Below are positions 1 to 64,000 of a DNA stretch of 64,000 nucleotides, piece by piece. How positions within the stretch are numbered: the stretch's first letter is position 1; the number at the start of each line of letters is the position of its first letter. Source of the stretch: a virus; the IMG/VR virus record IMGVR_UViG_3300027749_000096, positions 1 through 64,000 of that record, one strand, 5' to 3'. The notes under the pieces were generated by a model. It saw only the letters and a program-made list of their open reading frames with translations, was not told the origin of the DNA and made no database searches. The position numbers were made by a program, and so were the translations under genes.

Positions 1-384
1 ACTAGAGCTACATAAATATTTTCTTTGACCACTTAATAGTGTACCTTCTATAGGAATTCCATCACATGGAACATGTTCATATCCTTGTGAACTTTCTGTA
101 TTATTAATTAACAAATAACATAGACAATCAATAGGAATGGTTGTAGTACAATCAATAAGATTTAAGCTAGTATAAATAATGTTCATTATTTCAGTAACTG
201 TCATACCACTTATAATACCTGCACAATCATAATGATTTCCATTATAAATTATACAATCTGTTTCTATAGTTTGGTTACAGGGTTGTGTAGCAGGACATTG
301 TGTTGTAGTGCATACTACGGCAGTTCCTGTTGAACAGCAACAAGGAATTTTATTATCATATTTAGCATTACAATTACAAGACAT
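1..384 (-). CDS. Cys/Thr-rich fibre-family protein, C-terminus cut by window edge
   Basis: The frame is open for 128 codons from an ATG at 382-384 (minus strand) to the left edge, with no stop, so the gene continues outside the window. The start MSCNCNAKYD and the later motif DCIIYNGNHYDC followed by a short helix-like stretch (VTEIMNIIYTSL) match the N-terminal pattern of the next three genes, so it is the fourth member of a tandem paralogous family. Its place at the end of the virion operon suggests a tail fibre or host-recognition component. The function is inferred from position and paralogy only. Confidence 0.75.
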   Translation of the reverse strand, partial: MSCNCNAKYDNKIPCCCSTGTAVVCTTTQCPATQPCNQTIETDCIIYNGNHYDCAGIISGMTVTEIMNIIYTSLNLIDCTTTIPIDCLCYLLINNTESSQGYEHVPCDGIPIEGTLLSGQRKYLCSSS

Positions 385-401
385 ATTTTATATTTTTATT
401 T

Positions 402-1577
402 TTAACACCATGTTCCTATAATATTAATAATAGCTATAGCACCATTACCTCCAGTATATGTAACTCCAGGAGAAGATTTATAAGAATATATAGTTAAAGG
501 AAAATTTACTCCATCTTGTGACCAACGTTGTCCATCACAAGCAATCCAACTAACCCTACAAGTATCTCCTGGGTCTGGTGTAAATATACCTTTATAACAA
601 TTACAATCTACAGGAGCAACTGTTGTAGTTGTTGATGTAGTTGTTGATGTACTTGTTGTTGAAGTTGTTGATGTAGTACTACTAGTTGTAGTAGGATTAG
701 GGAATGGTGCTCTTGTAGTAGTTGTAGTTGAAGTACAATTTGAAGAACAAAGACCTAAATCAGTTACACTAACATTATTAGTATCATAATTAATTAATCC
801 TTTTGTACAGATATTTTTAGTAGTATTAGGAGCAATAGATCCAGAACTAGTATTATTAGTATTACAATCTTTATATGTAAAAGATGAAACTGATGGTGAC
901 ATTCCAGCATCATAATATAAACTTAAACATTTACAAGGTAGAGTTGTAGTAGTAGATGTAGTTGGAGATATAGTAGTTGTAGTGGTTGTACTAGTGGTGG
1001 TTATAGGAGCACAAGCTCCACTTAAAGAACTTAATATAATATAAGTTGAATTAACAATAATCCAAGAAGATGGATTTATAGGTAAAGAAAAAGGAAGTTC
1101 TAAAATAGCATATACTGTATTAATACTACCTAACTGATCAGAAAATTGCCATATATTTGAAACAGAGTTCCAATAAACATATCCTATTAAATTTGTACAA
1201 TTGTTAATTTGTATTTTATAATAAGGTTTACCATTCCATAACTCTGAAGATGCAATAGATAAACAAGATTCTGTAATATCACCTCCATCATAATTAATTG
1301 TAAAACAAATATTTCTATCAATACAATCTGTTAAATTAGAAGCAATAATATTTATAATATCAGATAAAGAATCATTAGTTTTTAATCCATAACATGAAAT
1401 ATTTGGTCCTTTATATAAAATACAATCAGCATTATATAACTCATCACAAGGCTCACCTATACAAGGAGTTGTAGTTGTAGTGGTTATATTGTTAGTTGTA
1501 CTACAGCAGCTAGATGGAACAGTGTTACATCCACAGTCATAATTACAACCACAACCACAATTTGATGAATAATGCAT
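402..1577 (-). CDS. Cys/Thr-rich fibre-like protein with poly-Thr linkers
   Basis: This 391-residue protein starts with a Cys/Gly-rich segment (CGCGCNYDCGC). It then has the family motif DCILYKGPNISC near residue 50 and three threonine-rich linkers (about residues 28-37, 195-212 and 283-326) that separate Cys-containing globular segments. The alternation of linkers and small domains suggests an extended virion-surface fibre or adhesin. No catalytic motif is visible. The gene ends 17 bp before the start of the next family member downstream (384) and begins 13 bp after the end of the one at 1591. The Thr tracts come from ACT/ACA-rich repeats that could expand or shrink by slippage. The fibre role is inferred. 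Confidence 0.8.
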   Translation of the reverse strand: MHYSSNCGCGCNYDCGCNTVPSSCCSTTNNITTTTTTPCIGEPCDELYNADCILYKGPNISCYGLKTNDSLSDIINIIASNLTDCIDRNICFTINYDGGDITESCLSIASSELWNGKPYYKIQINNCTNLIGYVYWNSVSNIWQFSDQLGSINTVYAILELPFSLPINPSSWIIVNSTYIILSSLSGACAPITTTSTTTTTTISPTTSTTTTLPCKCLSLYYDAGMSPSVSSFTYKDCNTNNTSSGSIAPNTTKNICTKGLINYDTNNVSVTDLGLCSSNCTSTTTTTRAPFPNPTTTSSTTSTTSTTSTSTTTSTTTTVAPVDCNCYKGIFTPDPGDTCRVSWIACDGQRWSQDGVNFPLTIYSYKSSPGVTYTGGNGAIAIINIIGTWC

Positions 1578-1590
1578 TTTTTATTTAATA

Positions 1591-2079
1591 TTAAATGTTA
1601 AAATCAGTATAAGGACAGCTAAGATTAACAGATTGTAATCTTACAGTAGCTGTACCAACTGGTAATGTAATAGAATAACCTGGAGTAGTAAAAGCAGATT
1701 TAATTACATTTTGATCTCCATTTGTTATATTTCCCACTCCATCAATATAAAAAATATTATAAGGTCCTATATCAGGTCCAGAACTAAGTATTATTAATTT
1801 ATAAATATAACCATCTTCTTGATTAAGTTCACCAATTATATTACAACAATATGTTAAAGGAAATAATATATCTAATACTTTTAAAATCATACCACTTAAA
1901 GGATCTAAGTGAGTAATGTCAGAACATGTATGAGTTTCTCCTGAATATAAAACACAATCCAAATTAATCTTTTCTGGACACGGATCTGGAGGAACACATG
2001 TTGTTAGACATGTAACTCCAGGAGGTGTACAGAATGCACACGGTTCACAAAGAGGATTAGTTTTACAAGTACAAGACAT
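1591..2079 (-). CDS. Short Cys-rich fibre-family protein
   Basis: This 162-residue member of the tandem family starts MSCTCKTNPLCEPC and carries the motif DCVLYSGETHTC followed by LSGMILKVLDILF, matching the conserved N-terminal block of its neighbours. It lacks Thr linkers, so it is mostly the N-terminal domain plus one short beta-rich domain. Many Cys residues (CxC, CxxC, CC) suggest disulfide or metal stabilisation. It may be a truncated paralogue or a short adaptor that mounts longer fibres. It is unrecognised beyond the family. Confidence 0.75.
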   Translation of the reverse strand: MSCTCKTNPLCEPCAFCTPPGVTCLTTCVPPDPCPEKINLDCVLYSGETHTCSDITHLDPLSGMILKVLDILFPLTYCCNIIGELNQEDGYIYKLIILSSGPDIGPYNIFYIDGVGNITNGDQNVIKSAFTTPGYSITLPVGTATVRLQSVNLSCPYTDFNI

Positions 2080-2098
2080 ATTAGTTAATTAGTTTTTA

Positions 2099-3673
2099 TT
2101 ATGGAGCAAAACATTCAGTAGCTGTAATTGTAGTATATGAACCTGATGTTAAAGGTATAGCAGAAGAACTTCCTGTAACAAATTTATATAGTTGTGGTAT
2201 AGTTCCTGGTTTAACACATATTGGATCTGGACTAGTAGTATTAATTGCAGTAACAGTAAAATCAGGACTATCACATAAATAATATTGTACATATACTATA
2301 TTACCAACAGCTGTTTCTAAATCATATGAATTTATAGTTATGTTATATAAAAAACATCTAGCAACTGTAGTTGTAGTGGTAGTAGTTGGAGTAATAGGAG
2401 GACGAACTATAGAAACTGTTTTACTACAAGTTCCAGCATCATTCATTATACAACCTGTCACTGTAATAGTCCATGGTAAAGTACCATCTAAAGTTGCTCC
2501 TGTTATTTCAAAAGTAACTCCTCCACTAGCTGTACTAGCATAAATTAAACTAAAATTATTACTAGTACTACTGTTATATACATTTCCATTAGGGTCTTCA
2601 ATTCTTACAGAAGAAAGAATAGGACAATCAATGTATCCAGCACCTTCTGGTATGTAAGTTAGCATAGGATCATTAAATTGTAATGTTATATAATCTGTAC
2701 TTGCAGAACTTACTGTAAATCCTAATAAAAAAGAAGAACATCTATTACCTCCACAACAAGATTTTAAATCATTAATTACACCTCTCATATCACACACTGT
2801 AATCCATAAGTTCTGCATTGATTGAGCAACAGTATTAATAGTGTTATTCCAACCAGCAATACTAGACATTGTACCTGATTGACTTAGTGCATTTAAAGCC
2901 CCTAAGTTAGCACATTGAGAACCAGCAGCAGATAATAATTGAGTATTAGTTCCTAAAGTATATCTAAGGTTACAATATTCAACATCTAATGAAGCAACAA
3001 CATCATCTATTTGAGTAATTCTACCTCCCACTATACTTCCATATGTACAATTGGGTATAATTGTTGGAGCTACATAACAACAAGGAGCATCTTCTAATGC
3101 TGTAACTCTTCCATCAAGATCACTAAGTTGACTTGTATGTTCTTCCACTGTAGCTTTTAATGCACAAAATGCATTAGCTAAATTAATTACATAAGGAGTT
3201 AATGGAAGTGTTGTTACAAGCTGTTCTGTAAAAGGATCATTATATTGTAAACAAGCAGGTAAATCTAAAATAGGTTCAGAAGAACCACCAGGTCTTCCTG
3301 CAGTATTACCTGTTGTACTACCACCAGTACTAGTTGCTAAATTATTAATAGCTGTAGTAAGCTCCTCATATGTACAACATATTTTATTTATAATAAGTTG
3401 TAATACAGCAGCTGTTGTTATTTCAGGTGCAGCAGTGGTAGAGCATAATTGTAATAAACAATCAAGTTGTAAAAGAGAAACACCATTAGGTTCAGTGAGA
3501 GCTGTGGTTGTTTGTATGCTACAAAGTTCTACAGCTAGTTTATAAACTATATCAGATACACTATCTCCTTTACATAAGTTAATACATGAGATATTAGGTC
3601 CCTGCCATATCACACAATTAGATGATATAGGAGAACAGTTTTCTTTATCTGAACTTGATTGATATGGTTTCAT
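2099..3673 (-). CDS. Large Cys-containing fibre-family protein
   Basis: This 524-residue protein carries the family motif NCVIWQGPNISC near residue 20 and the block GDSVSDIVYKLAVEL after it. It continues with a long helical/coiled middle (about residues 60-310, including a heptad-like stretch around LSDLDGRVTALED). A beta-rich domain and a Thr7 linker (near residue 430) precede a C-terminal domain with four Cys. The layout (conserved mount, coiled stalk, linker, distal domain) fits a trimeric tail fibre. It is the largest of four tandem paralogues at the end of the virion operon. The role is inferred. Confidence 0.75.
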   Translation of the reverse strand: MKPYQSSSDKENCSPISSNCVIWQGPNISCINLCKGDSVSDIVYKLAVELCSIQTTTALTEPNGVSLLQLDCLLQLCSTTAAPEITTAAVLQLIINKICCTYEELTTAINNLATSTGGSTTGNTAGRPGGSSEPILDLPACLQYNDPFTEQLVTTLPLTPYVINLANAFCALKATVEEHTSQLSDLDGRVTALEDAPCCYVAPTIIPNCTYGSIVGGRITQIDDVVASLDVEYCNLRYTLGTNTQLLSAAGSQCANLGALNALSQSGTMSSIAGWNNTINTVAQSMQNLWITVCDMRGVINDLKSCCGGNRCSSFLLGFTVSSASTDYITLQFNDPMLTYIPEGAGYIDCPILSSVRIEDPNGNVYNSSTSNNFSLIYASTASGGVTFEITGATLDGTLPWTITVTGCIMNDAGTCSKTVSIVRPPITPTTTTTTTVARCFLYNITINSYDLETAVGNIVYVQYYLCDSPDFTVTAINTTSPDPICVKPGTIPQLYKFVTGSSSAIPLTSGSYTTITATECFAP

Positions 3674-3679
3674 ATTATA

Positions 3680-3841
3680 TTAAGGGTTTATTTCTTCTAC
3701 TATTGGTTTTTCTTCAACAGCTTTTTTCTGTTCTTGAATTTTTGAATTTAAAAAATTTAACAAAGGAAGCCCGTGTTTTACAGGAAGTTCTTGAATGTAA
3801 TTGTTTAATTCATTTAGATCTTTTTCATTAAGTGTTAACAT
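3680..3841 (-). CDS. Small charged protein, unknown
   Basis: A 53-residue ORF (MLTLNEKDLNELNNYIQELP...) starts at 3841 and ends 6 bp before the next start at 3673. It is acidic/helical with a Glu/Lys-rich tail and no recognisable motif. It is the first gene after the promoter-like motif at 3871-3885, which supports it as a real leader gene for the fibre cluster. Confidence 0.6.
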   Translation of the reverse strand: MLTLNEKDLNELNNYIQELPVKHGLPLLNFLNSKIQEQKKAVEEKPIVEEINP

Positions 3842-3870
3842 AACTTTAGTTGGTTTTTAATTATTAAATG

Positions 3871-3885
3871 TATAATATAATATAC
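3871..3885 (-). promoter_or_regulatory. Candidate late promoter motif, copy 1
   Basis: On the minus strand this reads GTATATTATATTATA and lies 30 bp upstream of the start at 3841. An identical 15-mer occurs at 57716-57730 and near copies at 8900, 11070, 21058 and 31988, all upstream of minus-strand genes. Confidence 0.5.
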
Positions 3886-3918
3886 GTTATTATTTTATTA
3901 TTTCAAAATTAGAAAATT

Positions 3919-4143
3919 TTAATTATTTATTTTAGATACATATGCTGCTATCTCAGATTGTCTCTGTGCATCCACTTCAAAACCTGTCATTGAGTTATTA
4001 CTTATAACAACAATATCTTTAGAAAAATCAGGTGCTATCCCATCTGTAGGATGTAAAGCTAAAGTTATTGTAACTGAGTAATTACCATTTTCATCAGAAG
4101 ATGTTTCAATACTATAATCATATTTTATTAATTCGTATTTCAT
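3919..4143 (-). CDS. Small protein next to tail fibre, unknown
   Basis: This 74-residue protein (MKYELIKYDYSIETSSDENG...) has a predicted beta-rich N-terminal two thirds and a short C-terminal helix. It has no transmembrane segment or Cys. It starts 11 bp downstream of the fibre gene stop at 4155, so it is co-transcribed with it. A fibre chaperone or small tail protein is possible, but nothing in the sequence decides this. Confidence 0.65.
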   Translation of the reverse strand: MKYELIKYDYSIETSSDENGNYSVTITLALHPTDGIAPDFSKDIVVISNNSMTGFEVDAQRQSEIAAYVSKINN

Positions 4144-4154
4144 ATTTATTTATT

Positions 4155-7100
4155 TTATTGTACTAAAAGCCAATCAAACGCAACTGTACCTGTTAATCCT
4201 GTTAAAAAAGTAACTGTAAAAGTTGTTGTTGTTTTAGATGTCACATATAATACTGCTGCTGTTAAAGCATTAGTAGGAGTTATTAAAACTTGATAAGTTG
4301 AATTGGGTTGAGTACCTCCAAATGTAACAGTAAAAGCTGTTGTTGCAGTTCCTGTTGCACTAAAACTACCACTATATCCTTTTAAAGCATTTTGTCTAGT
4401 TCCATTAGCTGTACAATAAAAATTATTTCCATCAAATTCAATAGCTCCATTTTCAACAACAGTTAAATTTGTACCACTTGTAAATTTTAAAGGAGCTGTA
4501 TTTGCAGTAGCAGTACCAGCTTTAATATGTACTAATGCAGTAATAGTAGTTAATCCAAAACCTGTTTTACCTGATGTAGAATTAAAAACATTATCTCCAA
4601 CAGTATTTTCAAAAGCTCTATGTGTAAACCCACTTGTCAATCCTGTTACATCAGGTGCATAATAAATTCCTCTAAAAAATACACCTGTAGCAGCATCTTT
4701 AGTTAAAGTTGGTCTTAAATCAATAACTCTAGCATCCCCTGTAGATTGTGTTGAAATAGCAGAGGTTGTACCTATAATTGAAGCAATACCAACAGCCCCA
4801 AATTGAGCATTAAAATTAAATTTTATACCTGTATTAGCACTTGTTCCATTTGTAAAAACTAAAGTTGTTCCAATTGATGATAAATTTGTTACTCTAACAT
4901 CAGCACCTGCAACTATACTTATTCTATTATTGGTTGTTGTAATAGAACATCCACCTGTTGCTCCATTAGTTATCATTGTAGCTGCATCTATAGCTAATGT
5001 ACCTGTTGTTCTTACTGCACCATTAATATCTAATTTATATGTAGCACTAGGAACATTACCTATTCCAACGTTACCACTAGTTGAACATAAATATACATCC
5101 CCTGTTGTATTTTCCCAAGCTCTATGAGTAGTATTTGTTAAACTTGTTAATGTAGGAGCATAATAAACACCTCTTGCTATAATACCTGTTTGAGTTCCTG
5201 TAAAATTATAGGTTGGAGATAACCATAATGTATTACCTGATACACTAGCAATATTACCATCTGTGAATCCCCCATATACTCTCATTACAGAAAATGAAGT
5301 ACTTGTTAATGCAGCAGTACTTGATGTTCCTGTATAGCTTCTAAACTGAAACATATCAGTAGCATTACTTAATGATGAACCTTGAAACTGAACAGTTCTA
5401 TCTACTCCTGTTACTGTAATACCTTGTCCTGTAGTACTTGCATTACCACTTGTTAATATCTCAAAATTTCCAAATCTATGTCCATTTGCTGTTGCTGTAA
5501 TACTACCATTAAAAGTTTTAGCTCCTGCAAAAGTTTGAGCTGATATATTTACAAATCCTCTAACTGAAGCACTTGCATCAGGAATAGTTAATACACCTGC
5601 ATTAGATAGAGCAAATGCTCCTGTAGCTGAGTCAAGAGTTAGTGCTACTCCTGTAGCTACACCACTACCATTACCTACAAATATATTTGTACTTGCAAGA
5701 GATGAAGTACCTGCTCCAATAGCTGTTCTAAAATCAGATGCATTTAAAGTAGAAACTGTATTATCAGCATTTATTCTTGGGAAAGTTATTGCTGATGGAT
5801 TAGTAAGAGTAAAGAAATTATCACCAACTGTTGTAGAACCTAAATTAGTTCTTGCTCCTGCTGCTGTTGTTGCTCCTGTACCACCATATAAAATACCTAT
5901 GGCACTACCATTCCAAGTTCCTCCTGTAAATGAACCAACATAACTAAAAGTATTTGTTGACCAACTAACATTTGAAGGTGCTTGAAAATGGGCATCCCAA
6001 CTTCCAGCAGCTATTGAATTATCTATTAAAGTTAATACTAAGTATCCTCCTGATGGAATAGATTTTACTAAAGTATTAGAATTATTATTTACAAGTATTG
6101 CTCCACTACTTTGATTATTATTAAAATCATATACTGCTCCATTTGGTAAAGTGGTAGCATCTGGTAGTTTAATTGTTTGTCCACCACTTCCTGTGACTAA
6201 ATAAGATGGAGTAGAATTAACTGTTAAAGTTATTAATGTACCTGAAGCAACAACTGAAGTAAATCCATCAAAAAAGTTATTAGCTAATACATTATTTGTA
6301 CCATAAGTACTATAAGGAACGTATCCTGATAAACTAATAGTATTAGTTAATATACCTGCACTTAAACTTAATCCTGTACCAATAGATATTTCTTCCATCA
6401 CACCTACACCTGCTGTACTTCTACCAATAAGTTTATTAGTAGCCATTGAAGTGGAAATAACAGGAGTGTTACCACCACTAGATGTAATAGGACTTGTAGC
6501 TGTAACAGCAGTGACAGCAGAAGTTAAATATGTAGGAGTAAAATATTCTAAAGCTGTTGCTCCAGAGTTTACTCTAATAAGTTGATTAGCAGTACCTAAA
6601 GCAGTTAAATTTGTTCCTCCTTTAGAAATACCTAATGTTCCTCCAATATTATTTAAAGATAGATTAGCTTCATTAACATCAATACTGAATGCTTGTAAAG
6701 CTGCCCCAGTTGGTGTTCCTGCTAATGTAATTTTAGTAGAAGCTGCTGTAACATTTGAAGGAATTACTGTAGGAATAGAAAGAGTTATACTACCATCTGT
6801 CCCAGCAAATACACCATTAACTGATAAAGCTAATGTACCATCAGCATTTGGAAATTTATGAAGTCTTGAAGCAGTTAAAAGATCTGTTCCAAGTCTTTCC
6901 ATAATAGTACCATCTTTTGAAAATACTGTTTGACCATCAGCTGTTGCTGTAGTATTAGCTCCAAAAAAATTTACATAAGAAAATATATTACCTTGGATAG
7001 TAGAAGAATTATATCCTGCATTTTCTCCAAGAGCATTTACAAAAGAACCTGTATTTTGATCTAAAGCATGATCTCCTATAGCAACAATAGCAGATCCAGT

Positions 7101-7532
7101 ATTTTGTAATGCTGCTTGATAACCTATTGCTTTTACATCATATCCTGTACTTAATCCTGCTGCATTAGTACCTATTGCTACTGTAGTGTCTTCAATTAAC
7201 ACAGAAGGTCCATCTCCAATTTTAATAAAATTATCATTACCATGAAAAGGAACATTATTTATTATAATATCATTAGTAGTATTACTTCCTATATCTGTTA
7301 CCTGTTGTAAATTTGGTATAGTTCCTCCTCCACCACTTGCTACCCAATTACTTCCATCCCAAAAATATTGTACATCCTCATCTGTATCATAACATACATA
7401 TCCTTGGTCAGCAGCAGTTAAACTACCACCAACAGTAGTTCTATCAGCTGTAGATAGAGGGTTTAATAAAAGATTAATTATCTTATTATTTCCTATATCA
7501 AGAGTATGTAGATATTTTTTTATTTCTGCCAT
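4155..7532 (-). CDS. Large tail fibre protein (1125 aa)
   Basis: The protein starts MAEIKKYLHTLDIGNNKIINL and has an early segment (AADQGYVCYDTDEDVQYFWDGSNWV, residues about 40-65) of the kind found at fibre bases. The rest is long, low-charge and Thr/Ser/Gly/Asn-rich with recurring patterns such as GGT.L..LG, TG...T, GNVGIG and repeated RGVYYAP/RGIYYAP blocks around residues 790 and 970. A 25-residue-scale duplication is visible: GIIARGVYYAPTLTSLTN.THRAWENT and FRGIYYAPDVTGLTSGFTHRAFENT. This is typical of a trimeric beta-helical phage fibre. Its start overlaps the stop of the upstream gene in a TAATG junction, which implies translational coupling. Receptor binding is inferred. Confidence 0.85.
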   Translation of the reverse strand: MAEIKKYLHTLDIGNNKIINLLLNPLSTADRTTVGGSLTAADQGYVCYDTDEDVQYFWDGSNWVASGGGGTIPNLQQVTDIGSNTTNDIIINNVPFHGNDNFIKIGDGPSVLIEDTTVAIGTNAAGLSTGYDVKAIGYQAALQNTGSAIVAIGDHALDQNTGSFVNALGENAGYNSSTIQGNIFSYVNFFGANTTATADGQTVFSKDGTIMERLGTDLLTASRLHKFPNADGTLALSVNGVFAGTDGSITLSIPTVIPSNVTAASTKITLAGTPTGAALQAFSIDVNEANLSLNNIGGTLGISKGGTNLTALGTANQLIRVNSGATALEYFTPTYLTSAVTAVTATSPITSSGGNTPVISTSMATNKLIGRSTAGVGVMEEISIGTGLSLSAGILTNTISLSGYVPYSTYGTNNVLANNFFDGFTSVVASGTLITLTVNSTPSYLVTGSGGQTIKLPDATTLPNGAVYDFNNNQSSGAILVNNNSNTLVKSIPSGGYLVLTLIDNSIAAGSWDAHFQAPSNVSWSTNTFSYVGSFTGGTWNGSAIGILYGGTGATTAAGARTNLGSTTVGDNFFTLTNPSAITFPRINADNTVSTLNASDFRTAIGAGTSSLASTNIFVGNGSGVATGVALTLDSATGAFALSNAGVLTIPDASASVRGFVNISAQTFAGAKTFNGSITATANGHRFGNFEILTSGNASTTGQGITVTGVDRTVQFQGSSLSNATDMFQFRSYTGTSSTAALTSTSFSVMRVYGGFTDGNIASVSGNTLWLSPTYNFTGTQTGIIARGVYYAPTLTSLTNTTHRAWENTTGDVYLCSTSGNVGIGNVPSATYKLDINGAVRTTGTLAIDAATMITNGATGGCSITTTNNRISIVAGADVRVTNLSSIGTTLVFTNGTSANTGIKFNFNAQFGAVGIASIIGTTSAISTQSTGDARVIDLRPTLTKDAATGVFFRGIYYAPDVTGLTSGFTHRAFENTVGDNVFNSTSGKTGFGLTTITALVHIKAGTATANTAPLKFTSGTNLTVVENGAIEFDGNNFYCTANGTRQNALKGYSGSFSATGTATTAFTVTFGGTQPNSTYQVLITPTNALTAAVLYVTSKTTTTFTVTFLTGLTGTVAFDWLLVQ

Positions 7533-8155
7533 TATGATAAGTGTGCTGTACCAGCTTGAGGAGTGCTGAAGGTTATACTAATAGTGTTTGTATTAACTAC
7601 GGCTAATGTACCACTGATGTCATGTCCATCACAATCTTCTGTCCAAACATTTGGAGTGTATCCTAAATTATGGTTAATATACCATACAGCTTGTGGATCA
7701 GAACAGTTTTGAGCATATGTAAATGAAGTACCATTATTAATAGTGATGGAAGGATTTACATTTATACGTGTAATACATCCTCCAGCATTCACTTCTATAA
7801 TATTAGCTGACCCATTATTATCTGCATAAGACATTCCTATAGAAGAAGGACCTCTATTACATCTTTGAATTTGGTACCTACTTGTATCCATCCAAGGTGG
7901 TTGATAATCACAACTCTCATCATGTGTAGGATAGTATACAGGCAGCCAACCCATTTGTTGAATAGATACTTCACATAGAGCCCCTCCATCATCAGTGTAC
8001 TGATAATTAACTAAGTCTTTACGGATTTCATCCATCCATAGTTTACCACTTTTTCTACAAGATTGAATACCATACTTCTGTCTACGAAATTCATCATAAA
8101 CAGAGTTAGCAAAATTTACTAAGTATTTTTCTCTTTGTGGTAATAAGTTTCTCAT
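7532..8155 (-). CDS. Tail fibre/baseplate-associated protein
   Basis: This 207-residue protein has a charged helical N-terminus (MRNLLPQREKYLVNFANSVYD) followed by aromatic and Cys-containing segments. The C-terminal domain (about residues 130-207) contains WYINHNLGYTPNVWTEDCDG, a motif commonly seen at the ends of phage fibre-attachment proteins (nHNLGyyP-like). It overlaps the fibre gene by a TAATG junction. I infer an adaptor linking the long fibre to the tail; the exact family is not recognised. Confidence 0.75.
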   Translation of the reverse strand: MRNLLPQREKYLVNFANSVYDEFRRQKYGIQSCRKSGKLWMDEIRKDLVNYQYTDDGGALCEVSIQQMGWLPVYYPTHDESCDYQPPWMDTSRYQIQRCNRGPSSIGMSYADNNGSANIIEVNAGGCITRINVNPSITINNGTSFTYAQNCSDPQAVWYINHNLGYTPNVWTEDCDGHDISGTLAVVNTNTISITFSTPQAGTAHLS

Positions 8156-8157
8156 TA

Positions 8158-8289
8158 TTAAGGTTTTTTAGCATTAGCCAGCTTTTGTTCATAAGCATTA
8201 ATACATGCTGAACAACATTGTTTCCCATCTGAAGCTGATCTTTTTTGACAACCACAACTAATTGGGGCATTACAATTTGGACAATTCAT
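8158..8289 (-). CDS. Small zinc-ribbon-like protein
   Basis: A 43-residue ORF starts MNCPNCNAPISCGCQ and later has CCSACINAY, giving CxxC, CxC and CCxxC arrangements compatible with one or two zinc sites. It ends 2 bp before the next start at 8155 and so lies snugly in the operon. Short Cys-rich proteins of this kind are frequent in tail gene clusters. Function unknown. Confidence 0.65.
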   Translation of the reverse strand: MNCPNCNAPISCGCQKRSASDGKQCCSACINAYEQKLANAKKP

Positions 8290-8315
8290 TTTATTTGGTT
8301 TTTTTTATGAATAAA

Positions 8316-8858
8316 TTAACAATAACTTCCGTATTTCTGTAATCTTGATTGAGCATACATAAGCAGTTCCATCCCTTCTTGTAAATCATTACATTGTTCC
8401 ACTTTAGCTTTAGCTGCATCAATATAAGATTTAATAAGTCTAAGTTCATTTAGCTGATCTTTTACATCAGGTTCTGGTTCACATGCTGCTAGTTCCACCT
8501 TACAAAGTTCATTATAATATTTATTTGTAATCATACAAACTCTAAGATAATGATATTGAACAAACACTTTATCATTTGGACTTACAGAATATCTTATAGT
8601 GTAGATACCATCAGGTAGACGTTCACTAATTGTACCACATCCAGCACTTTGTATACCAAGAGTACATCCGTTTAGAATAAGATTGAATCCTGATATAACA
8701 TCTATAGCCACTGGTTCATTAAAACCTGGGGATGTAATTTCTAATTTGTTACAAGTAACAGGCACATGAGGGTCATATATACTAGTATCTAGTACACGGA
8801 ACACTGAACAATTATTTGTATCTGGTACATCTAAACTTAACTGGTGTTTGTAAGCCAT
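8316..8858 (-). CDS. Virion structural protein, baseplate/tail candidate
   Basis: This 180-residue protein has a beta-rich N-terminal domain of about 115 residues (with VFVQYHYLRVC at its end) and a helical C-terminal part (VKDQLNELRLIKSYIDAAKAKVEQC). It lies just upstream of the fibre genes in the late operon and is the first gene after a terminator (8934-8969) and a promoter-like motif (about 8900). It is unrecognised by family; a tail or baseplate role is inferred from context. Confidence 0.7.
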   Translation of the reverse strand: MAYKHQLSLDVPDTNNCSVFRVLDTSIYDPHVPVTCNKLEITSPGFNEPVAIDVISGFNLILNGCTLGIQSAGCGTISERLPDGIYTIRYSVSPNDKVFVQYHYLRVCMITNKYYNELCKVELAACEPEPDVKDQLNELRLIKSYIDAAKAKVEQCNDLQEGMELLMYAQSRLQKYGSYC

Positions 8859-8899
8859 TTTATAAACTTTATAGATTTAAAGAGAAAGTATCTCCTCAA

Positions 8900-8910
8900 T
8901 AATAATATAC
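8900..8910 (-). promoter_or_regulatory. Candidate late promoter motif, partial copy
   Basis: On the minus strand this is GTATATTATTA, a shortened version of the 15-bp motif. It lies about 42 bp upstream of the start at 8858 and just downstream of the terminator at 8934-8969, the expected place for a promoter that restarts transcription. Confidence 0.35.
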
Positions 8911-8933
8911 TATTTTTTGAGCAGTTTTCAAAA

Positions 8934-8969
8934 TAAAAAAAGGGAGAGACATGAAGTCTTCTCCCTTTT
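8934..8969 (-). terminator. Rho-independent terminator after 8990-11020
   Basis: On the minus strand the stem GGGAG...CTCCC (with extra GAC/GTC pairing inside) is followed by seven T residues, starting 20 bp after the stop of the gene at 8990. A/T runs on both sides make it potentially bidirectional. Confidence 0.8.
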
Positions 8970-8989
8970 CGGTTTTAAGGATTATGATA

Positions 8990-11020
8990 TTAATAAGTTT
9001 CCAAAGTAACTGTATTACCAGCTGCTGTACAAGCACCAACTACATAGTTAGTTAAAGATGCTGTTGAAGTACCAGTTGGAACATTGAACACTAACAAATA
9101 TTGATCGTTATCAAAAGTACCACTTGGGTTATTAAATCTAGGAACACTGTGTAAAACCATAACTTGATCATACAATGAAGTTCTAGAAATGTTAGCCAAA
9201 GCTGGGTTTTGTTCAATCTCTCTCATTCTTAAGCTTTCTACACGAGCACTATCAGGATAAGCTAATTGTAAGTAACGGTCAGATAAGATCATGTCACGTA
9301 GTACAGTTTCACCACTACCTGAAGTTTGTACAGCTGGTTGAATTATTGTAGCAGTATTAGCTGTAGTATTTACACCAGTGTTACTATTTGAAGTAGTAAA
9401 GCAGTTAACAGCACAAGGATCACCAGACTCATCAGTTAATGAAGTGTAGATTAACAATGGTTCTAAATCATATTTATCTGTTGGAGTGAAAGTACAAATA
9501 CCAAATTTAGTTTCAATATAAGCAGCACTTAATTCAATATGTGGGGGTTGTGTATAACTAAATGAAGCAGCATCAGTAGCAGCTTGATAAATTATAGCAC
9601 CATTTGTAGTACCACTTAAGTTAGCAGCAATTGTTGCATTAGTTGCAATTCCAGCAGAAACTACAGCTGAACCCCCAACACCAACTTGAGTACCTGTACC
9701 TGGGATAACTGTAGCAGCACCTACTTGAGGAGTGTCAATTGCACCAGAATAAAGATCATTGTAATAGTTAACACTAACAGTAGAACTAATTGTAGGAGCA
9801 ATTTGTTGAGCTGGATAAGTAATTGTAATATCAGTATTAGTAGTAAATGCAGTTACAAATGCATTAGGAGGAATACCTTGACCAGCTGTTGTTCCAGAAA
9901 TTGGAACCCAAGCTACAGAACCTACAGCTTTTTGACCTATAGCAACACCAGTTGTACTAGAGACAGCTAATTTAACTGAAGTAGTTGTAGCAGCAGTTAA
10001 AATAGAACTAGCAGAAATATTTACAGAATATTTATATACTCTAGCTTGAACCATTGTATTAAAAATAGGACTCAAATTAATTTGATCAGCCCAATTTAAT
10101 AATGTAACAACTGGATCTTTTTGTAAAGTAGGATCTACAGTGCTGCAACAACCTGTATAAGAATCTAATGTTCTATACATGTTGTGAGATAAGAAACGTA
10201 AAGCTGGACTACCTTTAACATCTACACGTAGACGGTAAGTACTGTCACAAGCTAAACCACAAGTTACTGGAACTTGAACAACATTTTGTAAAGCTTGTTT
10301 AGCAGCAATTTTAATTACACGGCTAACATACTTAGGGTTGATTGTTTTAGTCTTTACAGATTCTTTGTAACCACCAAGAGCAGGACTAATTTTATCACTG
10401 TTAAAGTAAGAACCTTGAGCAATGATGAATGGTTGAGCACTTACTGATTGAACAGCTGTACCATTTGGATTAAAGAAACCAATTTGACCAGCAGTTAAAG
10501 ATGCAGTTGAACCACTAGATAATGTTGGAACTGAAAGTCCAAAAGTAATAGGAGCAGTTGTAGCAATTGTAGCAGTTACAGAATTAGATAAAGTAACTAA
10601 AGTAGAAGTAACAGCAGTAACAGTAGTGTTAGCTGGAATACTTGTACCTGTTACTGTTTGACCTACTGAAACACCAGTTGTAGCAGTAAACTCTAATACA
10701 TTTGGAGCATTAAAAGAAGCACTTGGAGTAGTAGCCAACGGAGTTGTTGGAACACCAATAGTAATTACTGTTACACCAGATACTAATTTAGCAGTAATTG
10801 GAAGTGACAAAGTAATTGTATTAGTTCCAGGGACTGCTGCAACAACTGTTGTACCAGGTTGAATACCAATACCAGAAACTGATTGACCAGCTAATACACC
10901 AGTATCATCAGTTAAAGTTATTACAGTACCTGTTGTGGTACCTAATGTAGCTGTACTAAGTGAAGCAACAGCTACTGAAGAAGGAAGGAAGCTCTTCCTA
11001 AAAGCGTGAGGAAAATACAT
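8990..11020 (-). CDS. Large virion protein with three repeated beta domains
   Basis: This 676-residue protein starts MYFPHAFRKSFLPS. A repeated domain of about 65-80 residues with the pattern T..TGV.VGQ.V.G..IP..T.V..V..T..TL...VTA appears near residues 20-90, 97-160 and 333-412. Between the repeats lie conserved-looking globular segments (about 205-330 and 480-676). Similar glycine/threonine repeats decorate phage tail and capsid proteins. Its size and position, with its own promoter and terminator, suggest an abundant virion component. A specific crAss-like virion protein assignment (tail tube, sheath-like or head protein) cannot be made from sequence alone. Confidence 0.75.
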   Translation of the reverse strand: MYFPHAFRKSFLPSSVAVASLSTATLGTTTGTVITLTDDTGVLAGQSVSGIGIQPGTTVVAAVPGTNTITLSLPITAKLVSGVTVITIGVPTTPLATTPSASFNAPNVLEFTATTGVSVGQTVTGTSIPANTTVTAVTSTLVTLSNSVTATIATTAPITFGLSVPTLSSGSTASLTAGQIGFFNPNGTAVQSVSAQPFIIAQGSYFNSDKISPALGGYKESVKTKTINPKYVSRVIKIAAKQALQNVVQVPVTCGLACDSTYRLRVDVKGSPALRFLSHNMYRTLDSYTGCCSTVDPTLQKDPVVTLLNWADQINLSPIFNTMVQARVYKYSVNISASSILTAATTTSVKLAVSSTTGVAIGQKAVGSVAWVPISGTTAGQGIPPNAFVTAFTTNTDITITYPAQQIAPTISSTVSVNYYNDLYSGAIDTPQVGAATVIPGTGTQVGVGGSAVVSAGIATNATIAANLSGTTNGAIIYQAATDAASFSYTQPPHIELSAAYIETKFGICTFTPTDKYDLEPLLIYTSLTDESGDPCAVNCFTTSNSNTGVNTTANTATIIQPAVQTSGSGETVLRDMILSDRYLQLAYPDSARVESLRMREIEQNPALANISRTSLYDQVMVLHSVPRFNNPSGTFDNDQYLLVFNVPTGTSTASLTNYVVGACTAAGNTVTLETY

Positions 11021-11069
11021 AGTTTTTAAAATTTAAGGGGTTTATAAATAAAATTTTTTAATGTGTGTT

Positions 11070-11084
11070 TATAATATAATATAA
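11070..11084 (-). promoter_or_regulatory. Candidate late promoter motif, copy 3
   Basis: The plus strand reads TATAATATAATATAA, 14 of 15 identical to the copies at 3871 and 57716. It lies about 50 bp upstream of the start at 11020. Confidence 0.45.
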
Positions 11085-11088
11085 GGAA

Positions 11089-11553
11089 TTATTTTAAGAA
11101 TAACAATTTATATTTTGTTGAATCAATTAAACTTTTAACATTGTCAAGTTCATTAACTATTTCACTGTGTGGCATAACTGATTGTAAAGACTGTACTTTA
11201 TCTTTTATTTTTCTAAGATAGTCTATACCTTCTTCTACAGTATTTAATTCTGCTGGGGCTGTATTAGGAAGTTCTAATATTTTTTCTTCAGCTCCTTGGA
11301 AGTGTTCTACTAAATCATCAGCATGTTCACCTATTTCATCATAAAAATGACCTAAAGCTTTATGAGCTGCATAAGAACCAAGCCCAGTCACTTTAAGATG
11401 TAATTTATGAAAGCTTGTTACACAGTTTAACAAGTCTTGAGCTAATGCTGCTGTTTGCATACATAGAGCACATGTTTCAGATCCACCATCCATAGAAACC
11501 ATAACAGTTACTGGATTAGATGAAAATATACTATTTCTAGATATTTTTTGCAT
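11089..11553 (-). CDS. Helical protein, unknown virion-module gene
   Basis: This 154-residue protein is mostly alpha-helical (HKALGHFYDEIGEHADDLVEHF; VEEGIDYLRKIKDKVQSL) with a CALCMQ motif near residue 28. The helical pattern around HFYDEIGEHAD resembles the four-helix ferritin-like/Dps fold (helix B of Dps contains H...D...E). This is only a loose visual similarity, and the full ferroxidase site is not evident. It lies between the large beta-repeat protein and the connector-like gene. Confidence 0.6.
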   Translation of the reverse strand: MQKISRNSIFSSNPVTVMVSMDGGSETCALCMQTAALAQDLLNCVTSFHKLHLKVTGLGSYAAHKALGHFYDEIGEHADDLVEHFQGAEEKILELPNTAPAELNTVEEGIDYLRKIKDKVQSLQSVMPHSEIVNELDNVKSLIDSTKYKLLFLK

Positions 11554-11563
11554 ATTTTATAAT

Positions 11564-12265
11564 TTAACTATTTGTTTGTACAGCTTGTTGTTCTCTTTGA
11601 TATTGTGTAACACTTTCAATATCACCAGCTAATATCATAGCTGTATTGTCAGCTATTATTTCAGCTACATCATCATTAAACTCACATTCTTGATCTGATG
11701 TATAAAAAGTACCTGTTGCTATATCTATACAACCATTGAATTTAATTTCTCTAGGTTTTCTATAATATATTAAATGACATTCAGGAATAGTAAATTCACC
11801 ATTTGTATAAACTTTAAGTTTATTACTCATTATAGTTGAAACAGTTTCAGCCCAGTCAAAGTTAGGTTGTTTATTTTTATCATCTAATATGATTGATATA
11901 TTAGCTTCTTCTACTTGATACACTGTCATCCTACGTGGAGGACAACATTCTTTCTCAGCAAATACATCTGTTCTAACATAGTGAAGATAATCATCTGGTA
12001 GATTAGAGCATTCATAATAAATACCTTTATCCACCATTGTTACTTCTACATGTTTTAATAACTTCTGTACATCATCAACTATTCCACTACTTTGTTCAGC
12101 ACCTTCTTTACGAGTATTAATAGCATATAGTTGTCTTCTAGTCCACTCAATCTGAGCTTTATTAGCTGCTTCTTGAATCTGCCAACATTCTAGATTATCA
12201 TAATCCAATGAGGCTAACTTATTCAGTCTCTGCTTTATTTTAATCTGTAAGAGGTTATTATTCAT
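11564..12265 (-). CDS. Connector/tail-adaptor-like protein
   Basis: This 233-residue protein has a helical N-terminus, a central LPDDYLHYVRTDV segment, then beta strands with CCPPRRM and IYYRKPREI. The LPxDYL.. context resembles phage adaptor/tail tubular proteins that close the portal ring, but the match is by eye. It is followed closely (3 bp) by a small basic protein. Gene order after capsid and small proteins supports a head-tail connector role. Confidence 0.6.
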   Translation of the reverse strand: MNNNLLQIKIKQRLNKLASLDYDNLECWQIQEAANKAQIEWTRRQLYAINTRKEGAEQSSGIVDDVQKLLKHVEVTMVDKGIYYECSNLPDDYLHYVRTDVFAEKECCPPRRMTVYQVEEANISIILDDKNKQPNFDWAETVSTIMSNKLKVYTNGEFTIPECHLIYYRKPREIKFNGCIDIATGTFYTSDQECEFNDDVAEIIADNTAMILAGDIESVTQYQREQQAVQTNS

Positions 12266-12268
12266 AGT

Positions 12269-12514
12269 TTAACATTTCCATTTTTTTCTTGCTAATCTTA
12301 ATCTACTATTTGGATCTTTTGCTGCATTAGGAAACTTTTTCATTTGACCTGCAGATCTAGCACAAAATGATTTTTTTCTAGGACCTCCTTGAGGTTGAGG
12401 AGCTTTGAGATGAGAACCTGGATGACTACTATTATAAGAAGCTCTACCTTTAGCATTTAAACCACCTGTAGGATTTTTACCTTCTTTTCTGGTCCAAGCT
12501 GGAGTCTTTGCCAT
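12269..12514 (-). CDS. Small basic Gly/Lys-rich protein
   Basis: This 81-residue protein starts MAKTPAWTRKEGKNPTGGL and is rich in Lys, Arg, Gly, Pro and Ser. It contains RASYNSSHPGSHLKAP and FCARSAGQMKKF. It is one of several short basic proteins clustered between capsid and tail genes in this operon. It may bind DNA or pack inside the head; there is no enzymatic motif. Confidence 0.7.
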   Translation of the reverse strand: MAKTPAWTRKEGKNPTGGLNAKGRASYNSSHPGSHLKAPQPQGGPRKKSFCARSAGQMKKFPNAAKDPNSRLRLARKKWKC

Positions 12515-12518
12515 ATTA

Positions 12519-12752
12519 TTATTTTTTATAAGGATGTTCTTTATGCCATTTTTTAACTGAAGCTACTCCCTGTTTAACAGTTTTAGCTTTAGATTTTTGA
12601 GTAAGGTCTATAGTGTCCCATTTTCCTTTATCTGATGTAGGATGAGTAACCATAATATCACCCTTCTTACCTTTACCTAAACCTGTAGCACTTTCTTTTT
12701 TATATACTACATGTTTCTCACCACCTGCTGTAACTTTAGTTTTCTTAGCCAT
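12519..12752 (-). CDS. Small basic protein
   Basis: This 77-residue Lys-rich protein (MAKKTKVTAGGEKHVVYKKE...) ends WHKEHPYKK. Its start overlaps the stop of the upstream gene by 1 bp (both use 12752), so translation is coupled. It belongs to the cluster of small basic proteins in the virion operon. A nucleic-acid-binding or internal-head role is a guess from charge only. Confidence 0.7.
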   Translation of the reverse strand: MAKKTKVTAGGEKHVVYKKESATGLGKGKKGDIMVTHPTSDKGKWDTIDLTQKSKAKTVKQGVASVKKWHKEHPYKK

Positions 12753-13726
12753 TATTTTGGTAATCCTGCTTTAAAAGTTGTTGTTAAATCAGTAAAAGTT
12801 GATGCTCCTTTTGCTAGTTTTTGAAAACTAACTACATCTATATATGCTTCATATCCATCATCTACATTTATAAAAGTACCACTCATAAAAAATATATCTC
12901 TTGTACTACCATTAATTAAATTTGCTCCACCTATTGATTTTATACCTGTAGTACCTACTAAAAATGTTTGACCAGCAGCTCTTATAATTTCTGTAGCTAT
13001 TACCATTTGAGCAGGTGTAACTGATCCAGTTAATGGAGCTAGTAATGTTCTATTAGCTGGTTGTGCTATTATATTAGTTAAAAAGAATTGTTGATAATCA
13101 TCAACAAAATTTGATTGTACAGGTGTACCAGCATTACTAATAGCCCAACTTACAGCTGCAGCCACTGCACCACATGAAGTATTTTGTCCTGTTTGTCCTC
13201 TTCTAATTATAGAACCAACTGTCCCATTACTAGATATACCTATATGAGGCATATTCATAACAAACAGATTTCCTGTATTAGTGACATGACTAGCATAAGC
13301 TCCCAGTCCAGTGATACCTGTATGAGGATAACCAGCTAAACCACCAGACATAAATGGTCCTAAAAAATCATTCAATGATAAAGGATGTTGTCCTAAGTTA
13401 TCATTATCTACAAAATTAGCAGCATTAATATCATCAGAACAAACTGATAAAGACATCAATGTATCATTAGCAGGATAGCCTAAGTTCTTTAAAAACTTCT
13501 TGGTATATTCTCCAAATGCTTGAGCTGATACAGCATTAGGGTATGTAACTCTAACTGTATTAGTATAAGAAGTTGGATTTCTATATTCTGTGTTTTCATT
13601 TATCACCTCAATCCAATCTCCTGGTTTAGGTTTTCTAAATGAATAAGTTAATGTACCAGCAGCTATTGAACCATCTGGCTTACGTAGTACATAAGGTTTT
13701 TTAGGTTTGGTATTATTACTTCTCAT
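12752..13726 (-). CDS. LCIB-like beta-carbonic-anhydrase-fold protein
   Basis: This 324-residue protein contains SVCSDDIN (C96, D98), SGGLAGYPHTGITGLGAYASH (128-147), MPHIGISSNGTVG (159-171) and RRGQTGQNTSCGA (175-187). The order of Cys-x-Asp, the Gly-rich GGLxGxP..G loop, PHxGI, RRG and SxxCG matches my recollection of the LCIB/LCIC family, a group of beta-type carbonic anhydrases from algae and some bacteria. On that reading C96, H161 and C185 would be the zinc ligands. The family match is moderate confidence. The location among virion proteins is odd for an enzyme. It could be a catalytic moron or a structural protein built on the fold. Confidence 0.55.
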   Translation of the reverse strand: MRSNNTKPKKPYVLRKPDGSIAAGTLTYSFRKPKPGDWIEVINENTEYRNPTSYTNTVRVTYPNAVSAQAFGEYTKKFLKNLGYPANDTLMSLSVCSDDINAANFVDNDNLGQHPLSLNDFLGPFMSGGLAGYPHTGITGLGAYASHVTNTGNLFVMNMPHIGISSNGTVGSIIRRGQTGQNTSCGAVAAAVSWAISNAGTPVQSNFVDDYQQFFLTNIIAQPANRTLLAPLTGSVTPAQMVIATEIIRAAGQTFLVGTTGIKSIGGANLINGSTRDIFFMSGTFINVDDGYEAYIDVVSFQKLAKGASTFTDLTTTFKAGLPK

Positions 13727-13727
13727 T

Positions 13728-13871
13728 TTATTTTTTAGATTTTATTTTCTTTTCTTGTTTAAGCATTTCAGCAGATGGTTTTTTTCCAGAGCCTTTATTT
13801 TCACGGATGGAATCCCATAATCCATGTTGAGAAACAGAACCATCTTTACGTTTAATCATTTGCTTACTCAT
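13728..13871 (-). CDS. Small basic protein
   Basis: A 47-residue ORF (MSKQMIKRKDGSVSQHGLWD...) is very Lys-rich at its C-terminus (KQEKKIKSKK). It ends 1 bp before the start at 13726 and begins 1 bp before the end of the lipoprotein gene at 13873, so the three genes are packed edge to edge. Its role is unknown. Confidence 0.65.
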   Translation of the reverse strand: MSKQMIKRKDGSVSQHGLWDSIRENKGSGKKPSAEMLKQEKKIKSKK

Positions 13872-13872
13872 A

Positions 13873-14055
13873 CTATTTTACTTTAATAAGACTAGCCACT
13901 TTAACAGTATCAATCTTAATACTGTCTTTTACTTTTACACTGTCAATACCTTTTAAAGAAACTGTATCAACAGAATTAACTACTTCTGAATTAGATTGAC
14001 AACTATTTAATGCAACTAATGATACTAACACTAAACTTACAATTACTTTTTTCAT
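13873..14055 (-). CDS. Small predicted lipoprotein
   Basis: This 60-residue protein begins with a lysine-started hydrophobic signal (MKKVIVSLVLVSLVALNSC). It has a lipobox-like LNSC at about residues 16-19, so C19 would be lipidated. The rest is a Ser/Val/Asp/Lys-rich tail with the repeating pattern VDSVKVKDSIKIDTVKV. A phage lipoprotein expressed late may act in superinfection exclusion or lysis. The lipoprotein call is from sequence; the role is inferred. Confidence 0.65.
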   Translation of the reverse strand: MKKVIVSLVLVSLVALNSCQSNSEVVNSVDTVSLKGIDSVKVKDSIKIDTVKVASLIKVK

Positions 14056-14075
14056 GTTTTTATTTTGAGGGTTTA

Positions 14076-14447
14076 TTACTTTTTTTTCTTAGCACCTGCT
14101 ATTTTATCAGCAAATGTTATTTTATTTTTAGGGGGAGCTAATGCAGCAAACTTCTTTTGAGATGGTGTCATACTTTTAACAGTTCCACCTTTTTTCATTT
14201 GAGTGTCTCTCATCATAGTTCCATTAGACATACCACCCATTTCCATTTTCTTTTTAATAGATCCACCAATTTTCATATAACCCATTTTAATTGCAGCTTT
14301 TTTATCAGCAGCCATATCTTTTTCAGAACCTTCTTTGTCATGAGCTCCTTTAGCATCCATCTTCTTATCATAAGAAGATTTTTCATAAGCAGCCATTCCA
14401 CCTTTTTTCTTGGGACCTATTGATCCACCTTTTTTCATGCTATACAT
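14076..14447 (-). CDS. Lys/Met/Gly-rich basic protein
   Basis: This 123-residue protein is of very low complexity (Lys, Met, Gly, Ala). The motif KKGG.. recurs (MKKGGSIGPKKKGG, MKIGGSIKKKMEMGG, MKKGGTVKSM), together with MTPSQKKFAALAPPKNKI at the end. The same MKMGGSMK-type motif ends the short protein at 16918-17097, so they are related. It is probably a positively charged internal-head or membrane-active peptide; nothing catalytic is present. Confidence 0.7.
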   Translation of the reverse strand: MYSMKKGGSIGPKKKGGMAAYEKSSYDKKMDAKGAHDKEGSEKDMAADKKAAIKMGYMKIGGSIKKKMEMGGMSNGTMMRDTQMKKGGTVKSMTPSQKKFAALAPPKNKITFADKIAGAKKKK

Positions 14448-14480
14448 ATTATTTATTTTTTTCTATTTTTAGCCATTGCT

Positions 14481-14999
14481 TTAAAAGTCTTTATGTTTTT
14501 GAAGATACTCCAGTAATCTTTCTGCAGTGTTTACATTATCATCAATTTGTCCAAGAAATCTATTACAATTTCCACATAACAAACCTCTAACTTTTCCTGT
14601 CTTGTGACAGTGATCAACTGCTAATGATCTATCTAGCTTATCTTCATGTTTATGACAAATATAACATCTGGAATCTTGTTCAGATAACATTTCATTATAT
14701 TTCTCAGGAGTAATACCATATTTTTTCTTAAGTATATGTGCTCTCTGCTTATCTAAGTTATATAGTTTTTTACTTCTAGTTATATAACATTCTTTACAAT
14801 ACCAGCCATTTTTAGGTCTATCTAAAATATCTTTCCAAGTATCACAATTTGTACAAAAGAATTTACCATTTTTATATAAATTATAAGTTTCAGCTTCAAT
14901 TTTAAGTAACTCTTCAATAGATATACCTTTTCTTTTAGCTCTTCTAGCTATTTGATAAGGATGTTGATTTCTTATAGATTCTTTTTTAATTCCACTCAT
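14481..14999 (-). CDS. HNH homing endonuclease, endonuclease VII-type
   Basis: This 172-residue protein has an N-terminal helix-rich region (ARRAKRKGISIEELLKI), a first zinc-finger-like block (CTNCDTW...WYCKECY) and a C-terminal recombination-endonuclease-VII-like domain. That domain has CYICHK..., AVDHCHKTGKVRGLLCGNCNRFLG and a final helical tail. The DHCHKTGKVRG.LC..CN motif is the hallmark of the family. It is inserted between two small virion genes and overlaps the upstream small gene by 4 bp (ATGA). A free-standing homing endonuclease is the likeliest reading; a debranching nuclease is an alternative. Confidence 0.85.
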   Translation of the reverse strand: MSGIKKESIRNQHPYQIARRAKRKGISIEELLKIEAETYNLYKNGKFFCTNCDTWKDILDRPKNGWYCKECYITRSKKLYNLDKQRAHILKKKYGITPEKYNEMLSEQDSRCYICHKHEDKLDRSLAVDHCHKTGKVRGLLCGNCNRFLGQIDDNVNTAERLLEYLQKHKDF

Positions 15000-15154
15000 T
15001 TTTTCTTACTCATCTTGCGAAAAGTCTTAGCTAAATTATAACGTTTAGAACCAGGAGGACATGTAGAACTACCAAACTTAGAACCTGTACAAGGTTTATC
15101 AGTTCTCATTCCTTTAACAGCTCCTTGTATCCAATTTTTTTTACCTTTAGCCAT
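14996..15154 (-). CDS. Small basic protein
   Basis: This 52-residue ORF starts MAKGKKNWIQGAVKGMRTDK, contains CTGSKFGSSTCPPGSKRYNLAKTF and ends MSKKK. Its stop overlaps the HNH endonuclease start as ATGA. It resembles the other short MAK-starting basic proteins of the operon (12269, 12519, 55466). Conserved role unknown; possibly DNA-associated. Confidence 0.6.
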   Translation of the reverse strand: MAKGKKNWIQGAVKGMRTDKPCTGSKFGSSTCPPGSKRYNLAKTFRKMSKKK

Positions 15155-15167
15155 AACTTATAAATTT

Positions 15168-16184
15168 TTATTGATTCCAATGTTTTTCTACTTTCTTAGT
15201 TAAGTCCCCAAGAATTTCTTCATTTAAAGGATTTCTAAGATATTCAACTACATCAGTTAGGTTACGTCCTAATAATGTTGTAGTTTGCATATGATAAATA
15301 AATCCATCAGCTTTGGTAGCAATATATCTATAGTAATTACTTTCTTTCACTATAGCTTTAATTTTCAAAGCTTCCATATCTAAATTAGCAGCCTCAATAA
15401 ACTTCTCTGCAGTTTTTCTTTTGTTCTTATCTACAGACTCTCCGTTAATAAACTTATCCATGTTATCATAGATGATGTCATTAGGAGTGGTTTTTTTATA
15501 CTGAGCACCGTTGATGTCAAGTGTCTTAGCTACTAAGAATAACTTATTCTGATTTTTATTATAAAGTTTCTCTAATTCAGAAAGAGCTTTATTTCTAAGT
15601 TTCTTAACTTCTGTATTAACCGATGCACTCTCTTCAAGTCTATCTAAATAAAACTTAGGAGGGGTAGCCATTCTACGTGCTTCTTCTAAAGATTTAGCCA
15701 CCATAGAAAATCCACCAGCTTCAATTGCATAAAGTCTAATTAAATCATATGGGTCTGTAGCTGGTTCTAAATGAACTGGTTCATTTCCACATCTGATTTT
15801 AATCTTATCCCAGAAATCACTATTATCTAGTTTAAGTAATTTTACTTTATTCCAGAACATTTCATCATTAGCATCAATAACATTAGCAGCTAGTTCTTTT
15901 TCTAACTGAGCCACTATGCTTCTAATTTGTTTCACCTTAGCTTCTTGATCTTCTAAAGGAAGATTCTTAACTTCAGGAGCATACTCATTTAATCCTGTAA
16001 GGTATCTTTTAATACCATTAATTTCTAAACAAGCAATAGTTTCTTCATGAAAAGCTCCATCAAAAAGACTAAGTCCATATTTCTGTAAGCCCATGTTATC
16101 TACTTGAACATCAAAATAAGGACGGATTGCAATACTAGATTTCTTGTTCTGTGGATACTTTTCCACAATTGTTACATTACTCAT
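15168..16184 (-). CDS. Conserved virion-module protein, unknown
   Basis: This 338-residue mostly helical, charged protein (MSNVTIVEKYPQNKKSSIAIRPYFDVQ...) has a FWNKVKLLKLDNSDFWDKIKIRCGNEPVHL segment near 120-148. A long helical part (about 165-215) follows. No enzymatic motif is visible. It lies two genes downstream of the capsid protein, where crAss-like phages carry head-neck or head-auxiliary proteins. That assignment is by position. Confidence 0.65.
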   Translation of the reverse strand: MSNVTIVEKYPQNKKSSIAIRPYFDVQVDNMGLQKYGLSLFDGAFHEETIACLEINGIKRYLTGLNEYAPEVKNLPLEDQEAKVKQIRSIVAQLEKELAANVIDANDEMFWNKVKLLKLDNSDFWDKIKIRCGNEPVHLEPATDPYDLIRLYAIEAGGFSMVAKSLEEARRMATPPKFYLDRLEESASVNTEVKKLRNKALSELEKLYNKNQNKLFLVAKTLDINGAQYKKTTPNDIIYDNMDKFINGESVDKNKRKTAEKFIEAANLDMEALKIKAIVKESNYYRYIATKADGFIYHMQTTTLLGRNLTDVVEYLRNPLNEEILGDLTKKVEKHWNQ

Positions 16185-16258
16185 TGGTTGGTTTTTTGTT
16201 TTTTTTATATATCTAATTCGGATTTATTCCGAATAAAGTATTCTGTTTTTACATCAAA

Positions 16259-16798
16259 TTATGATGTAGCAAAAGGGGTAGTTATTGTACCACTTGCTAA
16301 AATTGTACCACTTACATTCCATACTGTTGAAGAAATACATTCTACAACAATTCTAGTTCCTTTAAGACCACCAGTTGTAGTACCACTTTGGGTAATAGCA
16401 ACATGTGTAGATCCATCTCCTGAAAATAATTTAGGACCAGCTGTAGAACCAGGAGTTGTAGCTTCTAATCCAATTAAAACTGTTCCTTGTAAAAACTGAC
16501 TAGCAGAAGCAGTTATAACTTTAAAATTATTACTTGTTATAGTGGTATTTACTATAAATGTATATTTTAATCCAACTTTTGCAGAAGGAAGAGTAAACAC
16601 AATACCAGCTGCTCTATCAGATAAAACTACAGAACCAGATTGAGTTTCACTTAATGTTACAGTGGAACTTGACCCTGAAATTGTATTAATTTTATTTAAA
16701 TTGTCAATAATAGTATTTAAATGACCAAACTTTGCTAAAGACATATCAGCTCCTTTTATTAAATTATCATCTGGTGATTTTGGACTAAATTTTTTCAT
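16259..16798 (-). CDS. Head decoration or fibre-like protein
   Basis: This 179-residue protein has a short helical N-terminus (LAKFGHLNTIIDNLNKINT) followed by a Ser/Thr/Gly-rich beta domain (TLSETQSGSVVLSDRAAGIVFTLPS...). The same theme is seen in the protein at 56903-57286: a short helical tether, then a beta domain with the pattern ..F.LP....G..ytfi. This is typical of phage proteins displayed on the capsid or tail. The role is inferred from composition and from its place near the capsid gene. Confidence 0.65.
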   Translation of the reverse strand: MKKFSPKSPDDNLIKGADMSLAKFGHLNTIIDNLNKINTISGSSSTVTLSETQSGSVVLSDRAAGIVFTLPSAKVGLKYTFIVNTTITSNNFKVITASASQFLQGTVLIGLEATTPGSTAGPKLFSGDGSTHVAITQSGTTTGGLKGTRIVVECISSTVWNVSGTILASGTITTPFATS

Positions 16799-16917
16799 TG
16801 TTATATTTTTTTAATTTGTCTTAAATAATTGAACCTAAGAAGAGTTGCCAGCTCTCTATGTGATCAGCATAGTGGGCATACCTTAGATTGTATACAGATG
16901 CTATCTGTATAGGGGGA
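16799..16917 (-). ncRNA. Non-coding stretch with several small hairpins
   Basis: Between two minus-strand genes lie 119 bp with no ORF. On the minus strand TACAGATAGCATCTGTA forms a 7-bp hairpin with a 3-nt loop, and CTATG...CATAG and AGAG...CTCT can also pair. It could be a leader or processing element for the gene at 16259. No terminator T-run is present. Confidence 0.3.
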
Positions 16918-17097
16918 TTAACATTTTTTTCCTTTCATACTACCACCCATTTTCATTTTAGTCATTGCTGACTTAGGTGCAGAAGAAGAAACTACTCCTT
17001 TACCAGCATTCTTACCTACCATAACACCTTTTGTAGATGCAGCAGGACGACCACTAGTTGGAGCAGAAGATTTTGGGGTTTTTGGATTACCAGCCAT
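16918..17097 (-). CDS. Small Lys/Gly/Met-rich protein
   Basis: A 59-codon ORF starts MAGNPKTPKSSAPTSGRPAA and ends in MTKMKMGGSMKGKKC, the same MKxGGSMK motif repeated in the 123-residue protein at 14076. It stops before a G-tract (TAATCCCCC on the minus strand). Its start is 4 bp from the stop of the LAGLIDADG gene (17102), which suggests that the endonuclease gene was inserted directly upstream of it. Confidence 0.6.
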   Translation of the reverse strand: MAGNPKTPKSSAPTSGRPAASTKGVMVGKNAGKGVVSSSAPKSAMTKMKMGGSMKGKKC

Positions 17098-17101
17098 GTT
17101 A

Positions 17102-18046
17102 TTATAATTTTAAATTGTTTGTAAAATATGTTTTATAAATTTGATATTTTCGGTCTAAAGATATACAAGAATCTTTATATAAATAGTTTGCTATTTTTTT
17201 AGCATCTTCTCCATAATAAGAAACTCTGTAAAAATTTTTACCAGAAACTTGTGTTGGATACTTTTTATCAGTTTGAATTATTTTAGAACAAAAAAATATA
17301 AATTCAAATATTGTTTCAAGAGTTCCACATAACATTAAATGTTTCATTTTATCTTTAGTAAAATAAATACCCCCATCTCCATCTATACATCCTCTCCAAA
17401 AATCTTTGGATTGTTTTAATAAATCATGAGGAATTATAGAAACACTTTTATTATGTGTAAAACCTAAATCAACTAAACGATCTCTAATTTTTTTAGAATT
17501 AACTCTCATTCTTGAACAATCACCTTTACCTTTTTTAACATCTCTATTAGATTTTAGAAAAGCTTTAAATTTTTCTAAATGATCTATATCATTGTTATGT
17601 AAGGTTAGTTCAATAGAAGCTTCTTTATTTTGTTCTATGTGACCGTCTGTATATAACATCCCAATCCAATATAAAGCTTCACAAGTTAACTCATCAAAAA
17701 CATTATGATCTATTTCAGTTTCATACCTAATGTGAGCCTGGTTTGAAAGATTCCTATATTCTACATCTTTAGATTTAAGAAATTCTCTTATAGTTTTACG
17801 TGTTAAATTTAACTCTTTTTCTATAAAAATTTGAGACTTCCCCTCCTGATATAAAGATAAGACTTTTTCAAAACATTCTTTTCTTTTTTCTTCTTGTTCT
17901 AGATTATAATCTATACCAACATTTGAAAGAACTTTTTTAACACTTGGTTGTGAGGAAGATGTTAACTTACATATTTCAGTTAACATCTTTCCTTCTTTGT
18001 ACAACCTTATTATTTCTTCGGATTTTTCTAAACTTATTTTTTTCAT
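17102..18046 (-). CDS. LAGLIDADG homing endonuclease
   Basis: This 314-residue protein has two helix-turn-helix-like N-terminal repeats (EIIRLYKEGKMLTEICKLTSSSQPSVKKVL and VLSLYQEGKSQIFIEKELNLTRKTIREFL). Two LAGLIDADG helices follow: LYWIGMLYTDGHI (about 123-135, catalytic D) and FWRGCIDGDGGIY (about 222-234, catalytic D). Two motifs in one chain give a monomeric enzyme that makes a long-site double-strand break. It lies directly downstream of the capsid gene with a 59-bp gap and is not inside an open reading frame. It is therefore a free-standing homing endonuclease, likely targeting the capsid region of related phages. Confidence 0.88.
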   Translation of the reverse strand: MKKISLEKSEEIIRLYKEGKMLTEICKLTSSSQPSVKKVLSNVGIDYNLEQEEKRKECFEKVLSLYQEGKSQIFIEKELNLTRKTIREFLKSKDVEYRNLSNQAHIRYETEIDHNVFDELTCEALYWIGMLYTDGHIEQNKEASIELTLHNNDIDHLEKFKAFLKSNRDVKKGKGDCSRMRVNSKKIRDRLVDLGFTHNKSVSIIPHDLLKQSKDFWRGCIDGDGGIYFTKDKMKHLMLCGTLETIFEFIFFCSKIIQTDKKYPTQVSGKNFYRVSYYGEDAKKIANYLYKDSCISLDRKYQIYKTYFTNNLKL

Positions 18047-18105
18047 TTGTATCTATTTAATACAAATGTAATCATAAATCATCAATAATCCAAATTTATT
18101 TTTAT

Positions 18106-19725
18106 TTAAAAGGATCCACCAGTAACAGGGTTTCTCATAACTATTTTCAATACCTTAGTTGGATCTTTAACCCAGATAGCAGGCATTGTTTGAGTCATAA
18201 ATACTCTATAACCATTGAAGTTACCAGAGCTTTGGAAACCTTGTGTTCTACCCATATAGTCCATTGTACCATTTTGATAGAACCATTTCAATTGATTATC
18301 CCAGCTTAATTTCAACAAGAAGATGTTGTCATTAGTATTATCTGTGATGTCAAAGATAATGAAATTATATGAACTTAATGGGAAACCATCAATAATTGGA
18401 TTCTCAATATCATTTGTATGAACATTGTCAAATGCAGGGTTCAATACAAATTTAACGTTAGCTAAGAATGGGATGATGTAACTAGTGTATGCAAAACCAA
18501 AGTTTAAATCCATACCTGTACCAGTAACAGCTCCTAGTTCATGAGCATTAAGAACTAAACCAGAATTAACTGCTTCTTTCTTAATTGCTTCATTAACAAG
18601 TTTCATACCACCCATACCTGTTTGTACAATCAAAGATCTTTGAGGATCTGGTCCTTTAAATTCAACTTTACCATTGAAGAAGTTGAAGATTTCAGATTTA
18701 AACAAGTCTAAGTTGAAAGAAGCTTTGTTATAGATTCTCTTATAAGAGTTATCTAATTGCTTCCAAAGACCCACTGATAAACGAATATCATCTGGTCCAT
18801 CTTGTCTAACCTTACCACCTTGACCCCACATTAAGTAAGTTTCAATGTCATTAGCAATCTTAGTTAAGTGTGCTGCTTCTAATGTAGTTAAGAAAGAACG
18901 TGTAAGTTGACCATTAGCATAAGCTTTCTTTACATAGTCTTTACCCATTTTCTCAGCCATTGTTTCCAAGTTGGTAACAGATGGATCTACATTTTTGTCA
19001 AAGTTTCTCCACATTTCAATAACTGGGATAGTACCATCAGCTTTCATACCACCTTTCATCATTAAGTCTGCACGACTAGAAATAGAATAGTGTACGTGAG
19101 CTTCTGCTCCACCAACATAGTTATAGAATTCACGGAAACCAGCTGATACATTACCTAAGTCTGAGAATCTTTCTCCATACTCTCCACGAGCAGAACCTTT
19201 TCTGAAAACTTTAGTACCAACTTTCAAATACTTATTGTCTAAGTATTTAGTGTTGTCATTGTTCACCAACTGTACAGTGTAGATAAAACCATCACCAGCT
19301 GGGATGATATCATCAACTGTAATGTACATTTCCACACCATTGTACTTGTCATAAGTGATAATATCACCATGACCAAATGAACGTTTGTTCAATTTGATTT
19401 TAAATGTTTGACCATCAATACCTTTAGTAGCATTACCTGTTTCAATGTCTTCAGTAATGTAAGGAAGATCCTGAGCTACAGGTATCTGCCATTTGTACTC
19501 ACCACGGTTATTATCTACTGAAATAACATTCTTTCCACCAAAACTAGACATTTGGTATAACGGCATTTCTACTTTTTGAGCCATTGCCCATAAGTCCACT
19601 GGACCTAAATCTGTAGGTTCAGCTGATTTAAGGAGGTTAGAAAGGTGATAAGAGTCTACGTGTGAGCTTGTTTGATAATGGTTATCACGTAGAAATATAC
19701 CATTATTTAAAACTGGAGTTGCCAT
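18106..19725 (-). CDS. Major capsid protein
   Basis: This 539-residue protein starts MATPVLNNGIFLRDNHYQTS. Its length, the N-terminal region ending SSFGGKNVISVDNNRGEYKWQIP, a long E-loop-like basic segment (GTKVFRKGSARGEYGERF) and the place right after portal and scaffold genes match crAss-like major capsid proteins with the HK97 fold. It would assemble the icosahedral shell around the portal. The assignment rests on recognition of the family and synteny. Its gene uses carefully spaced codons with fewer AT-only codons than its neighbours, as expected of a highly expressed gene. Confidence 0.88.
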   Translation of the reverse strand: MATPVLNNGIFLRDNHYQTSSHVDSYHLSNLLKSAEPTDLGPVDLWAMAQKVEMPLYQMSSFGGKNVISVDNNRGEYKWQIPVAQDLPYITEDIETGNATKGIDGQTFKIKLNKRSFGHGDIITYDKYNGVEMYITVDDIIPAGDGFIYTVQLVNNDNTKYLDNKYLKVGTKVFRKGSARGEYGERFSDLGNVSAGFREFYNYVGGAEAHVHYSISSRADLMMKGGMKADGTIPVIEMWRNFDKNVDPSVTNLETMAEKMGKDYVKKAYANGQLTRSFLTTLEAAHLTKIANDIETYLMWGQGGKVRQDGPDDIRLSVGLWKQLDNSYKRIYNKASFNLDLFKSEIFNFFNGKVEFKGPDPQRSLIVQTGMGGMKLVNEAIKKEAVNSGLVLNAHELGAVTGTGMDLNFGFAYTSYIIPFLANVKFVLNPAFDNVHTNDIENPIIDGFPLSSYNFIIFDITDNTNDNIFLLKLSWDNQLKWFYQNGTMDYMGRTQGFQSSGNFNGYRVFMTQTMPAIWVKDPTKVLKIVMRNPVTGGSF

Positions 19726-19754
19726 AGGGCTTTAAATTTTAAGGGGTTATTAAA

Positions 19755-21023
19755 TTATCTTTTAAAAATATTTTGAGGTTTACTTATTTTTCTAGGTTTA
19801 TCTTGTTCTTCTTCCTGATAAGTAGATATGTTCTTACGAGACTGTTCAGTTTTTAATTGTCTAACTGTTTGTTCTACAGCTTGAGTTTTACCTTGTTTCA
19901 TAAGATTACCACGGTATTCATCAGGGTTGGATAGTAACCAAAGAGCTTCTGCTATTAAAGGATAGTTAGGTTCTACAAATTGATACCTCTCTAAAAGATG
20001 TCCTAATAAGTTAGTAGGTTTACCTGATATAGAAGCATATTGTGGTTGAACCAATCCTGTATATAACTGAGCTTGAACTTTCTTATCCAATTTAAGACCA
20101 TTAATTTCTGCTGGTCTTAAAGCTTCAAATACATTCTTCTGATATGCATCAGCAGCATTTTGTTGTTGTTGTTTTCTGTATTCTTGTTCCTGAAGTTGAG
20201 ACAAAACAATTTTTTCCTGCATCTGATCAAGCTTAGGTTTAAACTGTTTAGCTTTCTTTTCAAGTGTACCAAGATCTTTCCAAGTTGTTAATTCTTCATC
20301 AATTTCTTCAGGTGTACCAAAGTTAGTAGCTTGTAAATATTGACGTACAATATGTTCTTGGTCATTATCATCAGATGGATCCATTTCTCTAACAGCTTCC
20401 ACTTGAGCTAAAGCTTGAAACAATCCTTTTAAATCTTGTCCTCCATCAGCTACATATTTAGCAGCATATTGAAGTTCTTCTGGAAGAGACTGAAAAAACT
20501 CTTGTGGAGTAGAAGCAGCCACTTCATCTTTTATGTTATTAACATTAGCTTGCCAAAGTTCTTCTACATCTTTTTCTCCAAGTCCACCAAGATAGTCATC
20601 AAGAGATTGTTTAGTTTCATCATAATCATCAAAAGCAAACATCTCACTGTTCTCTATCCTTTTCTTTAAGAATTCAACTAATCCAGATTTTTCTGTTTTA
20701 GGTCTTCCTTTTTTAGGAGATTCATCTATTTCTGTAGGATCAGACTCATCTAAAATTTCATTTAAAGCTGCTTTAATATCATCATTACCTTCTACATTAT
20801 TTGTTGTAGAATTAAATGTTTTAGCACTGTCTTTTTTAGAATCATCCTCATCTAAAAAATCTAGATTAACTTGTTTTTTACTGAAGATGTTGGGTTTAAT
20901 TTCTGTAGGTTCTCCACTTGGAGTAACTATACTACTAGCTGCTGGAGCCCCATCAAATAAACTATCAATATCTAAATCTACTTGTTGTACATTTGTCTGT
21001 ACATTTCCTTGATTAAATTCCAT
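19755..21023 (-). CDS. Probable capsid scaffolding protein
   Basis: This 422-residue very acidic, Gln/Glu/Asp-rich protein has disordered N-terminal segments (DSLFDGAP, FLDEDDSKKD), a DDYDETKQSLDDYLGGLGEKD stretch and a long coiled-coil region (about 255-300: ELTTWKDLGTLEKKAKQFKPKLDQMQEKIV). It ends in a basic tail (RKISKPQNIFKR). An acidic helical protein with a basic C-terminus placed between portal and capsid is the classical pattern of a phage scaffold, whose tail binds the inner shell. The family is not recognised from sequence; the call is from composition and order. Confidence 0.65.
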   Translation of the reverse strand: MEFNQGNVQTNVQQVDLDIDSLFDGAPAASSIVTPSGEPTEIKPNIFSKKQVNLDFLDEDDSKKDSAKTFNSTTNNVEGNDDIKAALNEILDESDPTEIDESPKKGRPKTEKSGLVEFLKKRIENSEMFAFDDYDETKQSLDDYLGGLGEKDVEELWQANVNNIKDEVAASTPQEFFQSLPEELQYAAKYVADGGQDLKGLFQALAQVEAVREMDPSDDNDQEHIVRQYLQATNFGTPEEIDEELTTWKDLGTLEKKAKQFKPKLDQMQEKIVLSQLQEQEYRKQQQQNAADAYQKNVFEALRPAEINGLKLDKKVQAQLYTGLVQPQYASISGKPTNLLGHLLERYQFVEPNYPLIAEALWLLSNPDEYRGNLMKQGKTQAVEQTVRQLKTEQSRKNISTYQEEEQDKPRKISKPQNIFKR

Positions 21024-21057
21024 TTTTCTGTTGGTTTTTTATGTGTATCTCTACATT

Positions 21058-21070
21058 AATAATATAATAC
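21058..21070 (-). promoter_or_regulatory. Candidate late promoter motif, partial copy
   Basis: The plus strand reads TAATAATATAATAC, close to the TATAATATAATATAC motif. It lies about 35 bp upstream of the scaffold start at 21023 in the only sizeable gap of the packaging-capsid cluster (113 bp). Confidence 0.4.
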
Positions 21071-21118
21071 TTTAAACTATATAAATTTACATTTAGTTAT
21101 TTTTAAATAACGAAGGTG

Positions 21119-21136
21119 TGGATTATAGAGCTATAA
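21119..21136 (-). repeat. 18-bp dyad element directly after portal stop codon
   Basis: On the minus strand, immediately after the portal TAA, the sequence is TTATAGCTCTATAATCCA. It contains the perfect dyad TTATAG-CT-CTATAA. The same 18 bases occur on the plus strand at 41903-41920, again immediately after a stop codon. It could be an operator, a processing or termination signal, or a remnant of a moved gene end. Confidence 0.6.
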
Positions 21137-23890
21137 TTATTTTTCTTTCTTTTTATCAGATTGTTTAAAGTCATATTTGTTCTTATTTTCTCTAGCTATC
21201 TGAAGTTGTTTATCAGCTATCTGTTGTTGAGCCTGAAGCTTCTCTCTTTCTATATTATGTTTTTCTTGAGTTTGAGCAGTTCTATTAATTTCCTTTTCAC
21301 GGTCAAAATTCATAGCTTCCTGATAGTTCTGTTGTTCTTGAATTTTAGACATAGCATCTATATAATCAGACTGGTTATTTTTATTAAGATCAACCATAGC
21401 TCCCATACCAGAAGCTCTAATCTGAGCCTCAAGAATTCTAGCTTTTCTATCTTTCTCAGACTCATCAGCTTTAAATTGATTAGAAGCTTGTAATGCAGCT
21501 TGTTCAGCTTGGATTTGTTTATCCTGCATTTCTTGTTGATGTTGTTGTTCCTGTTGTTTCTGAGCATTAACTTTTTCTTCAGCAGATTTAAGAACACCTG
21601 TAAGTTCAGCAATAGACTCTGATTTAATTACATTACCTAAGTCATATATAGAAGCTCCTGTAGCATTATTAGTGAGAGCTAGTTGTTTAAGCTGCTCCAT
21701 TATAGCACGAGAATTAGTTTTAGTTGTACAGAATATATTTAAATCTCTAAGAAGTAAATCTGTTCCATTCATTTGGAAATTTATCTTCTCATCAGCTCCA
21801 GTGATATATTGTAGACGTAAACTAGGTTTTTTAGAATTATAATATTGAGCTAAATCAGTTCTCATTTGATGCACTCTAGGCATCAAGTTATCTGAGTGTT
21901 GTATAAAGTATTGTTCTGTTTGAGCATAAGAAGCATTAGCTGCTTGTTCCACCCCTGTAGCAGTTTGTTGTTGAGCAATCTGCATACCCATCCTTTGTTG
22001 ATTCAATCCAATAACTTCAAAAGCTTGAGTTTTAAAATAGGTGGCTAATTGTATCCTAGATAGTAAACGTTGAGTTTGTTCTAAGTTCAACACTTGATAG
22101 TGCTGAAAATTAAGAGCATTCTCTGTATTAGTGATACTAGTGTCTAAAGGAAGCATTTGGAAGTTTTTCATAGCTACATAAGCTTTAGCTAGATTGTTCT
22201 TACCCCAATCTTCTCCCAATGAGTGACGTGGTAAAGCATTCTGATCTAACATAATAACTGTACCTAATTCATCCACAAGAATATCTGCTATCTGATTGTT
22301 TACAATGTTATATCCAATCTGAAATGGTTTCATTAAATCTACAAGAGATACTGAACGGGTATTTCTATCCCCAAATACAGATCCTTCTACAGGAAGTTTA
22401 CATCCATAAACTGTAGCATCCCCTTTAAACTGAAAAGGTACACGTCCAGGTCTACCACCATTAAGTCCTAAATATATAGGATTTATACCTCCAGGATTAT
22501 TCATACCCCAGAAAGCTGGTCTGTTAGGTCCAATCTTTACACCACCCCAAACTTCATTAATCCATATCCAATCTATATGTTCTCCAAACACTAAATTATC
22601 TTTAGTATTTTGTTTCCATATAGAATTATCATATTGTGGTTTGTCTGTAACCTTATATTCTTCTGATATAATATCTTGTATAATATCTCCTTCTGTAGTT
22701 ATCTTAGTAAGGTGCCCAACTTTTCTTTGACTCTTCCAATAAATAGTTGACACTCTAAGCATATAACTTTTACCAAAATCTTGCAAGTCTTCTGAGTCTG
22801 AAAGTATCCACTGTACAATATCTCCAAATTGACTTCCAGCATCATATAAAGACGTAAACTGTCTATACCCCAAACTAGGCATTTGTGTATTCCATTCATG
22901 AGTTCTCTTTGGGTCATAATAGCTTCCATCATTTTGCATTCCTTGTATAGCATACCCAGCTGAACGTGCAGGATATATAGCTTCTAAAGCTTCTAATTGT
23001 TGATCATTCATCATCCATCCATACTTATCTACAACATCTGATATAGACATCATATCTAATTTACCCACCCAATTACCTTGGGATACATAACGTACATCAG
23101 GACTTTTATGGTAGAAAGTAAGTAGGGGATTCCATAGTTCCACCTCATAATCATCTTCCATCATATTAAAATGCCAGAACTCTCTATCTGTAATAAGACT
23201 ATCTCTAAAAGCTCTTTCTTCTAATTCCTGCATTCTAAATCTTTCTTCATCAACTTTCATTTGATGATCAGCCCATTCTTCAATCATTGATCTATAATCT
23301 TTCTTAAAGAACTGTTCTATTTCAGGAAGGCTTTTAAGTTTTTCAGGATTTAATTGTTGTTGAGCTTCTTCACTAGATGGATCTAATCCCATCTCCATTA
23401 TAGTAGCCATTTGTTTTTGTTGAGCCTGTTGTAATAACACCTTCTCAATCATTCCTCTTTTCTCTTCTAACATCTCATTATATGACATGTCATCAACAGC
23501 TCTAAACATTATTCTTGAACTTCTTTTAGAAAATTCATTTGTAAGAACATTAATTACATTAGGAATAATAGGATAGAATTTAAGCTCAAATGCTGATACA
23601 TCTTCTTTAGTTAATGTATCAATAAGATCAGCCATCTCATTATCTTCTTCTACAATATAATCTTGTTTATCAATAATACCTTTAGCTAATTTATAATTCT
23701 TCATTAAACGTCTAGCATTACGTCTAAGTTGTTTCATACCCTGAAACTCTAACCAGTCAAGATTCCATGCTCTCCATTGATCATCCTTTTCTTTTTCTGG
23801 TACAAACTGAAATGGTTGGATTAAAGTTCCCATCTTGTTGTACTCAACCTTTGCCCCCTTTTTGAGATCTAATGCATTATATATCTTCAT
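21137..23890 (-). CDS. Portal protein
   Basis: This 917-residue protein starts MKIYNALDLKKGAKVEYNKM. Its size, the N-terminal DYIVEEDNEMADLIDTLTKED region, many Trp/aromatic segments in the middle (WGMNNPGGINPIYLGLNGGRPGRVPFQFKGD) and a long Gln/Glu/Lys-rich coiled-coil C-terminus (about 775-917, repeats of QEQQHQQEMQDKQIQAEQ) fit crAss-like portal proteins. It would form the dodecameric ring through which DNA enters and leaves the capsid. It is preceded by the terminase and followed by scaffold and capsid, the conserved packaging order. The C-terminal coiled coil is long but within what this family shows. Confidence 0.85.
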   Translation of the reverse strand: MKIYNALDLKKGAKVEYNKMGTLIQPFQFVPEKEKDDQWRAWNLDWLEFQGMKQLRRNARRLMKNYKLAKGIIDKQDYIVEEDNEMADLIDTLTKEDVSAFELKFYPIIPNVINVLTNEFSKRSSRIMFRAVDDMSYNEMLEEKRGMIEKVLLQQAQQKQMATIMEMGLDPSSEEAQQQLNPEKLKSLPEIEQFFKKDYRSMIEEWADHQMKVDEERFRMQELEERAFRDSLITDREFWHFNMMEDDYEVELWNPLLTFYHKSPDVRYVSQGNWVGKLDMMSISDVVDKYGWMMNDQQLEALEAIYPARSAGYAIQGMQNDGSYYDPKRTHEWNTQMPSLGYRQFTSLYDAGSQFGDIVQWILSDSEDLQDFGKSYMLRVSTIYWKSQRKVGHLTKITTEGDIIQDIISEEYKVTDKPQYDNSIWKQNTKDNLVFGEHIDWIWINEVWGGVKIGPNRPAFWGMNNPGGINPIYLGLNGGRPGRVPFQFKGDATVYGCKLPVEGSVFGDRNTRSVSLVDLMKPFQIGYNIVNNQIADILVDELGTVIMLDQNALPRHSLGEDWGKNNLAKAYVAMKNFQMLPLDTSITNTENALNFQHYQVLNLEQTQRLLSRIQLATYFKTQAFEVIGLNQQRMGMQIAQQQTATGVEQAANASYAQTEQYFIQHSDNLMPRVHQMRTDLAQYYNSKKPSLRLQYITGADEKINFQMNGTDLLLRDLNIFCTTKTNSRAIMEQLKQLALTNNATGASIYDLGNVIKSESIAELTGVLKSAEEKVNAQKQQEQQHQQEMQDKQIQAEQAALQASNQFKADESEKDRKARILEAQIRASGMGAMVDLNKNNQSDYIDAMSKIQEQQNYQEAMNFDREKEINRTAQTQEKHNIEREKLQAQQQIADKQLQIARENKNKYDFKQSDKKKEK

Positions 23891-23895
23891 GATTA

Positions 23896-23997
23896 TTAAT
23901 TAGTTATAGTGTAAAATATTTCTGTAATAGAAGATGTAGCATTTGAATATACAAATTCACCAGCACATACATCTGAAAGTGTCATAGTGTATTCCAT
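23896..23997 (-). CDS. Very small ORF between terminase and portal
   Basis: A 33-residue ORF (MEYTMTLSDVCAGEFVYSNA...) starts in a TAATG overlap with the terminase stop and ends 5 bp before the portal start. The tight fit supports translation, but it is short and has no recognisable features. It may instead be a spacer. Confidence 0.4.
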   Translation of the reverse strand: MEYTMTLSDVCAGEFVYSNATSSITEIFYTITN

Positions 23998-26219
23998 TAT
24001 CTTATGTTTTTAAAAGGATTTCTTGATGGTCTCATCATTGATGACCCTGCTCTACCAGTCCCCATATGTTTAAAGGGACTATAGTTTAATTTACTAAATT
24101 TTTGTGAGTTATCCAAATGTATATTTGTAACTTCTGTACGTTTAGACATTCCTCTGTTAGATTGTTGTACTTTAGCAAAAGCTACAAGAGAACAAAATGC
24201 TACAAGTCTATCCACGTTTAGTCCATCTTGGTACATCTCCATTTCTTTTAATAACATAGGATCAGGGATTCTTTCCACTCCATATATTATTTTTATTATG
24301 TTTCCATTTACATCTGTTTCATGATCAAGCTCCTCTTGTAGATATTCTATACCATAGGAAAGAATGTTTCCTTTAAAGAGTGTACCAACGTTTTTCCAAC
24401 CATATTCTTGGAATACATTTCTATTAGCTCCAATGTCTTTTAAAAATAACACCATGTCTTTTGGTACCAAATACCTTTGCTTTCTTTGAGAAATCATGTA
24501 TTGTATAAACAAAGCTACGTTGTTCTCTACAAGTGTCCAGGCATTATACCATTCTATAAGTATTTCTAAACGTTCATGTGTTTTTTTAATATCATCAAAT
24601 CTACCACACCAGCTTGCTACTATTCCATCTCTTTCTATATGACTTTTAACATCTCCGTTATCATCATCCTTTATAATCTCTACAGGATTTTTATATACAT
24701 ATATAGAACATAAAGAATCTGATGTATTTGTTTTACCCTCACTCACTGGATCCACACTAGCATAGTACATACCAAATGTTGGATTCTTACATGGACGTTC
24801 ATACACACATATAACTCCTTCTTTATCTTCAGCTTTTTTATTAAAAGGAAACTCCATAATAGGAGCTTTTCTAGATTGTTTATCTATAATTTTACCTTCA
24901 TCATTTCTTGTAAGTTCCAGATACTCAACACTATAGGTCTTTTCTTCTATACGTTGCATTTGTTTAGAAACCAAATGGGGAGGAAATATAGATTCTTTTC
25001 TTGTAGCAAAAGCTTCTTCTATATTAGTGGGTTTCTGAGATATACGTAGTTGGTACTGGTCTGGGGGTAAATCTTTATACCACTGTTTTCTTTCTTCTAT
25101 TATAGCCTCTAAAGCTTCTTTAACTAAAGAGTTACCAGCTTCATCTATATAAGGAGGCATACTCCATTGTTCAGGAATAAACAGTCCTGTTTCTCCAATA
25201 GTTCCTTTCTTATCTATTAGATTAGTTTTAACAGCAAACATTCCATATCTGTGTGGGAACAACATCATACTCTTTAAGGGTTGACATTGTTCTAAATCAC
25301 CCACAGATCCTGCTGCTATAAATGTACCAGTGGTCACCATACCACTCTGCATAGCTGGTCTCATAAACTCATAAGTGTCCATCATCTTAGGAGCAATACC
25401 TGCCTCCTCATGGAAGAAATAAGTTACAGGACCACCCACACCATTTGTAGGATCTTTCTCAAAAGATGTACCTGTGATGATAGACTTATTTCCTTTATAA
25501 GTGTCACGGTTGTTTATCCTAACTTTAATACGTTGCTGCCAAGAGAATATTTTATCTGGTTCAGATGGTCTATACCAAGCTGTATGTTCATTAAGGAAGT
25601 TTCTATATTCATTTAGCATTCTCCAAGAACCTTTCTCAGAAATGTAGTCTTTAAGGCTGGCACCTATTTTATTTACAGATCCTTCTTCAAACCAATATTG
25701 ATTAATCAACTTAGCCATATGGAAATATGAAGAAGCTATCTGACGTTTCTTTAATATAGAAATATGTTTATAAGATAGTTCTCCTAACACTTCATATAAA
25801 GCCATATGGTATTGAGTGTCTCTTACATCAGCAAACCCAAACTTTTTTATTTCTTTATTATAAATAGGTAGGAAGTTTATCCACATGTAATAGTCTCTAG
25901 TGAGGTACCATGTTACTCCATTCTCTATGAATATCACTCCCCATCTACATTTAGCTTTTTGATCATTCCAATATTCTATAAAGTCTTTACTCTTTAAAGG
26001 AGCTTGACAATAGAATCCATAAGATTGAAATCTTCTAGCTTCATTATTAAAATGTCTAGAAATATTTACAGTGAAGTTATATCCCTCATCAGGACCAGCA
26101 TCTTTAAATACTGAACGTACAAAGTCTCTAAGTTCTTCTCTAGTTTGAAATGTTGTAGTTCCCCATTTACCATCTGTCCATGTAGGAATTTCAGCATATA
26201 ATTTGTTTGTATTAAGCAT
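23997..26219 (-). CDS. terL: Terminase large subunit
   Basis: This 740-residue protein is the packaging ATPase/nuclease. Visible features are a Walker A-like KKRQIASS (157-164), a Walker B FFHEEAG (268-274) with catalytic Glu, and the C-terminal nuclease domain with acidic YYASVDPVSEG (D490) and KDIGAN further on. The KRQIASS form of the P-loop is typical of crAss-like terminases rather than the canonical GKT. It translocates DNA into the prohead through the portal and cuts the concatemer. It ends in a TAATG overlap with a tiny ORF, then the portal. Confidence 0.9.
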   Translation of the reverse strand: MLNTNKLYAEIPTWTDGKWGTTTFQTREELRDFVRSVFKDAGPDEGYNFTVNISRHFNNEARRFQSYGFYCQAPLKSKDFIEYWNDQKAKCRWGVIFIENGVTWYLTRDYYMWINFLPIYNKEIKKFGFADVRDTQYHMALYEVLGELSYKHISILKKRQIASSYFHMAKLINQYWFEEGSVNKIGASLKDYISEKGSWRMLNEYRNFLNEHTAWYRPSEPDKIFSWQQRIKVRINNRDTYKGNKSIITGTSFEKDPTNGVGGPVTYFFHEEAGIAPKMMDTYEFMRPAMQSGMVTTGTFIAAGSVGDLEQCQPLKSMMLFPHRYGMFAVKTNLIDKKGTIGETGLFIPEQWSMPPYIDEAGNSLVKEALEAIIEERKQWYKDLPPDQYQLRISQKPTNIEEAFATRKESIFPPHLVSKQMQRIEEKTYSVEYLELTRNDEGKIIDKQSRKAPIMEFPFNKKAEDKEGVICVYERPCKNPTFGMYYASVDPVSEGKTNTSDSLCSIYVYKNPVEIIKDDDNGDVKSHIERDGIVASWCGRFDDIKKTHERLEILIEWYNAWTLVENNVALFIQYMISQRKQRYLVPKDMVLFLKDIGANRNVFQEYGWKNVGTLFKGNILSYGIEYLQEELDHETDVNGNIIKIIYGVERIPDPMLLKEMEMYQDGLNVDRLVAFCSLVAFAKVQQSNRGMSKRTEVTNIHLDNSQKFSKLNYSPFKHMGTGRAGSSMMRPSRNPFKNIR

Positions 26220-26460
26220 TAAGTATTTTTTCTATAAATTCTTTATTTCCTTTAACCTTATGTAATAAATCTAATAAGGTATCTAATTCTTTACTTCTTA
26301 GTATATCAGGAGATGAAAAATCATTCCAATATTCATTATATGTTTCACGTGGAATAGCTGCCCATTGATCTCTTAAAGAGTTATAATGAAACACCCAATC
26401 TTCTAAATAAGATTTTGAATTATAAAATGGTTCTGAATCCTGGTAAGTTTCTTGTATCAT
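26212..26460 (-). CDS. Small protein upstream of terminase
   Basis: An 82-residue protein starts MIQETYQDSEPFYNSKSYLED at 26460. A longer reading from 26496 would overlap the preceding small gene, so 26460 is preferred. It is acidic and aromatic with a helical C-terminus (LLDLLHKVKGNKEFIEKILNA) and overlaps the terminase start by 8 bp. A small-terminase-like partner is possible from position, but no DNA-binding motif can be seen. Confidence 0.55.
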   Translation of the reverse strand: MIQETYQDSEPFYNSKSYLEDWVFHYNSLRDQWAAIPRETYNEYWNDFSSPDILRSKELDTLLDLLHKVKGNKEFIEKILNA

Positions 26461-26470
26461 AATTTTAATT

Positions 26471-26590
26471 TTAAATAATTCCTTTAGATTTAGCAATAGG
26501 GTAGCCTATATTTTCCATACCTATTCTTATAGACTTACACATTTTTGTTTTAATCTTCTTAAGTTTTTTTTTAGTTTTTGTTTTTAACAT
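26471..26590 (-). CDS. Very small basic ORF
   Basis: A 39-residue Lys-rich ORF (MLKTKTKKKLKKIKTKMCKS...) starts at 26590, 7 bp before the stop of the gene at 26598. It ends 10 bp before the next start at 26460. Spacing supports a gene; its very basic N-terminus may bind nucleic acid. Unrecognised. Confidence 0.4.
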   Translation of the reverse strand: MLKTKTKKKLKKIKTKMCKSIRIGMENIGYPIAKSKGII

Positions 26591-26597
26591 TATAAGT

Positions 26598-26891
26598 TTA
26601 TTTATTAGAAGCTTGATCTTTTAATAATTCATTAAATTGTTTCATTGCATCATTAATTTTAGTTTGATAATGTGATACAAATGATTCAAACTCAGGATTG
26701 GTTTTTTTCAAGTTATCTAAATTTGTAATTGACTCATTGAATTTACCTAGTATCATATCTACAGGTACTTCTCCTGTTTTTAATTTATCTACAACATCAG
26801 TGATAAATTTCTTTTCCTCTTCAGTTTTAACTGTAGGATCATTCAAATACTCATTTAGTTTTTCTTCAATTTCTTTAGAATTTTCTGTCAT
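26598..26891 (-). CDS. Small acidic helical protein
   Basis: This 97-residue highly charged helical protein (MTENSKEIEEKLNEYLNDPT...) has no Cys and no hydrophobic segment. It resembles generic small phage proteins of the region between DNA-metabolism and packaging genes. There is no recognisable family. It is in a 25-bp-spaced operon with 26916. Confidence 0.6.
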   Translation of the reverse strand: MTENSKEIEEKLNEYLNDPTVKTEEEKKFITDVVDKLKTGEVPVDMILGKFNESITNLDNLKKTNPEFESFVSHYQTKINDAMKQFNELLKDQASNK

Positions 26892-26915
26892 GTTTTTTTA
26901 TTTTATAATTAATAA

Positions 26916-27428
26916 TTATTGGTCATAAGCAAGATTTTGATTCCCTCTTACAGAAGATTGTTGTTCTTCCATTAAGTCTTTAAATACTCCTTTAAAAGAT
27001 TGTCTTACAGCATCATACTTCTCAGCCATTCTAAGAAGAGCTGGACTTGACCCATCCCTACCAAATGTTAAAGTTTCTGTAGCCATACTTTTAGCCATGT
27101 TATCTAAGAATATTTTAATTCCATAATAAGCTCTAAATGTAGGAGTTTCATACATCTTCTTACACATGTTTAAAGCATGTATTATTTTATCATCATCTAA
27201 ACTAAAGTCAGCATTTATTTCTCTTAATATCATAGATTCCTTATCTTCTTCAGGTATATCAAAGAATGGATTCATATCTGGGTTAGGACAAGACATATAA
27301 AAAATATACGTATATATCTGTAAATATTCATCTGGATACGTATCCATTATGTCTTTAAGAAACTTTAATGTATAACAATGTTCACTAGGAATCACCTTAC
27401 CATTACTTATATCAAATATCCGTACCAT
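26916..27428 (-). CDS. Conserved phage protein, unknown
   Basis: This 170-residue protein starts MVRIFDISNGKVIPSEHCYTLKFLKDIMD and includes an FYMSCPNPDMNPFFDIPEEDKE segment and helices (HALNMCKKMYETPTFRAYYGIKIF). It ends with a Gln/Ser-rich tail. It has no catalytic motif. The compact helical layout near the terminase could fit a packaging or head-maturation helper; this is only context. Confidence 0.6.
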   Translation of the reverse strand: MVRIFDISNGKVIPSEHCYTLKFLKDIMDTYPDEYLQIYTYIFYMSCPNPDMNPFFDIPEEDKESMILREINADFSLDDDKIIHALNMCKKMYETPTFRAYYGIKIFLDNMAKSMATETLTFGRDGSSPALLRMAEKYDAVRQSFKGVFKDLMEEQQSSVRGNQNLAYDQ

Positions 27429-27432
27429 AATT

Positions 27433-27627
27433 TTATTTTCTTTCTAATGAAATGTTTTTACAAAATTTTAATTCTTTATTATTCAATGTCCATATTTCCC
27501 CATCATCCATAGCACAAGTAAATAATAAGTTATGCTCTTGACTATAATCTATAACTAAGAAAGCATACCCCTCCATATTATCTGATATTCTTTTTATGGG
27601 GAGCATTGGGTTTAACTGGATTATCAT
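27433..27627 (-). CDS. Small beta-rich protein
   Basis: This 64-residue protein has the pattern GYAFLVIDYSQEHNLLFTCAMDDGEIWTLNNKELKF, which suggests a single SH3-like or OB-like beta barrel. It starts inside the upstream gene, overlapping it by 50 bp, and ends 4 bp before the next start. An internal Met (MLPIKRI or MEGYAFL) would reduce the overlap. Confidence 0.55.
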   Translation of the reverse strand: MIIQLNPMLPIKRISDNMEGYAFLVIDYSQEHNLLFTCAMDDGEIWTLNNKELKFCKNISLERK

Positions 27628-27859
27628 TATTTACTATTTGAGGTTGTCTTAAAAAATCTCTATTTGAACTCTTCCCCATTTTTCTAAGAAGAGAATGTCC
27701 TCTTAGTTCATGATCATGCACCCATGTAACAATTCCTTTATGCTGATGTAGTTCTGTAAGATAACACTTATGTGCATTATTCTCTGGTGTAAGAAGTCCA
27801 TCATCAAAACTATTAAGAAGGTCTTCTAATAATTTAATTTCATTATTCTCCATATTCAA
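27578..27859 (-). CDS. Small protein, unknown
   Basis: This 93-residue protein (MNMENNEIKLLEDLLNSFDDGLLTP...) has an acidic helical start, then a His/Lys-rich part (HKCYLTELHQHKGIVTWVHDHELRGHSLLRKMGKSSNRDFLRQPQ). It ends in a basic tail. Its start overlaps the end of the PhoH gene by 17 bp. The basic middle may bind nucleic acid. No family recognised. Confidence 0.55.
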   Translation of the reverse strand: MNMENNEIKLLEDLLNSFDDGLLTPENNAHKCYLTELHQHKGIVTWVHDHELRGHSLLRKMGKSSNRDFLRQPQIVNNDNPVKPNAPHKKNIR

Positions 27860-28493
27860 AGTTTAAAATTTTTCCCACTAAGTCACTTCTGTGATTGTGC
27901 TTAAGTTTAACCCATTCAATGCCTTCAATCTTTTTACTAAGTTCTATAGCATAAGATAACCCATTAAAAGGATCTTTAATATCTGTTTGTTCATTATCTC
28001 CATTGATAATTATCTTACCATGTTTTCCAAGCCTAGTTAGAATAGCTAACATCTCAGCTTTAGAAAGGTTTTGGGCTTCCTCTACAATAAGAACATCATC
28101 AATAGTTTTACCTCTGATAAATTGTACAGGAAGAGCATTAACTTTTTTACTAGATATGATTTCATCTATCCTCACCTTATCATAACACTTAATTAAGTTC
28201 TCTTGGAAAGCTTCTAAATAAGGATCAAACTTTTCATTTAAACTTCCTGGTAGAAAACCTAATGAATGACCCACTTCTACAGCAGCTCTAGTAACTAAGA
28301 TTTGTTCATATTGTTTTTTAAATAAAAAATCTAAAGCTGTTACAGCTGACACTAAACTTTTACCACATCCTGCTCTACCTGTAATAATAACTATTTGATT
28401 ATCAATGATTAATCTTTTAGTATCTTTCTGTTCTTCATTGAGTGATATTTTATATTTAATTTCACCCTTTAAAACTTTCTTTTCTTTTTCCAT
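27843..28493 (-). CDS. phoH: PhoH-like P-loop ATPase
   Basis: This 216-residue ATPase shows Walker A GRAGCGKS (39-46), the PhoH-specific segment PGSLNEKFDPYLEAF (82-96), Walker B DDVLIVEEAQN (132-142) and motif NGDNEQTD. It is the short single-domain PhoH form common in phages. Function in phages is unsettled; a helicase- or RNA-related ATPase role is assumed. It lies in the late minus operon beside a PD-(D/E)XK nuclease, a pairing that recurs in crAss-like phages. The stop-start junction with 28493 overlaps by 1 bp. Confidence 0.9.
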   Translation of the reverse strand: MEKEKKVLKGEIKYKISLNEEQKDTKRLIIDNQIVIITGRAGCGKSLVSAVTALDFLFKKQYEQILVTRAAVEVGHSLGFLPGSLNEKFDPYLEAFQENLIKCYDKVRIDEIISSKKVNALPVQFIRGKTIDDVLIVEEAQNLSKAEMLAILTRLGKHGKIIINGDNEQTDIKDPFNGLSYAIELSKKIEGIEWVKLKHNHRSDLVGKILNFEYGE

Positions 28494-29323
28494 TAAGATT
28501 TAACTTTTAGATTATGTTTATTATCTTCCAACCAATGTATAATATCAATAGTTTCTTTCTTTAAATAAGGCAAATCATATTGCACTACTTCAGTGACAAT
28601 AGGATTACCATCAGTATCAAGAGCAGATATAGGGTTGTCAAACCTATCCCGTCCTGCCTCTTCAAACATGATGTGATGAATTGTAATGGTACCTGCAGTA
28701 AGCTTAGGATTATGTTTAAGAATAATAAACATATACATACTAAGCTGAATAGCATAATGATTAAGATTACAATCATCAAGATGATTGAGAGGAGAAGACA
28801 TTTTTTGAGAAACACCTTCCCAATTAGTAAATCCTTCAAGTTTAATTTCTTTATTAGTTTTATAATCTGTTATATGTACCACCCCATTAATAACTTCCAC
28901 TAAATCAGATTGACCACAGATGCCAGCAGATTTTAAATACACCATGTGTTCAGGGTAGACACCATTACCTATTTTTTGATTAGGTGAATATTTAATTCCT
29001 TCTTTCTCTATAGGTTTAAAAATAGGAACAGTGGTTCCATATCTTTCCATGTTCTCTAATCCACATATATCAGCTTCACGTTGGTTGTGATACCAAGTAC
29101 CTAAAGTTGTAGCTCTATTAGCTTCAGACTTCCAAGCTTCTTTAATTTCTGCAGGGGTCATCCCATACCATTTACTCTTTTTACTTTTAGCCACTTTAGC
29201 AGCTATTTTTTCTGCATCAAATGGTTGTTTAAAGTTTGATATTAAACTAGTTACACTTAACCAATTAGTATCATCCCCACTTGTGTATTTGTGATTGTGT
29301 GCTGTAAATTGTAATATACTCAT
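28493..29323 (-). CDS. PD-(D/E)XK family nuclease
   Basis: This 276-residue protein carries GICGQSDLVEVINGVVHITDYKTNKEI (about 131-157), i.e. the GxxD...DYKTNK active-site core of the PD-(D/E)XK/Cas4-RecB-like nucleases, and QLSMYMFIL (about 188-196), the Q..Y motif that follows it. The N-terminal TLGTWYHNQRE supplies the conserved His/Glu helix. It probably processes DNA ends for recombination or packaging. It sits between the PhoH gene and a Cys-rich small protein, overlapping both by a few bases. Confidence 0.88.
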   Translation of the reverse strand: MSILQFTAHNHKYTSGDDTNWLSVTSLISNFKQPFDAEKIAAKVAKSKKSKWYGMTPAEIKEAWKSEANRATTLGTWYHNQREADICGLENMERYGTTVPIFKPIEKEGIKYSPNQKIGNGVYPEHMVYLKSAGICGQSDLVEVINGVVHITDYKTNKEIKLEGFTNWEGVSQKMSSPLNHLDDCNLNHYAIQLSMYMFIILKHNPKLTAGTITIHHIMFEEAGRDRFDNPISALDTDGNPIVTEVVQYDLPYLKKETIDIIHWLEDNKHNLKVKS

Positions 29324-29655
29324 AATGCTAATTTTAAATTTAGTTGGTCTTCCTCTTGTTGAGAAAGTTCAGCATCCCAATAGTTATTAGGACAAGCAGA
29401 ACTAAGACTTCTTGTTTTAAATGATAGTGAACATCCACATCCTCCTTTAAGTTGGTTGCAACATGGAGCAGTTCCTACCACCATACATCCATCCCCTGAT
29501 TCATCATATAAATCAGATGGGCATAATCTACAAATCCTCATTCTCTCTGCAGCTATTTCTTCTACGTCCTCACGTTTAAATACACTATTAGTAATACCCT
29601 CTATTATCTGTCCTTTGTTTTTCCAAATAGATATTATATTATTTTTTAATGACAT
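29320..29655 (-). CDS. Cys-rich zinc-binding protein
   Basis: This 111-residue protein has a helical N-terminus and a Cys cluster CRLCPSDLYDESGDGCMVV...CCNQLKGGCGCS...ACPNNYWD. With at least eight Cys it can form two zinc sites. It overlaps the nuclease start by 4 bp (ATGA). Such proteins are common in crAss-like packaging-adjacent operons. The reaction is unknown; DNA or protein binding is likely. Confidence 0.65.
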   Translation of the reverse strand: MSLKNNIISIWKNKGQIIEGITNSVFKREDVEEIAAERMRICRLCPSDLYDESGDGCMVVGTAPCCNQLKGGCGCSLSFKTRSLSSACPNNYWDAELSQQEEDQLNLKLAL

Positions 29656-30031
29656 TGGTACGTTTTTTATGTAATTTAATAAAATCTTTTCTCTGACCTT
29701 CTTCCTTCATAACTTCTTTAACAGCTTTTAAGTTTAATAAGTTTTCCACTGTTTTAAATCTAGCTGTCATTTGCTGCAATCCTTTTTGTTTATTAGACTC
29801 TTCCCATTTTTCTAAAAACTTAATTTCTTCATCTAGCTTCCAATGCTTTACAACAAAATCTCCTAAATTAGAAATATGTATTCTAGAATGTTTCATACTA
29901 CTAAGAGACTTTCTAACTTCTTGCCAGTAGTAGTTTATTACATCTTCTACAAGCTTATCAGGTATAGATAGTTCTTCAGCTACTACAGGAATATACTCTT
30001 TAGATTTTTTAGGTCTCAGCAACGTATACAA
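29639..30031 (-). CDS. HU/IHF-like DNA-binding protein
   Basis: This 130-residue protein's first 75 residues read VVAEELSIPDKLVEDVINYYWQEVRKSLSSMKHSRIHISNLGDFVVKHWKL. The V..V.........EV...L......I.I.NLG.F pattern is that of the HU/IHF fold (helix-helix then beta hairpin), without the usual long arm but with a helical C-terminal extension. It would bend or coat phage DNA. crAss-like phages are known to carry IHF-like proteins. It overlaps the gene at 30009 by 23 bp. Confidence 0.7.
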   Translation of the reverse strand: MYTLLRPKKSKEYIPVVAEELSIPDKLVEDVINYYWQEVRKSLSSMKHSRIHISNLGDFVVKHWKLDEEIKFLEKWEESNKQKGLQQMTARFKTVENLLNLKAVKEVMKEEGQRKDFIKLHKKRTNVIKK

Positions 30032-30374
30032 ATTTAAAATTAAGAAGAATGTTTCCTACAGAACAAACCTTCATCTCTGGATTAATAAATATTTTTTTCT
30101 TATTCTTCCCTTCCTTTACAAGAAGGTTTTTCTTTTCCACCTTTCTAAGAGAGTTACGTACAGATTGAATAGAAGAAAATATATTCTTAGAAAAAGCTTT
30201 CTGACAAAAACTAGAAAGTTCTTGATCTCCTTCTATAGCAAGATAGGTGAGACAGTTTAAATCTGCTTCACTAATTGATATTTTATTTATATAACAATGT
30301 GTAAGTATTTGGTACTGTACAATTTCCCATTTATTCAACTTTGCTTTCTTATCTATTTGATTTACAATAGCCAT
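30009..30374 (-). CDS. Winged-helix-like regulator candidate
   Basis: This 121-residue protein starts with a Lys-rich helix and contains SIQSVRNSLRKVEKKNLLVKEGKNKKKIFINPEM (about 66-98). This is a recognition-helix plus wing layout typical of winged helix-turn-helix proteins. It is in a chain with the HU-like gene (23-bp overlap) and the GNAT gene (1-bp overlap). A transcription regulator is plausible; the family is not named. Confidence 0.6.
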   Translation of the reverse strand: MAIVNQIDKKAKLNKWEIVQYQILTHCYINKISISEADLNCLTYLAIEGDQELSSFCQKAFSKNIFSSIQSVRNSLRKVEKKNLLVKEGKNKKKIFINPEMKVCSVGNILLNFKFVYVAET

Positions 30375-30811
30375 TATAGTTCTAATTTAAAACTCATATA
30401 ATCTTCTTTAGTGTTGTTCCAGTCTTTATATAAAAGAATAGGAACAGCTCCAAAGTTTTCAAATATTTTCCAGCTGGCTCCCTTACGGGCTTCCCCTATT
30501 AAATATTTAAATTCAGAATTAGTCCCCCACTCTATAGCTAGTTTTATAAGGTCATGACCTATTCCTTTTCTCTGATGTGATGGAAGAACAGTGAAACTAT
30601 CTACATGTAGCACGTTGGTTGATTGCCACGATAGTAATACTTCTGCTATCAATTCAGAGTTTTCTTTAAGCCATATACCCTGGAAGTTTTTTTCCTCTTG
30701 TAACATATACAGTTTATATCCAGTGTCCCATCTAAGTTCTTTAGGATGTTCCTTTTCAAACTTAATGGTTTCATTATAATCCTTTAATTTATACAGGGGG
30801 GACATATTCAT
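30374..30811 (-). CDS. GNAT-family N-acetyltransferase
   Basis: In this 145-residue protein the acetyl-CoA-binding motif A is VDSFTVLPSHQRKGIGHDLIKLAIEW (about 70-95), with the Q/RxxGxG/A core QRKGIG. Strand and helix order on both sides fit a complete single-domain GNAT. The substrate is unknown; phage GNATs may modify host proteins or DNA-linked compounds. It overlaps the downstream gene by one base. Confidence 0.85.
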   Translation of the reverse strand: MNMSPLYKLKDYNETIKFEKEHPKELRWDTGYKLYMLQEEKNFQGIWLKENSELIAEVLLSWQSTNVLHVDSFTVLPSHQRKGIGHDLIKLAIEWGTNSEFKYLIGEARKGASWKIFENFGAVPILLYKDWNNTKEDYMSFKLEL

Positions 30812-30813
30812 TC

Positions 30814-31203
30814 TTATACTTTTCTAAGTGTACGTTCTTTTTTTACTGGTTCTTCTTCTTTTGTTTCAACTGTTGATTCTGGTTCTTGTGTTCCTTGTCC
30901 AGGAATTAACACCTCATCTCCTAGTTGTACACCAGCCTCTACTAAGTCTGGGTTATTATCCAAATCTTCTTGAGTGATGGTATGAGGAATAGCTCCTTCT
31001 GGTACATCACTAGACTGACGTTGAGGGTTGGTGATCTGAGCAATCATACTCAAAGCCTTAAGCTCCTCCATTCTTTGTACTGCTAACCTAGTGTTAAGTT
31101 CTTGTAATTCAACTTGAACTTTCTTCACTTCAATTTGTTCAGATAGAAATTTAATAACTTCTTCTTTAGTTGGAGCTTGTTGCTCTGTCTGTTCTTTTTT
31201 CAT
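30814..31203 (-). CDS. Acidic coiled-coil protein
   Basis: This 129-residue Glu/Gln-rich protein (MKKEQTEQQAPTKEEVIKF...) has a coiled-coil half (VQVELQELNTRLAVQRMEELKALSM) and a low-complexity acidic tail (EPESTVETKEEEPVKKERTLRKV). It ends 3 bp before the GNAT start. No catalytic residue pattern is visible. It may be a structural or assembly cofactor. Confidence 0.6.
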   Translation of the reverse strand: MKKEQTEQQAPTKEEVIKFLSEQIEVKKVQVELQELNTRLAVQRMEELKALSMIAQITNPQRQSSDVPEGAIPHTITQEDLDNNPDLVEAGVQLGDEVLIPGQGTQEPESTVETKEEEPVKKERTLRKV

Positions 31204-31209
31204 TGTTTT

Positions 31210-31467
31210 TTATTTAAGTGTTAATACTTTTACTACATTCATTTGAGCATTAAGAATTTCTCCTATAGTATGACTATACAATTGATTTCTTAATTGAACT
31301 GTATTTATATTATGTCCATCATATGCATCAAATTGTTTCCAATGTTCATTTAATAAATCAGCAAGTTCTGCACACAGCTCTTTAGCTCTATTTACTTTAG
31401 GATCTCCACTAGGATTAAATGTTAGCCCTACTAATTTTTCTCCAAATGTCATTTCTCTTGTTTCCAT
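31210..31467 (-). CDS. Small conserved-looking protein
   Basis: This 85-residue protein (METREMTFGEKLVGLTFNPSGDP...) has a helical N-terminal half. The MTFGEKLVGxxFNPSGDxxVxxxKxxxAxxxDL arrangement is a pattern I associate with a widespread small phage protein of unknown function (Acb2-type cyclic-nucleotide sponges begin similarly with FNPS....V...K). The Acb2/Tad-like similarity is suggestive only. It lies in a late-operon gene cluster with unknown neighbours. Confidence 0.6.
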   Translation of the reverse strand: METREMTFGEKLVGLTFNPSGDPKVNRAKELCAELADLLNEHWKQFDAYDGHNINTVQLRNQLYSHTIGEILNAQMNVVKVLTLK

Positions 31468-31482
31468 TATTTTATTTTTTAA

Positions 31483-31785
31483 TTATAAATCTAAATCATT
31501 ATCTGAGCCTGGGATATCCTCATCTTCTGTATCATAATAAAATTCTTTATACTTCTTAAAGAACTCTTTATAAGGAGTGTCTATAATATATGTATCCCCT
31601 CCCTTAGTATATATAGATGTACACCCATATGCAAGAGCTCCCTCTTCATCTGATGTAAGTTTGGCTGCCTCAATACAATCCATATCAAATATAAAAGGCA
31701 TCCATTTACCATTATCCTCTATACCAAGAGCCTCCAGCTTAGAGAGGTCTAAAGAAACACATTGTAAATTACATTCATGTAACAT
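31483..31785 (-). CDS. Small acidic protein
   Basis: This 100-residue protein has an N-terminal domain with Cys (MLHECNLQCVSLDLSKLEA). It contains KWMPFIFDMDCIEAAKLTSDEEGALAYGCTSIYTKGGDTYIIDTPYKEF and an Asp-rich C-terminus (DTEDEDIPGSDNDLDL). The beta-rich core and acidic tail are compatible with a DNA-mimic or a small binding protein. Unrecognised. Confidence 0.6.
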   Translation of the reverse strand: MLHECNLQCVSLDLSKLEALGIEDNGKWMPFIFDMDCIEAAKLTSDEEGALAYGCTSIYTKGGDTYIIDTPYKEFFKKYKEFYYDTEDEDIPGSDNDLDL

Positions 31786-31786
31786 A

Positions 31787-31990
31787 TTATATAGTTGTTT
31801 GTTGTTTAGGTGAAACTGAATACTTATTATAGTTTATATACTTACTCTTGTTATTCCCCTTAATAATACCAGCTACAATCATTCTTTCTGTTATTCCATC
31901 CCTTACATCAATAACAGGAATTATTCTTTTCATCCCATCCCTGTTTATACTTTCTCTATAATGGGAATCTGTGTGTGGAGTCTTACTCAT
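31787..31990 (-). CDS. Small protein at head of late operon; start uncertain
   Basis: This 67-residue reading (MSKTPHTDSHYRESINRDGM...) ends in a basic tail. Its ATG at 31990 lies inside the promoter-like motif at 31988-32002, which would make the transcript leaderless. An in-frame ATG at codon 20 (31933, MKRIIPVIDVRDG...) gives a 48-residue protein with a leader of the same length as other late genes. The first gene of the long minus-strand operon is therefore uncertain in its start. Confidence 0.55.
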   Translation of the reverse strand: MSKTPHTDSHYRESINRDGMKRIIPVIDVRDGITERMIVAGIIKGNNKSKYINYNKYSVSPKQQTTI

Positions 31991-32002
31991 AATATAATAT
32001 AC
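31988..32002 (-). promoter_or_regulatory. Candidate promoter of the leftward late operon
   Basis: The plus strand reads CATAATATAATATAC, 14 of 15 identical to the motif at 3871 and 57716. It is the most upstream position for the leftward gene run, at the divergence from the rightward genes. Confidence 0.5.
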
Positions 32003-32242
32003 TTTAAATGTTTAAACTTAGCAAATTTATTATTCTAATTTATATACCCCTATATAAACTTATCCCCCCTTTATTCACATACATATTACACCCCCTCCCT
32101 CTTTTTTATATTAATTTTTTTTTGTAGAAAAAAGTTTGATGTTAGAGAATGGGATTACCTATTGGTCAAAACCCCCACTCCGTTTTGGTGGACAGGTGTG
32201 TCCCCCATAATTCATATTTATAAACGCATAAAACTTAACAAA
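32003..32242. promoter_or_regulatory. Divergent intergenic region with C-tracts
   Basis: The 240 bp between the leftward and rightward gene runs hold several C-tracts on the plus strand (ATACCCCTATA, ATCCCCCCTTT, ACACCCCCTCCC). A T-rich stretch and a small hairpin (CAAAAC...GTTTTG near 32168-32185) are also present. The C-runs could form a G-quadruplex on the minus strand. This is the natural place for early promoters and possibly an origin; no DnaA-box array can be read with confidence. Confidence 0.4.
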
Positions 32243-32548
32243 ATGCAAAAAGAATTTAAAGCAGTAGTAGAAACAGTATCTGATGTAGTGAAAACTAAAA
32301 AGAATGACAGCAGAAGTACATATAATGTATGTACAGTTAAATTTCTTAACGGTAGTCTACAAGGTAAAACTTACTTTGCACAACGTACTTTAACAAACAA
32401 AGACGGTGTAGAGAAGAAACCTGTTACCAAAGGACAAGAAGTACTTGTGTATTTATCACTTGTAGATAACAAACCGTTCTTTGAAATCAGTTCTGGTAGC
32501 AGTGATGTAGACAGTGCTGATGACATTATGGCTGCACTTGGGTTATAG
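32243..32548 (+). CDS. First early gene, small conserved-looking protein
   Basis: This 101-residue protein starts MQKEFKAVVETVSDVV at 32243 after the A-rich leader AAACTTAACAAA; an upstream in-frame start at 32162 lies in the non-coding control region and is rejected. The sequence suggests a small beta-barrel (VKFLNGSLQGKTYFAQRTL... GQEVLVYLSLVDNKPFFEISSG). An OB-like or DNA-binding small protein is possible. It is followed directly by a strong terminator, so it forms a single-gene early transcript. Confidence 0.65.
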   Translation: MQKEFKAVVETVSDVVKTKKNDSRSTYNVCTVKFLNGSLQGKTYFAQRTLTNKDGVEKKPVTKGQEVLVYLSLVDNKPFFEISSGSSDVDSADDIMAALGL

Positions 32549-32559
32549 AACCCAAACAC

Positions 32560-32596
32560 AACACACACATATTAAACAATATGTGTGTGTTTTTTA
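32560..32596 (+). terminator. Rho-independent terminator after 32243-32548
   Basis: The stem ACACACACATATT...AATATGTGTGTGT (13 bp, 4-nt loop) is followed by six T residues and ends the first early gene. Confidence 0.85.
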
Positions 32597-32676
32597 ATTG
32601 ACCTTACAAGAGTCTACCAACAGATTCTACCTATACATATTTCTTTTATTTCTTAACACACTAAATTCATTTAACA

Positions 32677-32814
32677 ATGAAACAAATTAATCTCACAATC
32701 AGAGAATGGTTCACCTTTAAAGAAATTGCTACCTTCATGTATGAGTTTACAGTTAATAAAGACTCTGTCATAATTAAGTGTGAAGCTCATTACTTAGAAC
32801 CACTAGGTTACTAA
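32677..32814 (+). CDS. Small ORF downstream of first early gene
   Basis: This 45-residue ORF (MKQINLTIREWFTFKEIATF...) has the usual A/T-rich leader TTAACAATG and ends GAACCACTAGGTTACTAA. It is followed by a hairpin with a T-run. It is mildly amphipathic with no known motif. It may be a true small early protein. Confidence 0.5.
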   Translation: MKQINLTIREWFTFKEIATFMYEFTVNKDSVIIKCEAHYLEPLGY

Positions 32815-32822
32815 ACAAATTA

Positions 32823-32885
32823 AGACCTGTATAATATACATATATAAACTCATATAGACATATTTATTTTATACAGGTCTTTGTT
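32823..32885 (+). terminator. Large hairpin with terminal T residues
   Basis: AGACCTGTATA (32823-32833) pairs perfectly with TATACAGGTCT (32870-32880), closing a 36-nt AT-rich loop and followed by TTTG. It ends the small gene at 32677 or starts the structured-RNA region. Confidence 0.55.
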
Positions 32886-33506
32886 ACTATTTTAGCCTAA
32901 AAAAGTTGTCTCCAGCCTGTGGACATACCTGACTTTACTATTGATAATCAATTAGTTGTGTGTGAGGGTGATGATGGGTGGAAACACCTCAATCTATTCT
33001 ATTAACACACAGAATGTGCTGAAAAAAACAAAAAATTTGTGGATGAGATGGCTATAACTCTTTAGAGATGAATAAACTCTTACAAACTTGTGGGGCTTCT
33101 ATGTTATTTATACATTAGTATTATCAGTACTACGTATATATTCAAACACTCTGATAAGGTGTTAATAACAAGATGGTGCAGACTTAAAAATCAAGTAGTG
33201 CTTATATATAGGGATAACAGATACCTATTTATATAGCTCTTTAAGGCAGTGATGTCACAATTCTGTAATGTTGTACAAACCACCTCAACATTTAGTCTAT
33301 AGGTTTGTGGTAAACCTAACTAACAATATCTATTTATCTATAAGGATAAATTAGATGCTTCTGATGTTTAGATGTTAGACCGTCACTTCTTATATGGTTA
33401 TAAGGAGATACATTAGCAGTTTATTATTATTTATGACACATTTAACGGGGCTGAGACCACAGCCCAAAGTCTTAACTCAAATCCTTTGTCTGTAGGATAT
33501 ATACAG
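32886..33506 (+). ncRNA. Structured non-coding region A (620 bp)
   Basis: No convincing ORF lies here on either strand, yet simple hairpins are frequent. TAGGTTT/AAACCTA closes a 5-nt loop at 33300-33318; ATTTATC/GATAAAT occurs at 33332-33351; CTTATA/TATAAG at about 33389-33404; GGGCTG/CAGCCC at about 33447-33464; GTCTCCA/TGTGGAC at about 32899-32914. Such density in AT-rich phage DNA suggests a folded RNA, transcribed rightward with the early genes. The family is unknown. Confidence 0.55.
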
Positions 33507-33731
33507 ATGACAACAATTATGAAAAGTTTTAGAATTGAATGGGATACATTAAGAAATGGTCAATTCCCAACAGAACAAATGGAATCTTGTGGATTATCTG
33601 TATCTGTAACTAAGTTATCTGTATTTAAACAAGAGATAGAGTTAACTTCTACTACAGATGAAGATATTACACCATATTTAGCATTTGAAATAGGATGTTT
33701 AGTCACTGCTAGTGTTTATTCTAATAGATAA
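33507..33731 (+). CDS. Small protein embedded in structured RNA region
   Basis: This 74-residue protein starts MTTIMKSFRIEWDTLRNGQF at 33507. An earlier in-frame ATG at 33486 lies in the structured leader, and a later one at 33519 is also possible. It is beta-rich with two Cys and a hydrophobic C-terminal part (YLAFEIGCLVTASVYSNR). The gene is framed on both sides by long structured non-coding DNA, so it may be an ORF carried inside the RNA locus. Function unknown. Confidence 0.5.
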   Translation: MTTIMKSFRIEWDTLRNGQFPTEQMESCGLSVSVTKLSVFKQEIELTSTTDEDITPYLAFEIGCLVTASVYSNR

Positions 33732-34436
33732 ACTCCGTCTGATCAACGGGGGCTTAATTATAGTGGTTAAGCAGGAAAAGAGTTATGGGTAACAACCATA
33801 AATGTTGATTATGACTCAAACAAAAGGTGAAGACCATTCCTAGAGGGTAAAACTAATCCTATAAATCAACTGTAGGTATTCCCTGGAAGACTGGCTATTA
33901 AGGAAGCATAGTTAACACTCATATTGTCTGATGTATCAGAAGTGTTCTACCTTTTTACCAGTCTTTACGGAATAAAAGCAGTTGTAACAAATACTAGTTA
34001 GTAAGCATATAAACTGTGAAGGTTTATGTTGAAATAAGGCTGGAAGAGTGTTACCACAAAACTTGTAATTCAGAGGTCAAGAACCTGCTTACATGTTACA
34101 ACTGAGTGCAGAGGGGAATAAAGTATTGTTGCTTTTTCTTTAACCAAGCAAACATCCAGTAAGTTACTGGCGTTGGGTCACCATAACAGACAAGTGACAT
34201 TTTTTAAAAAACTTAATAACTTTGCAAGTTGTTGAGCACACCAGTTTCTTTGAGACCTTCTAAACAACTTTCTAAAATTATTTATATTACCTAGGAATCT
34301 GATATAAATAAGGGTACAATCCATTAAGTAATGATATAGGTATATTGCCGAACTGTTTAGAAATAAAACTCAAAGTTTTAGGTGTAAAACACAAACTCAA
34401 AAAGGATATGTCTTCCTTATAATAGACAGGAATGTT
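33732..34436 (+). ncRNA. Structured non-coding region B (705 bp), candidate large RNA
   Basis: No gene lies in these 705 bp, but long-range pairing is strong. AAGACTGG (33887-33894) pairs with CCAGTCTT (33958-33965), enclosing AACACT/AGTGTT (33914-33919/33941-33946) and TCTGA-TGTA-TCAGA (33927-33940). CAGTTGTAAC (33979-33988) pairs with GTTACAACTG (34095-34104), followed inward by GTAAGCA/TGCTTAC (34001-34007/34086-34092). CCAGTA/TACTGG lies at 34156-34170. AAGTTGTT/AACAACTT spans 34226-34270. The length and layout recall giant ornate phage RNAs (ROOL, GOLLD type). No family is confirmed. Confidence 0.65.
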
Positions 34437-34619
34437 ATGATTAGTTCAAAAATTGATTTAGATGAAATTGAACATTTAAAAATGGAACAATACATCAAAA
34501 GAATTGCAGAAATAAGAAGTGAAATAGAATTAACATATTCTAATCCCTCATTATCTGGTACAGCTAAAGATTTAGCTACAATTGCTGATCAAGAAGAAGA
34601 AATGAAGTATCAACAATAA
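34437..34619 (+). CDS. Small acidic helical protein
   Basis: This 60-residue protein (MISSKIDLDEIEHLKMEQYI...) is acidic and helical (KRIAEIRSEIELTYSNPSLSGT), ending in EEEMKYQQ. It lies between two structured non-coding blocks. It has no motif; a small regulatory or inhibitor protein is possible. The ATG is preceded by AGACAGGA, an unusual purine-rich context for this genome. Confidence 0.5.
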   Translation: MISSKIDLDEIEHLKMEQYIKRIAEIRSEIELTYSNPSLSGTAKDLATIADQEEEMKYQQ

Positions 34620-34625
34620 CTATTT

Positions 34626-34665
34626 GAGTTTAGGGGGAGATGTGAAAACATTGAACCCTAAGCTT
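34626..34665 (+). ncRNA. Hairpin with GAAA tetraloop
   Basis: GTTTAGGG (34628-34635) pairs with CCCTAAGC (34656-34663). Inside, ATGT (34640-34643) pairs with ACAT (34648-34651) across the loop GAAA (34644-34647), a GNRA tetraloop. It lies just after the stop at 34619. Confidence 0.6.
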
Positions 34666-34751
34666 TAAACTAATTCCTTTTGCATATTCTTCTTGATTAA
34701 TAAAGTCCTGTATTTAAATGGGATGCTGGAATACCAGATAATTAAAAGAAG

Positions 34752-34846
34752 ACAGTTGTAATAGATGGCTTATAGCAAAGTAACCTAACCATTTCCTTTA
34801 GGAAAATAAAAGTAGAGTAGGTCTAGACTTCCAATATTACAACTGT
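34752..34846 (+). ncRNA. Structured non-coding element with 12-bp closing stem
   Basis: ACAGTTGTAATA (34752-34763) pairs perfectly with TATTACAACTGT (34835-34846), enclosing about 70 nt that includes the TTTCCTTTAGGAAA hairpin. The closing stem shares CAGTTGTAA with the stem at 33979-34104, suggesting related RNA domains. The remaining DNA between 34666 and 34892 holds no gene. Confidence 0.6.
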
Positions 34847-34892
34847 TTATGCAAAGGGTATAATATTTAATCAATTTTTAAAACAAAAAACA

Positions 34893-35228
34893 ATGAAAAT
34901 AATTTATGATAAGGATCTTTCTGGTAATCTAGCAGTATATATCCACTGTAAAACTGCTGGGGATTATTATGACATCAATAACAAAATGTATGTACACTCT
35001 GAATATGATACAGAATGGGATCAATTAATGGCTAGATTAGTAGAATTAAAATACTTTAACCATTATGACAAACAAGAATTAAAAAGTGCTGGTAATGTTA
35101 TTATACTTCTTGAATTTATAAGCTGTTCTCAAAAAGATATGCTTATAAAAGAACTTAATGTTTATTTAGAAGGAATAAAAGACGGACATTGTATATATGA
35201 AGTTAAATTTAGAAATCTTGACAATTAA
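34893..35228 (+). CDS. Early protein, unknown
   Basis: This 111-residue protein (MKIIYDKDLSGNLAVYIHC...) has an alternating strand-helix pattern with one HYDKQELKSAGNVIILLEFISCSQKDML segment. No catalytic motif is evident. It is the first gene of a continuous run of small early genes after the structured RNA region. Confidence 0.6.
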   Translation: MKIIYDKDLSGNLAVYIHCKTAGDYYDINNKMYVHSEYDTEWDQLMARLVELKYFNHYDKQELKSAGNVIILLEFISCSQKDMLIKELNVYLEGIKDGHCIYEVKFRNLDN

Positions 35229-35241
35229 AAACAAAACAACA

Positions 35242-35469
35242 ATGAAATATTCAAACACAAGAATGTTTATAGAATACATTCTAATTGCATTTAGTACATA
35301 TCTTATTCTATCTTTGGTTATATCTATTATAGGGGGATTTAATTATAGAGAAGTATTATGCTCCACTAATCAAATCTGTGCTCTTATGTTTATTTATTGG
35401 TGGATTCCACTACCTAGAATGATAGATATGGAAAATGAAAACAACAATTTTATAACAAAAACAAAATAA
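35242..35469 (+). CDS. Small integral membrane protein
   Basis: This 75-residue protein starts MKYSNTRMFIEYILIAFSTY at 35242, just after the upstream stop; an earlier in-frame start at 35197 would overlap the previous gene. It has two hydrophobic segments (FIEYILIAFSTYLILSLVISIIGG and NQICALMFIYWWIPL) and a charged cytosolic tail. Early membrane proteins of this size often act in superinfection exclusion; the role is inferred. Confidence 0.6.
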   Translation: MKYSNTRMFIEYILIAFSTYLILSLVISIIGGFNYREVLCSTNQICALMFIYWWIPLPRMIDMENENNNFITKTK

Positions 35470-35471
35470 AA

Positions 35472-35597
35472 ATGAAAAAAGAATTAACTCTAGGACAAAT
35501 TTTCCTAATTATGTTATTAATTATTGGTATGTGTAGCTGTAGTAGAACAAGCTGCCCTTCACATGACAGTAAATACTTCTATCATAATAGAATGTAA
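35472..35597 (+). CDS. Small predicted lipoprotein
   Basis: A 41-residue ORF has a short charged start, a hydrophobic run (LGQIFLIMLLIIGM) and a lipobox-like GMCSC near residues 19-23. A short hydrophilic tail follows. It starts 2 bp after the membrane protein stop. It could be exported to the membrane surface. The size is at the limit of what can be trusted. Confidence 0.5.
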   Translation: MKKELTLGQIFLIMLLIIGMCSCSRTSCPSHDSKYFYHNRM

Positions 35598-35686
35598 TAT
35601 GAACAGATTTATTCAATTTATTAGGCTAATTAAATACCTATTCACAAAATGACATTTAAATTCATTATACAAAAAATAAACAAACA

Positions 35687-36094
35687 ATGAACACTATAAG
35701 ACAATTAGCAATGCAATGGAGTAATAATTTACCACCAGCAAATAAAGATTATTTAATGTATATTTATTATAATATTAGTGGTAGAGATTTTTCTGATTTA
35801 ACAGGTAGAGAAATAGAAAACATATTCTATAATGAGGTAATTCTAAAATGGTATGTTGATAAATTTGGTAAGATAGAATTTGATTATATTGAAGAAGAAA
35901 TAGAAAACATCTACCTTAAAGAACATTCTAAAGAAGAACCTAAACAAGAAACTACTCTTGAAGATATTAAACTTGAAGTAGTTTTAGAAAGTTCACATTG
36001 TCAATTTTCTGTGGTTGAAAATAAATTAGCAACAATATACAGAAATCAAGAAAAAATATTAACAGCTATTAAACTATTAAACAATGGAAAATAA
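35687..36094 (+). CDS. Acidic helical protein
   Basis: This 135-residue protein (MNTIRQLAMQWSNNLPPANKDYLMYIYY...) is highly acidic with a coiled-coil-like centre (YIEEEIENIYLKEHSKEEPK). It overlaps the next gene by 11 bp. It has no motif. Two tiny ORFs lie between 35598 and 35686 and are not called. Confidence 0.6.
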   Translation: MNTIRQLAMQWSNNLPPANKDYLMYIYYNISGRDFSDLTGREIENIFYNEVILKWYVDKFGKIEFDYIEEEIENIYLKEHSKEEPKQETTLEDIKLEVVLESSHCQFSVVENKLATIYRNQEKILTAIKLLNNGK

Positions 36095-36299
36095 AGAAAC
36101 ACTTGAAGAAGCTGCTGAAAAGTATGCTGAACCATTTGACAATAGATTTTGGGTATCAGCAACATTTAAAGAAGGTGCTGAATGGCAAGCTGAAAGAATG
36201 TATAGTGAGGAAGATATGAAATCAGCATTTTTTAGTGGTGGTGATATGAGAGATATAGAAGAATTTAACTATTGGTTTAAACAATATAAAAAGAAATAA
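36084..36299 (+). CDS. Small conserved-type phage protein
   Basis: This 71-residue protein reads MENKETLEEAAEKYAEPFDNRF...FKEGAEWQAERMYSEEDM. The EAAEKYA...FKEGAEWQ..R.YSEEDM pattern is a familiar small domain in Bacteroidota phages and prophages. Function is unknown. It is compact and soluble. Confidence 0.7.
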   Translation: MENKETLEEAAEKYAEPFDNRFWVSATFKEGAEWQAERMYSEEDMKSAFFSGGDMRDIEEFNYWFKQYKKK

Positions 36300-36353
36300 A
36301 ATTATTTATAACAAACAACAAGAGAGACCCTCTTAAAACTGTATCAATGGAGA

Positions 36354-36569
36354 ATGAATCATTCAAAGAAGTTGTATAATGGCTTAGAAGCTGTTAAAAC
36401 AAGACGTAGAGCTGTTATTGAAAGACTGGACAGACAAATAGCTGCTGGCACTAAAATAGTGTCTAAAAAAGCCTCTAATGGAGTCAGACTGATTGCTGAA
36501 GAAGAATTAACAGAATCTGATGTTAAACGTATTAAAAAAGAACTATCTGTTCTTAAGGAAAGAATCTAA
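36354..36569 (+). CDS. Small basic helical protein
   Basis: This 71-residue Lys/Arg-rich helical protein (MNHSKKLYNGLEAVKTRRRAVIERLDRQIA...) is followed directly by the long hairpin at 36571-36659. It could bind nucleic acid. No family recognised. Confidence 0.6.
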   Translation: MNHSKKLYNGLEAVKTRRRAVIERLDRQIAAGTKIVSKKASNGVRLIAEEELTESDVKRIKKELSVLKERI

Positions 36570-36570
36570 G

Positions 36571-36659
36571 GGATACCAGGCAAAAATGAGCTCTAAGTAA
36601 TACCATTATATTATATATATATTTATGGTAATACTAGGGGCTCAAATTTGCCTGGTACC
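36571..36659 (+). ncRNA. Near-perfect long hairpin RNA (about 89 nt)
   Basis: TACCAGGCAAA (36574-36584) pairs with TTTGCCTGGTA (36647-36657). Inward, TGAGC (36587-36591) pairs with GCTCA (36640-36644), and AGTAATACCAT pairs with ATGGTAATACT with one mismatch, leaving an AT-rich loop. In total about 27 base pairs run with small interruptions. No T-run follows, so it is not a simple terminator; it may be a processing site or a small regulatory RNA. Confidence 0.75.
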
Positions 36660-36706
36660 AAAACAGTAAAAAATCACATTAACAAACACAAATTAAATTT
36701 ATTATT

Positions 36707-36964
36707 ATGATGGAATTAGTAGCTATGTTAGCTAAAACAATGTCTTATGATCAAATTGTAGAAAAAATACAAATTGATATTGATGAGTATAAAGAAGCTA
36801 AACTTCTTGGTAAAGACTTAGAGAAAAGTCAAGATCTTTTAAAATTCACTTGTTATCTATTAATACTAAACACTATGGAAGGTGAAGCTAAAGATATTAT
36901 TAAAGATATGGATAGAGTGAAGACACGTATGAGCATGTTTGAAGAAGGGACCAACAAGAACTAA
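36707..36964 (+). CDS. Small acidic helical protein
   Basis: This 85-residue protein (MMELVAMLAKTMSYDQIVEKIQIDIDEYKEAKLLGK...) is helical and acidic with one Cys. It sits between the long hairpin and the PcfJ-like gene. No motif visible. Confidence 0.6.
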   Translation: MMELVAMLAKTMSYDQIVEKIQIDIDEYKEAKLLGKDLEKSQDLLKFTCYLLILNTMEGEAKDIIKDMDRVKTRMSMFEEGTNKN

Positions 36965-36990
36965 TTTTATAACATTAAATATTTATAGAA

Positions 36991-38130
36991 ATGGAAATAA
37001 TCCAAATACTTAATTTTTCAGAAGGATATACACAGTTTATGTCTATGGAAAGTGGTGTAGCTAAAAACATACAATTCTATAAGAATATATGTCATGCTAC
37101 ATTTAGTGAAGCTAACATTTTAAAAAAAGATGGATGTATTCATTATTCTTATAGCACTGTTAAAATACAAAAAACAAAGGATAGTTATTACATTAAACGT
37201 GTTGGTAAAGATGGTTTCACTATTGATGAAAAAGGTAAATTAAAAATATGGTTTAACAAGAGTGTATTCCAAATACCTTTAATTCAAGAAATATTCAAAT
37301 ATTTTAGATTTAATTGGTTAAATCCGTGTGTTATTCCTTATATTACTAAAACTATTCTTGAAAAAATGTTTGCTGGTAAAATAACTAATAATTTAGATGT
37401 TGTTAAACAATATCTTAAACTTATGAAAATTAAAGCCAGCCCTGCATTATTTTATAAACTGATCAATTTTAATTATTTTAGTAAACAAAATATATTACAA
37501 CATATTTCTGTTGCTGAAAATGTTGATAATTTTATAAAATATGCTCTTTTTATGAGTAGTAAAAAGTATCCAGTTAGAATACCTGAAGAAGTAAAAGAAA
37601 AAGAAAGTATTATATCAGATATGATAAAGGAAGCACAGATTTTAAATAAAAAGATTAATTATAACTGGTCATTATTAAGACTGAAAACAGAACATAGTAA
37701 ATGGACTAAGGAAATAATGAAAGCAGAAATGGATCTTTTAGAAGATGTGTCTGTACCAAATGCTGATATCATTGATAAATATACACCTGCAGAATTTAAA
37801 CTTTTAAAAACACAGAAAGAAGTTTTTGTTGAAGGTACTATAATGAATCATTGTTTGTATACAGCATATTGGCATAGTATTAAAACTGGTAGATATTTAG
37901 CTTATCATGTAAAATATAATAATGAAGAATGTACTCTTGGTTTAACTTTAAATGTTAATAATGATAAACTAGATGTTACATATCAACAATGTTATTTAGC
38001 ACATAATAAACTAATTACACCAACTATGAAGAACTTTACAACTAGTTTTGTTGAGGATTTAAACCAAAAAATTAAGACAGAAAAAATTATTATTAATCAA
38101 CCTGAAACATCTGAAATGTCATGGGTATAA
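36991..38130 (+). CDS. PcfJ-like protein
   Basis: In this 379-residue protein the C-terminal half contains VEGTIMNHCLYTAYWHSIKTGRYLAYHVKYNNEECTLGLTLNVNNDKLDVTYQQCYLAHNKLITP. This matches the PcfJ-like domain found in conjugative elements and phages: NHC...Y...G......V...e.TL.l........Q.....N. The N-terminal region (1-220) is unrecognised and helical with aromatic residues. The role of PcfJ-like proteins is unknown. Confidence 0.75.
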   Translation: MEIIQILNFSEGYTQFMSMESGVAKNIQFYKNICHATFSEANILKKDGCIHYSYSTVKIQKTKDSYYIKRVGKDGFTIDEKGKLKIWFNKSVFQIPLIQEIFKYFRFNWLNPCVIPYITKTILEKMFAGKITNNLDVVKQYLKLMKIKASPALFYKLINFNYFSKQNILQHISVAENVDNFIKYALFMSSKKYPVRIPEEVKEKESIISDMIKEAQILNKKINYNWSLLRLKTEHSKWTKEIMKAEMDLLEDVSVPNADIIDKYTPAEFKLLKTQKEVFVEGTIMNHCLYTAYWHSIKTGRYLAYHVKYNNEECTLGLTLNVNNDKLDVTYQQCYLAHNKLITPTMKNFTTSFVEDLNQKIKTEKIIINQPETSEMSWV

Positions 38131-38144
38131 CAAAAAATTTATTT

Positions 38145-38282
38145 ATGGAAGAAAGAGAATTTCCCCCACATATAGAAGAACAAAATGATGGGAAAAAACT
38201 ATGGATTATAGAAGACTATAGAATTTGGGCATTTAGTTATGAACAAGCTCTTGAACTTCTATCTCTTATTAAATCATTTTAA
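38145..38282 (+). CDS. Very small acidic ORF
   Basis: A 45-residue ORF (MEEREFPPHIEEQNDGKKLW...) lies 14 bp after the PcfJ-like stop with a standard A-rich leader. It may be a small acidic protein. The next gene starts 2 bp after its stop, so it fits the operon. Confidence 0.5.
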   Translation: MEEREFPPHIEEQNDGKKLWIIEDYRIWAFSYEQALELLSLIKSF

Positions 38283-38284
38283 AA

Positions 38285-38464
38285 ATGAAAACAATGAATT
38301 ACATTAAAGAATTATTTTTTGGTGTAAGGGCTCAGGGACAACGTGTTTCTGAGCCTATGTTACCAAAAGAAAGACCTATGAATGATAAAGATTTTAATCA
38401 ATGGTCTAAAAAGTTTAACGTTGGTGCAAGGTATGGACACAGAGGCTCATTTTATAACAATTAA
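38285..38464 (+). CDS. Small basic ORF
   Basis: A 59-residue ORF (MKTMNYIKELFFGVRAQGQRVSEPML...) ends 5 bp before the next start. It is rich in Arg and aromatic residues. Unrecognised; its spacing supports expression. Confidence 0.5.
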   Translation: MKTMNYIKELFFGVRAQGQRVSEPMLPKERPMNDKDFNQWSKKFNVGARYGHRGSFYNN

Positions 38465-38469
38465 TCAAT

Positions 38470-39036
38470 ATGAACAAAAGAAAAATAGACTATTCTAAGT
38501 CTTATAAAAAAAAAATTGTTCAACAAATAGTATTTGATAGTTTTAAAGAAAGAGGATTTACACAATTAATTGGACTAGCAGGTCCAAATATTACAGACTA
38601 TCTTTCTTTTGTTAAATCTAAAGGAATAAAACAAGCAGAAGTGTATGAAAGAGATTATATTAATCTCATCTACCAAATGCAAGATTTTAAACCACCAATC
38701 AAAACCACTGTTAAATATCAAGATATATTACATGCTGATATAAAAGAAAATGTAATATATGATCTTGATTTTTGTTGCACTATTACAAATGCAGAAGAGC
38801 ATATAAAAAAGTTTAAAAAGAATGCTATTTTTACATTAGCCTTAAGAGGTATAGGATTAGTGCCTACATTGGAAAAATTTTGTGAATTAGTAAGCAAAAT
38901 TAAATCTAATATACATTTAAATGTACATCAGACACCTAATTTCAAAATGCATTTAATGTATTTTGAAAAAACATCATACACTGTGTATCATTATTGTGAT
39001 ACTAGTGCAATGATTGTTATCAAACCAAATTTTTAA
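38470..39036 (+). CDS. Methyltransferase-like Rossmann protein, degenerate
   Basis: This 188-residue protein contains GLAGPNITDYLSFVKSKGIKQAEVYERDY near residues 34-62, with glycine-rich loop and acidic strand end typical of class I SAM-dependent folds. A later strand is VIYDLDFCCTI (about 97-107). No complete catalytic motif (N/DPPY) is present. It may be a divergent or inactive methyltransferase. Confidence in the family is modest. Confidence 0.5.
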   Translation: MNKRKIDYSKSYKKKIVQQIVFDSFKERGFTQLIGLAGPNITDYLSFVKSKGIKQAEVYERDYINLIYQMQDFKPPIKTTVKYQDILHADIKENVIYDLDFCCTITNAEEHIKKFKKNAIFTLALRGIGLVPTLEKFCELVSKIKSNIHLNVHQTPNFKMHLMYFEKTSYTVYHYCDTSAMIVIKPNF

Positions 39037-39060
39037 AAAATCAATTTAAATTAAAAAAAC

Positions 39061-39408
39061 ATGAGAAAAACAGTAAAATTTTATTCAGAACAAGAATCAG
39101 AACAAGTTAGAGAATTTGCAATGACAGGATTACCAGTTAAAGGACTAATTGAAGATTTTTGTAGAATAAGTGATAGATCTTTTCATTCAGTGGCATGTAG
39201 AATCTATGAGATAAGAAATAGACTTAATATTCCTAGAAATATTAAAACAGGAAAAACAATAAAAGATGTTAAAACTTCCAAAGCTGAATTAACACCTGTA
39301 AAAGATCAAAGTAAAGTGAACATAGGCATAGGAGAATTTAATATCCCAATTAAAAGTTGGGGAATTACTCAACATAAAGACGGATTTTATTTTAATGTAA
39401 AGTTCTAA
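39061..39408 (+). CDS. Helix-turn-helix-like DNA-binding protein
   Basis: In this 115-residue protein the first 60 residues read as three helices (FYSEQESEQVREFAMTG, LPVKGLIEDFCRISDRSFHSVACRIYEIRNRL). This is like Myb/SANT or sigma-like DNA-binding modules in which W/F and basic residues form the core. A C-terminal basic tail follows. It is directly followed by a second winged-helix gene, so this is an early regulatory pair. Confidence 0.6.
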   Translation: MRKTVKFYSEQESEQVREFAMTGLPVKGLIEDFCRISDRSFHSVACRIYEIRNRLNIPRNIKTGKTIKDVKTSKAELTPVKDQSKVNIGIGEFNIPIKSWGITQHKDGFYFNVKF

Positions 39409-39410
39409 TA

Positions 39411-39686
39411 ATGAATCCAAGACTTAAAAATGGATATGGAATGGTCTCTAGCTCTGTAGTTAGAGACCCTTCTATTTCATTAAGAGATAAGGGTCTTTAT
39501 GCTTATTTAGCTAGTTATGCTGATACAGATAATACACTTACAGTTAGTGTAAACAAAGCAGCCTCTGAATGTAATGTAGATGTTTCTACAATAAGAAGGA
39601 TTATAAGCCAGCTTAAAAAAGATGGTGTTATAATTAGAGAATCTAGAAAGACTGGAGAGTCTTATAAAACAATTTTAAATAAATAA
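39411..39686 (+). CDS. Winged helix-turn-helix protein
   Basis: This 91-residue protein shows SISLRDKGLYAYLASYADTDNTLTVSVNKAASECNVDVSTIRRIISQLKKDGVIIRESRKTG. This is the HTH_36-type winged helix seen in phage and plasmid replication/transcription regulators (L......lY.yL.s.....t...s...la...nvs..Tv.r.i..L...G.i). It starts 2 bp after the previous stop. It is likely a repressor or replication initiator accessory. Confidence 0.8.
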   Translation: MNPRLKNGYGMVSSSVVRDPSISLRDKGLYAYLASYADTDNTLTVSVNKAASECNVDVSTIRRIISQLKKDGVIIRESRKTGESYKTILNK

Positions 39687-39714
39687 ATTAAAAAACAAAA
39701 CAAAAAAACAAGTT

Positions 39715-40281
39715 ATGGACTTAAAACAAACAAACAATTTAGACCTATCTATTAATAAAGATGATTTAATAGATATAATGATTGATAACAAGCTTACAGA
39801 GCTTGAAGCAGAACTTAATGTGGTTACAAATAAGAAAGAATCTTTAGATAAAGTAATTTCAAATAATCATAATGAAGTGGGTGAAAAACATACTAAGTAT
39901 TTGTTAAAGAAATATTTACCAAAAACTATTGTTACAGATGAAGTTCCTGTTGTTAATGCTACTTATTATTCTAATGCTACATTAAAATTTAAATACTCAG
40001 AGTATGATGTTGTAATAAATAATTGTGATTGTAGAGATTTATCAGCTTTTAGTAAAACTAAAGAAAAAGAAAATGAGAAGTTAAGAGAACAAATTAAAGA
40101 ATTGAATACTAAAATTGCAGAAATTAATCTTGAAATAACTAATATTCAAAAATCTCCTAAACGTTTAAAAGCTCAAATGCTTAAAAACTTCTTAGGAACT
40201 TCTAAAGATGGACAACAAGTGTTGGAATTAATTAATTCAAAAACTAAAATTACTGCTAAATCATTATTAGCTGGTAACTAG
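39715..40281 (+). CDS. Coiled-coil protein
   Basis: This 188-residue protein is highly charged with coiled-coil runs at residues 28-53 (LTELEAELNVVTNKKESLDKVI) and about 110-145 (KTKEKENEKLREQIKELNTKIAEINLEI). The middle has a beta patch (VVNATYYSNATLKFKYSEYDVVINNC). It has no enzyme motif. It may be a structural or regulatory early protein. Confidence 0.6.
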   Translation: MDLKQTNNLDLSINKDDLIDIMIDNKLTELEAELNVVTNKKESLDKVISNNHNEVGEKHTKYLLKKYLPKTIVTDEVPVVNATYYSNATLKFKYSEYDVVINNCDCRDLSAFSKTKEKENEKLREQIKELNTKIAEINLEITNIQKSPKRLKAQMLKNFLGTSKDGQQVLELINSKTKITAKSLLAGN

Positions 40282-40291
40282 TAACATAATT

Positions 40292-40455
40292 ACACGATTT
40301 AGGGAGCCGTTTTAGTATAAACTAGAATCTTGGAGTCAAGCAATGAACAATAGTAAAAGTATATAGCCTGCAAAACTGTTGTGTATGTTTTTTATTAAGT
40401 AATCAAGAAGACTTTAGCAGAATTATGACACAGAAAAAACGTCCCCTAAATGTGT
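40292..40455 (+). ncRNA. Structured RNA of about 165 nt with long closing stem
   Basis: ACAC-G-ATTTAGGG (40292-40304) pairs with CCCTAAAT-GTGT (40444-40455). This continues inward with CGTTTT/AAAACG around a small internal loop, TCTTG/CAAGA further in, and CTA/TAG between. The rod-like architecture with an interrupted stem is reminiscent of 6S-type RNAs but no family is confirmed. It lies in a 209-bp gene-free gap between 40281 and 40491. Confidence 0.7.
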
Positions 40456-40490
40456 AAATAATTAAAATAATAATTAAAAAACTAAAAAAC

Positions 40491-40826
40491 ATGAGAAAAT
40501 TCAGAGTTTATGACACTTTTAATGATGGTGGTGAAACACATGATTATGATGTAACTATTGAAGACACTGATAAAGGTGATAAATACACTTTATTTAGAAG
40601 TAATGGTGGTAATTGGGCTGATGATTGTAAAGGAGAAGAAATGTTTTCTTTATTAGATACAGGTAATGGAGTTATATTTCCTAAAAATATTTATTCTAAA
40701 GACGTAGATTATCATACTTTAGCTGAGTTGTTTGTTCTGTTATCAGTTATAAACAAAACAGATCCTTTTCCTATATATGGAGGCAGGGTAGAAGAAGTTA
40801 TTGAATCAACTAATTTTAATATATAA
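40491..40826 (+). CDS. Small beta-rich protein
   Basis: This 111-residue protein starts MRKFRVYDTFNDGGETHDYDV and has a predicted four-strand beta start (DYDVTIEDTDKGDKYTLFRSNGG). The acidic C-terminal half has aromatic and Ile residues. It lies just after the 165-nt structured RNA with an AAAAAAC leader. Unrecognised. Confidence 0.6.
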   Translation: MRKFRVYDTFNDGGETHDYDVTIEDTDKGDKYTLFRSNGGNWADDCKGEEMFSLLDTGNGVIFPKNIYSKDVDYHTLAELFVLLSVINKTDPFPIYGGRVEEVIESTNFNI

Positions 40827-40828
40827 CA

Positions 40829-41155
40829 ATGGATGCATTTTCATTAGCTAAAGGACTCCACAATATTAATATGGCTCTTATGTATTTTAAAATTGTGAAA
40901 ATAGATTGTGAAGGACAGGTTAAAAATAGCTTTAATGGATATATAAACAAATGTGAATATATCATTAATGATGTTAAATCTAGTTTAGGAAAAGAAATAC
41001 GTGATGTATTTAATGAAGAATTAAGAGATTCTTTAGAGATATTTGATATTAATGATAAAATATTACATTTAAACTCTGATCAAAGAGTATTGATTGATAA
41101 TATTTTAGATGACATTATCAAAGGAAAAGATGTAAAAATTATTGTAGAAGATTAA
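40829..41155 (+). CDS. Small helical protein
   Basis: This 108-residue protein (MDAFSLAKGLHNINMALMYFKIVKIDCEGQ...) is alpha-helical and acidic (NVKSSLGKEIRDVFNEELRDSL). It follows the previous gene by 2 bp. No motif. Confidence 0.6.
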   Translation: MDAFSLAKGLHNINMALMYFKIVKIDCEGQVKNSFNGYINKCEYIINDVKSSLGKEIRDVFNEELRDSLEIFDINDKILHLNSDQRVLIDNILDDIIKGKDVKIIVED

Positions 41156-41165
41156 AATAAAAAAA

Positions 41166-41732
41166 ATGACTAAAGAACAAATTAAAATGGTAAGGGAAGA
41201 CTATTTAAGTTTTATAACAGGAACTGTACAAGAACATGGAGAAATAGGAGCAGCAATTGCTGTATTTGCTGATGTTATTGATAGTAAGGATGATAAGCCA
41301 GCTCTTATAGAAATTCCTATACCTAGTGAGTTTTTAAAAGATGATAGCACTAAAGAACATTTTGTTGAGAGAGTTCTTCCTGATCTCATCAAGGAATTTA
41401 AAAAACGTTTTGTAGCTCATTCTGTACTTTGGACTTGTGAAGCTTGGTTAAGAACAGCTCCAAAAGAAGAAATAGATAGTATAGAAAACTATAAAGATAT
41501 TCCTATTAAGACTGAAGCTATTGTAATAATTATTGATTCTAAAGATGAAACAGAAGCTGTAATTTATGAAATAGTACGTCCTGCTTTATCTGTTTCTGAT
41601 ACTGGGGAGTTAGTAGAAAAAGAACAAAAGAACAAAGTTGAGTTAGTAGAAATGCCAGAATTATGTAGTGTTTTTAAAGACGAAGGTTTTTCTGGTAGAT
41701 TTTCAAACCTTTATAAAAAGTTTACTGATTAA
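41166..41732 (+). CDS. Early acidic protein, unknown
   Basis: This 188-residue protein (MTKEQIKMVREDYLSFITGTVQEHGEIGAAIAVFADVIDSKD...) has a mixed alpha/beta layout and an acidic C-terminal part. The HGEIGAAIAVFAD stretch near residue 20 suggests a small alpha/beta fold with a glycine turn. It is not recognised. It ends in a TAATG overlap with the coiled-coil gene at 41732. Confidence 0.6.
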   Translation: MTKEQIKMVREDYLSFITGTVQEHGEIGAAIAVFADVIDSKDDKPALIEIPIPSEFLKDDSTKEHFVERVLPDLIKEFKKRFVAHSVLWTCEAWLRTAPKEEIDSIENYKDIPIKTEAIVIIIDSKDETEAVIYEIVRPALSVSDTGELVEKEQKNKVELVEMPELCSVFKDEGFSGRFSNLYKKFTD

Positions 41733-41902
41733 TGAATTTAAAACATCTGTTTGGTCCTTACATAAAAAACTTAGAAAAAGAATGTGATGACTTGAAAAAA
41801 GAAGTTAGTGATATTAGAATGAAGCTTGCAGAAAAACAAGAACATATTAACACCACTAATAAATATTATAAAAAGAAGATAAAAGAACTAACTAAAAATT
41901 AG
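41732..41902 (+). CDS. Small coiled-coil ORF
   Basis: A 56-residue ORF starts MNLKHLFGPYIKNLEKECDD and continues as a heptad-rich helix (LKKEVSDIRMKLAEKQEHINTTNKYYKKKIKEL). Its TAG stop at 41900-41902 abuts the 18-bp dyad element directly. The TAATG overlap with the upstream gene supports translation. Confidence 0.6.
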   Translation: MNLKHLFGPYIKNLEKECDDLKKEVSDIRMKLAEKQEHINTTNKYYKKKIKELTKN

Positions 41903-41920
41903 TTATAGCTCTATAATCCA
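41903..41920 (+). repeat. 18-bp dyad element directly after a stop codon, second copy
   Basis: TTATAGCTCTATAATCCA follows the TAG of the coiled-coil gene immediately. The same 18 bases stand on the minus strand at 21119-21136 after the portal TAA. The dyad is TTATAG-CT-CTATAA. About 70 bp further downstream the next gene starts at 41989. Confidence 0.6.
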
Positions 41921-41988
41921 TGGAATATGTTGGTTTTGAATTTTATATAAATTTTTTTTATTATTTTTATTAGATAAAATTAGATAAA

Positions 41989-42240
41989 ATGCATTACCAA
42001 CTTCCTAATGGACGAGTGATAGAAATGAGTACTGAACAATATTTTGAAATGTCTGATGAAGAATTAGAATACTTAATAGCCTTTAATTATGGGGATTTAA
42101 TAGAAAACCCCTGGCACGGTTCTATATTGAACAAGATAGATTTAACAGAAGATGATGTTAAAATATTCAAAGAACTCACAGATATACCTGATTTGGAAAA
42201 ACTTTCAGATTTAGATATAGACTTTGAAGTTGATGATTAA
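41989..42240 (+). CDS. Small acidic protein
   Basis: This 83-residue highly acidic protein (MHYQLPNGRVIEMSTEQYFEMSDEELEYLIAFNYGDLIENPWHGS...) has pI well below neutral and a short C-terminal Asp-rich tail. Its start follows the dyad element by about 70 bp and has an AAAATTAGATAAA leader. Acidic small early proteins can be DNA mimics; not shown here. Confidence 0.6.
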   Translation: MHYQLPNGRVIEMSTEQYFEMSDEELEYLIAFNYGDLIENPWHGSILNKIDLTEDDVKIFKELTDIPDLEKLSDLDIDFEVDD

Positions 42241-42258
42241 CATAAAAAACAAAAAAAC

Positions 42259-42729
42259 ATGAGTAAAGTTACAGTTGTAGCAGACAAAAACGGAAATGTA
42301 ATTGGTATTTCCCAAAATAACCCTGATTATGGTTATATGAGAGTAGAACAACAAGCTATTCAGATTAATAATGAAGGCTGGTTGAGAAATGTAAAAAGAT
42401 CTGCCCTAATAAAAGGTAGAACAGAAGATCTTTTAAGTACAGGATATGTTGAAGGAACAACTCTTCCTGGTAAAATTGTAGTGGTGGAATCATTAATTCC
42501 ATTTAACACTGAAAATCCTGATAGAGATTTAAAAATAGCTGGTGATACAGGTATTATATGTCGTGTAGATGATCAACCTATTTATAGACAATCATTCTAT
42601 ACATCAAATCCTAATGCTGTAGATGAGTTATTAACTCATGATAATAGCACTGAAATCAAAGAAGTTTTAGCTGCACAGAAAGCAATGAGTTCTATGATGG
42701 GTAGTAAACAAGGAGAACCAGTTTTATAG
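42259..42729 (+). CDS. Early protein, unknown
   Basis: This 156-residue protein (MSKVTVVADKNGNVIGISQNNPDYGYMRVEQQAIQINNEGWLRN...) has a beta-strand-rich N-terminal two thirds and a helical end (LLTHDNSTEIKEVLAAQKAMSSMMG). A strong terminator follows. The first 40 residues (VVADKNGNVIG..) show a repeat-turn pattern seen in beta-sandwich proteins. No family recognised. Confidence 0.6.
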   Translation: MSKVTVVADKNGNVIGISQNNPDYGYMRVEQQAIQINNEGWLRNVKRSALIKGRTEDLLSTGYVEGTTLPGKIVVVESLIPFNTENPDRDLKIAGDTGIICRVDDQPIYRQSFYTSNPNAVDELLTHDNSTEIKEVLAAQKAMSSMMGSKQGEPVL

Positions 42730-42749
42730 AACAACAATTATAGAAATGT

Positions 42750-42780
42750 AAAGGGAGTCTAATAAAGGCTCCCTTTTTTT
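42750..42780 (+). terminator. Rho-independent terminator
   Basis: The stem AAAGGGAG...CTCCCTTT with an 11-nt loop is followed by T residues; it ends the gene at 42259. Confidence 0.9.
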
Positions 42781-42806
42781 ATATTCACAATTAAATAAAT
42801 TTTAAA

Positions 42807-43334
42807 ATGACAAAATTTAATGAACAGAAATCAATTTCTGCTAACTCCAATGGTATAATAGTATCTTATGGAGAAAACAACAAACACCAATTTATGAGGT
42901 ATGACTTCATAAAAAAGATTCAACAAGAAGGTACTGTTAAGTATCAAAAGATTGAGGAAAATGTTTTAAAACTATCTCTAAAACAACAAGACATTTATTC
43001 TAAAGTTGTTTATGGTTTCACTGCATATTCTATACATGAAATTAATGTAATGACTGAAGAACAGAAAAGAAATGTTAAAATAACATTTACTAAAGCTCAG
43101 AGAATACTACGTAATTGGAAACAAGACATCACTTTTACAAACGTAGATAATTTTCTATTAGCATTATTTCCTAATAGTAAAATAGTAAAACACCTAACTA
43201 ATGTTAAAGGACATTTAGATGAACTAGAAGATGATACATTTAGTTTTAAAGAACTGGGGCTTAAAAAGATTGACATTATTAATAAACTTTTAGAAGTTGG
43301 TTTATTACCAAAAAACTTTTATCAATTAAGATAA
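42807..43334 (+). CDS. Helical protein, unknown
   Basis: This 175-residue protein (MTKFNEQKSISANSNGIIVSYGENNKHQFMRYDFIKKIQQEG...) is rich in Lys and aromatic residues with helical segments (HEINVMTEEQKRNVKITFTKAQRILRNWKQ). There is no catalytic motif. It starts a new transcript after a terminator and precedes the HNH-like gene. Confidence 0.55.
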   Translation: MTKFNEQKSISANSNGIIVSYGENNKHQFMRYDFIKKIQQEGTVKYQKIEENVLKLSLKQQDIYSKVVYGFTAYSIHEINVMTEEQKRNVKITFTKAQRILRNWKQDITFTNVDNFLLALFPNSKIVKHLTNVKGHLDELEDDTFSFKELGLKKIDIINKLLEVGLLPKNFYQLR

Positions 43335-43355
43335 TAATATTATTTTTACAGCCTT

Positions 43356-43757
43356 ATGGGAATACAAGCTAAATTGAAAATATGTACAGGATGTGAAGAA
43401 CCTAGTTACATATACAAGTCTGAAGGTAAGAATGGGAAGTATTGCAAAAGTTGTTGGTTTAAAAAAGAAAAGCCTAAAGCTATTGCTCCTGTTTCTAAAA
43501 AGAAAAAGGAAGAAATGGATATTTATTCTAAACTTAGAACAGCTTTTTTTGTTATTCACCCATATTGTGAAGTAAAACTTCCTGGTTGTACAGGAGAAGC
43601 TACAGATGTACATCATAAAGCTGGTAGAATAGGTGAATACTATTTAAAAACTTCTGAATGGTTAGCTGTTTGTAGGACTTGTCATAAATTTATAGAAGAA
43701 AATCCTATTATTGCAAAAGAATTAAATTTTTCAAAAAATAGATTAGGAAATATGTAG
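43356..43757 (+). CDS. HNH-like nuclease, small zinc-binding
   Basis: This 133-residue protein has a zinc-ribbon start (CTGCEEPSYIYKSEGKNGKYCKSCW) and a Lys-rich linker (KKKKEEMD). A C-terminal HNH-like block follows (HPYCEVKLPGCTGEATDVHHKAGRIGEYYLKTSEWLAVCRTCHKFIEENP). The DVHHK..R and VCRTCHK pieces fit the HNH core with a Cys pair. It is a common small phage HNH protein (sometimes in recombination). Nuclease action is inferred from the motif. Confidence 0.75.
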   Translation: MGIQAKLKICTGCEEPSYIYKSEGKNGKYCKSCWFKKEKPKAIAPVSKKKKEEMDIYSKLRTAFFVIHPYCEVKLPGCTGEATDVHHKAGRIGEYYLKTSEWLAVCRTCHKFIEENPIIAKELNFSKNRLGNM

Positions 43758-43792
43758 ATAATGTCATATATTGTATATATAACATATCAATT

Positions 43793-44539
43793 ATGACACT
43801 ATCTACATATACTACTGAAAATATTGAATCTTTAAAAAAAACAGGTGTTTATAAAATATACCACAATTTTTTTCCAGATAAAATATATATAGGTAGTGCT
43901 GCATCTACAAATTTTAGAAATGATAATAAAGGATTTTTAGGAAGATGGAAATCACATCTTTCACAATTAAAACTAAATAAGCATCATTCAAAGTATTTAC
44001 AAAGAGTTGTAAATAAATATGGTATTGATAATCTTAAATTTGAAATTTTAGAAATATGTGACTTTTTAGAATGTTTAACTAAAGAACAATTTTATATTGA
44101 TTTATATAATCCTGTATATAACAGTTGCAAAATTGCAAAAAGCTGTTTAGGAATAAAACGTCATAATTTATATAAAAATGTACATCAATATAATATGTTT
44201 GGAGTTTATATTAAATCTTATGATAATATTACAAATGCAGAAATTGAAACAAAAATAGATAGAGCATCTATATCAAAAGCTGCAAAAGGTACTAGACCTA
44301 GTGCTGGAGGTTTTATGTGGAGTTTTGATATTACAAAACCTCCTATACCGTTAAGAGTAATTGAACAATATAATTTAAATAATGAACTTATTAATAGATA
44401 TACATCTTTAGAAGAAGTAAAAAAGACATTAAACATTAAAAGTAGTACTGCTATAAGAAATTGTTTTATTGGTAAACAAAAACAAGCATATGGTTTTAAA
44501 TGGATTGATGTTATAAACAATTGGACATTTAGTTCATGA
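43793..44539 (+). CDS. GIY-YIG homing endonuclease
   Basis: In this 248-residue protein the N-terminal catalytic domain shows KKTGVYKIYHNFFPDKIYIGSAAS (GVY...YIG, about residues 16-37), GFLGRWKSHLSQL with the catalytic Arg, and ILEICDFLECLTKEQFYIDLYNP. Two NUMOD-type DNA-binding repeats follow (VHQYNMFGVYIKSYDNITNAE and VIEQYNLNNELINRYTSLEEVKKTL). It is free-standing, 36 bp after the HNH protein. Both look like mobile passengers. Confidence 0.9.
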   Translation: MTLSTYTTENIESLKKTGVYKIYHNFFPDKIYIGSAASTNFRNDNKGFLGRWKSHLSQLKLNKHHSKYLQRVVNKYGIDNLKFEILEICDFLECLTKEQFYIDLYNPVYNSCKIAKSCLGIKRHNLYKNVHQYNMFGVYIKSYDNITNAEIETKIDRASISKAAKGTRPSAGGFMWSFDITKPPIPLRVIEQYNLNNELINRYTSLEEVKKTLNIKSSTAIRNCFIGKQKQAYGFKWIDVINNWTFSS

Positions 44540-44614
44540 TGAACTATCTTCAGAAGAAGCTGTATCATTAGGACTTAAACTTATAGATAGTTAATTTTTT
44601 TTGTATTAAATTGC

Positions 44615-44645
44615 GTCCCTGTATTTCTATACTGGGGACTTTTAT
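44615..44645 (+). terminator. Rho-independent terminator
   Basis: GTCCC-GTAT/ATAC-GGGAC forms a stem with a 4-nt TTCT loop, followed by T-rich sequence. It closes the transcript with the GIY-YIG gene. Confidence 0.8.
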
Positions 44646-44669
44646 TTTTAACAACTAAATAAATCAAAT

Positions 44670-44771
44670 ATGAAGATTTGTAAATTTATAGACAAGATAG
44701 GGGATTGGATTAATAACCATCCTTTTGAGATAATTTCAATAATTATAGTATTAATCATAATTTTAAAATAA
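44670..44771 (+). CDS. Very small single-span membrane protein
   Basis: A 33-residue ORF starts MKICKFIDKIGDWINNHPF and has a C-terminal hydrophobic helix (EIISIIIVLIIILK). It ends 5 bp before the next start. Small single-TM early peptides are frequent in phages; this one may modulate the membrane. Confidence 0.55.
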   Translation: MKICKFIDKIGDWINNHPFEIISIIIVLIIILK

Positions 44772-44776
44772 TTATT

Positions 44777-45085
44777 ATGTGTACAGCAATATGTATTAGT
44801 GATAAAAACCGTCCTAAAGAAATACCACAAAATAAATGGTTAAAAGAAGGACAGGAGTATGAGATTATATTTACAACATTATGTAAACCCCAAAATGAAG
44901 TGGGAGTGCATCTTGCTGAAATAGATTTAGATGAGTCTTGTGCACCCTATGAGTTTTTTTTATTAAACAGATTTGCTTTTACAGAAGAAAATTTAAAACT
45001 ATTACAAGAGCTAATAAAAAACTGCAATGACACTGATTTCTCAATTACAGAATTATTGGAACAAACTGTTCTCCAGGAGGTATAA
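44777..45085 (+). CDS. Small acidic protein, unknown
   Basis: This 102-residue protein starts MCTAICISDKNRPKEIPQNKW. The YEIIFTTLCKPQNEVGVHLAEIDLDESCAPYEFFLLNRFAFTEENLKLLQEL part shows a compact beta-alpha layout. It overlaps the next gene by 59 bp. Confidence 0.55.
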   Translation: MCTAICISDKNRPKEIPQNKWLKEGQEYEIIFTTLCKPQNEVGVHLAEIDLDESCAPYEFFLLNRFAFTEENLKLLQELIKNCNDTDFSITELLEQTVLQEV

Positions 45086-45275
45086 AGTAGGAGATAAAGT
45101 AGAATTTATATACAAAGTAAATAATATTCCTAATAAAATGACAGGAGTTATTTATGAGATAAATGAAAGATCTATGTTTCCATATTGTATAAAACTTTGC
45201 AATTCTTTTAGTTATAATGGTTGGCAAGTTAGTTATATAAACATAGATAAAAAACACATATTATGCAAAACTTAA
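45027..45275 (+). CDS. Small SH3-like/KOW-like protein
   Basis: This 82-residue protein has the central segment YKVGDKVEFIYKVNNIPNKMTGVIYEINERSMFPYCIKL, a GDKV...G.I..I pattern typical of small SH3-like barrels in phage proteins. It overlaps the upstream gene by 59 bp and the downstream gene by 13 bp, so translation is probably coupled. Confidence 0.55.
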   Translation: MTLISQLQNYWNKLFSRRYKVGDKVEFIYKVNNIPNKMTGVIYEINERSMFPYCIKLCNSFSYNGWQVSYINIDKKHILCKT

Positions 45276-46804
45276 AAAATAAGTATATAGAAATTTCTTC
45301 AGAGGAAGAAATGCAGAAAGCCTCTAATTGGCTTACATTATTAGGATATAAAAATGAATATTCAAATCCACAAATAAATAAAGAGACTTTTGTATATTTA
45401 TTTATAGGAATAGGTAAAAATTTTCATTTTAATGATACTTCTGAAAAAAGTTCTCATTGGAAACCATTCTCTCTATTATATGAGGAAGGAATGCCTTGGG
45501 ATAAGGAAGAAGATTTATTATCTAAAGCTAAAAGACTCTATCCTATAGGTACACAATATAAATGTGCTACTGGAGGTTATGAGGTATATACAGTGGAAAG
45601 TATGGATTGGGCTCCTTCTCCAGCCGATACTGTGTATGGAGAAGATGGTAAAGGATGTATATATAAACATGGTAAATGGGCAGAGATTGTAGATGAAATT
45701 AAACTTATAGAGAAATGGAGTGCTAGTACTTATGTAGTTTTCTTTAACAATTCAACTCTTCATGGAGTTAAATTAGGCACTATAGATAAAATTAAATATA
45801 ATTTAGATAGCTCTAAAGATTCTTTCTTTGTGGATTATGGATGTTGTTCTAGAAGTAGATTAGATGTAGATGTTAAATGGTTTGCTACATTAGAAGAAGC
45901 AAAGAAGTTTGCAGCTACAATTAAACAATCTGTAGAAAAGAAAGAATTTATTCCTGATGATAATCTTTCTAGTTATATAGGTAGATATTTAGAAGCTTTA
46001 GTAGATCTTCCAAATGGAGGAAAAGTTAAAAAAGGAGAATATGGTTTAATTATAAATCATTCCCAAGCAAACTTTCCTTCTCATGTAGGTTATTGTTGTT
46101 CTGAAGCTTTAAAAAAGAATAATTTAAATATAAGATATAGACTTATGCCTGAAGGATTTACACCACTTGTTAAAGAAGAAGAATGGAAACCACAAGTAGG
46201 AGATTGGGTAGTTACAGATAATTTATCTAATGGAAGGGGTGGAATGTATTATGGAAATTTAGGACAAGTGTGGCAAATAGGAAGTATTAATGATGATTGG
46301 TATAAACCTATTGAAAGTATGAAATTTACAGGAGGTTCTTTAAAGTTACACAATTTAAGAAAAGTTATTCTAGCAGAAATAAATTCTGTAAGTTATATAG
46401 GTAAAAAAGAAGAACTATTAGAACAAGCTAAGAAGAAATATCCTGTAGGAACAAGATATAAATCTGCTAGCTATAGTGAAACAGAATATGTTGTTGAGAA
46501 ACAGACATTTGAATACACTAGTGATGGTGATATACATGGTGAAGATGGTAAAGGTATTTTATATAGAAAGGGTAAGTGGGCAGAGATTATAGAACCACCT
46601 AAAGCAGAGGTTCTTACATCAAATCAAACCACTTATCAACCAATAGTAACATCCTATTCATATAATGGGGTTAAAGCAACATTAGAAAACATGTATCCAG
46701 ATTTTAAATCAACAGAAACACATCAATCAATCAATATAGCAGGTAAACAATTCTCACCTATTAAAGCAGAATTAATCAAAGTAAAACAATTAAAAATTAA
46801 TTAA
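45263..46804 (+). CDS. Large early protein with duplicated domain
   Basis: This 513-residue protein contains two copies of a domain of about 55 residues. The first is DLLSKAKRLYPIGTQYKCATGG...VYGEDGKGCIYKHGKWAEIV (about 88-146); the second is ELLEQAKKKYPVGTRYKSASYS...IHGEDGKGILYRKGKWAEII (about 387-447). The shared pattern is A+..YP+GT.Y+.A........GEDGKG..Y+.GKWAEI+. Between them lie VGDWVVT.. and YCCSEALKKNN segments. It is large for the early region and has no enzyme motif. A binding or scaffolding role is possible. Confidence 0.65.
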   Translation: MQNLKNKYIEISSEEEMQKASNWLTLLGYKNEYSNPQINKETFVYLFIGIGKNFHFNDTSEKSSHWKPFSLLYEEGMPWDKEEDLLSKAKRLYPIGTQYKCATGGYEVYTVESMDWAPSPADTVYGEDGKGCIYKHGKWAEIVDEIKLIEKWSASTYVVFFNNSTLHGVKLGTIDKIKYNLDSSKDSFFVDYGCCSRSRLDVDVKWFATLEEAKKFAATIKQSVEKKEFIPDDNLSSYIGRYLEALVDLPNGGKVKKGEYGLIINHSQANFPSHVGYCCSEALKKNNLNIRYRLMPEGFTPLVKEEEWKPQVGDWVVTDNLSNGRGGMYYGNLGQVWQIGSINDDWYKPIESMKFTGGSLKLHNLRKVILAEINSVSYIGKKEELLEQAKKKYPVGTRYKSASYSETEYVVEKQTFEYTSDGDIHGEDGKGILYRKGKWAEIIEPPKAEVLTSNQTTYQPIVTSYSYNGVKATLENMYPDFKSTETHQSINIAGKQFSPIKAELIKVKQLKIN

Positions 46805-46818
46805 AAAAAACAATTAAC

Positions 46819-47244
46819 ATGGTAAATTTAACTATTACACAAAGAGTATTAGCATTTTTAGGATTAACAGCTGAAGACCGTATAAATGGGTTTTATTTAA
46901 AGCAGCAATCTCAGTTGAACAAAGACATCAAGAATTTAAATAAAAATCTTGATACAATATCTGACAACCATGAAGAAGCATTAGAAGATTTACAGGAAAA
47001 ATTAGATGATGCTAAGATTAGAGTGGAAGAAGCTTATCAAGGAGTAACACCTGAAGATGTAGCTACAAATGAGAAAGCAGCTAGTTTTGCTGATAAGTAT
47101 TGGTATACTGTAGAACAAGCTGAATATGTTGTAGCTAGTATAGAAAAACAAATAGAAAAAGCTAAAGAACAATATACAGCTACTATAGAGTCTGTTCAAA
47201 AACAAATTACTGAAAGACAAAGAAGACTTGCTAAATTAGCATAA
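46819..47244 (+). CDS. Coiled-coil protein
   Basis: This 141-residue, heavily helical protein (LDTISDNHEEALEDLQEKLDDAKIRVEEAYQG and QIEKAKEQYTATIESVQKQITERQRRLAKLA) has two long coiled coils. It is followed by a strong terminator. It may self-assemble. No catalytic motif. Confidence 0.65.
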   Translation: MVNLTITQRVLAFLGLTAEDRINGFYLKQQSQLNKDIKNLNKNLDTISDNHEEALEDLQEKLDDAKIRVEEAYQGVTPEDVATNEKAASFADKYWYTVEQAEYVVASIEKQIEKAKEQYTATIESVQKQITERQRRLAKLA

Positions 47245-47263
47245 TTTTTTAATTGATGTGTGT

Positions 47264-47298
47264 AAAGGGAGTGTATGAAATACTACACTCCTTTTTTA
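47264..47298 (+). terminator. Rho-independent terminator
   Basis: The stem GGAGTGTA/TACACTCC with a short loop is followed by TTTTTT, 20 bp after the stop at 47244. Confidence 0.9.
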
Positions 47299-47310
47299 TA
47301 AATTTATTTT

Positions 47311-47508
47311 ATGAGTAAACAACAAACAGCAGTAGAATGGTTAATAGAACAATATGTTAATGAAAATTATGGCAACGAAGTAGGAGAACAAGCTAAAGAA
47401 ATGGAAAAGCAGCAGATAATTGATGCTTATGATAGAGCCAAGTTTTATGACTATTTGATTGGATATGGTAAAAAATATTATAATGAAACTTTTAATAAAC
47501 AAAAATGA
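47311..47508 (+). CDS. Small acidic helical protein
   Basis: This 65-residue protein (MSKQQTAVEWLIEQYVNENYGNEVGEQAKEMEKQQIIDAYDRAKFYDY...) matches a small conserved family often seen in Bacteroidota phages (TAVEWL.E.....K.ME..QI..AY....). Function unknown. It begins a new small-gene run after the terminator. Confidence 0.65.
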   Translation: MSKQQTAVEWLIEQYVNENYGNEVGEQAKEMEKQQIIDAYDRAKFYDYLIGYGKKYYNETFNKQK

Positions 47509-47521
47509 ATAAACTAACAAA

Positions 47522-47722
47522 ATGAGTTATATAAAATGCACGTCTTGTAAAAAACAAGTATTTAAGGACTATTCAAATCCCAATATACATTATTCATCAA
47601 AAGAAAATGATACTAAGAATTTTAAGTGTAGCTGGTGTGAAAATTATGAATCTTTAAAAGTAGGGGATTGGTATCAAAATGAAAAAGGTGAGTATCATCA
47701 AAAGAAAAAAAGTAAACAATGA
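47522..47722 (+). CDS. Small zinc-ribbon protein
   Basis: This 66-residue protein has KCTSCKKQV at residues 4-12 and FKCSWCENYESL further on, giving two CxxC pairs that would bind one zinc. It ends in a Lys-rich tail. Its stop overlaps the next tiny ORF start (ATG at 47719). Role unknown. Confidence 0.6.
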   Translation: MSYIKCTSCKKQVFKDYSNPNIHYSSKENDTKNFKCSWCENYESLKVGDWYQNEKGEYHQKKKSKQ

Positions 47723-47808
47723 ATAAACTATTACTAGCAATATTAGTTTGGGAAACAACTAAATACTTTGCAAAAAAGATTTGGTATTATTTACATAATA
47801 AATTTTAA
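47719..47808 (+). CDS. Very small hydrophobic ORF
   Basis: A 29-residue ORF (MNKLLLAILVWETTKYFAKK...) overlaps the zinc-ribbon stop (ATGA). It is hydrophobic and aromatic, with a basic C-terminal half; it may be membrane-associated. Short length limits confidence. Confidence 0.4.
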   Translation: MNKLLLAILVWETTKYFAKKIWYYLHNKF

Positions 47809-47821
47809 AACTGAAACAATT

Positions 47822-48145
47822 ATGATACAACCTAAAATACAAGAAGTATATATAGAATTTACAGACTCAGTATTTAATGAAGAATACGATGGATTTACAT
47901 TATGTAATTCTAATGGAAAATATATTCAAGATTTAGTTGAAATGAATTGCTATTGTTTCACACCAGAAGAATTTGAAACATTTAAAAGAGAATTTGGTAA
48001 AGGGTTATTAGAGAAAGCAGCAGATTCAGCTTATATTGATAATAATCATCAACAAGGAGATTATTGGGATTCAGATGATTTTGAAGTAAACAAAGAATCA
48101 ATTACTGAAGTATTAGATGATTATTTACTAAATAATAAAATATAG
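47822..48145 (+). CDS. Small acidic protein
   Basis: The product starts MIQPKIQEVYIEFTDSVFNE at 47822. A longer in-frame reading from 47768 would overlap the tiny ORF at 47719 and lacks a typical leader, so the shorter start is preferred. The protein is about 107 residues, acidic, with FCTFCN-less content and a strong C-terminal acidic helix (ITEVLDDYLLNNKI). Unrecognised. Confidence 0.55.
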   Translation: MIQPKIQEVYIEFTDSVFNEEYDGFTLCNSNGKYIQDLVEMNCYCFTPEEFETFKREFGKGLLEKAADSAYIDNNHQQGDYWDSDDFEVNKESITEVLDDYLLNNKI

Positions 48146-48149
48146 AATT

Positions 48150-48455
48150 ATGAAAATAACAGCAACATTATTTGAAAAGACATATCGTGGAGAGAGAGTT
48201 TCTATACCTATTTCTGATTTACCTCCAGAGTTATTAACACCTGAGAATAATATAATGATAAATGTTGAAAGAGGAGAATTTGGTAATAGTGGTTGGGATG
48301 AAGGAGAAACTTCTGTAGTTATAACTCATTATAGAGAACAAACAGAAGAAGAGAAGAAACAATTTAAACTTCATTTGGAAGCATTAAAAGCTAAACGTAC
48401 AGAAGAAAGATATACAGAGTATCTAAAACTTAAAAAAGAATTTGAAACAAATTAA
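48150..48455 (+). CDS. Small early protein
   Basis: This 101-residue protein (MKITATLFEKTYRGERVSIPISDLPPELLTPENNIMINVERGEFGNSGWDEGE...) has a beta-rich N-terminal part and a Lys/Glu coiled-coil tail (EEKKQFKLHLEALKAKRTEERYTEYLKLKKEFE). It follows the upstream stop by 4 bp. Unrecognised. Confidence 0.6.
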   Translation: MKITATLFEKTYRGERVSIPISDLPPELLTPENNIMINVERGEFGNSGWDEGETSVVITHYREQTEEEKKQFKLHLEALKAKRTEERYTEYLKLKKEFETN

Positions 48456-48461
48456 TTATTT

Positions 48462-48701
48462 ATGACAGTAGAACAATTTAACGAAAAATATAAAGACTAT
48501 TTAGAGAAAGGTCATTATGGATTATCCGTTGATGGTGATGAATTTATTGAGTGGTTAGACGGACAATTTGAAAAGTTTATTACATATCCAGGATTTAAGT
48601 TTACACAAATAAAAGAAAAATTTGGAATGGGTAGATTTTATTGTGATGGATTACCAGGTGAATTAATTGATGAAGTGGAAGATAAAATAAGTAAATTATG
48701 A
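48462..48701 (+). CDS. Small early protein
   Basis: This 79-residue protein (MTVEQFNEKYKDYLEKGHYGLSVDGDEFIEWLDGQFEKF...) has the pattern YP.F.F.QIK.KFG..RFY, which is familiar from small phage proteins that carry a compact alpha/beta fold. The motif IKEKFGMGRFYCDG is typical of the family. Function unknown. Overlaps the next start by ATGA. Confidence 0.65.
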   Translation: MTVEQFNEKYKDYLEKGHYGLSVDGDEFIEWLDGQFEKFITYPGFKFTQIKEKFGMGRFYCDGLPGELIDEVEDKISKL

Positions 48702-49060
48702 AAATTAGAATAAACAATCTTGAATTTAAAAGATACACATCTACTAAAAAAGATAAACCATTATATGAAATAGTAAAATGGTATACAAATATTTATTTTG
48801 GTAAAGAAGAAGAATACAGAAAAGATGGGTATGTAGATAGTTTTGGTGATAATTTTTTACAGAAAGGAGAAAGTAGTATTTCAAAGGGTTCTTTTATCTT
48901 ACCAGAAACTTGTATTGTTATTGCTTTTATAGAAAAGGGCAGTGAAGACTGGGAATTAAGAAGTGTTGGAGAAAGACTATTAGAACTAACACCTGAAGAA
49001 TGGGAAGACTTTCATCAAGTGTATACAATAGGACAATCTAAACTGAATAAAAGTATTTAA
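48698..49060 (+). CDS. Early protein, unknown
   Basis: This 120-residue protein (MKIRINNLEFKRYTSTKKDKPLYEIVKWYTNIYFGKEEEY...) resembles a small protein of the same kind that starts MKIRINNLEF... and carries a short aromatic beta segment. It overlaps the upstream gene by 4 bp and ends just before the structured RNA at 49069. Unrecognised. Confidence 0.6.
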   Translation: MKIRINNLEFKRYTSTKKDKPLYEIVKWYTNIYFGKEEEYRKDGYVDSFGDNFLQKGESSISKGSFILPETCIVIAFIEKGSEDWELRSVGERLLELTPEEWEDFHQVYTIGQSKLNKSI

Positions 49061-49068
49061 AAATAGTG

Positions 49069-49163
49069 AACCCAGATGTTTTCATTTTACCTTGTACCCT
49101 TGCCTCATGGTTGGTTTAGACATAGTTCATCTGCATATATTGAAACTATCAACTGGGTTTTTT
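49069..49163 (+). ncRNA. Small structured RNA with terminator-like end
   Basis: AACCCAG (49069-49075) pairs with CTGGGTT (49153-49159), followed by T residues to 49163. Inside, ATAGTT (49122-49127) pairs with AACTAT (49144-49149). The closing stem and T-run could end a roughly 95-nt small RNA. The 172-bp gap 49061-49232 holds no ORF. Confidence 0.6.
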
Positions 49164-49193
49164 GAATCTAAATATAAGGTGATCAGGGGGGTC

Positions 49194-49220
49194 TAGCTGT
49201 ACCAGAACAGCTATTTTTTT
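49194..49220 (+). terminator. Rho-independent terminator
   Basis: TAGCTGT (49194-49200) pairs with ACAGCTA (49207-49213) across a 6-nt loop, followed by seven T residues. It lies between the structured RNA and the gene at 49233. Confidence 0.85.
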
Positions 49221-49232
49221 AAACATTTTAAA

Positions 49233-49562
49233 ATGAACAAAAAAGATATTGATATAGATATAGTAAAACAATTTGTAGATAATGATACTTTAGTTAAAAT
49301 GGCAACTCTTCAAGCAGAAAAAAAAGCTAAAGAGTTTAAGTATCTATTAAATGTTATTAAAGATAAAAAATATCATGATAAGTTATACGGTCAGTTAAAA
49401 GGTACTATTGGATATGATGGTAAAACTAAACTTTGGGTTAACCAATATATAGGTAGAATAAACAAAGATACAGTTGTAGATAAATCTGCAATATGTTTAA
49501 AGTATTCTTCTATTATGAGAAATAAAGCTAAAGATGCTATATTAAAAGAACTTTTAAAATGA
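49233..49562 (+). CDS. Small basic protein
   Basis: This 109-residue Lys-rich helical protein (MNKKDIDIDIVKQFVDNDTLVKMATLQAEKKAKEFKYLLN...) contains a GTIGYDGKTKLWVNQYIGRI beta hairpin. Its stop overlaps the SF2 helicase start (ATGA), suggesting a coupled partner protein. Unrecognised. Confidence 0.6.
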   Translation: MNKKDIDIDIVKQFVDNDTLVKMATLQAEKKAKEFKYLLNVIKDKKYHDKLYGQLKGTIGYDGKTKLWVNQYIGRINKDTVVDKSAICLKYSSIMRNKAKDAILKELLK

Positions 49563-50680
49563 ATAAGAGAGAACAAATTCAAGCTGATGCTTTAAAAATA
49601 GCATTAGATAATAGAAGATCAAGTGCTGCAGTTAGCATGGGGGTTGGTAAAACTCTTATAGGACTAAAGTATATTGATCATTTACAGAAAGCAAATATGA
49701 ATAAGCTTAATGTGTTAGTAGTAGCACCTAAACTTAGTATATTTAAATCTTGGAAGGATGATGCTTTGAAGTTTAACATGGATATACTAGGATTAGAGTT
49801 TACAACCTATCTCTCTTTAAATAAGTTTGATCCAAATAAATATGATGTTCTTGTTCTAGATGAAGCCCACTCTTTATTAAATTCACATATAGGATTTTTA
49901 GGTCACTACAATGGTAGAATACTAGGACTCACTGGTACACCCCCAAGATATGCTGATTCTGAAAAAGGACTAATGATGAATACATTTTGTCCTGTAAAGT
50001 TTAAATACATCACTGATGATGCTGTAGATGATGACATTCTTAATGATTATAGAATTATAGTGCACAAGATGAGGCTTTCTAGTAGTAATACTATAAAGGT
50101 GACTCTTAAAAGTAATAAAGAATTTTATACATCAGAAACTAAAAACTATAATTATTGGACAGAAAGAGTGTATGAAGCTAATGGACCTAAACAAAAACAG
50201 ATAGCTTCTATAATGAGAATGAAAGCTTTAATGGATTTTCAAACCAAAGAGAATTATGCTAATAAGTTATTTAAGGATATGGATCAGAAATGTATTCTAT
50301 TCTGTAATACACAAGCCCAGGCTGATAGAATGTGTACTCATTCAGTTCATTCTAACAATGTAGATTCTGATGAAAATTTAGAATTATTTAAAGAAGGAAT
50401 GATTGAAAGACTATCTTGTGTCAATCAACTTAATGAAGGAGTTAATATACCAGAACTAAGAAGTGCTATTATTATGCATTCTTTTGGTAATGAACGTAAA
50501 GCCCAACAAAAGCTGGGTAGATTGTTAAGACTTAACCCAACAGAAATAGCTACAGCTCATATACTATGTTATAAAGACACTGTAGATGAACAATGGGTTA
50601 ATGAAGCTTTAAAAGATTTGGATGAAAATAAAATTAAATATTTTGACGTAGATGACTCAACATTTAAACGGAAAGTATAG
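49559..50680 (+). CDS. SF2 DNA helicase (SNF2/DEAD-box-like)
   Basis: This 373-residue protein shows Walker A-type SMGVGKT (26-32), motif Ia around VLVVAPKLSIFKSW, motif II VLDEAH (99-104) and motif III LTGTP (124-128). The second domain has CVNQLNEGVNIPELRSAII and the arginine-finger motif VI QKLGRLLRL. It is a complete small SF2 ATPase of the kind carried by crAss-like phages near UDG and MoxR genes. It probably remodels DNA in replication or repair. The next gene starts within its end. Confidence 0.9.
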   Translation: MNKREQIQADALKIALDNRRSSAAVSMGVGKTLIGLKYIDHLQKANMNKLNVLVVAPKLSIFKSWKDDALKFNMDILGLEFTTYLSLNKFDPNKYDVLVLDEAHSLLNSHIGFLGHYNGRILGLTGTPPRYADSEKGLMMNTFCPVKFKYITDDAVDDDILNDYRIIVHKMRLSSSNTIKVTLKSNKEFYTSETKNYNYWTERVYEANGPKQKQIASIMRMKALMDFQTKENYANKLFKDMDQKCILFCNTQAQADRMCTHSVHSNNVDSDENLELFKEGMIERLSCVNQLNEGVNIPELRSAIIMHSFGNERKAQQKLGRLLRLNPTEIATAHILCYKDTVDEQWVNEALKDLDENKIKYFDVDDSTFKRKV

Positions 50681-51044
50681 AAAAGTAAATGGAATACTAG
50701 AACCTACTAGTTTAGGAATGAAGAAACAATATGAATTGTTTGTTTCTAGTTTAAAAGATGGAGCCATTATAGAATTCTTCTATGAAGAACAACATGATGA
50801 TGGAACACTTCCACAATTAGCTAAGATACATGTTATGATTAAACATCTATCTATGCATATAGGAGAATCAGTAGAAAATATGAAGTTGTTAGTTAAAGAC
50901 AGAGCTGGGCTTTGTATAGCTAGAGAAGTATCTGGTAAAGAATACTTTCTAGCTAAAAGTTTTGCAGATTGTTCTAGAGAAGAACTAGCTTTAGCTATAC
51001 AAGCAGCTACAGAAATAGGAGAACAAGTTGGTTTCATCTTTTAA
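50652..51044 (+). CDS. Conserved early protein downstream of helicase
   Basis: This 130-residue protein (MTQHLNGKYRKVNGILEPTSLGMKKQYELFVSSLKDGAIIEFFYEEQHDDGTLPQLAKIHVMIKHLSMHIGES...) overlaps the helicase end by 29 bp. The Lys/aromatic alternation and the EIF..E...DGT....K.....K......G pattern suggest a small alpha/beta protein found beside phage helicases. Unrecognised. Confidence 0.65.
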   Translation: MTQHLNGKYRKVNGILEPTSLGMKKQYELFVSSLKDGAIIEFFYEEQHDDGTLPQLAKIHVMIKHLSMHIGESVENMKLLVKDRAGLCIAREVSGKEYFLAKSFADCSREELALAIQAATEIGEQVGFIF

Positions 51045-51054
51045 TATTAATACT

Positions 51055-51774
51055 GTGACAGAACAAGTAAATCTTGAAGAAATAAAAATCAAACTTATAG
51101 AAAAGCTTAAACCATCTGGTTGGGCTGTTAAATTAAAAGGATTTGTACAAAGCTCAGACTTTGACAAAGTGTTAGAAACATTACATAATCTAAGAGAAGA
51201 TGGTAAAAGATTCACTCCTCCTCTTAAACTTGTATTTAGAGCATTTGAAGAATGTCCTGTAGATAAATTAAAGATTGTAATGATAGGGATGGATCCATAT
51301 CCATATTTATCAGTGGCTGATGGGATTGCATTTAGTTGTAGTTTGACAGACAAGGTACAACCAAGTCTAAAGAACATATTTGCTTCTATAAACAGTACAG
51401 TGTACCCAGATCAAAGTGTAGAACATGACCCAGATCTTAAAAGATGGTCTAACCAAGGAGTGTTATTATTAAACTCAGCTTTAACATGTCAAGTGGATAA
51501 AATAGGAAGTCATTTCAATGTATGGAAAGACTTTATAGCTTACACATTAGATACACTAAATTACACTAACAGTGGACTTGTGTTTGTTCTAATGGGTAAA
51601 CAAGCCCAAGATTTAGAATCATTAATTAATGAGGAAAAACATCACATAATTAAAGTGAGCCATCCAGCTTCTGCAGCTTATACTAAAACTATATGGGATT
51701 GTCAAGACTTATTTAATAAATGTAATTCTATTATAGAAGGACAGAATGGAAAAGACTTTAAAATAGTATGGTAG
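51055..51774 (+). CDS. ung: Uracil-DNA glycosylase
   Basis: This family-1-type UDG carries the active-site loop IGMDPYPYLSVADGIAFS (variant of GQDPYH with Asp), the GVLLLNSALT segment, and the Leu/His loop SHPASAAYTKTI (variant of HPSPLS). These residues flip and cut out uracil. There is no ATG near the start. GTG at 51055, 11 bp after the previous stop, is preferred; TTG at 51028 is possible. The enzyme protects the phage genome from uracil. A UDG here is a crAss-like hallmark. Confidence 0.9.
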   Translation: MTEQVNLEEIKIKLIEKLKPSGWAVKLKGFVQSSDFDKVLETLHNLREDGKRFTPPLKLVFRAFEECPVDKLKIVMIGMDPYPYLSVADGIAFSCSLTDKVQPSLKNIFASINSTVYPDQSVEHDPDLKRWSNQGVLLLNSALTCQVDKIGSHFNVWKDFIAYTLDTLNYTNSGLVFVLMGKQAQDLESLINEEKHHIIKVSHPASAAYTKTIWDCQDLFNKCNSIIEGQNGKDFKIVW

Positions 51775-51775
51775 T

Positions 51776-51937
51776 ATGGAACATTTAGAATTTAACAAAG
51801 AAAAATTTATAGATTTTAAGAAAGAATATAAAAAGGCTGTAGATAATGAAGAGCCGTCTTTTATATTCCAAAATAAAGAAATAGTAACAGGATATGCAAA
51901 ATATCTTATTGAGTATTTAGAAACACAAATTAATTAA
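51776..51937 (+). CDS. Very small acidic/basic ORF
   Basis: A 53-residue ORF (MEHLEFNKEKFIDFKKEYKK...) starts right after the UDG stop and ends 18 bp before the next start. It is charged and helical. Its spacing in the operon supports translation; no family. Confidence 0.5.
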   Translation: MEHLEFNKEKFIDFKKEYKKAVDNEEPSFIFQNKEIVTGYAKYLIEYLETQIN

Positions 51938-51954
51938 TTAAAAAACACAACAAA

Positions 51955-52293
51955 ATGGCAATCAACAAAGTAGACTTAACAGTTAGTCAATTATTAAATG
52001 ACCTTAATGAAGGGTATACATGGCTTAAGAAAGATGATTTAGGGTATGGTAGTATAGAAATGAAGTATGGTGCTAATCCAGTGCAGATAGCAACAATTAG
52101 AAAACACCCAGCTCTTAAAGATGCTGAAACAACTTTAACTGTGTTTAATATTATAGATGATACAGCTAAACAAGATGTAAAAGTAACTCCTAAAGTTAAT
52201 AAAACAATAGAGAGAATAGAAAAAGTAGAAGAACAACAGCCTGAATTAGTTGTAGAAACATCTAATGCTGTAGATCTTTTCTCAAACCTTTAA
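51955..52293 (+). CDS. Early protein before MoxR ATPase
   Basis: This 112-residue protein (MAINKVDLTVSQLLNDLNEGYTWLKKDDLGYGSIEMKYGANPVQIATIRKHPAL...) has a helix-turn-helix-like start (LTVSQLLNDLNEGYTWL) and a Glu-rich tail. It may be a small DNA-binding protein or an adaptor for the following AAA ATPase. Unrecognised. Confidence 0.55.
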   Translation: MAINKVDLTVSQLLNDLNEGYTWLKKDDLGYGSIEMKYGANPVQIATIRKHPALKDAETTLTVFNIIDDTAKQDVKVTPKVNKTIERIEKVEEQQPELVVETSNAVDLFSNL

Positions 52294-52298
52294 TAAAT

Positions 52299-53756
52299 AT
52301 GATGAGTACTAATAATACAAAATATGTTAGACCATCTAACTTAGTATATAAATTTAATGTAGGAGATAAAGTGAAAGTGATCTATCCTGGTTCAGGATGT
52401 GGAGATTATGATATAGGAAAAGAAGTTAGAATAGTAAGAAAAGGTAAATATGCAGATGATCCTGCTTATGAAGTGTCTCCAGCTATAGGAAATAGTAAAA
52501 CAGGAAGTTTTGATAAAATGATAGGAGAGAAGGCTTTTGTACTAGTAGAATCAGTACAAGATTTACTTGATAGAACAAAAAATTTAAATTTAAACACACA
52601 CACAAAGTCAATTAAAATGGCAAAAATTAGAACAAAATCAATTACAAAGAAAGTTACTCAAGAAGTAAGAACAATTGAAACATCCTTAATTAATAAGGAA
52701 GAAGTATTTAAAATGTTAGCATTAGCAGAAGCTACAGGGCTTCCATGTTTATTAATTGGTGAACCAGGTACAGGTAAAACCAAAACTGTTATAGATTATG
52801 CTAAAGCATGGTTGAATAAAGATGGTAATATGACAGCAGAAGACTTTATGAGTAAAATCTATATTCTAGAAACTGATGAAGGTACTAAATCAAGTGAGGT
52901 GAAGGGTATTCCTGATCTTCAAGAGTTGTTTACAAATAACAACTATAAACTTAACACCCCAATTGCTGAAGCAGAAATTGTAATCATCAATGAGGTGGAT
53001 AAAGCTAGTAGTGGTATCAGAAATGCTATGTTGGGTGTGATGAATGAGAAGTTCTTATTTAATGGTAAACATAAAATACCTTGTAAATGGAAGTTATTTA
53101 TTGCTACATGTAATGAAATACCTAAAGATGAACAAGATAGTCCATTCTGGGATAGATTTATGTTAAAGACTAATGTAAATAGAGTATCTGCAGGTGATAT
53201 TAGTAAGTATTATTCTAAAGGAGATAGAAACTACAGAGAAAGTTTTAAAATGGGTATTCCAAATAAAGCTGAACTAGACACTGTAGATGTACCAGTTAAG
53301 AAATTAGATAAATATCTAGAAGTGGGTTATCAACACAGTAGTGATAGAACTTTGACTTTTGTACCTAAATTAGCAAAAGCTGTTAGTTATATCTGGGATA
53401 TTAGTATTGATAAAGCTCTTGTAAAAACTGCTCAAATTATGATTGGTCAATCTGCAGGTAGTGAATTACAAAATAAACTAATGTCTGCTGAGGTTAAAGC
53501 TGTTATGAGTAAGGTGGAAATGCTTCAATCATTTACAACTAATGAACAACTAGAACAAGCTGTAGTTGAAATTGAGAGCTTAATTAATGTTTATGCTACT
53601 AGAGATTCTATTGATGAAGATCAAGTACAAGAAATAGAAAGGTCTATGCATTATATTTTAAGTAATCATTCTGCACGTAAAGATGATTATCAAACAGCTG
53701 AAGCATTTGATAGTATGCTAGAAGGAGAAGAAGAAACTACTAAAATCCCTTTTTAG
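52299..53756 (+). CDS. MoxR-type AAA+ ATPase with N-terminal KOW-like domain
   Basis: This 485-residue protein begins with a domain of about 95 residues that has a KVGDKVKVIYPGSGCGDYDIGKEV SH3/KOW-like pattern. The ATPase follows: Walker A IGEPGTGKTKT (about 147-157), Walker B EIVIINEVDKAS (about 226-237), sensor 1 FIATCNE (about 266-272) and a sensor-2/lid region. The linker is AT-rich and contains MAKIR at codon 107 (52617) preceded by TCAATTAAA, a typical gene start, so a second product may begin there. MoxR ATPases act with VWA proteins like the one downstream. Confidence 0.88.
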   Translation: MMSTNNTKYVRPSNLVYKFNVGDKVKVIYPGSGCGDYDIGKEVRIVRKGKYADDPAYEVSPAIGNSKTGSFDKMIGEKAFVLVESVQDLLDRTKNLNLNTHTKSIKMAKIRTKSITKKVTQEVRTIETSLINKEEVFKMLALAEATGLPCLLIGEPGTGKTKTVIDYAKAWLNKDGNMTAEDFMSKIYILETDEGTKSSEVKGIPDLQELFTNNNYKLNTPIAEAEIVIINEVDKASSGIRNAMLGVMNEKFLFNGKHKIPCKWKLFIATCNEIPKDEQDSPFWDRFMLKTNVNRVSAGDISKYYSKGDRNYRESFKMGIPNKAELDTVDVPVKKLDKYLEVGYQHSSDRTLTFVPKLAKAVSYIWDISIDKALVKTAQIMIGQSAGSELQNKLMSAEVKAVMSKVEMLQSFTTNEQLEQAVVEIESLINVYATRDSIDEDQVQEIERSMHYILSNHSARKDDYQTAEAFDSMLEGEEETTKIPF

Positions 53757-53786
53757 GTAAAGGTCTTTGGCAAACAATGACAGAAC

Positions 53787-53820
53787 AGGGGAATACAATA
53801 ACTTATTCCCCTCTTTCTTA
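53787..53820 (+). terminator. Rho-independent terminator
   Basis: AGGGGAATA (53787-53795) pairs with TATTCCCCT (53804-53812), followed by CTTTCTT. It separates the MoxR and VWA genes, which is unusual for a functional pair. Confidence 0.8.
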
Positions 53821-53864
53821 TTCTTATACAGCTAATGATCTTAAACACTTATTAAATAATATTT

Positions 53865-55373
53865 ATGGCAGCAGGTAGACAATATAAGAATGCATATACC
53901 ATTCTTGAAAAAGTAAAGAAAGGAGAGATAGACTCCTATTATAGAAATGAAGATAGTTTATTTAGTAAAATAAATTTCTACAAAAAACCAGATCTTATAA
54001 ATCCACATCTTCATTATATTGATGAAAGTAGACTTAAACGTATTGTAAGTGATCATATGGTTGACCAAAAAATAGTTACTAATATATATGAAAGTTTTCA
54101 CAAAGGAGTTGAGAATAAAAAATTACCTACAGATAAACAACCTGGGTTTGGTAGTTTTTATGAAAAGTTTCAAGAAAACTATACTAAGTTTCCAAAGCAT
54201 TTGAGTAATGATATATTTAAAATGTATTATAATCAAATGGAGAAACTTAATTTTGAAGATAGAGATGATACAAACACCACTAAGTTTAAAATCTTAGAAA
54301 AAGCTAATAATCCTGTTGGTAAGATAATGAGTGAGAACAGTAGTTTGAAGTCAGCTATTTTTACTAGAAATGTAGTTTCTTATTTTGTTGGAAGAATGAC
54401 TATAATGGATTTTATAGAACCTGAAACTTCTGAAGATTTTAAAAATGATATAAATGGAGATGGAGATTCAGGTGGAGGGGATGGTCTTCTAGATAAAATG
54501 ATGAATAGTAAACAAGCTAATAATGACTTTGATAAAACTATTCAAGATGCTCAAGACTTATGTAACAAAATGGATGGAGCTATGGATGAAGAAACCCAGC
54601 AGCAAATGTTTGATAATATTCTTAAAGGAGGAAATCAAGCTGGTAAAATAAGTCCTGAATATCTTAATAAAATGATAGCTAAGCTTGAAAACATCACTCT
54701 TTCTATGGATAGTGTTAAAAATCAAATTAAAAAACTTGTAGATAAATCTGTAAGTTATTTTAGTGCTAAGAAAATAACCATCTATGAAGATTTGTTTAAT
54801 AGTGATAATATAGCAGGACTAGATGAGTTTGAGTTATTACATCCTAAGATTAGAAAAATATTTGCTGAGGATTTACAGATTAAGAGTACTAAAAGTATTG
54901 GTAAAATAGATATTTATATTGATATTTCTGGTAGTATGAGTAGTAGATCTGGAACTATAAATAAAGATGGTAATCCTATAAACAAACTAGAGTTTTGTAA
55001 AGCATTTGCTGCTAAGCTTAAACAAATGGATATGTTGAATAACATTTATACTTTTAATACTAAAGTTAATAAGATTAAAAATAATATGTTATCCATATCT
55101 ATGATAGATGATGATGGAGGCACTGATATTGATACTGTAATTAAGAGTATAGAAGCTAATAATGAAAATGCTTTAGTATTAACTGATGCTGAAGACCGTT
55201 GTAATTTATATTCAGATAAAGCATATTTTATTGGTGTACAGGGTGCTAGATTTAGTTATTTTAAAGATGATGTTATTAAAGAATATTCTCAAAAAGACCA
55301 AGTTATAGTATTTGATGGTACTAAAATAAGTAAGGTGGATACTGAAGGTGAAATAGTTAAGGAAAACAAGTAG
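53865..55373 (+). CDS. VWA-domain protein, partner of MoxR ATPase
   Basis: This 502-residue protein has a C-terminal von Willebrand A domain with the metal-ion-dependent adhesion site DISGSMS (D353, S355, S357). A later GGTDIDT segment carries the conserved Thr, and LTDAED is the final Asp. The N-terminal 340 residues are helical and acidic, with a Gly/Asp-rich stretch (NGDGDSGGGDG). MoxR ATPase plus VWA protein pairs act as chaperone-like remodellers in bacteria; phages of Bacteroidota often carry the pair. The target is unknown. Confidence 0.85.
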   Translation: MAAGRQYKNAYTILEKVKKGEIDSYYRNEDSLFSKINFYKKPDLINPHLHYIDESRLKRIVSDHMVDQKIVTNIYESFHKGVENKKLPTDKQPGFGSFYEKFQENYTKFPKHLSNDIFKMYYNQMEKLNFEDRDDTNTTKFKILEKANNPVGKIMSENSSLKSAIFTRNVVSYFVGRMTIMDFIEPETSEDFKNDINGDGDSGGGDGLLDKMMNSKQANNDFDKTIQDAQDLCNKMDGAMDEETQQQMFDNILKGGNQAGKISPEYLNKMIAKLENITLSMDSVKNQIKKLVDKSVSYFSAKKITIYEDLFNSDNIAGLDEFELLHPKIRKIFAEDLQIKSTKSIGKIDIYIDISGSMSSRSGTINKDGNPINKLEFCKAFAAKLKQMDMLNNIYTFNTKVNKIKNNMLSISMIDDDGGTDIDTVIKSIEANNENALVLTDAEDRCNLYSDKAYFIGVQGARFSYFKDDVIKEYSQKDQVIVFDGTKISKVDTEGEIVKENK

Positions 55374-55378
55374 AAAAA

Positions 55379-55413
55379 GTAAAGACCCTATAAACAATAG
55401 GGTCTTTTTTTCT
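55379..55413 (+). terminator. Rho-independent terminator at convergence
   Basis: AAGACCCTA/TAGGGTCTT with a 7-nt loop is followed by TTTTTT. It ends the rightward run just before the leftward lysis cassette; an A-tract on the other side may also serve the minus strand. Confidence 0.85.
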
Positions 55414-55465
55414 TTTATCCTGTAGCAGAGAGGGTTATTCTACAAGAGTGGTTGTATATAGAGGG

Positions 55466-55591
55466 TTATTTTCCTTGTCCTTTGTAAGGTTTAGGTCTTG
55501 AGTTATGTTTGTTATAAGATTTTTTAGCAGACCCACCTTTACGTCTACCAAAGTTTACTTTTGTTGATACAGAATTAGAACCTTTTGCCAT
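55466..55591 (-). CDS. Small basic protein at end of lysis cassette
   Basis: A 41-residue ORF (MAKGSNSVSTKVNFGRRKGG...) is very basic with a SAKKSYNKHNSRPKPYKGQGK tail. It begins 5 bp after the endolysin stop at 55596. It resembles the MAK-starting basic proteins of the virion operon; possibly DNA- or RNA-binding. Unrecognised. Confidence 0.6.
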   Translation of the reverse strand: MAKGSNSVSTKVNFGRRKGGSAKKSYNKHNSRPKPYKGQGK

Positions 55592-55595
55592 TAGC

Positions 55596-56090
55596 TTATA
55601 TATTTACGTATTGAGTATTAGTTATAAAGTCTTTATTTTGATATTTAGCATATAGCTGTTTCCAAGACAGTCCAAATGTTTTCTCAAAATGTGGTGTGTC
55701 TATAATAGTTTTCCAATCACCACCCCATGTATATCCAGCTTCTTTAAATATTTTTATCACTTTAAAGAAATTAGGACCTGTCTTCCATGATTTTGAGTCA
55801 TCATATTTATATGTTCCATCTGGTTGTTTAAATAACCAGCAGATGTCTATAGCCAGTCCATAATTGTGTAAAGAACTTCCTCCTTTAGCATTTGTTACAA
55901 TGCTTCCTGGTTTAGTTCTTCCTTGAGCATACAAATCATTTTGTTCTTCTATGGTTCTTAATCCTTGTACCACTCTGATAGCTAAATTATCTTCTACAGC
56001 AGACTCAGCTTTATCAATAAGCTGTTTCACTTCTTCTCTGATTTTAGGGTGAAGATGTGATATTCTTTCTTCTGATATTTTATCTTTCAT
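55596..56090 (-). CDS. Endolysin, peptidase M15 family
   Basis: This 164-residue protein shows the L-alanyl-D-glutamate/D-Ala-D-Ala peptidase signature: VVQGLRTIEEQNDLYAQGRT (40-59), SLHNYGLAIDI with zinc ligands H75 and D82, and DTPHFE with H134. It lacks a signal peptide, so it needs a holin or export. It cleaves the peptide stem of the cell wall at lysis. It sits in a leftward cassette with a membrane protein and holin-like genes. Confidence 0.9.
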   Translation of the reverse strand: MKDKISEERISHLHPKIREEVKQLIDKAESAVEDNLAIRVVQGLRTIEEQNDLYAQGRTKPGSIVTNAKGGSSLHNYGLAIDICWLFKQPDGTYKYDDSKSWKTGPNFFKVIKIFKEAGYTWGGDWKTIIDTPHFEKTFGLSWKQLYAKYQNKDFITNTQYVNI

Positions 56091-56093
56091 GTG

Positions 56094-56699
56094 TTACAGT
56101 TTTATTTTCCAGAAAGTAGATACACCATAGTTAACTATTCCATTAGGAGAAATACCAGCCTGTACACCAAATATTTGTTCTTTCTTATTCTTTAATAGGA
56201 AAGAAGTTGTAAATTGGTTAAGCTGTTGTTTATTACCTTGTATTCCTATTCCCCAGAACACTTGTGTTTTAGGAGGAGGAATTATTGTAATAGTTTCTTT
56301 TATAATTGGATATTTAAATTTATAATTAATCTGTCTAGCTCTAACTAAATTAGAACTAACAGTGTCAGTAATCTTTATATATCCTATAGAATCTATTCTA
56401 AGAGAATCTTTTTGTATATTGGTTGCTAGAAACTTAGCCACTAATGCTTGATATTGTAACACTAGTTTATTATAATTAGTGTCAGCAATATACTCTTTAG
56501 TGTAATGATCTACAGGAAAAGGTATAGACTCTACAATTTGTGGTTTAGATGTTGTAGTGGACTCTTTCTTAATCCATACAGTGTCTCTAACAGTTGTAAT
56601 ACTAGGAGCTATAGTGTTTTTTCCTCCACATTTTTGTAGAAAAAGAATAACTATTAATACAATTATAACTATGTCTGTAATTCTAAGCTGTTGTTTCAT
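56094..56699 (-). CDS. Membrane-anchored protein, spanin-like candidate
   Basis: This 201-residue protein starts with a charged tip and one N-terminal transmembrane helix (TDIVIIVLIVILFLQKC). A periplasmic Ser/Thr-rich linker follows and a beta-rich C-terminal domain (WGIGIQGNKQQLNQFTTSFLLKNKKEQIFGVQAGIS). Its position between endolysin and holin-like genes suggests a spanin or lysis accessory. Membrane topology is clear; the spanin function is inferred. It ends 3 bp before the endolysin start. Confidence 0.6.
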   Translation of the reverse strand: MKQQLRITDIVIIVLIVILFLQKCGGKNTIAPSITTVRDTVWIKKESTTTSKPQIVESIPFPVDHYTKEYIADTNYNKLVLQYQALVAKFLATNIQKDSLRIDSIGYIKITDTVSSNLVRARQINYKFKYPIIKETITIIPPPKTQVFWGIGIQGNKQQLNQFTTSFLLKNKKEQIFGVQAGISPNGIVNYGVSTFWKIKL

Positions 56700-56889
56700 T
56701 TGTAAAGAAGTTTGATGTAAATTTAGCTATTGCTGCAATTATCATTACACCTGTAGCTAGTTTAGTGTGTTCACTAAATGCTGCAAATGATGCTATTGTA
56801 ACAGAAGCTGCTAAAATACTATCAGCTATTTTTCTAATAAATTTAGGAGTTGGAGCCCAATACGAGCTGGATGTAATATTAAATTTCAT
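56683..56889 (-). CDS. Holin-like small membrane protein
   Basis: This 68-residue protein has two hydrophobic stretches (KIADSILAASVTIASFAAFSE and KLATGVMIIAAIAKFTSNFF) with a short turn between. This is a two-span topology compatible with class II holins. It overlaps the spanin-like gene by 17 bp. Holin function is inferred from topology and from neighbouring endolysin. Confidence 0.65.
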   Translation of the reverse strand: MKFNITSSSYWAPTPKFIRKIADSILAASVTIASFAAFSEHTKLATGVMIIAAIAKFTSNFFTNETTA

Positions 56890-56902
56890 ATATTATTGAT
56901 TT

Positions 56903-57286
56903 TTAAACTAATGTTACTGCTCTCCATACACCATTAATAGAAACAAGAATGATATAACTAGTAGCAGGTATGACAGTCAATGGATCAGTATTTCCATATT
57001 GTAATGGTTGATTAATTTCACTAACAACTTGACTACTTACAGTATCTGTATTAATAACAGTTATTGTTTGTCCATTGCAAAGAGCTGGATCAGGAAAAAT
57101 AATAGGAAAAGCTATACTATTAGCTGCAATAATTTCATAAATACCTCTACCAGGCATAGTATATGAAGTAACAGAACTATTTAATGAAATATTTGAATAA
57201 GTGGGTTGTTTCTGAAGAGCAAGTATTTTAACTTTCTTTAGAAGATATTGCAAACTTTGAAATATTCCTTGAGGATATTGTGCCAT
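56903..57286 (-). CDS. Beta-domain protein in lysis cassette
   Basis: This 127-residue protein has a basic helical N-terminus (MAQYPQGIFQSLQYLLKKVKIL) and a beta-rich domain (SVTSYTMPGRGIYEIIAANSIAFPIIFPDPALCNGQTITVINTD...). The tether-plus-beta-domain design resembles the protein at 16259. It may be a virion decoration or fibre component carried in the lysis operon. Unrecognised. Confidence 0.55.
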   Translation of the reverse strand: MAQYPQGIFQSLQYLLKKVKILALQKQPTYSNISLNSSVTSYTMPGRGIYEIIAANSIAFPIIFPDPALCNGQTITVINTDTVSSQVVSEINQPLQYGNTDPLTVIPATSYIILVSINGVWRAVTLV

Positions 57287-57296
57287 TATATTAAGT

Positions 57297-57639
57297 TTAT
57301 AAGGTTGTGTTATTAATTGTTTTAGTTATTAGTAATGATTGTTCATCAGGTTTAACAGCTACTATTTTAGTAAACAATGGACTGTTATCTTTAACAGGCT
57401 CTTCTGGAATGTTATTAGTATTTTTAACAATTACAGGTTGTTTATATATAACAGTTTCAAGTCTGTCCACTCTCCTTTGTAAATTTTCAACATTAGTTTT
57501 ATTTACAATGCTAGTTGAAGTATTGAGAGCAACACTTGTCTTAATTGTTTGAAGATCAGTCCATATCATTAGCCCTAGTATACTAACCAATGATGGAAAT
57601 AACCAAATTTTAACTTTGTCAGCTGAGGGTAGAGCCATT
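57297..57639 (-). CDS. Single-span membrane protein with coiled coil
   Basis: The start MALPSADKVKIWLFPSLVSI at 57639 is preferred; a longer reading to 57695 adds a second hydrophobic stretch from the promoter leader. One transmembrane helix (IWLFPSLVSILGLMIW) is followed by a coiled coil (VENLQRRVDRLETVIY) and a hydrophilic tail. It is the first gene after the promoter-like motif at 57716-57730. A holin or anti-holin role is possible. Confidence 0.6.
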
Positions 57640-57715
57640 ATTAAATAGATTAAAAAATTTTTACAAAATATATATAGTATATAACAAAAGAACATAAATT
57701 TGCTGCCCTTTTATA

Positions 57716-57730
57716 TATAATATAATATAC
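57716..57730 (-). promoter_or_regulatory. Candidate late promoter motif, identical copy
   Basis: TATAATATAATATAC (plus strand), identical to the copy at 3871-3885. On the minus strand it lies about 77 bp upstream of the lysis cassette start at 57639 and in the divergent gap to the DnaA-like gene at 57766. Confidence 0.55.
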
Positions 57731-57765
57731 GAATATTACATGACTTTTTAAAAAATAATAAATTA

Positions 57766-58263
57766 ATGAATACAAAGAAATATGCCATCTCATTAGAAGG
57801 TAAGCTTATAGAAGAATTTAAAAGAAAATTCTTTGATAAATTAGGGTATGAACCTGTTGTCCATGCTGGTTCTAGATTGAAGACAGAAGATGGTAAAGAT
57901 GTAGCAACAATATCATTAGGTGAACTAAAAGATTGTTTTACTCCATTTCTACCTCTTCTTAGGGGAGTACCTGCAGAACTTGATAATAGATCAAGAAAGA
58001 AAGACTTAGTAGAACTAAGGGTGATATTTTCATTTATTGCTAGAAGTATGGGATATACTTTAGAAGATATTGGAGATGTGTTAGGTAAAAAAGATCACAC
58101 CACTGTTATACATTCTATAACATGTTTTAAAAACTGGGTAGCTGTTGATCCTATTTTTAGAGATAAATTTAATATAATCCTTAATTACATAGTAGTTATA
58201 CAAAACAAACAAAATGAGTCATCAACATTGGAACACACTGATCAAATGGAACATCAGTCCTAA
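57766..58263 (+). CDS. Orphan DnaA domain IV protein
   Basis: This 165-residue protein ends its conserved part with RVIFSFIARSMGYTLEDIGDVLGKKDHTTVIHSITCFKNW (85-124). This is the DnaA C-terminal DNA-binding domain, including the signature (IG..LG.+DHTTVIH) that reads DnaA boxes. The AAA+ domain of DnaA is absent; the first 75 residues are unrelated. It could recruit host DnaA or phage helicase to a phage origin, or block host initiation. It overlaps the next gene by 50 bp and leads the replication operon. Confidence 0.85.
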   Translation: MNTKKYAISLEGKLIEEFKRKFFDKLGYEPVVHAGSRLKTEDGKDVATISLGELKDCFTPFLPLLRGVPAELDNRSRKKDLVELRVIFSFIARSMGYTLEDIGDVLGKKDHTTVIHSITCFKNWVAVDPIFRDKFNIILNYIVVIQNKQNESSTLEHTDQMEHQS

Positions 58264-58786
58264 TCAAATCTATTTATTAGATTGTTACCGTAGTAAGATT
58301 AAACCTTCTAAAATAATTAATGAAGAAGGTGAACGTTTAGTATGTCAAGCAAAAGATTTATTGGATGGAAATAATAATCTAACTAATAAAGCAAGTATAA
58401 TATTAGATGAGTATGAAACTTTTCTTGTAAAAGCTAAGAAAGTGGTGGCTAGTCAAGTACTAGGGGAAGATATGAATGAACGTATTAAAGAATACAGAGA
58501 AATATTTCCTCCTAAAAGACTTCCATCTGGACAATTAGCTAGACAAAGTGTTCAAGAATTGAAAGACAAGTTTGTATGGTTCTTTAAAACATACCCAGAA
58601 TATGACTGGGATTTAGTATTAGATGCTACAGACTATTATAATGAAATCTTTAGTAAAAAAGATTATGCATATATGGCTACCAGTAGTAATTTTATTAAAA
58701 AAACAGAAATAACTAAAGAGGTGTCTTCAAAACTTGCTGATTATTGTCAGCAAATAATAGATGACCCTAAAATTTTAAATCAATAA
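58214..58786 (+). CDS. Replication accessory protein, possible helicase loader
   Basis: This 190-residue helical protein (NQIYLLDCYRSKIKPSKIINEEGERLVCQAKDLLDGNNNLTNKASIILDEYE...) overlaps the DnaA-like gene by 50 bp and lies two genes before the DnaB helicase. It has no ATPase motif. The acidic helical second half (KDKFVWFFKTYPEYDWDLVLDATDYYNEIF) suggests a protein partner. A loader or primosome role is inferred from the neighbours only. Confidence 0.55.
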   Translation: MSHQHWNTLIKWNISPNQIYLLDCYRSKIKPSKIINEEGERLVCQAKDLLDGNNNLTNKASIILDEYETFLVKAKKVVASQVLGEDMNERIKEYREIFPPKRLPSGQLARQSVQELKDKFVWFFKTYPEYDWDLVLDATDYYNEIFSKKDYAYMATSSNFIKKTEITKEVSSKLADYCQQIIDDPKILNQ

Positions 58787-58790
58787 ACAC

Positions 58791-58979
58791 ATGACTAGAA
58801 AAGAAAAGATGATTCACAGTTTAATAATATCATGTTTGTTTAGTTTATTAAGTTGGTTTACAATAGATAGATTTATAATAAAAGTATCATTTTGGCAATA
58901 CTTTTTTATTGAATTTATTTTGATTTTATCACTTAAATTATTTAACTTTACAAAGCAAAGATTAAACCTAAATTTATAA
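58791..58979 (+). CDS. Small two-span membrane protein
   Basis: This 62-residue hydrophobic protein (MTRKEKMIHSLIISCLFSLLSW...) has two membrane segments (SLIISCLFSLLSWFTI and FWQYFFIEFILILSLKLFNF). Its stop overlaps the helicase start as TAATG. Its presence inside the replication operon is unusual; a membrane tether for replication is a possible but untested reading. Confidence 0.55.
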   Translation: MTRKEKMIHSLIISCLFSLLSWFTIDRFIIKVSFWQYFFIEFILILSLKLFNFTKQRLNLNL

Positions 58980-60907
58980 TGAATTTACTAAATACACCTA
59001 TTAAAGATAGACCTTTTGGTATAAGGAGTTATGTAGAAATTCTTGAAGAAGGTTTAAATTACATTGAGGATAGAAGACTAGGTAAGATTAAATCTTTAAC
59101 ATTACCGTGGGATGGATTAAATAATGCAGGTGTAGCTGGTTTAGAATGGGGATCAATGATAACTATAGGTGCTAGACCTGGTTGTTTATCTGGAGATACT
59201 GTTCTTGATATTTATAGACACTACAATAAAAAAAATCATAGAAATGGATCTAGAAAATACACATTAAAAGAATTATACTATAAATTTAACGGCTTACTTG
59301 TACCAAGAAATTCCAAAAATGATAAAAGAAATGGTAATTATTGGGATTTAACAGTGCCTTCAAAACTTTATAGTTATAATAAGAATGAACAGTATTTAGA
59401 TTTAAATAATATTGTTAATGTTATAGAATCAGGTATAAAAGAAACTTTTACTGTTATAACAGAATCAGGAAAACAATTAAGAGCAACAAAAGATCATAGA
59501 TTTTTAATATCTGAAAATGATGAATATCTTGAATTAGAAAATTTAAACATTGGGGATTATGTATATTGTAGAACTGACAAACATATAAATAAAGGAAGAA
59601 AACCAAGACCTTATAGATTTGAATATACTACAAAAATGCCATATTATCCATCAGCTAAAGAAAAAAAAGTTAAATGTAATAATATTGAATATACACATCA
59701 TAGAATTAAAAAGACTAGAGCTGTTTATGATGCTGCTTTAAACAATGTTACATTAGATGTATTTTTAGAAAATGTAAAAACTAATCCTAATCATAATTAT
59801 AAGTTTTCAGATCTTAATATGGACATTCATCATATAGATGAAAACCATCAAAATGATGTTCCTGAAAACTTAATTTTGCTTAGTAAAGAAGAACATGCTA
59901 GATTACATTCATCGGTTACTTATATAGATAGAATTAACAGAAAGAAAATTGTTAAAGAAAAAATCATATCAATTGTAAGTTTTGGAAAAGAAATGACTTA
60001 TGATATAGAAATGACCAGTCCTTATAATAATTTTGTTGCTAATGAATTTGTTGTTCATAATTCAGGTAAGACAATGTTTGTATCTCAAATACTAAGAGAA
60101 TCTAAAATGCTTAATCCAACACAAAATTTTAATATTTTAGAATTTCAATTTGAGATGGGAGCTAGACAAACTGCAGCTAGAGATTTTGCTTCCCAGGTTA
60201 GTTTAGATTATAATCAAGTACTTAGTACTCATAAACAATTAGATGAGTTTTCTGTAAAACTTATGAGACAATATATTGCAGACACTAAAGTGTTTCAAGG
60301 TTTTGGTAACTATAGAGTTCAGATTAATGACCCTCTTACAGTTACTAATATGGAACAAGCCATATATAAAACTTATGAAGGACTTGGTGGTAAGCCTCTT
60401 ATTGTATCTATAGATCATAGCTTCTTAGTAAAAAAAGATAGAGATGAGAAAGAAAAACTTAACACTTTATATAACACTGTAGAAATGTTAATGAAGGTGA
60501 AGAATAAACTACCAATAGTGGTATTTATGATTTCACAATTAAACAGAAGTATTGATGACCCATTAAGAAAAATGCCTGGTACAGTGGGTAACTACCCTAC
60601 TAGTGCAGATATATTTGGTGGTGATGCTTTACAACAGGGTTCTGATATGGTGTTAGTTCTTACAAGACCTTTTAAAGCTGATATAGAAATATATGGTAGA
60701 AAAGAGTATGTTTGCAAAACTGATGATATTTTTGGTCACATTCTTAAAGCTAGAAATAGTGCTGATGATACTAACTTATTGTTTCTTAAAGCAGAGTTTT
60801 CTAAACAAAGAATGATAGAAATTCCTGAACCTGTTTCTAATAACCCAACAGGAGCTCCACCAAAAAGAAGAACAGCTCAAAAATATAATAATTCACAAAC
60901 CCCATAA
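58979..60907 (+). CDS. dnaB: DnaB-type replicative helicase interrupted by an intein
   Basis: The precursor has 642 residues. Exteins are residues 1-68 and 362-642. N-extein ends TIGARPG and C-extein begins SGKTMFVSQIL, so splicing rebuilds the P-loop GARPGSGKT. C-extein carries LEFQFEMGARQTAARDFASQVS, Walker B VSIDHSF, QLNRS and GGDALQQGSD motifs of the DnaB/RecA-like helicase core. The mature length is about 349 residues, as expected for a single-domain phage DnaB-like helicase. It unwinds DNA at the fork with the primase encoded downstream. Confidence 0.92.
   Translation: MNLLNTPIKDRPFGIRSYVEILEEGLNYIEDRRLGKIKSLTLPWDGLNNAGVAGLEWGSMITIGARPGCLSGDTVLDIYRHYNKKNHRNGSRKYTLKELYYKFNGLLVPRNSKNDKRNGNYWDLTVPSKLYSYNKNEQYLDLNNIVNVIESGIKETFTVITESGKQLRATKDHRFLISENDEYLELENLNIGDYVYCRTDKHINKGRKPRPYRFEYTTKMPYYPSAKEKKVKCNNIEYTHHRIKKTRAVYDAALNNVTLDVFLENVKTNPNHNYKFSDLNMDIHHIDENHQNDVPENLILLSKEEHARLHSSVTYIDRINRKKIVKEKIISIVSFGKEMTYDIEMTSPYNNFVANEFVVHNSGKTMFVSQILRESKMLNPTQNFNILEFQFEMGARQTAARDFASQVSLDYNQVLSTHKQLDEFSVKLMRQYIADTKVFQGFGNYRVQINDPLTVTNMEQAIYKTYEGLGGKPLIVSIDHSFLVKKDRDEKEKLNTLYNTVEMLMKVKNKLPIVVFMISQLNRSIDDPLRKMPGTVGNYPTSADIFGGDALQQGSDMVLVLTRPFKADIEIYGRKEYVCKTDDIFGHILKARNSADDTNLLFLKAEFSKQRMIEIPEPVSNNPTGAPPKRRTAQKYNNSQTP
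59183..60061 (+). mobile_element. Intein with HNH homing endonuclease in dnaB P-loop
   Basis: In-frame insertion of 293 residues (69-361). It begins with C69 (CLSGDTVLDI, block A). Block B is ESGKQLRATKDHRFLI with the conserved T..H-like ATKDH. The HNH homing domain centres on DIHHIDENHQNDVPENLILLSKEEHARLH. Block F is MTYDIEMTSPYNNFVANEFVVHN, ending in His-Asn before the +1 Ser of the C-extein. All residues needed for class 1 splicing are present. Confidence 0.93.
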
Positions 60908-60931
60908 TTCACAATTTAAAAAACACAGAGT

Positions 60932-61519
60932 ATGTCAATCATGCACAGTATGTCTGAAGAAGACAAAACAAAGTACAAGTTCCAAAAGACAAAAGAAATG
61001 AGAGATTTTAACAAAGATCTCATTAATGATTTAGGAATTTCAATTTATGAGTTCAACATGAAAACACAGTTTTATGATGAACAAGGTAGACTGGTGGTAG
61101 GAATCTTTCCATCAGAGTTTAAAAAACCAAAAGGATTTTTCTTTGAGCTTATAGACTCAAACTTAAATCCAATAGATTCAGAAAGAAAAGTTTATAGAAT
61201 TCCTCCTACAGAAGGATTTGAGGATGAATATGAACTTACAGCCAAAGGTTCTTTTTTAGTTCCTATTGAAGAATTGAAGACAGTACACAGAAGTTCTGTT
61301 GCAATTAGTAAGTTGTCTGCTTTTACAGGTACAGAGAAGCCTGTATTTAAAGTGACAGAGAAAGCTCAAGAAATTCAAAAGTCAATTCCTAAAGCTCCTG
61401 CTCTTATGGAGGATGCTTTATATAGTGAAATGACTATTAGAGATTTTTATGCTATCAAAACAGGTAAACCAGTTAGTACAAGACAATGGTTGAATGAATT
61501 AGTAAGAAACACAAAATAA
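60932..61519 (+). CDS. Replication-module protein, unknown
   Basis: This 195-residue protein (MSIMHSMSEEDKTKYKFQKTKEMRDFNKDLINDLGISIYEFNMKTQFYDEQGRLVVGIFPSEFKKPKGFFFEL...) has a helical charged N-terminus and a beta-rich middle. It lies between helicase and the AAA ATPase with 24- and 11-bp spacers. No enzymatic motif. A role in DNA replication is inferred from the neighbours. Confidence 0.6.
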   Translation: MSIMHSMSEEDKTKYKFQKTKEMRDFNKDLINDLGISIYEFNMKTQFYDEQGRLVVGIFPSEFKKPKGFFFELIDSNLNPIDSERKVYRIPPTEGFEDEYELTAKGSFLVPIEELKTVHRSSVAISKLSAFTGTEKPVFKVTEKAQEIQKSIPKAPALMEDALYSEMTIRDFYAIKTGKPVSTRQWLNELVRNTK

Positions 61520-61530
61520 ACAAAACACAT

Positions 61531-62220
61531 ATGGCTGCAACAAGAGTGCTGATTCTAGCTGAATCAGGTGGTGGTAAATCCACTAGTATAGAAACTTTAG
61601 ACCCTAAAGAAACATTTATTATAAATGTAGCAAGTAAAGGATTACCATTTGCTAAATGGAAGTCAAAGTATAAAGAATGGAGTAAAGAAAACCCTACAGG
61701 TAATCTTTATCAAAATTCTAGTGCTCCTTCTATTATAGCTTGTATGGAGTATGTTAATTCAAAAAGACCAGAAATAAAAACTCTCATTATAGATGATTTA
61801 TTTTATATGTCAGCTTTTGAATTATTTGACAAAGCAAATGAAACAGGGTATGCTAAGTTTACTAGTATTGCAATTTCTTTAAAGAAGGTGGCAACACTTC
61901 CTCAAACATTTAGAGAGGATCTATCTGTATTTTATCTAACTCATCCAGAAGAGTCTACAGACATTGAAGGACGTAGAATCATTAAAACAAAAATGACAGG
62001 TAAAATGGTGGAGCAACAATTAAATTTTGAAGGACTTTTTGAAACTGTTCTTTATGCAAGACCTAGAAAGAGTAAGGAAACTAAAGAAATGGAATATGGT
62101 TTTGAAACAAAAACAGATGGTACAACTCCTACTAAAACTCCAAAAGGAATGTTTACAGAGAGCTTTATACCAAATGATTTATTGTATGTAAAATCTGCAA
62201 TCCATAAGTATGAAAATTAA
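61531..62220 (+). CDS. Phage AAA-type nucleotide-binding protein
   Basis: This 229-residue P-loop protein has Walker A LAESGGGKSTS (8-18) and Walker B KTLIIDDLFYM (around 85-95). A conserved FYLTHPEE segment and a C-terminal K.T.GKMV / LYARPRK pattern match the phage AAA_24-type (RecA-like) ATPase found beside helicase and SSB genes. It probably assists recombination or replication. Confidence 0.85.
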   Translation: MAATRVLILAESGGGKSTSIETLDPKETFIINVASKGLPFAKWKSKYKEWSKENPTGNLYQNSSAPSIIACMEYVNSKRPEIKTLIIDDLFYMSAFELFDKANETGYAKFTSIAISLKKVATLPQTFREDLSVFYLTHPEESTDIEGRRIIKTKMTGKMVEQQLNFEGLFETVLYARPRKSKETKEMEYGFETKTDGTTPTKTPKGMFTESFIPNDLLYVKSAIHKYEN

Positions 62221-62254
62221 TAATTTATTTTAAACAAAACAAAAACAAAACAAC

Positions 62255-62866
62255 ATGTTTAGTACAGCAGGACAAGAAGTAAAAGGTGGAGGATTAGGAA
62301 AATCTTTTAACCCAGGAGTAGTTTATGCACACATCTATAGTGCAACAGTTAGAACATCTCAGTCAGGTAAGAAGTCTTTAGAGATAACTCTTGAGGGACC
62401 ATCTATTCCTAACTTTGAAGGATGGGCTATTGATAAAGAAAATCCAGAAGGAGCTAAGTTTGCAGGACAAACAGCAAGAGTTAGTGCAACAGTTTATACC
62501 ACTGAATTTAATAGTGATGATATTAATAAGAATGATATTCTTAATAAAATCATTATTATTTCTAATGAGTTAGGATTTAGAAAAGAAATTGATGCTTTAT
62601 CTGATGATGGTTCAATTACATCAATTGAACAATGGGTAGAAGCAGCTGTTGAAGTTCTTAAAGGACAAGATGCTTATTGGTTCTTAGCAGGTAAAGAAGA
62701 TGAGTATAATGGAAAGGTGATTACTAAATTATCTCTTCCTAAATACAAGTTTTGTTCTACTGATGAATCAAAAGTTCCTAAGTTTGATAAAACAAACAAA
62801 TATCATTTTACTGCACTAGCTAGTAAAGCAGTTACTAGTTTTGAAGCAAATGATTTTGAAATGTAA
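62255..62866 (+). CDS. Single-stranded DNA-binding-like protein
   Basis: This 203-residue protein is beta-rich in its first two thirds (VVYAHIYSATVRTSQSGKKSLEITLEGPSIPN...FAGQTARVSATVYTTEFNS). The strand-length pattern and a Lys-Ser-Leu-Glu-hairpin resemble phage SSB-like OB folds, and the C-terminus is acidic (SFEANDFEM), as in many SSBs. Its place right after the AAA ATPase and before primase fits. The SSB call is by context and pattern, not by a firm motif. A terminator follows. Confidence 0.6.
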   Translation: MFSTAGQEVKGGGLGKSFNPGVVYAHIYSATVRTSQSGKKSLEITLEGPSIPNFEGWAIDKENPEGAKFAGQTARVSATVYTTEFNSDDINKNDILNKIIIISNELGFRKEIDALSDDGSITSIEQWVEAAVEVLKGQDAYWFLAGKEDEYNGKVITKLSLPKYKFCSTDESKVPKFDKTNKYHFTALASKAVTSFEANDFEM

Positions 62867-62894
62867 AATTTAAAATTTAAAATTTTATTTATAA

Positions 62895-62927
62895 GAAGGA
62901 GTGTATATTTTTACACTCCTTTTTTAT
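62895..62927 (+). terminator. Rho-independent terminator
   Basis: AAGGAGTGTA/TACACTCCTT with a short T-rich loop is followed by TTTTT, 28 bp after the SSB-like gene. Confidence 0.9.
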
Positions 62928-62937
62928 TTATTAGAAT

Positions 62938-63903
62938 ATGTTTAACACCAAGAATTTAGTACATGATGTAAAGAATGTTCCTGTCCCTTGGATATTTGAA
63001 CACTTTGCATCCCTTAAAGAAAAATTAGTTGGGCAGGATGTAAAGATTAAAAGTGTTTTTAATAAAGCTGATAAAGTTCCTAGTATGTGTATATACACGG
63101 ATAGAGCTAACAGCTATAGATATAAAGATTTTTCATCTGGTAAAAGTGGTAGTGCAATAGATTTTGTAAAAGAACTAAAGCATCTATCTTTTTATGAAGC
63201 TGCTCAGTTAATAGTACAAGTATATAATGATTATGTTCTACATAATAATGGAGGATATGATTTAAAGGAATTTCAAAAGGCTTCTAGATATAAAGTGACT
63301 AGTTATGCTTTTAGAACATGGACTACACAGGATCAATATTTCTGGACTCAGTTTAATATTGGATCTAAACTACTAGAAGAATATTGTGTAAGACCTTTAG
63401 ATTATTATTGTATGACTAAAGATGATAAAAATCTTTGTATAACAGGACTTTATCTCTATGGTTATTTTAAGAAAGACGGCACACTATATAAAATATATCA
63501 GCCTAAAACTTTAGATAAGAAATTTATTAAAGTGACAGACTATATTCAAGGATTTGAACAGATACATCATCATAAAAATTTACTTATTACATCCAGTCTT
63601 AAAGATGTAATGTCTATAAAGTCTCTCAAACTTAAAATAGATGTTATAGCTCCAGACAGTGAGAACACTATGATTAAAGATGACATCATGGATGACTTTA
63701 TTGAAAGCTATGATAAAATAATTATTATGTTTGACAATGATGAACCAGGTATAAAAGCTATGAAAACTTATAAGGAAAAGCATCCTTTTGTAGAAATAGC
63801 TCTTCTTCCTATGAGTAAAGATGTATCAGATAGTATTAAAGATTTTGGAGCTAAAGAAGTTAGAAACAGAATAGTTCCTATATTAGACAAAAAAATAAAC
63901 TAA
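62938..63903 (+). CDS. DnaG-type TOPRIM primase
   Basis: In this 321-residue protein the C-terminal TOPRIM domain shows LLITSSLKDVMS (around 217-228, replacing the Glu motif with Ser/Lys), APDSENT and IIIMFDNDEPGIKAM (about 261-275) with the DxDxxG motif. The N-terminal part (YRYKDFSSGKSGSAIDFVKELKHLSFYEAAQLI) resembles the zinc-binding/CHC2-like helices of primase but without visible Cys ligands. It probably synthesises primers for the DnaB-type helicase upstream. Its stop overlaps the next start (TAATG). Confidence 0.85.
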   Translation: MFNTKNLVHDVKNVPVPWIFEHFASLKEKLVGQDVKIKSVFNKADKVPSMCIYTDRANSYRYKDFSSGKSGSAIDFVKELKHLSFYEAAQLIVQVYNDYVLHNNGGYDLKEFQKASRYKVTSYAFRTWTTQDQYFWTQFNIGSKLLEEYCVRPLDYYCMTKDDKNLCITGLYLYGYFKKDGTLYKIYQPKTLDKKFIKVTDYIQGFEQIHHHKNLLITSSLKDVMSIKSLKLKIDVIAPDSENTMIKDDIMDDFIESYDKIIIMFDNDEPGIKAMKTYKEKHPFVEIALLPMSKDVSDSIKDFGAKEVRNRIVPILDKKIN

Positions 63904-64000
63904 TGGCTAAAATAAAATCAGTTAGGAAAAACACTTCTCCTAAGAAACCCAAAAAAGTAATTAATAAACCTTTTGCTGATGGTACAATGAGCAGTAGTCA
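63903..64000 (+). CDS. Partial gene at right edge, basic N-terminus
   Basis: The frame is open from ATG 63903 (TAATG with primase) to the window end, 32 codons: MAKIKSVRKNTSPKKPKKVI then NKPFADGTMSSS. A Lys-rich N-terminus is all that is visible; identity cannot be told. Confidence 0.5.
   Translation, partial: MAKIKSVRKNTSPKKPKKVINKPFADGTMSSS

Follow-up and report, generated by a model that had tools for sequence, protein, structure and literature searches.

What is a gene for a protein related to carbonic anhydrases doing among the virion genes of a phage? The gene (12752..13726, minus strand) lies in a window of 64,000 nucleotides, the whole stretch of DNA analysed here, which is part of a single virus record of 72,005 bases. 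An initial annotation, made from the sequence alone, had described this ORF as an LCIB/LCIC-type β-carbonic-anhydrase-like protein in a virion gene cluster, and had offered two explanations, an auxiliary metabolic gene or a virion protein.

An LCIB-family gene in the structural cluster of a crAss-like phage

The ORF starts with ATG, is free of internal stops and encodes 324 amino acids. Its assignment rests on a Pfam profile, PDB chains of the LCIB family and an AlphaFold2 model, and the original description held in coordinates, profile and fold. LCIB_C_CA (PF18599) was the sole Pfam family found, at 117.5 bits against a cut-off of 25 (E 7e-34); a profile search had been named as the check that could refute the claim, and it did not. 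With phmmer against PDB chains, the best scores were to 6kfs (3.6e-20) and the diatom LCIB homologue PtLCIB4 (2.3e-17), and only LCIB-family chains gave significant matches. No family for the protein was found in PHROGs, PADLOC or NCBIfam, and it is therefore uncatalogued there as a phage or defence protein.

The phage is crAss-like by its major capsid protein (18106..19725, minus strand; Crass_capsid PF23898, 8.3e-33; phrog_11589), portal (21137-23890; phrog_6547, 1.4e-90) and terminase (23997-26219; phrog_6681, 3.1e-62). The LCIB gene is placed between the crAss-type capsid genes and the tail genes, so the claimed setting also held: the neighbours are virion genes. Close relatives keep the order terminase, portal, 422-aa protein, capsid, 338-aa protein, LCIB. 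The 338-aa protein (15168..16184, minus strand; cluster 3) is conserved between the capsid and LCIB genes in this phage group; its identification as the crAss001 auxiliary capsid protein gp36 was unsupported, and a weak collinear match to gp33 was found instead. The start of a 77-aa basic ORF (12519..12752, minus strand), retained in close relatives, overlaps the LCIB stop codon, and a 233-aa virion structural protein (11564..12265, minus strand; phrog_29507, 1.6e-07) is encoded nearby.

Three further genes of the region deserve mention in their own right. A ferritin-like DUF5856 protein (11089-11553, minus strand; PF19174, 1.7e-15; phrog_858, starvation-inducible regulator, 6e-20) is Dps-like and retained in the structural cluster of the phage group; the reason for its presence among virion genes is unexplained. 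Next to the capsid gene lies a LAGLIDADG endonuclease gene (17102-18046, minus strand; phrog_4645, 3.1e-47); another gene, of the endonuclease VII type (14481-14999, minus strand), is found upstream of the LCIB gene. Both endonuclease genes are missing from some relatives and are likely to be homing elements.

Predicted fold

The AlphaFold2 model was built from 26 aligned sequences and has a mean pLDDT of 80 and a pTM of 0.76. Foldseek matched it to PtLCIB4 (5b5y) with E 4.6e-15. In VIA-align, model residues 52-319 (12770..13573, minus strand) superimposed on the same structure with a Z-score of 25.6, at 2.5 Å over 238 residues. Scores were similar for 6kfs (Z 25.4), followed by Chlamydomonas LCIB (5k5w, Z 20.7) and LCIC (Z 19.8); classical β-carbonic anhydrases gave weaker matches (Z about 11) and carbonyl sulfide hydrolase 3vqj scored only 6.8. 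On the predicted model, then, the domain is the LCIB version of the β-carbonic anhydrase fold, with Z-scores well above those of the classical enzymes. The first 50 residues fall outside the fold match, and residues 100-110, just past C96, form a low-confidence stretch. A structural search of viral models (BFVD) with the protein returned nothing below E 0.001.

The active site is intact in sequence

The motifs originally listed, SVCSDD, GGLAGYPHTGITGLGAYASH, PHIGI, RRG and TSCGA, are all present, and the numbering given for the three putative zinc ligands C96, H161 and C185 was right. These three held, and D98, H147 and R175 can be added as further invariant active-site positions. The putative first zinc cysteine and the aspartate of the CxD motif lie in C96-S97-D98 (13433..13441, minus strand), aligned with C46, S47 and D48 of PtLCIB4. 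On the same strand follow H147 (13286..13288), aligned with H88, the residue mutated in the H88A structure 5b5z; H161 (13244..13246), the putative zinc histidine, aligned with H102; R175 (13202..13204), aligned with R116; and C185 (13172..13174), the putative second zinc cysteine, aligned with C126. From H147 on, the spacing of 14, 14 and 10 residues is the same as in PtLCIB4. We take the Cys-His-Cys set to be zinc-binding and the aspartate and arginine to assist, as is known for β-carbonic anhydrases; our statements about the active site are based on alignment and on a review (PMC5876011). The predicted structure did not refute the claim either: the LCIB/β-carbonic anhydrase fold was found with all aligned active-site positions retained, a result that rests on alignment and not on distances between the ligands in the model.

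All six positions (C96, D98, H147, H161, R175 and C185) are invariant in 75/75 distinct phage sequences and in 43/43 bacterial homologues. The phage sequences are otherwise diverse, with an average identity of 48% (lowest 30%) and only 9% of columns conserved at 99% or above (n = 75). The residue before the second cysteine is T or S in phage and C in bacteria and in the diatom protein. We infer from this conservation that the zinc site is intact in sequence; zinc binding and catalysis have not been measured. The motifs are no proof of catalysis, because Chlamydomonas LCIB and LCIC retain the fold but had no activity when purified, for which disorder of His162/161 and Arg194/193 has been proposed as the cause (PMC5876011). 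By our inference these residues are the counterparts of H147 and R175.

Some N-terminal modules are shared with neighbouring proteins, and the crAss-type tag follows capsid type

Residues 1-46 (13589..13726, minus strand), which lie outside the fold match, are the proposed virion docking peptide. Tags of this type are ∼ 45 aa long, with a PGSL core and then a G-x-W-x-E-V stretch. A profile made from them matched the window protein (E 5.2e-22 at 13589-13720) and also, in the same genomic neighbourhoods of related phages, more than 20 ORFs that do not encode LCIB proteins. The other carriers include BspA-LRR (5.7e-26), Fib_succ_major (6e-36) and Thr-rich proteins, the Fib_succ_major protein having two tags in series. 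When whole records were searched, 13/13 crAss-type records were positive vs 0/7 with a T4-type head protein; the 13 include two (G016 and G020) in which no capsid gene was detected and which were grouped with their crAss-type relatives.

Phage LCIB proteins usually carry an N-terminal module, and at least six kinds of unrelated N-terminus occur. A second module, MPNVPDFRDL, also occurs on Pro/Thr-rich neighbours. The third, LTLRxTKGSALTxxEMDGNFEYF, is also found on a 776-aa fibre-like protein and has a weak match (E 0.3) in Flavobacterium phages, annotated as tail fiber protein; the LCIB protein of L130 has an N-terminus of this LTLRxTKGSALT kind. Immediately upstream of some LCIB genes, ORFs of only 67-89 aa (L130:749-1018, L135:5678-5881 and L148:652-873) consist of the third module alone. 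A second copy of the T4-group N-terminal module was sought in four records and not found, and searches of other proteins for the modules of L010/L012 and L025/L161 were also negative. The shared-anchor argument is therefore limited to three module types. Sharing of modules with fibre-like neighbours is as expected of docking modules, a function that we infer from architecture. Comparison of the tag with crAss001 gp21 and gp29, by eye only, revealed no similarity.

Distribution and evolution of the phage proteins

Members of the LCIB family are encoded on about 80 viral contigs from metagenomes, in viruses whose capsids are of the crAss or T4 type. Among 25 records examined for capsid type, 11 have a crAss-type capsid protein, eight a T4-type head protein and none both. 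On T4-like contigs the LCIB gene directly follows the gene for the portal (L018) or for the major head protein (L027). Some large records (L010, L012, L020, L025, L028, L153 and L161) have LCIB genes in tandem pairs, and the second gene of each pair has little or no N-terminal extension and is without the long module. It is possible that such copies form mixed oligomers with the first, as LCIB and LCIC do. With the window protein, a T4-group relative and the tag as queries, tblastn gave no match in 50,697 phage records, and we found no report of an LCIB-type protein in phages in the literature searched. Within these records and this literature, we found no description of an LCIB enzyme that is likely part of the virion and carries interchangeable tags.

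Bacterial homologues are bare enzymes of ∼ 248 aa with nothing before the domain. The same ∼ 250-aa domain is found in Bacteroidota LCIB proteins, at 29-39% identity. A bestrophin gene adjoins the bacterial LCIB gene at 41/75 loci, suggesting that the closest cellular relatives are involved in handling bicarbonate; in algae, where LCIB-type enzymes handle carbon dioxide, LCIB and bestrophin likewise serve together for bicarbonate. In Bacteroidota and others (L032-L111), Bestrophin_2 stands beside LCIB on the same strand, possibly as a bicarbonate-handling operon, and some bacterial LCIB genes adjoin an ion channel or Na/H exchanger gene.

In a phylogenetic tree the phage sequences fall on one side of a branch with a support of 100, and recent acquisition from a host was rejected on the basis of this separate clade. 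The tree is a quick one; its bacterial sequences are limited to the best 80 hits from a scan for motifs of the phage proteins, and long branches join at its base. One set with the third module is nested within the crAss-tagged part of the tree, which indicates that the module was exchanged and the enzyme kept. The gene is under purifying selection (dN/dS among close relatives 0.20-0.43). Compared with the window allele, those of L004 and L005, two relatives, diverge mainly within an internal block, with near-identical flanks, and the abrupt changes in identity suggest exchange of this block between alleles by recombination.

Discussion

Of the two explanations offered at the outset, a virion protein is the better supported, since the N-terminal tag also occurs on adhesin-type neighbours and follows capsid type. 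The invariance of the active site speaks against an inert fold merely put to a new use. We propose that the protein is a two-part virion component, a displayed LCIB-type carbonic anhydrase, a reading that we prefer by a modest margin, with display inferred from architecture and catalysis from conservation. Residues 1-46 would serve for docking, as a tag that is specific to particles of the crAss type, and residues 52-319 would form a complete LCIB-type β-carbonic anhydrase shown on the particle. By analogy with gp21 and gp29, whose N-termini occupy hexon pockets, the tag may bind the capsid or tail, although there are no binding data. The domain is predicted to bind zinc and to interconvert CO2 and bicarbonate plus a proton, again without zinc or enzyme data. 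What the phage would gain is a speculative guess; the enzyme might, for example, control pH and CO2/bicarbonate locally, at the surface of a respiring aquatic Bacteroidota cell, while the phage attaches or delivers its genome.

The architecture gives good support for display, but no particle has been analysed and no virion proteomics exist for these phages. The second tandem copies, with their short N-termini, and the lack of visible likeness between the tag and gp21/gp29 count against display. Catalysis is supported by conservation, although LCIB homologues can be inactive and no enzyme assay has been done.

The domain resembles LCIB/LCIC (PF18599; PtLCIB4 5b5y, 6kfs and 5k5w) in its whole fold and in the six active-site positions, and differs in the N-terminal tag, the phage-only clade, the T/S before the second cysteine and the virion-gene setting. 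Bacteroidota LCIB proteins lack an N-terminal module and have bestrophin neighbours instead of virion genes. The crAss001 head fibres gp21 and gp29 use residues 1-38 and 1-58, respectively, for docking, and uncharacterised proteins were expected to have the same docking role in other crassviruses (PMC10172136). We propose a shared logic, in which a short N-terminal segment is anchored in the capsid and leaves a variable domain projecting from it; the tag nevertheless has no recognizable sequence similarity to gp21 or gp29, and their projecting domains are not enzymes. A carbonic anhydrase fold is also displayed on the virion of vaccinia, where the D8 domain binds chondroitin sulfate (PMC4256255). 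D8, however, is a membrane-anchored adhesion molecule of an animal virus and is not docked by a tag; its fold is of the α type.

The alternative that survives best, and that remains possible, is a non-catalytic adhesin, in which the fold would be on the particle solely to bind a surface ligand, like D8. The other tag carriers resemble surface-binding modules (BspA LRR and Fib_succ_major), the middle of the protein has apparently been swapped between close alleles by recombination, Chlamydomonas LCIB and LCIC are inactive in vitro (PMC5876011), and D8 shows that a virus can reuse a carbonic anhydrase fold as an adhesin (PMC4256255). Against this stands the invariance of the six aligned active-site positions in every phage sequence of a diverse family, since some of these should have been lost from an inert scaffold.

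We consider it unlikely that the protein is an auxiliary metabolic enzyme, a late product of the structural operon that is absent from the particle and acts on CO2/bicarbonate in the host cytoplasm for nucleotide or fatty-acid synthesis. Its intact active site, the LCIB genes beside bestrophin in bacteria of the likely host phylum and the short N-termini of the second tandem copies would agree with such a role. However, the tag is also found on adhesin-like proteins and is tied to capsid type, two virion types that are unrelated to each other both have the gene among their head genes, and the phage-only clade does not consist of recent copies of host genes. Another hydrolase on the β-carbonic anhydrase fold, for instance one acting on carbonyl sulfide or carbon disulfide, is very unlikely: 3vqj has the same fold, but its Z of 6.8 is far below those of LCIB (Z 20-25.6) and also below those of the classical enzymes (about 11), and the nearest cellular relatives adjoin bestrophin.

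The displayed carbonic anhydrase can be put more boldly, namely that tailed phages of two unrelated kinds carry a working carbonic anhydrase on the exterior of the particle, held by interchangeable docking tags, and that the virion itself would thereby interconvert CO2 and bicarbonate at the host surface during entry; we see no firm ground for leaning either way on this stronger version. The tag itself may serve as a tool, being a short peptide that apparently marks the decorations of crAss-type particles and that could find other displayed proteins. If the proposal is confirmed, virions would carry an inorganic-carbon enzyme that has been kept in two virion types unrelated to each other, and phage entry would be connected to CO2 or pH at the cell surface.

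What the first reader, a model, noticed from the sequence alone, without database searches (positions are those of the whole stretch)
32886..34436. About 1.5 kb of densely structured non-coding DNA at the start of the early region
Around one tiny ORF (33507-33731) lie about 620 and 705 bp with no gene on either strand but many strong hairpins and long-range stems. Examples are 33887-33965 with nested stems, 33979-34104 with two stacked stems of 10 and 7 bp, 34156-34170 and 34226-34270. This size and complexity recalls ornate large RNAs of phages (ROOL and GOLLD classes), but I cannot match either. A new large RNA class is possible.
Basis: partly seen in the sequence, partly recalled or inferred. 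Interest (0 to 1): 0.85.

Follow-up and report, generated by a model that had tools for sequence, protein, structure and literature searches.

The report
Mosaic of structured RNAs in crAss-like phage
The 1.5-kb gene-poor stretch at the start of this crAss-like phage's early genes is not one giant RNA but a string of separate folded RNAs: a known self-cutting RNA (a Hatchet ribozyme) plus at least four RNA families that the Rfam database does not hold, one of which recurs once per genome in most of the related phages examined.

Summary
Observation confirmed, interpretation partly. The window is a crAss-like phage; 32.9-34.44 kb holds little protein coding besides one real small gene (33507-33731). 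By energy alone the folds are only modestly unusual; comparison shows RNA. The block is a mosaic, not one ROOL/GOLLD-like RNA. (1) A full Hatchet ribozyme, 33058-33196 (76.6 bits, cut-off 51). (2) Motif B, 34206-34394: new pseudoknotted RNA in about 60 loci, single-copy in 19 of 21 related genomes, with compensatory changes in P3, a loop pair and a tail pseudoknot. (3) Motif A: new three-way-junction RNA with a pseudoknot, >140 copies, 11 of 24 pairs changed on both sides; the window's copies are divergent. (4) Motif C, 34122-34200, and (5) motif E, 33877-33974: further new families with compensatory changes. None matches Rfam. The same zone in named gut Crassvirales carries Hatchet, RAGATH-7, RAGATH-9 or hammerhead; in 2015 Hatchet was known only from metagenome DNA. 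B and A often end 10-58 nt before the start codon of mostly unrelated small genes. Best reading: modular leader/processing RNAs of the earliest transcript, cut by Hatchet. The biochemical function of A, B, C and E is inferred, not shown.

The parts
32558..32592 (+). perfect 14-bp hairpin followed by a T run: likely terminator of the first early gene (32243-32548)
   Evidence: fold z -6.5; sequence
32822..32884 (+). second near-perfect hairpin just before the RNA block, terminator-like
   Evidence: fold z -6.9
32905..32959 (+). module D: 50-nt conserved segment, GUCUCCA...AAUCAAnUAGUU, recurring in about 12 loci; structure not worked out
33058..33196 (+). Hatchet self-cleaving ribozyme; conserved UGUGGGGC and GUGCAGAC present; cleavage inferred at the base of P1, about 33060/33061
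   Evidence: Rfam RF02678, 76.6 bits, cut-off 51; cleavage rule from PMC4604424
33507..33731 (+). small protein gene inside the RNA block
   Evidence: homologues in L026 and L198
33877..33974 (+). module E: long hairpin with conserved bulges and CAUAUUGU, new RNA family, 16 contigs; here it stands in place of the P2 hairpin of motif A
33870..34118 (+). motif A copy 1 (divergent): P1 CUGUA/UGCAG, P3 CAGUUGUAACA/UGUUACAACUG with long insert, core GAGUGCAGAGGGGAAU
   Evidence: match to the consensus 3' half; model R2 only 13 bits because P2 is replaced
34122..34200 (+). module C: AGUAUYG-stem-CUUUAACC-stem-AUCCAGUAAGYURCUGGC, new RNA family, 41 contigs
34206..34394 (+). motif B: pseudoknotted RNA. 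P1 34212-34216/34232-34236; loop pair G34224-C34237; P2 34238-34242/34381-34385; P3 from 34248 to 34375; tail pseudoknot UG/CA
34437..34619 (+). small ORF that starts 42 nt after motif B
34722..34864 (+). motif A copy 2, weak: CAGUUGUAAUA/UAUUACAACUG stem, AUACC/GGGUAU possible pseudoknot, about 30 nt before the ORF at 34893
   Evidence: not significant with model R2

Best explanation
The block is the modular RNA leader at the start of the phage's early transcription unit. Shown by comparison: it contains a Hatchet ribozyme and at least four further RNA domains (A, B, C, E) that fold on their own, with pseudoknots in A and B, and that are shuffled as units among Crassvirales. Inferred: the block is transcribed rightward early in infection; Hatchet cuts the transcript at about 33060/33061, leaving a 5'-OH downstream RNA; A, C, E and B then act in cis as processing or protecting domains of the RNAs that carry the small early genes, since A and B typically end 10-58 nt before a start codon of mostly unrelated genes. 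Their catalytic or binding activity is not known.
For: Hatchet at 76.6 bits, found in 7 of 21 related genomes, five of them named gut genomes. Motif B: 40-row alignment, 95.5% of cells paired, covariation 0.277 against 0.123 shuffled and below 0.1 slid. Motif A: 98.1%, 0.309 against 0.117 and at most 0.084; P2 with up to 4 pair types and pseudoknot CCC/GGG changing to CAC/GUG. C: 0.441 against 0.208. E: 0.178 against 0.095. Same genomic zone: start of the early region beside the divergent strand switch. 24 of 25 motif A-bearing or related genomes searched carry the crAss-like terminase family, counting the window's own. Spacing: B 10-50 nt before an ATG in 30 of 51 loci, downstream genes mostly unrelated; A shows a 30-58 nt mode.
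Against: No RNA data: transcription and cleavage here are not shown. The tight spacing to start codons could just reflect compact genomes; phage tRNA genes can lie as close (crAss001). The window copies of A are divergent and not significant with the model. B is absent from crAss001 and phi14:2, so it is not needed in the whole order.
Confidence: 0.5

Rival explanations
1. A, B, C or E are new self-cleaving ribozyme classes, so that the whole block cuts itself into pieces.
For: They sit in the same zone as Hatchet, hammerhead and RAGATH RNAs of related phages; compact pseudoknotted folds with conserved unpaired cores, the usual look of small ribozymes; modules abut without spacer.
Against: No cleavage site can be named from the sequences; most RAGATH motifs have no known activity (my knowledge). 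Not testable here.
Confidence: 0.22
2. The modules are trans-acting small RNAs cut out of a common precursor, as in a tRNA array.
For: crAss001 has a tRNA array with small ORFs at the start of its annotated genome; motif A is directly followed by a tRNA-like sequence in L187 and L194; order is exchangeable; B is single-copy in most genomes.
Against: Frequent fixed spacing to a start codon; no conserved partner found; a TROVE (Ro-like) protein is only in crAss001 of 29 genomes.
Confidence: 0.18
3. B (or A) is a cis-acting antitermination RNA at the head of the early operon, acting on the RNA polymerase as HK022 put RNA does.
For: One copy per genome near the start of the early operon, different downstream genes, terminator-like hairpins in the region.
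Against: Two of the terminator-like hairpins precede the block; a fixed spacing to start codons is not expected; put RNAs are simple hairpins (my knowledge).
Confidence: 0.07
4. The elements act as DNA: replication origin or hairpin promoters for the virion RNA polymerase.
For: GC skew turns at about 32 kb; the divergent strand switch is here; early genes are transcribed by a virion polymerase (PMC10136315).
Against: The skew follows gene direction; covarying pairs include G-U pairs and long nested plus pseudoknotted helices on one fixed strand; a Hatchet ribozyme only makes sense as RNA.
Confidence: 0.02
5. One single large ornate RNA of the ROOL or GOLLD kind.
For: Size and density of structure.
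Against: No Rfam match; modules occur independently and in other orders; protein genes interrupt the zone.
Confidence: 0.01

Closest known systems
Hatchet ribozyme (RF02678)
   Same: window 33058-33196 matches the full model with the conserved core
   Different: in the 2015 study known only from metagenomic DNA (PMC4604424); here placed in crAss-like phages, including named genomes
RAGATH-7, RAGATH-9, RAGATH-1-hammerhead (Rfam orphan or ribozyme RNAs)
   Same: occur in the early region of related gut phages, L059-L064
   Different: A, B, C and E do not match them or any other family
GOLLD and ROOL RNAs
   Same: long structured noncoding DNA of phages
   Different: no model match; here a mosaic of units of about 80-250 nt, not one RNA of several hundred nucleotides with a fixed architecture
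HK022 put antitermination RNA
   Same: cis-acting RNA at the head of an early operon (by analogy only)
   Different: no similarity tested or seen; B is a larger pseudoknotted fold

Membership tests
Hatchet ribozyme | full-length match to RF02678 above the curated cut-off | tested here: met
   76.6 bits against 51, positions 1-133 of 133
Hatchet ribozyme | conserved nucleotides in the P1-P2 linker and the P2/P3 bulge | tested here: met
   ACAA, UGUGGGGC, GUGCAGAC, UUAAAAAUCA present
Hatchet ribozyme | self-cleavage at the base of P1 | not testable with these tools
   needs an in vitro assay
ROOL / GOLLD / HEARO / OLE | match to the Rfam models | tested here: not met
   none at gathering or at E up to 10
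RAGATH motifs in Rfam | canonical copies of A, B, C and E match a RAGATH model | tested here: not met
   L046 (A, B), L234 (C, A) and L259 (E) gave no such match at E up to 10
Crassvirales phage | crAss-like terminase, portal and head protein | tested here: met
   phrog_6681, phrog_6547 and phrog_11589; best terminase relatives are crAss-like phages, about 25% identity
Ro/Y RNA-like | TROVE protein encoded with the RNA | tested here: not met
   PF05731 absent from the window genome and 27 others, present only in crAss001

The most novel reading that the evidence does not exclude
Motifs A, B, C and E are new catalytic RNA classes, and the early-region leader of Crassvirales is an array of different self-cleaving ribozymes, the natural home of the orphan RAGATH and Hatchet RNAs, which cut the first transcript made by the virion polymerase into defined units.
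Probability: 0.2. Interest if true: 0.93.

Novelty: new variant of a known kind. Interest (0 to 1): 0.76.

Why it matters
Crassvirales are among the most abundant viruses of the human gut. At least four RNA families with strong covariation, absent from Rfam 15, recur at one place in their genomes, and one of them (B) is single-copy in most of the genomes examined. It also gives a biological home to Hatchet, RAGATH-7 and RAGATH-9, RNAs of unknown role, and points to phages where these RNAs can be tested in their own context.

Tried and rejected
One large RNA: rejected, since modules are independent. Identity with Rfam families for A, B, C and E: none, at permissive thresholds too. Ro/Y-RNA-like partner: TROVE only in crAss001. 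Riboswitch-like terminator overlapping the GGGG of motif A: clear only in a few copies (L137, L197, L216), not general. Folding energy as evidence: weak, even the Hatchet scores z -0.4. Motif A model R2 on the window: 13 bits only, so the window copies are held as divergent. Bacteroidetes promoter consensus (-33/-7): no full match around the block. Segments 33197-33506 and 33732-33869: conserved in L265 but too few relatives for a covariation test. Literature: no paper found on structured RNAs or Hatchet in crAss-like phages; the original RAGATH paper is not in the library.

Full report
What the window is. The genome (G000, 72,005 bp virus record) has leftward genes up to 31,990 and rightward genes from 32,243. 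The leftward side encodes terminase, portal and major head protein of crAss-like families (phrog_6681, phrog_6547, phrog_11589), and the terminase's best relatives are crAss-like phages at about 25% identity. The finding lies at the start of the rightward, early-type region.

Observation. The two gaps have no ORF above 48 aa, and the ORF 33507-33731 is real, with a 63%-identical homologue. Folding energy alone is not striking (z -0.4 to -3.6 for the segments of the block). Comparison is.

Hatchet. Rfam finds one family in the whole window at its curated cut-off: a full Hatchet ribozyme at 33058-33196, 76.6 bits. The same family is in 7 of 21 related genomes, among them cr6_1, cr109_1, cr10_1, cr60_1 and cr115_1. 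The 2015 biochemical study states that all 210 Hatchet examples came from metagenomic DNA and none from an organism with a completely sequenced genome (PMC4604424). The cut at the base of P1 gives about 33060/33061 here; this is an inference.

Motif B. A blast of the block against phage records hit only 49 bp of cr128_1. A pattern from that match brought 50 viral contigs, and a consensus search about a dozen named gut Crassvirales. The motif is AAAAAACUYAAUAAC UUUNCAAG RUGU UGAG N ACACC AGUUU CUU [variable hairpin] AAG UUUU A GGUGU AAAACACAA. In 40 sequences 95.5% of cells pair, with covariation 0.277 against 0.123 for shuffles and below 0.1 for slid structures. Loop base N and the N after UGAG change together (C-G, G-C, U-A), and UG/CA changes to CA/UG in nine sequences (a tail pseudoknot); P3 has five pairs changed on both sides. 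P1 and P2 hardly vary and say little. It is single-copy in 19 of 21 genomes, absent from crAss001 and phi14:2, and is the only segment shared by the early noncoding regions of nearly all of ten compared phages (cr272_1 has a diverged copy).

Motif A. k-mers next to B showed a second motif. In 141 parsed copies P2 is CUCAC/GUGAG, CCUGA/UCAGG, UCUAC/GUAGA, CUAUC/GAUAG and others; P1 is UGCAC/GUGCA, UGUAC/GUACA, UGCAU/AUGCA or UGCGU/ACGCA; and the P2 loop CCC pairs with the tail GGG, replaced together by CAC/GUG. Counts: 98.1% paired, 11 of 24 pairs changed on both sides, 0.309 against 0.117 shuffled. The first nine pairs of the P3 stem hardly vary and say nothing. All but one of the genomes searched, chosen mostly because they bear A, have the crAss-like terminase family (25 of 26 records including the window and two named gut genomes). 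Copies lie near B in the early region, one to three per genome. In the window copy 1 keeps P3 and the 3' core, but module E stands in place of P2; copy 2 is weak; neither is significant with the model.

Modules C, E and D. C (34122-34200) has 41 contigs and covariation 0.441 against 0.208. E (33877-33974) has 16 contigs and four pairs changed on both sides; with 12 sequences this is the weakest of the four tests. D (32905-32959) recurs in about 12 loci; its structure was not worked out. Canonical copies of A, B, C and E have no Rfam match at E up to 10 beyond chance-like ones far below the family cut-offs.

Mosaic. The modules join without spacers in changing order: C-B (L004), C-A (many), A-B (L046), A-C-B (window), A followed by a tRNA-like sequence (L187, L194). 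L265 is 85-90% identical to the window over 32885-33521 and 33732-33993 and then lacks A, C and B. The same zone in other gut Crassvirales holds RAGATH-7, RAGATH-9, Hatchet and a hammerhead, and crAss001 has a tRNA array at the start of its record.

Mechanism. The 3' end of B lies 10-50 nt before an ATG in 30 of 51 loci, and A has a mode at 30-58 nt, before mostly unrelated small genes. I take the block as the modular leader of the early transcript, cut by Hatchet and carrying cis-acting processing or protecting domains. The compact-genome explanation of the spacing is not excluded, and activity is not shown. Ribozyme activity of the new motifs and trans-acting RNAs are the main rivals.

Novelty. 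No paper on structured RNAs or Hatchet ribozymes in crAss-like phages was found in the open library; subscription papers, including the original RAGATH paper, could not be read.

Noticed in passing
58979-60907 +: DnaB-like helicase gene interrupted by an intein with an HNH endonuclease domain.
   Followed up: no
43793-44539 +: NUMOD1 / GIY-YIG homing endonuclease-like protein.
   Followed up: no
36540-36660: Extremely stable hairpin, z about -10 on both strands, probably a terminator between early genes.
   Followed up: no
52299-53756 +: MoxR-type AAA ATPase beside a 502-aa protein without any confident family match.
   Followed up: no
L187 4978 and L194 1248 (strand of the match): Motif A is followed directly by a tRNA-like sequence, so the RNA modules can sit inside tRNA arrays.
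   Followed up: partly
L025 6604-6846: Permuted tmRNA gene in a crAss-like phage contig; ordinary tmRNA genes in L005 and L051.
   Followed up: no
L064 4276-4489; L059, L060, L064: RAGATH-7 and RAGATH-9, orphan RNAs, lie in the early region of named Crassvirales genomes.
   Followed up: partly
L024 about 12080 and L034 about 147: Short-loop variants of motif B (AAAAAACCUCAUUUGAGGACACUAG) beside a normal copy.
   Followed up: no
cr115_1 (W08) 63822-63892: Second, weaker motif B copy far from the early region.
   Followed up: no
L002 8221-8490: Group I intron beside an endonuclease gene in cr128_1.
   Followed up: no

Follow-up and report, generated by a model that had tools for sequence, protein, structure and literature searches.

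A class 1 intein, probably mobile and bearing an HNH endonuclease domain, in the P-loop of the replicative helicase of a crAss-like phage

The NpuDnaB and Ssp DnaB inteins of cyanobacteria sit at the H4 site of the helicase and not in the P-loop. The DnaB protein of M. smegmatis carries two inteins: DnaBi1 at site b, which is the P-loop, and DnaBi2 at site a, which is the H4 motif (PMC6195587, PMC7360933). DnaBi1, a mini-intein of class 3, lacks an endonuclease; it is inserted as GK/S (the slash marks the insertion point), and its +1 Ser is the Mg-binding Ser of the P-loop (PMC6195587). For a precursor that is inactive because of a split P-loop, PMC6195587 cites P. horikoshii RadA as a precedent. 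P-loop inteins of phages are known from the mycobacteriophage inteins TerL1-a and TerL1-b, whose host protein is the terminase, TerL1-a lying between Lys and Thr (PMC5050341). In crAss-like phages, inteins and introns are dense in some groups—Delta and Zeta—and inteins occur in core genes; the Delta/Zeta intein named in the accessible part of that report is the one in TerL, and a helicase intein is not named in that part (PMC7886860).

The window—the whole stretch of 64,000 nucleotides that was analyzed—belongs to a 72 kb phage record that may be incomplete. The open reading frame 58979..60907 (+) translates into a precursor of 642 residues, a DnaB-type helicase with an in-frame intein. The helicase part comprises the DnaB C-terminal ATPase domain only and is recognized by Pfam DnaB_C in the C-extein (1.4e-13, above the curated cut-off) and by phrog_19, DnaB-like helicase, over the precursor (2.2e-18). 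The N-extein (58979..59182, +, 68 residues as aligned to intein-free relatives) ends with GARPG, the first half of the Walker A motif, and the C-extein (60062..60904, +, 281 residues) begins with SGKT. Between them lies a class 1 intein with an HNH endonuclease domain (59183..60061, +) of 293 residues, precursor residues 69 to 361, which starts with Cys (nt 59183; N-terminal end CLSGDT) and ends with His-Asn (nt 60061; C-terminal end NFVANEFVVHN). The exteins WGSMITIGARPG and SGKTMFVSQ join to GARPGSGKT, a standard Walker A loop, so that removal of the intein restores, at the sequence level, the Walker A motif of an SF4 helicase. The residue Ser+1 of the C-extein is splicing nucleophile and P-loop residue at once. 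The joined exteins amount to 349 residues, the same length as the nearest intein-free relatives (L012–L015), which align over residues 1–349. A preliminary description had given these boundaries, the exact P-loop placement, the DnaB-type assignment and the product length of 349 residues; translation, domain matches and alignment bear out all four, the boundaries to the base. In our view this element is very probably a mobile intein of class 1 that carries an HNH homing endonuclease and has entered the Walker A loop of the replicative helicase of a crAss-like phage between Gly68 and Ser+1.

The crAss-like nature of the phage, likewise put forward earlier, agrees with portal, terminase and local gene order. 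Most portal and terminase matches are to crAss-like phages, among them Cellulophaga phi17:2 and phi4:1 as well as human-gut cr phages, at 22–27% identity; the best portal match is Leptolyngbya phage Lbo-JY46 (33% identity), unclassified below Caudoviricetes. Two genes follow the helicase (60932..62220, +), one for a protein of 195 residues of unknown function and one for a Sak4-like ATPase (61531–62220, +, phrog_2872, 1.1e-49); the same order of helicase, hypothetical protein and ATP-binding protein is found in the Crassvirales cr4_1 and cr10_1. The related portal and large terminase together with this replication gene order place the phage in the Crassvirales, at the order level only. Just upstream of the helicase, 57766–58263 (+) encodes a small protein matched by Bac_DnaA_C (4e-12), the C-terminal DNA-binding domain of DnaA. 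Further endonuclease genes are a phrog_4645 endonuclease (17102–18046, −, 3.1e-47) amid late structural genes and a group I intron-type homing endonuclease with NUMOD1 (43793–44539, +, TIGR01453, 1.4e-19), which has a weakly GIY-YIG-like N-terminus and around which Rfam detects no group I intron. A Hatchet ribozyme (RF02678) occupies 33058–33196 (+) over the full model length and scores 76.6 bits (gathering score 51); it lies in an ORF-poor stretch that has the leftward late genes on one side and the rightward early genes on the other and is absent from the four related phage records searched.

The splicing domain carries all residues of the class 1 mechanism. Pfam Intein_splicing (1.1e-12) and HNH_3 (1.4e-6 to 5.1e-6) both match the insert above their curated cut-offs. 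In an alignment of 47 inteins of phage P-loop ATPases—all 47 matched by Intein_splicing and 46 by HNH_3—the invariant columns are, in window numbering, C1, G84, H105, H216, H217, N229, H238, D274, V291, H292 and N293. All family-invariant catalytic residues are present, so that the window intein is apparently intact both for class 1 splicing and for HNH cleavage. The splicing residues are the N-terminal nucleophile C1 at the splice junction, the block B motif TxxH as T102-K-D-H105 (TKDH, 59486..59497, +; H105 invariant and T102 conserved in at least 90% of the 47 inteins), and D274 of block F, H292, N293 and Ser+1 at the C-terminal end, where blocks F and G (D274, NFVANEFVVHN) cover 59948..60061 (+). 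Between the first splicing strands the alignment places an insert of approximately 48 residues (59219..59362, +; with the stretches SRKYTLKELYYKFNGLL and TLKELYYKFNG), which is common to related P-loop inteins and partly of lower pLDDT in the structural model. This AlphaFold2 model of the intein has a mean pLDDT of 90, and superposition of its splicing domain gives Z 22.5 (1.4 Å rmsd, 139 residues) with the NpuDnaB intein and Z 22.2 with the Ssp DnaB intein, which identifies the predicted structure as a Hint fold. The two cyanobacterial inteins are also the best PDB sequence matches; the solved chains that match are approximately 140–158 residues long and lack the HNH domain.

The endonuclease region extends over approximately 59576..59941 (+), as judged by HNH matches to phrog_7545 and phrog_15471. 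Its HNH_3 core (59816–59902, +) contains or adjoins H216, H217, N229 and H238, and the H-N-H catalytic motif formed by H216/H217, N229 and H238 is invariant in the 47 inteins. The Pfam matches and the invariance of the splicing and HNH residues thus agree with the complete HNH domain that had been ascribed to the intein. The intein has a GC content of 24% compared with 31–33% for the exteins; GC and GC3 fit a foreign origin of the intein but are not taken as proof, because AT-richness extends over the entire window.

With the 349 residues of the joined exteins as query, 80 loci were retrieved from viral contigs. L001/L026 and L002 represent the window's own phage and were set apart; the remaining loci encode the helicase without the insert, and an uninterrupted P-loop can be read in 77 of them. 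Chance is therefore excluded as the source of the intein observation. The residue directly before GKT in these P-loops (L012–L090), equivalent to the +1 position, is Ser in 37 loci (GARPGSGKT-like) and Ala in 40; many loci are near-copies, and the distinct sequences number 26 with Ser and 23 with Ala. The nearest intein-free helicases are of equal length and 78–82% identical to the window exteins, and a tree built from 53 helicases puts the window sequence in a clade with 12 intein-free ones (support 100/100). Since the relatives are empty and the tree places the window among them, the 293 residues are an insertion that was gained or kept in one lineage only.

Other phages, too, carry related inteins at this site. 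A pattern search of viral contigs for the junction [LIV]VHN/SGKT yields approximately 100 open frames in phage P-loop proteins, most of which align to the window intein, and related inteins sit at the G/[ST]GKT register in dozens of further P-loop ATPases of phages. The closest comparison is offered by four IMG/VR loci (L153, L159, L199 and L208) that encode the orthologous crAss-like helicase with an HNH intein at the same site (GGRPA/C...HN/SGKT), with the same Hint and HNH layout and 44–47% identity over 293 residues. These inteins are 277 residues long as against 293 in the window, their exteins are approximately 40% identical to the window exteins, and they belong to a different phage sub-lineage; the portal of the L159 contig is 69% identical to the window portal. 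A tentative and less probable reading is that a single HNH intein lineage specialized on the phosphate-binding loop has spread among unrelated phage P-loop ATPases at G/[ST]GKT—RecA-like, DnaB-like, AAA and other helicases—and that Ala+1 in some crAss-like helicases is a natural resistance allele. A separate set of P-loop open reading frames (L138, L154, L156, L166, L170, L179 and similar) opens approximately 50 residues before a Hint-like C-terminus (VLVHN/SGKTY); these recur in many contigs and may be split inteins or else genes with an interruption further upstream.

Other searches returned more distant material. A scan of viral contigs for GARPGC..G gave 45 loci, of which the sole real one is the window's own phage, the others being chance. 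The whole precursor as query retrieved mostly DnaE inteins sharing the stretch EMTYDIEM from viral sequences; among named phages the matches were chiefly distant ThyX inteins from mycobacteriophages, genome contigs yielded two inteins, both distant, one in a ThyX-like protein and one in a DnaE protein, and plasmids yielded no related inteins. No second intein (PF14890) was found in this genome record, and no PF14890 intein in the five intein-free relatives searched.

Signs of transfer come from the pair L159 and L199 and not from the window copy, whose only other records are 99.9–100% identical to it. In this pair, dS is ~1.03 and dN 0.07 for the exteins as against dS 0.19 and dN 0.05 for the intein (Fisher p ~3e-15 on site counts); four-fold sites differ at 33 of 86 positions in the exteins and at 10 of 71 in the intein. 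Given the lower intein dS, the two helicases diverged before they came to share this intein, as expected of homing, and the sequences apparently record a recent transfer in this one pair. Beside the intein, the 120 bases upstream differ by 7%, too weak a signal to claim a co-conversion tract, and downstream no such tract is visible. By small numbers, dN/dS in this pair is 0.64 in the endonuclease region and 0.16 in the splicing region, so the nuclease of L159/L199 may be weakly constrained. This ratio speaks for an HNH domain that is dead or decaying in an intein merely inherited vertically, an explanation we hold to be improbable, as all family-invariant HNH residues are kept, the inteins of the relatives are of much more recent date than the exteins around them, and the window copy stands isolated among empty relatives.

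For a mobile class 1 intein, splicing would proceed after translation by an N–S acyl shift of Cys1 at Gly68, passing of the chain to Ser+1, and cyclization of Asn293 assisted by His292, and would ligate the exteins as GARPGSGKT to a helicase of 349 residues. With its phosphate-binding loop split by the insert, the precursor is expected to be inactive as an ATPase, since a P-loop broken up by 293 residues would in general not bind ATP, and that the helicase would be off until spliced is a sound inference from the sequence. Upon co-infection, the HNH domain would cut intein-less helicase genes, and repair from the intein-bearing copy would spread the intein. The preliminary description went further in proposing that splicing could gate replication; no sequence feature points to conditional splicing. 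Such a switch, with splicing held back until a redox, zinc or ssDNA signal times phage replication, could draw on the P-loop location, which makes splicing a likely prerequisite of ATPase activity, on the oxidation- and zinc-sensitive DnaBi1 of M. smegmatis (PMC6195587, PMC7360933), and on two cysteines of the window intein besides C1. However, C1 is the only invariant cysteine across the intein family, the nearest relatives do without any intein—which leaves a regulatory need unsupported—and a mobile element would account for the intact HNH domain and the patchy distribution, so we consider a switch very unlikely. A native helicase fold or an assembly chimera as the source of the 293 residues, the former having been named at the outset as what would overturn the intein claim, is refuted by the relatives without these residues, by two further contigs from two metagenomes with the same arrangement (100% and 99.9% identity over 6–8 kb), and by the homologous inserts that other phages carry at this position.

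Compared with DnaBi1, the window intein shares the location in the P-loop of a replicative helicase but is of class 1 with an HNH domain and is inserted at G/SGK, three residues upstream; with Cys1 and the G/SGKT site it falls outside the DnaB-b P-loop type, which is defined by GK/[ST] insertion and class 3 (PMC6195587). With TerL1-a and TerL1-b it shares the character of a phage P-loop intein. The rarity originally attached to it was overstated: crAss-like inteins are already reported (PMC7886860), and another crAss-like lineage carries an HNH intein at the same site. In the part of the literature that was searched, no paper naming an HNH intein at G/SGKT of a crAss-like helicase was found. 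Inteins of such type at such sites are already well known, and what is known about inteins is unchanged. What the finding contributes is an intein allele, clean and apparently mobile, in an order of phages whose inteins are known mainly from other genes. As judged by the residue at the junction, Ser+1 sites can host this intein, whereas Ala+1 sites—40 of the 77 loci—should not support splicing, and the abundant empty sites together with this natural Ser/Ala polymorphism are suited to a test of homing.
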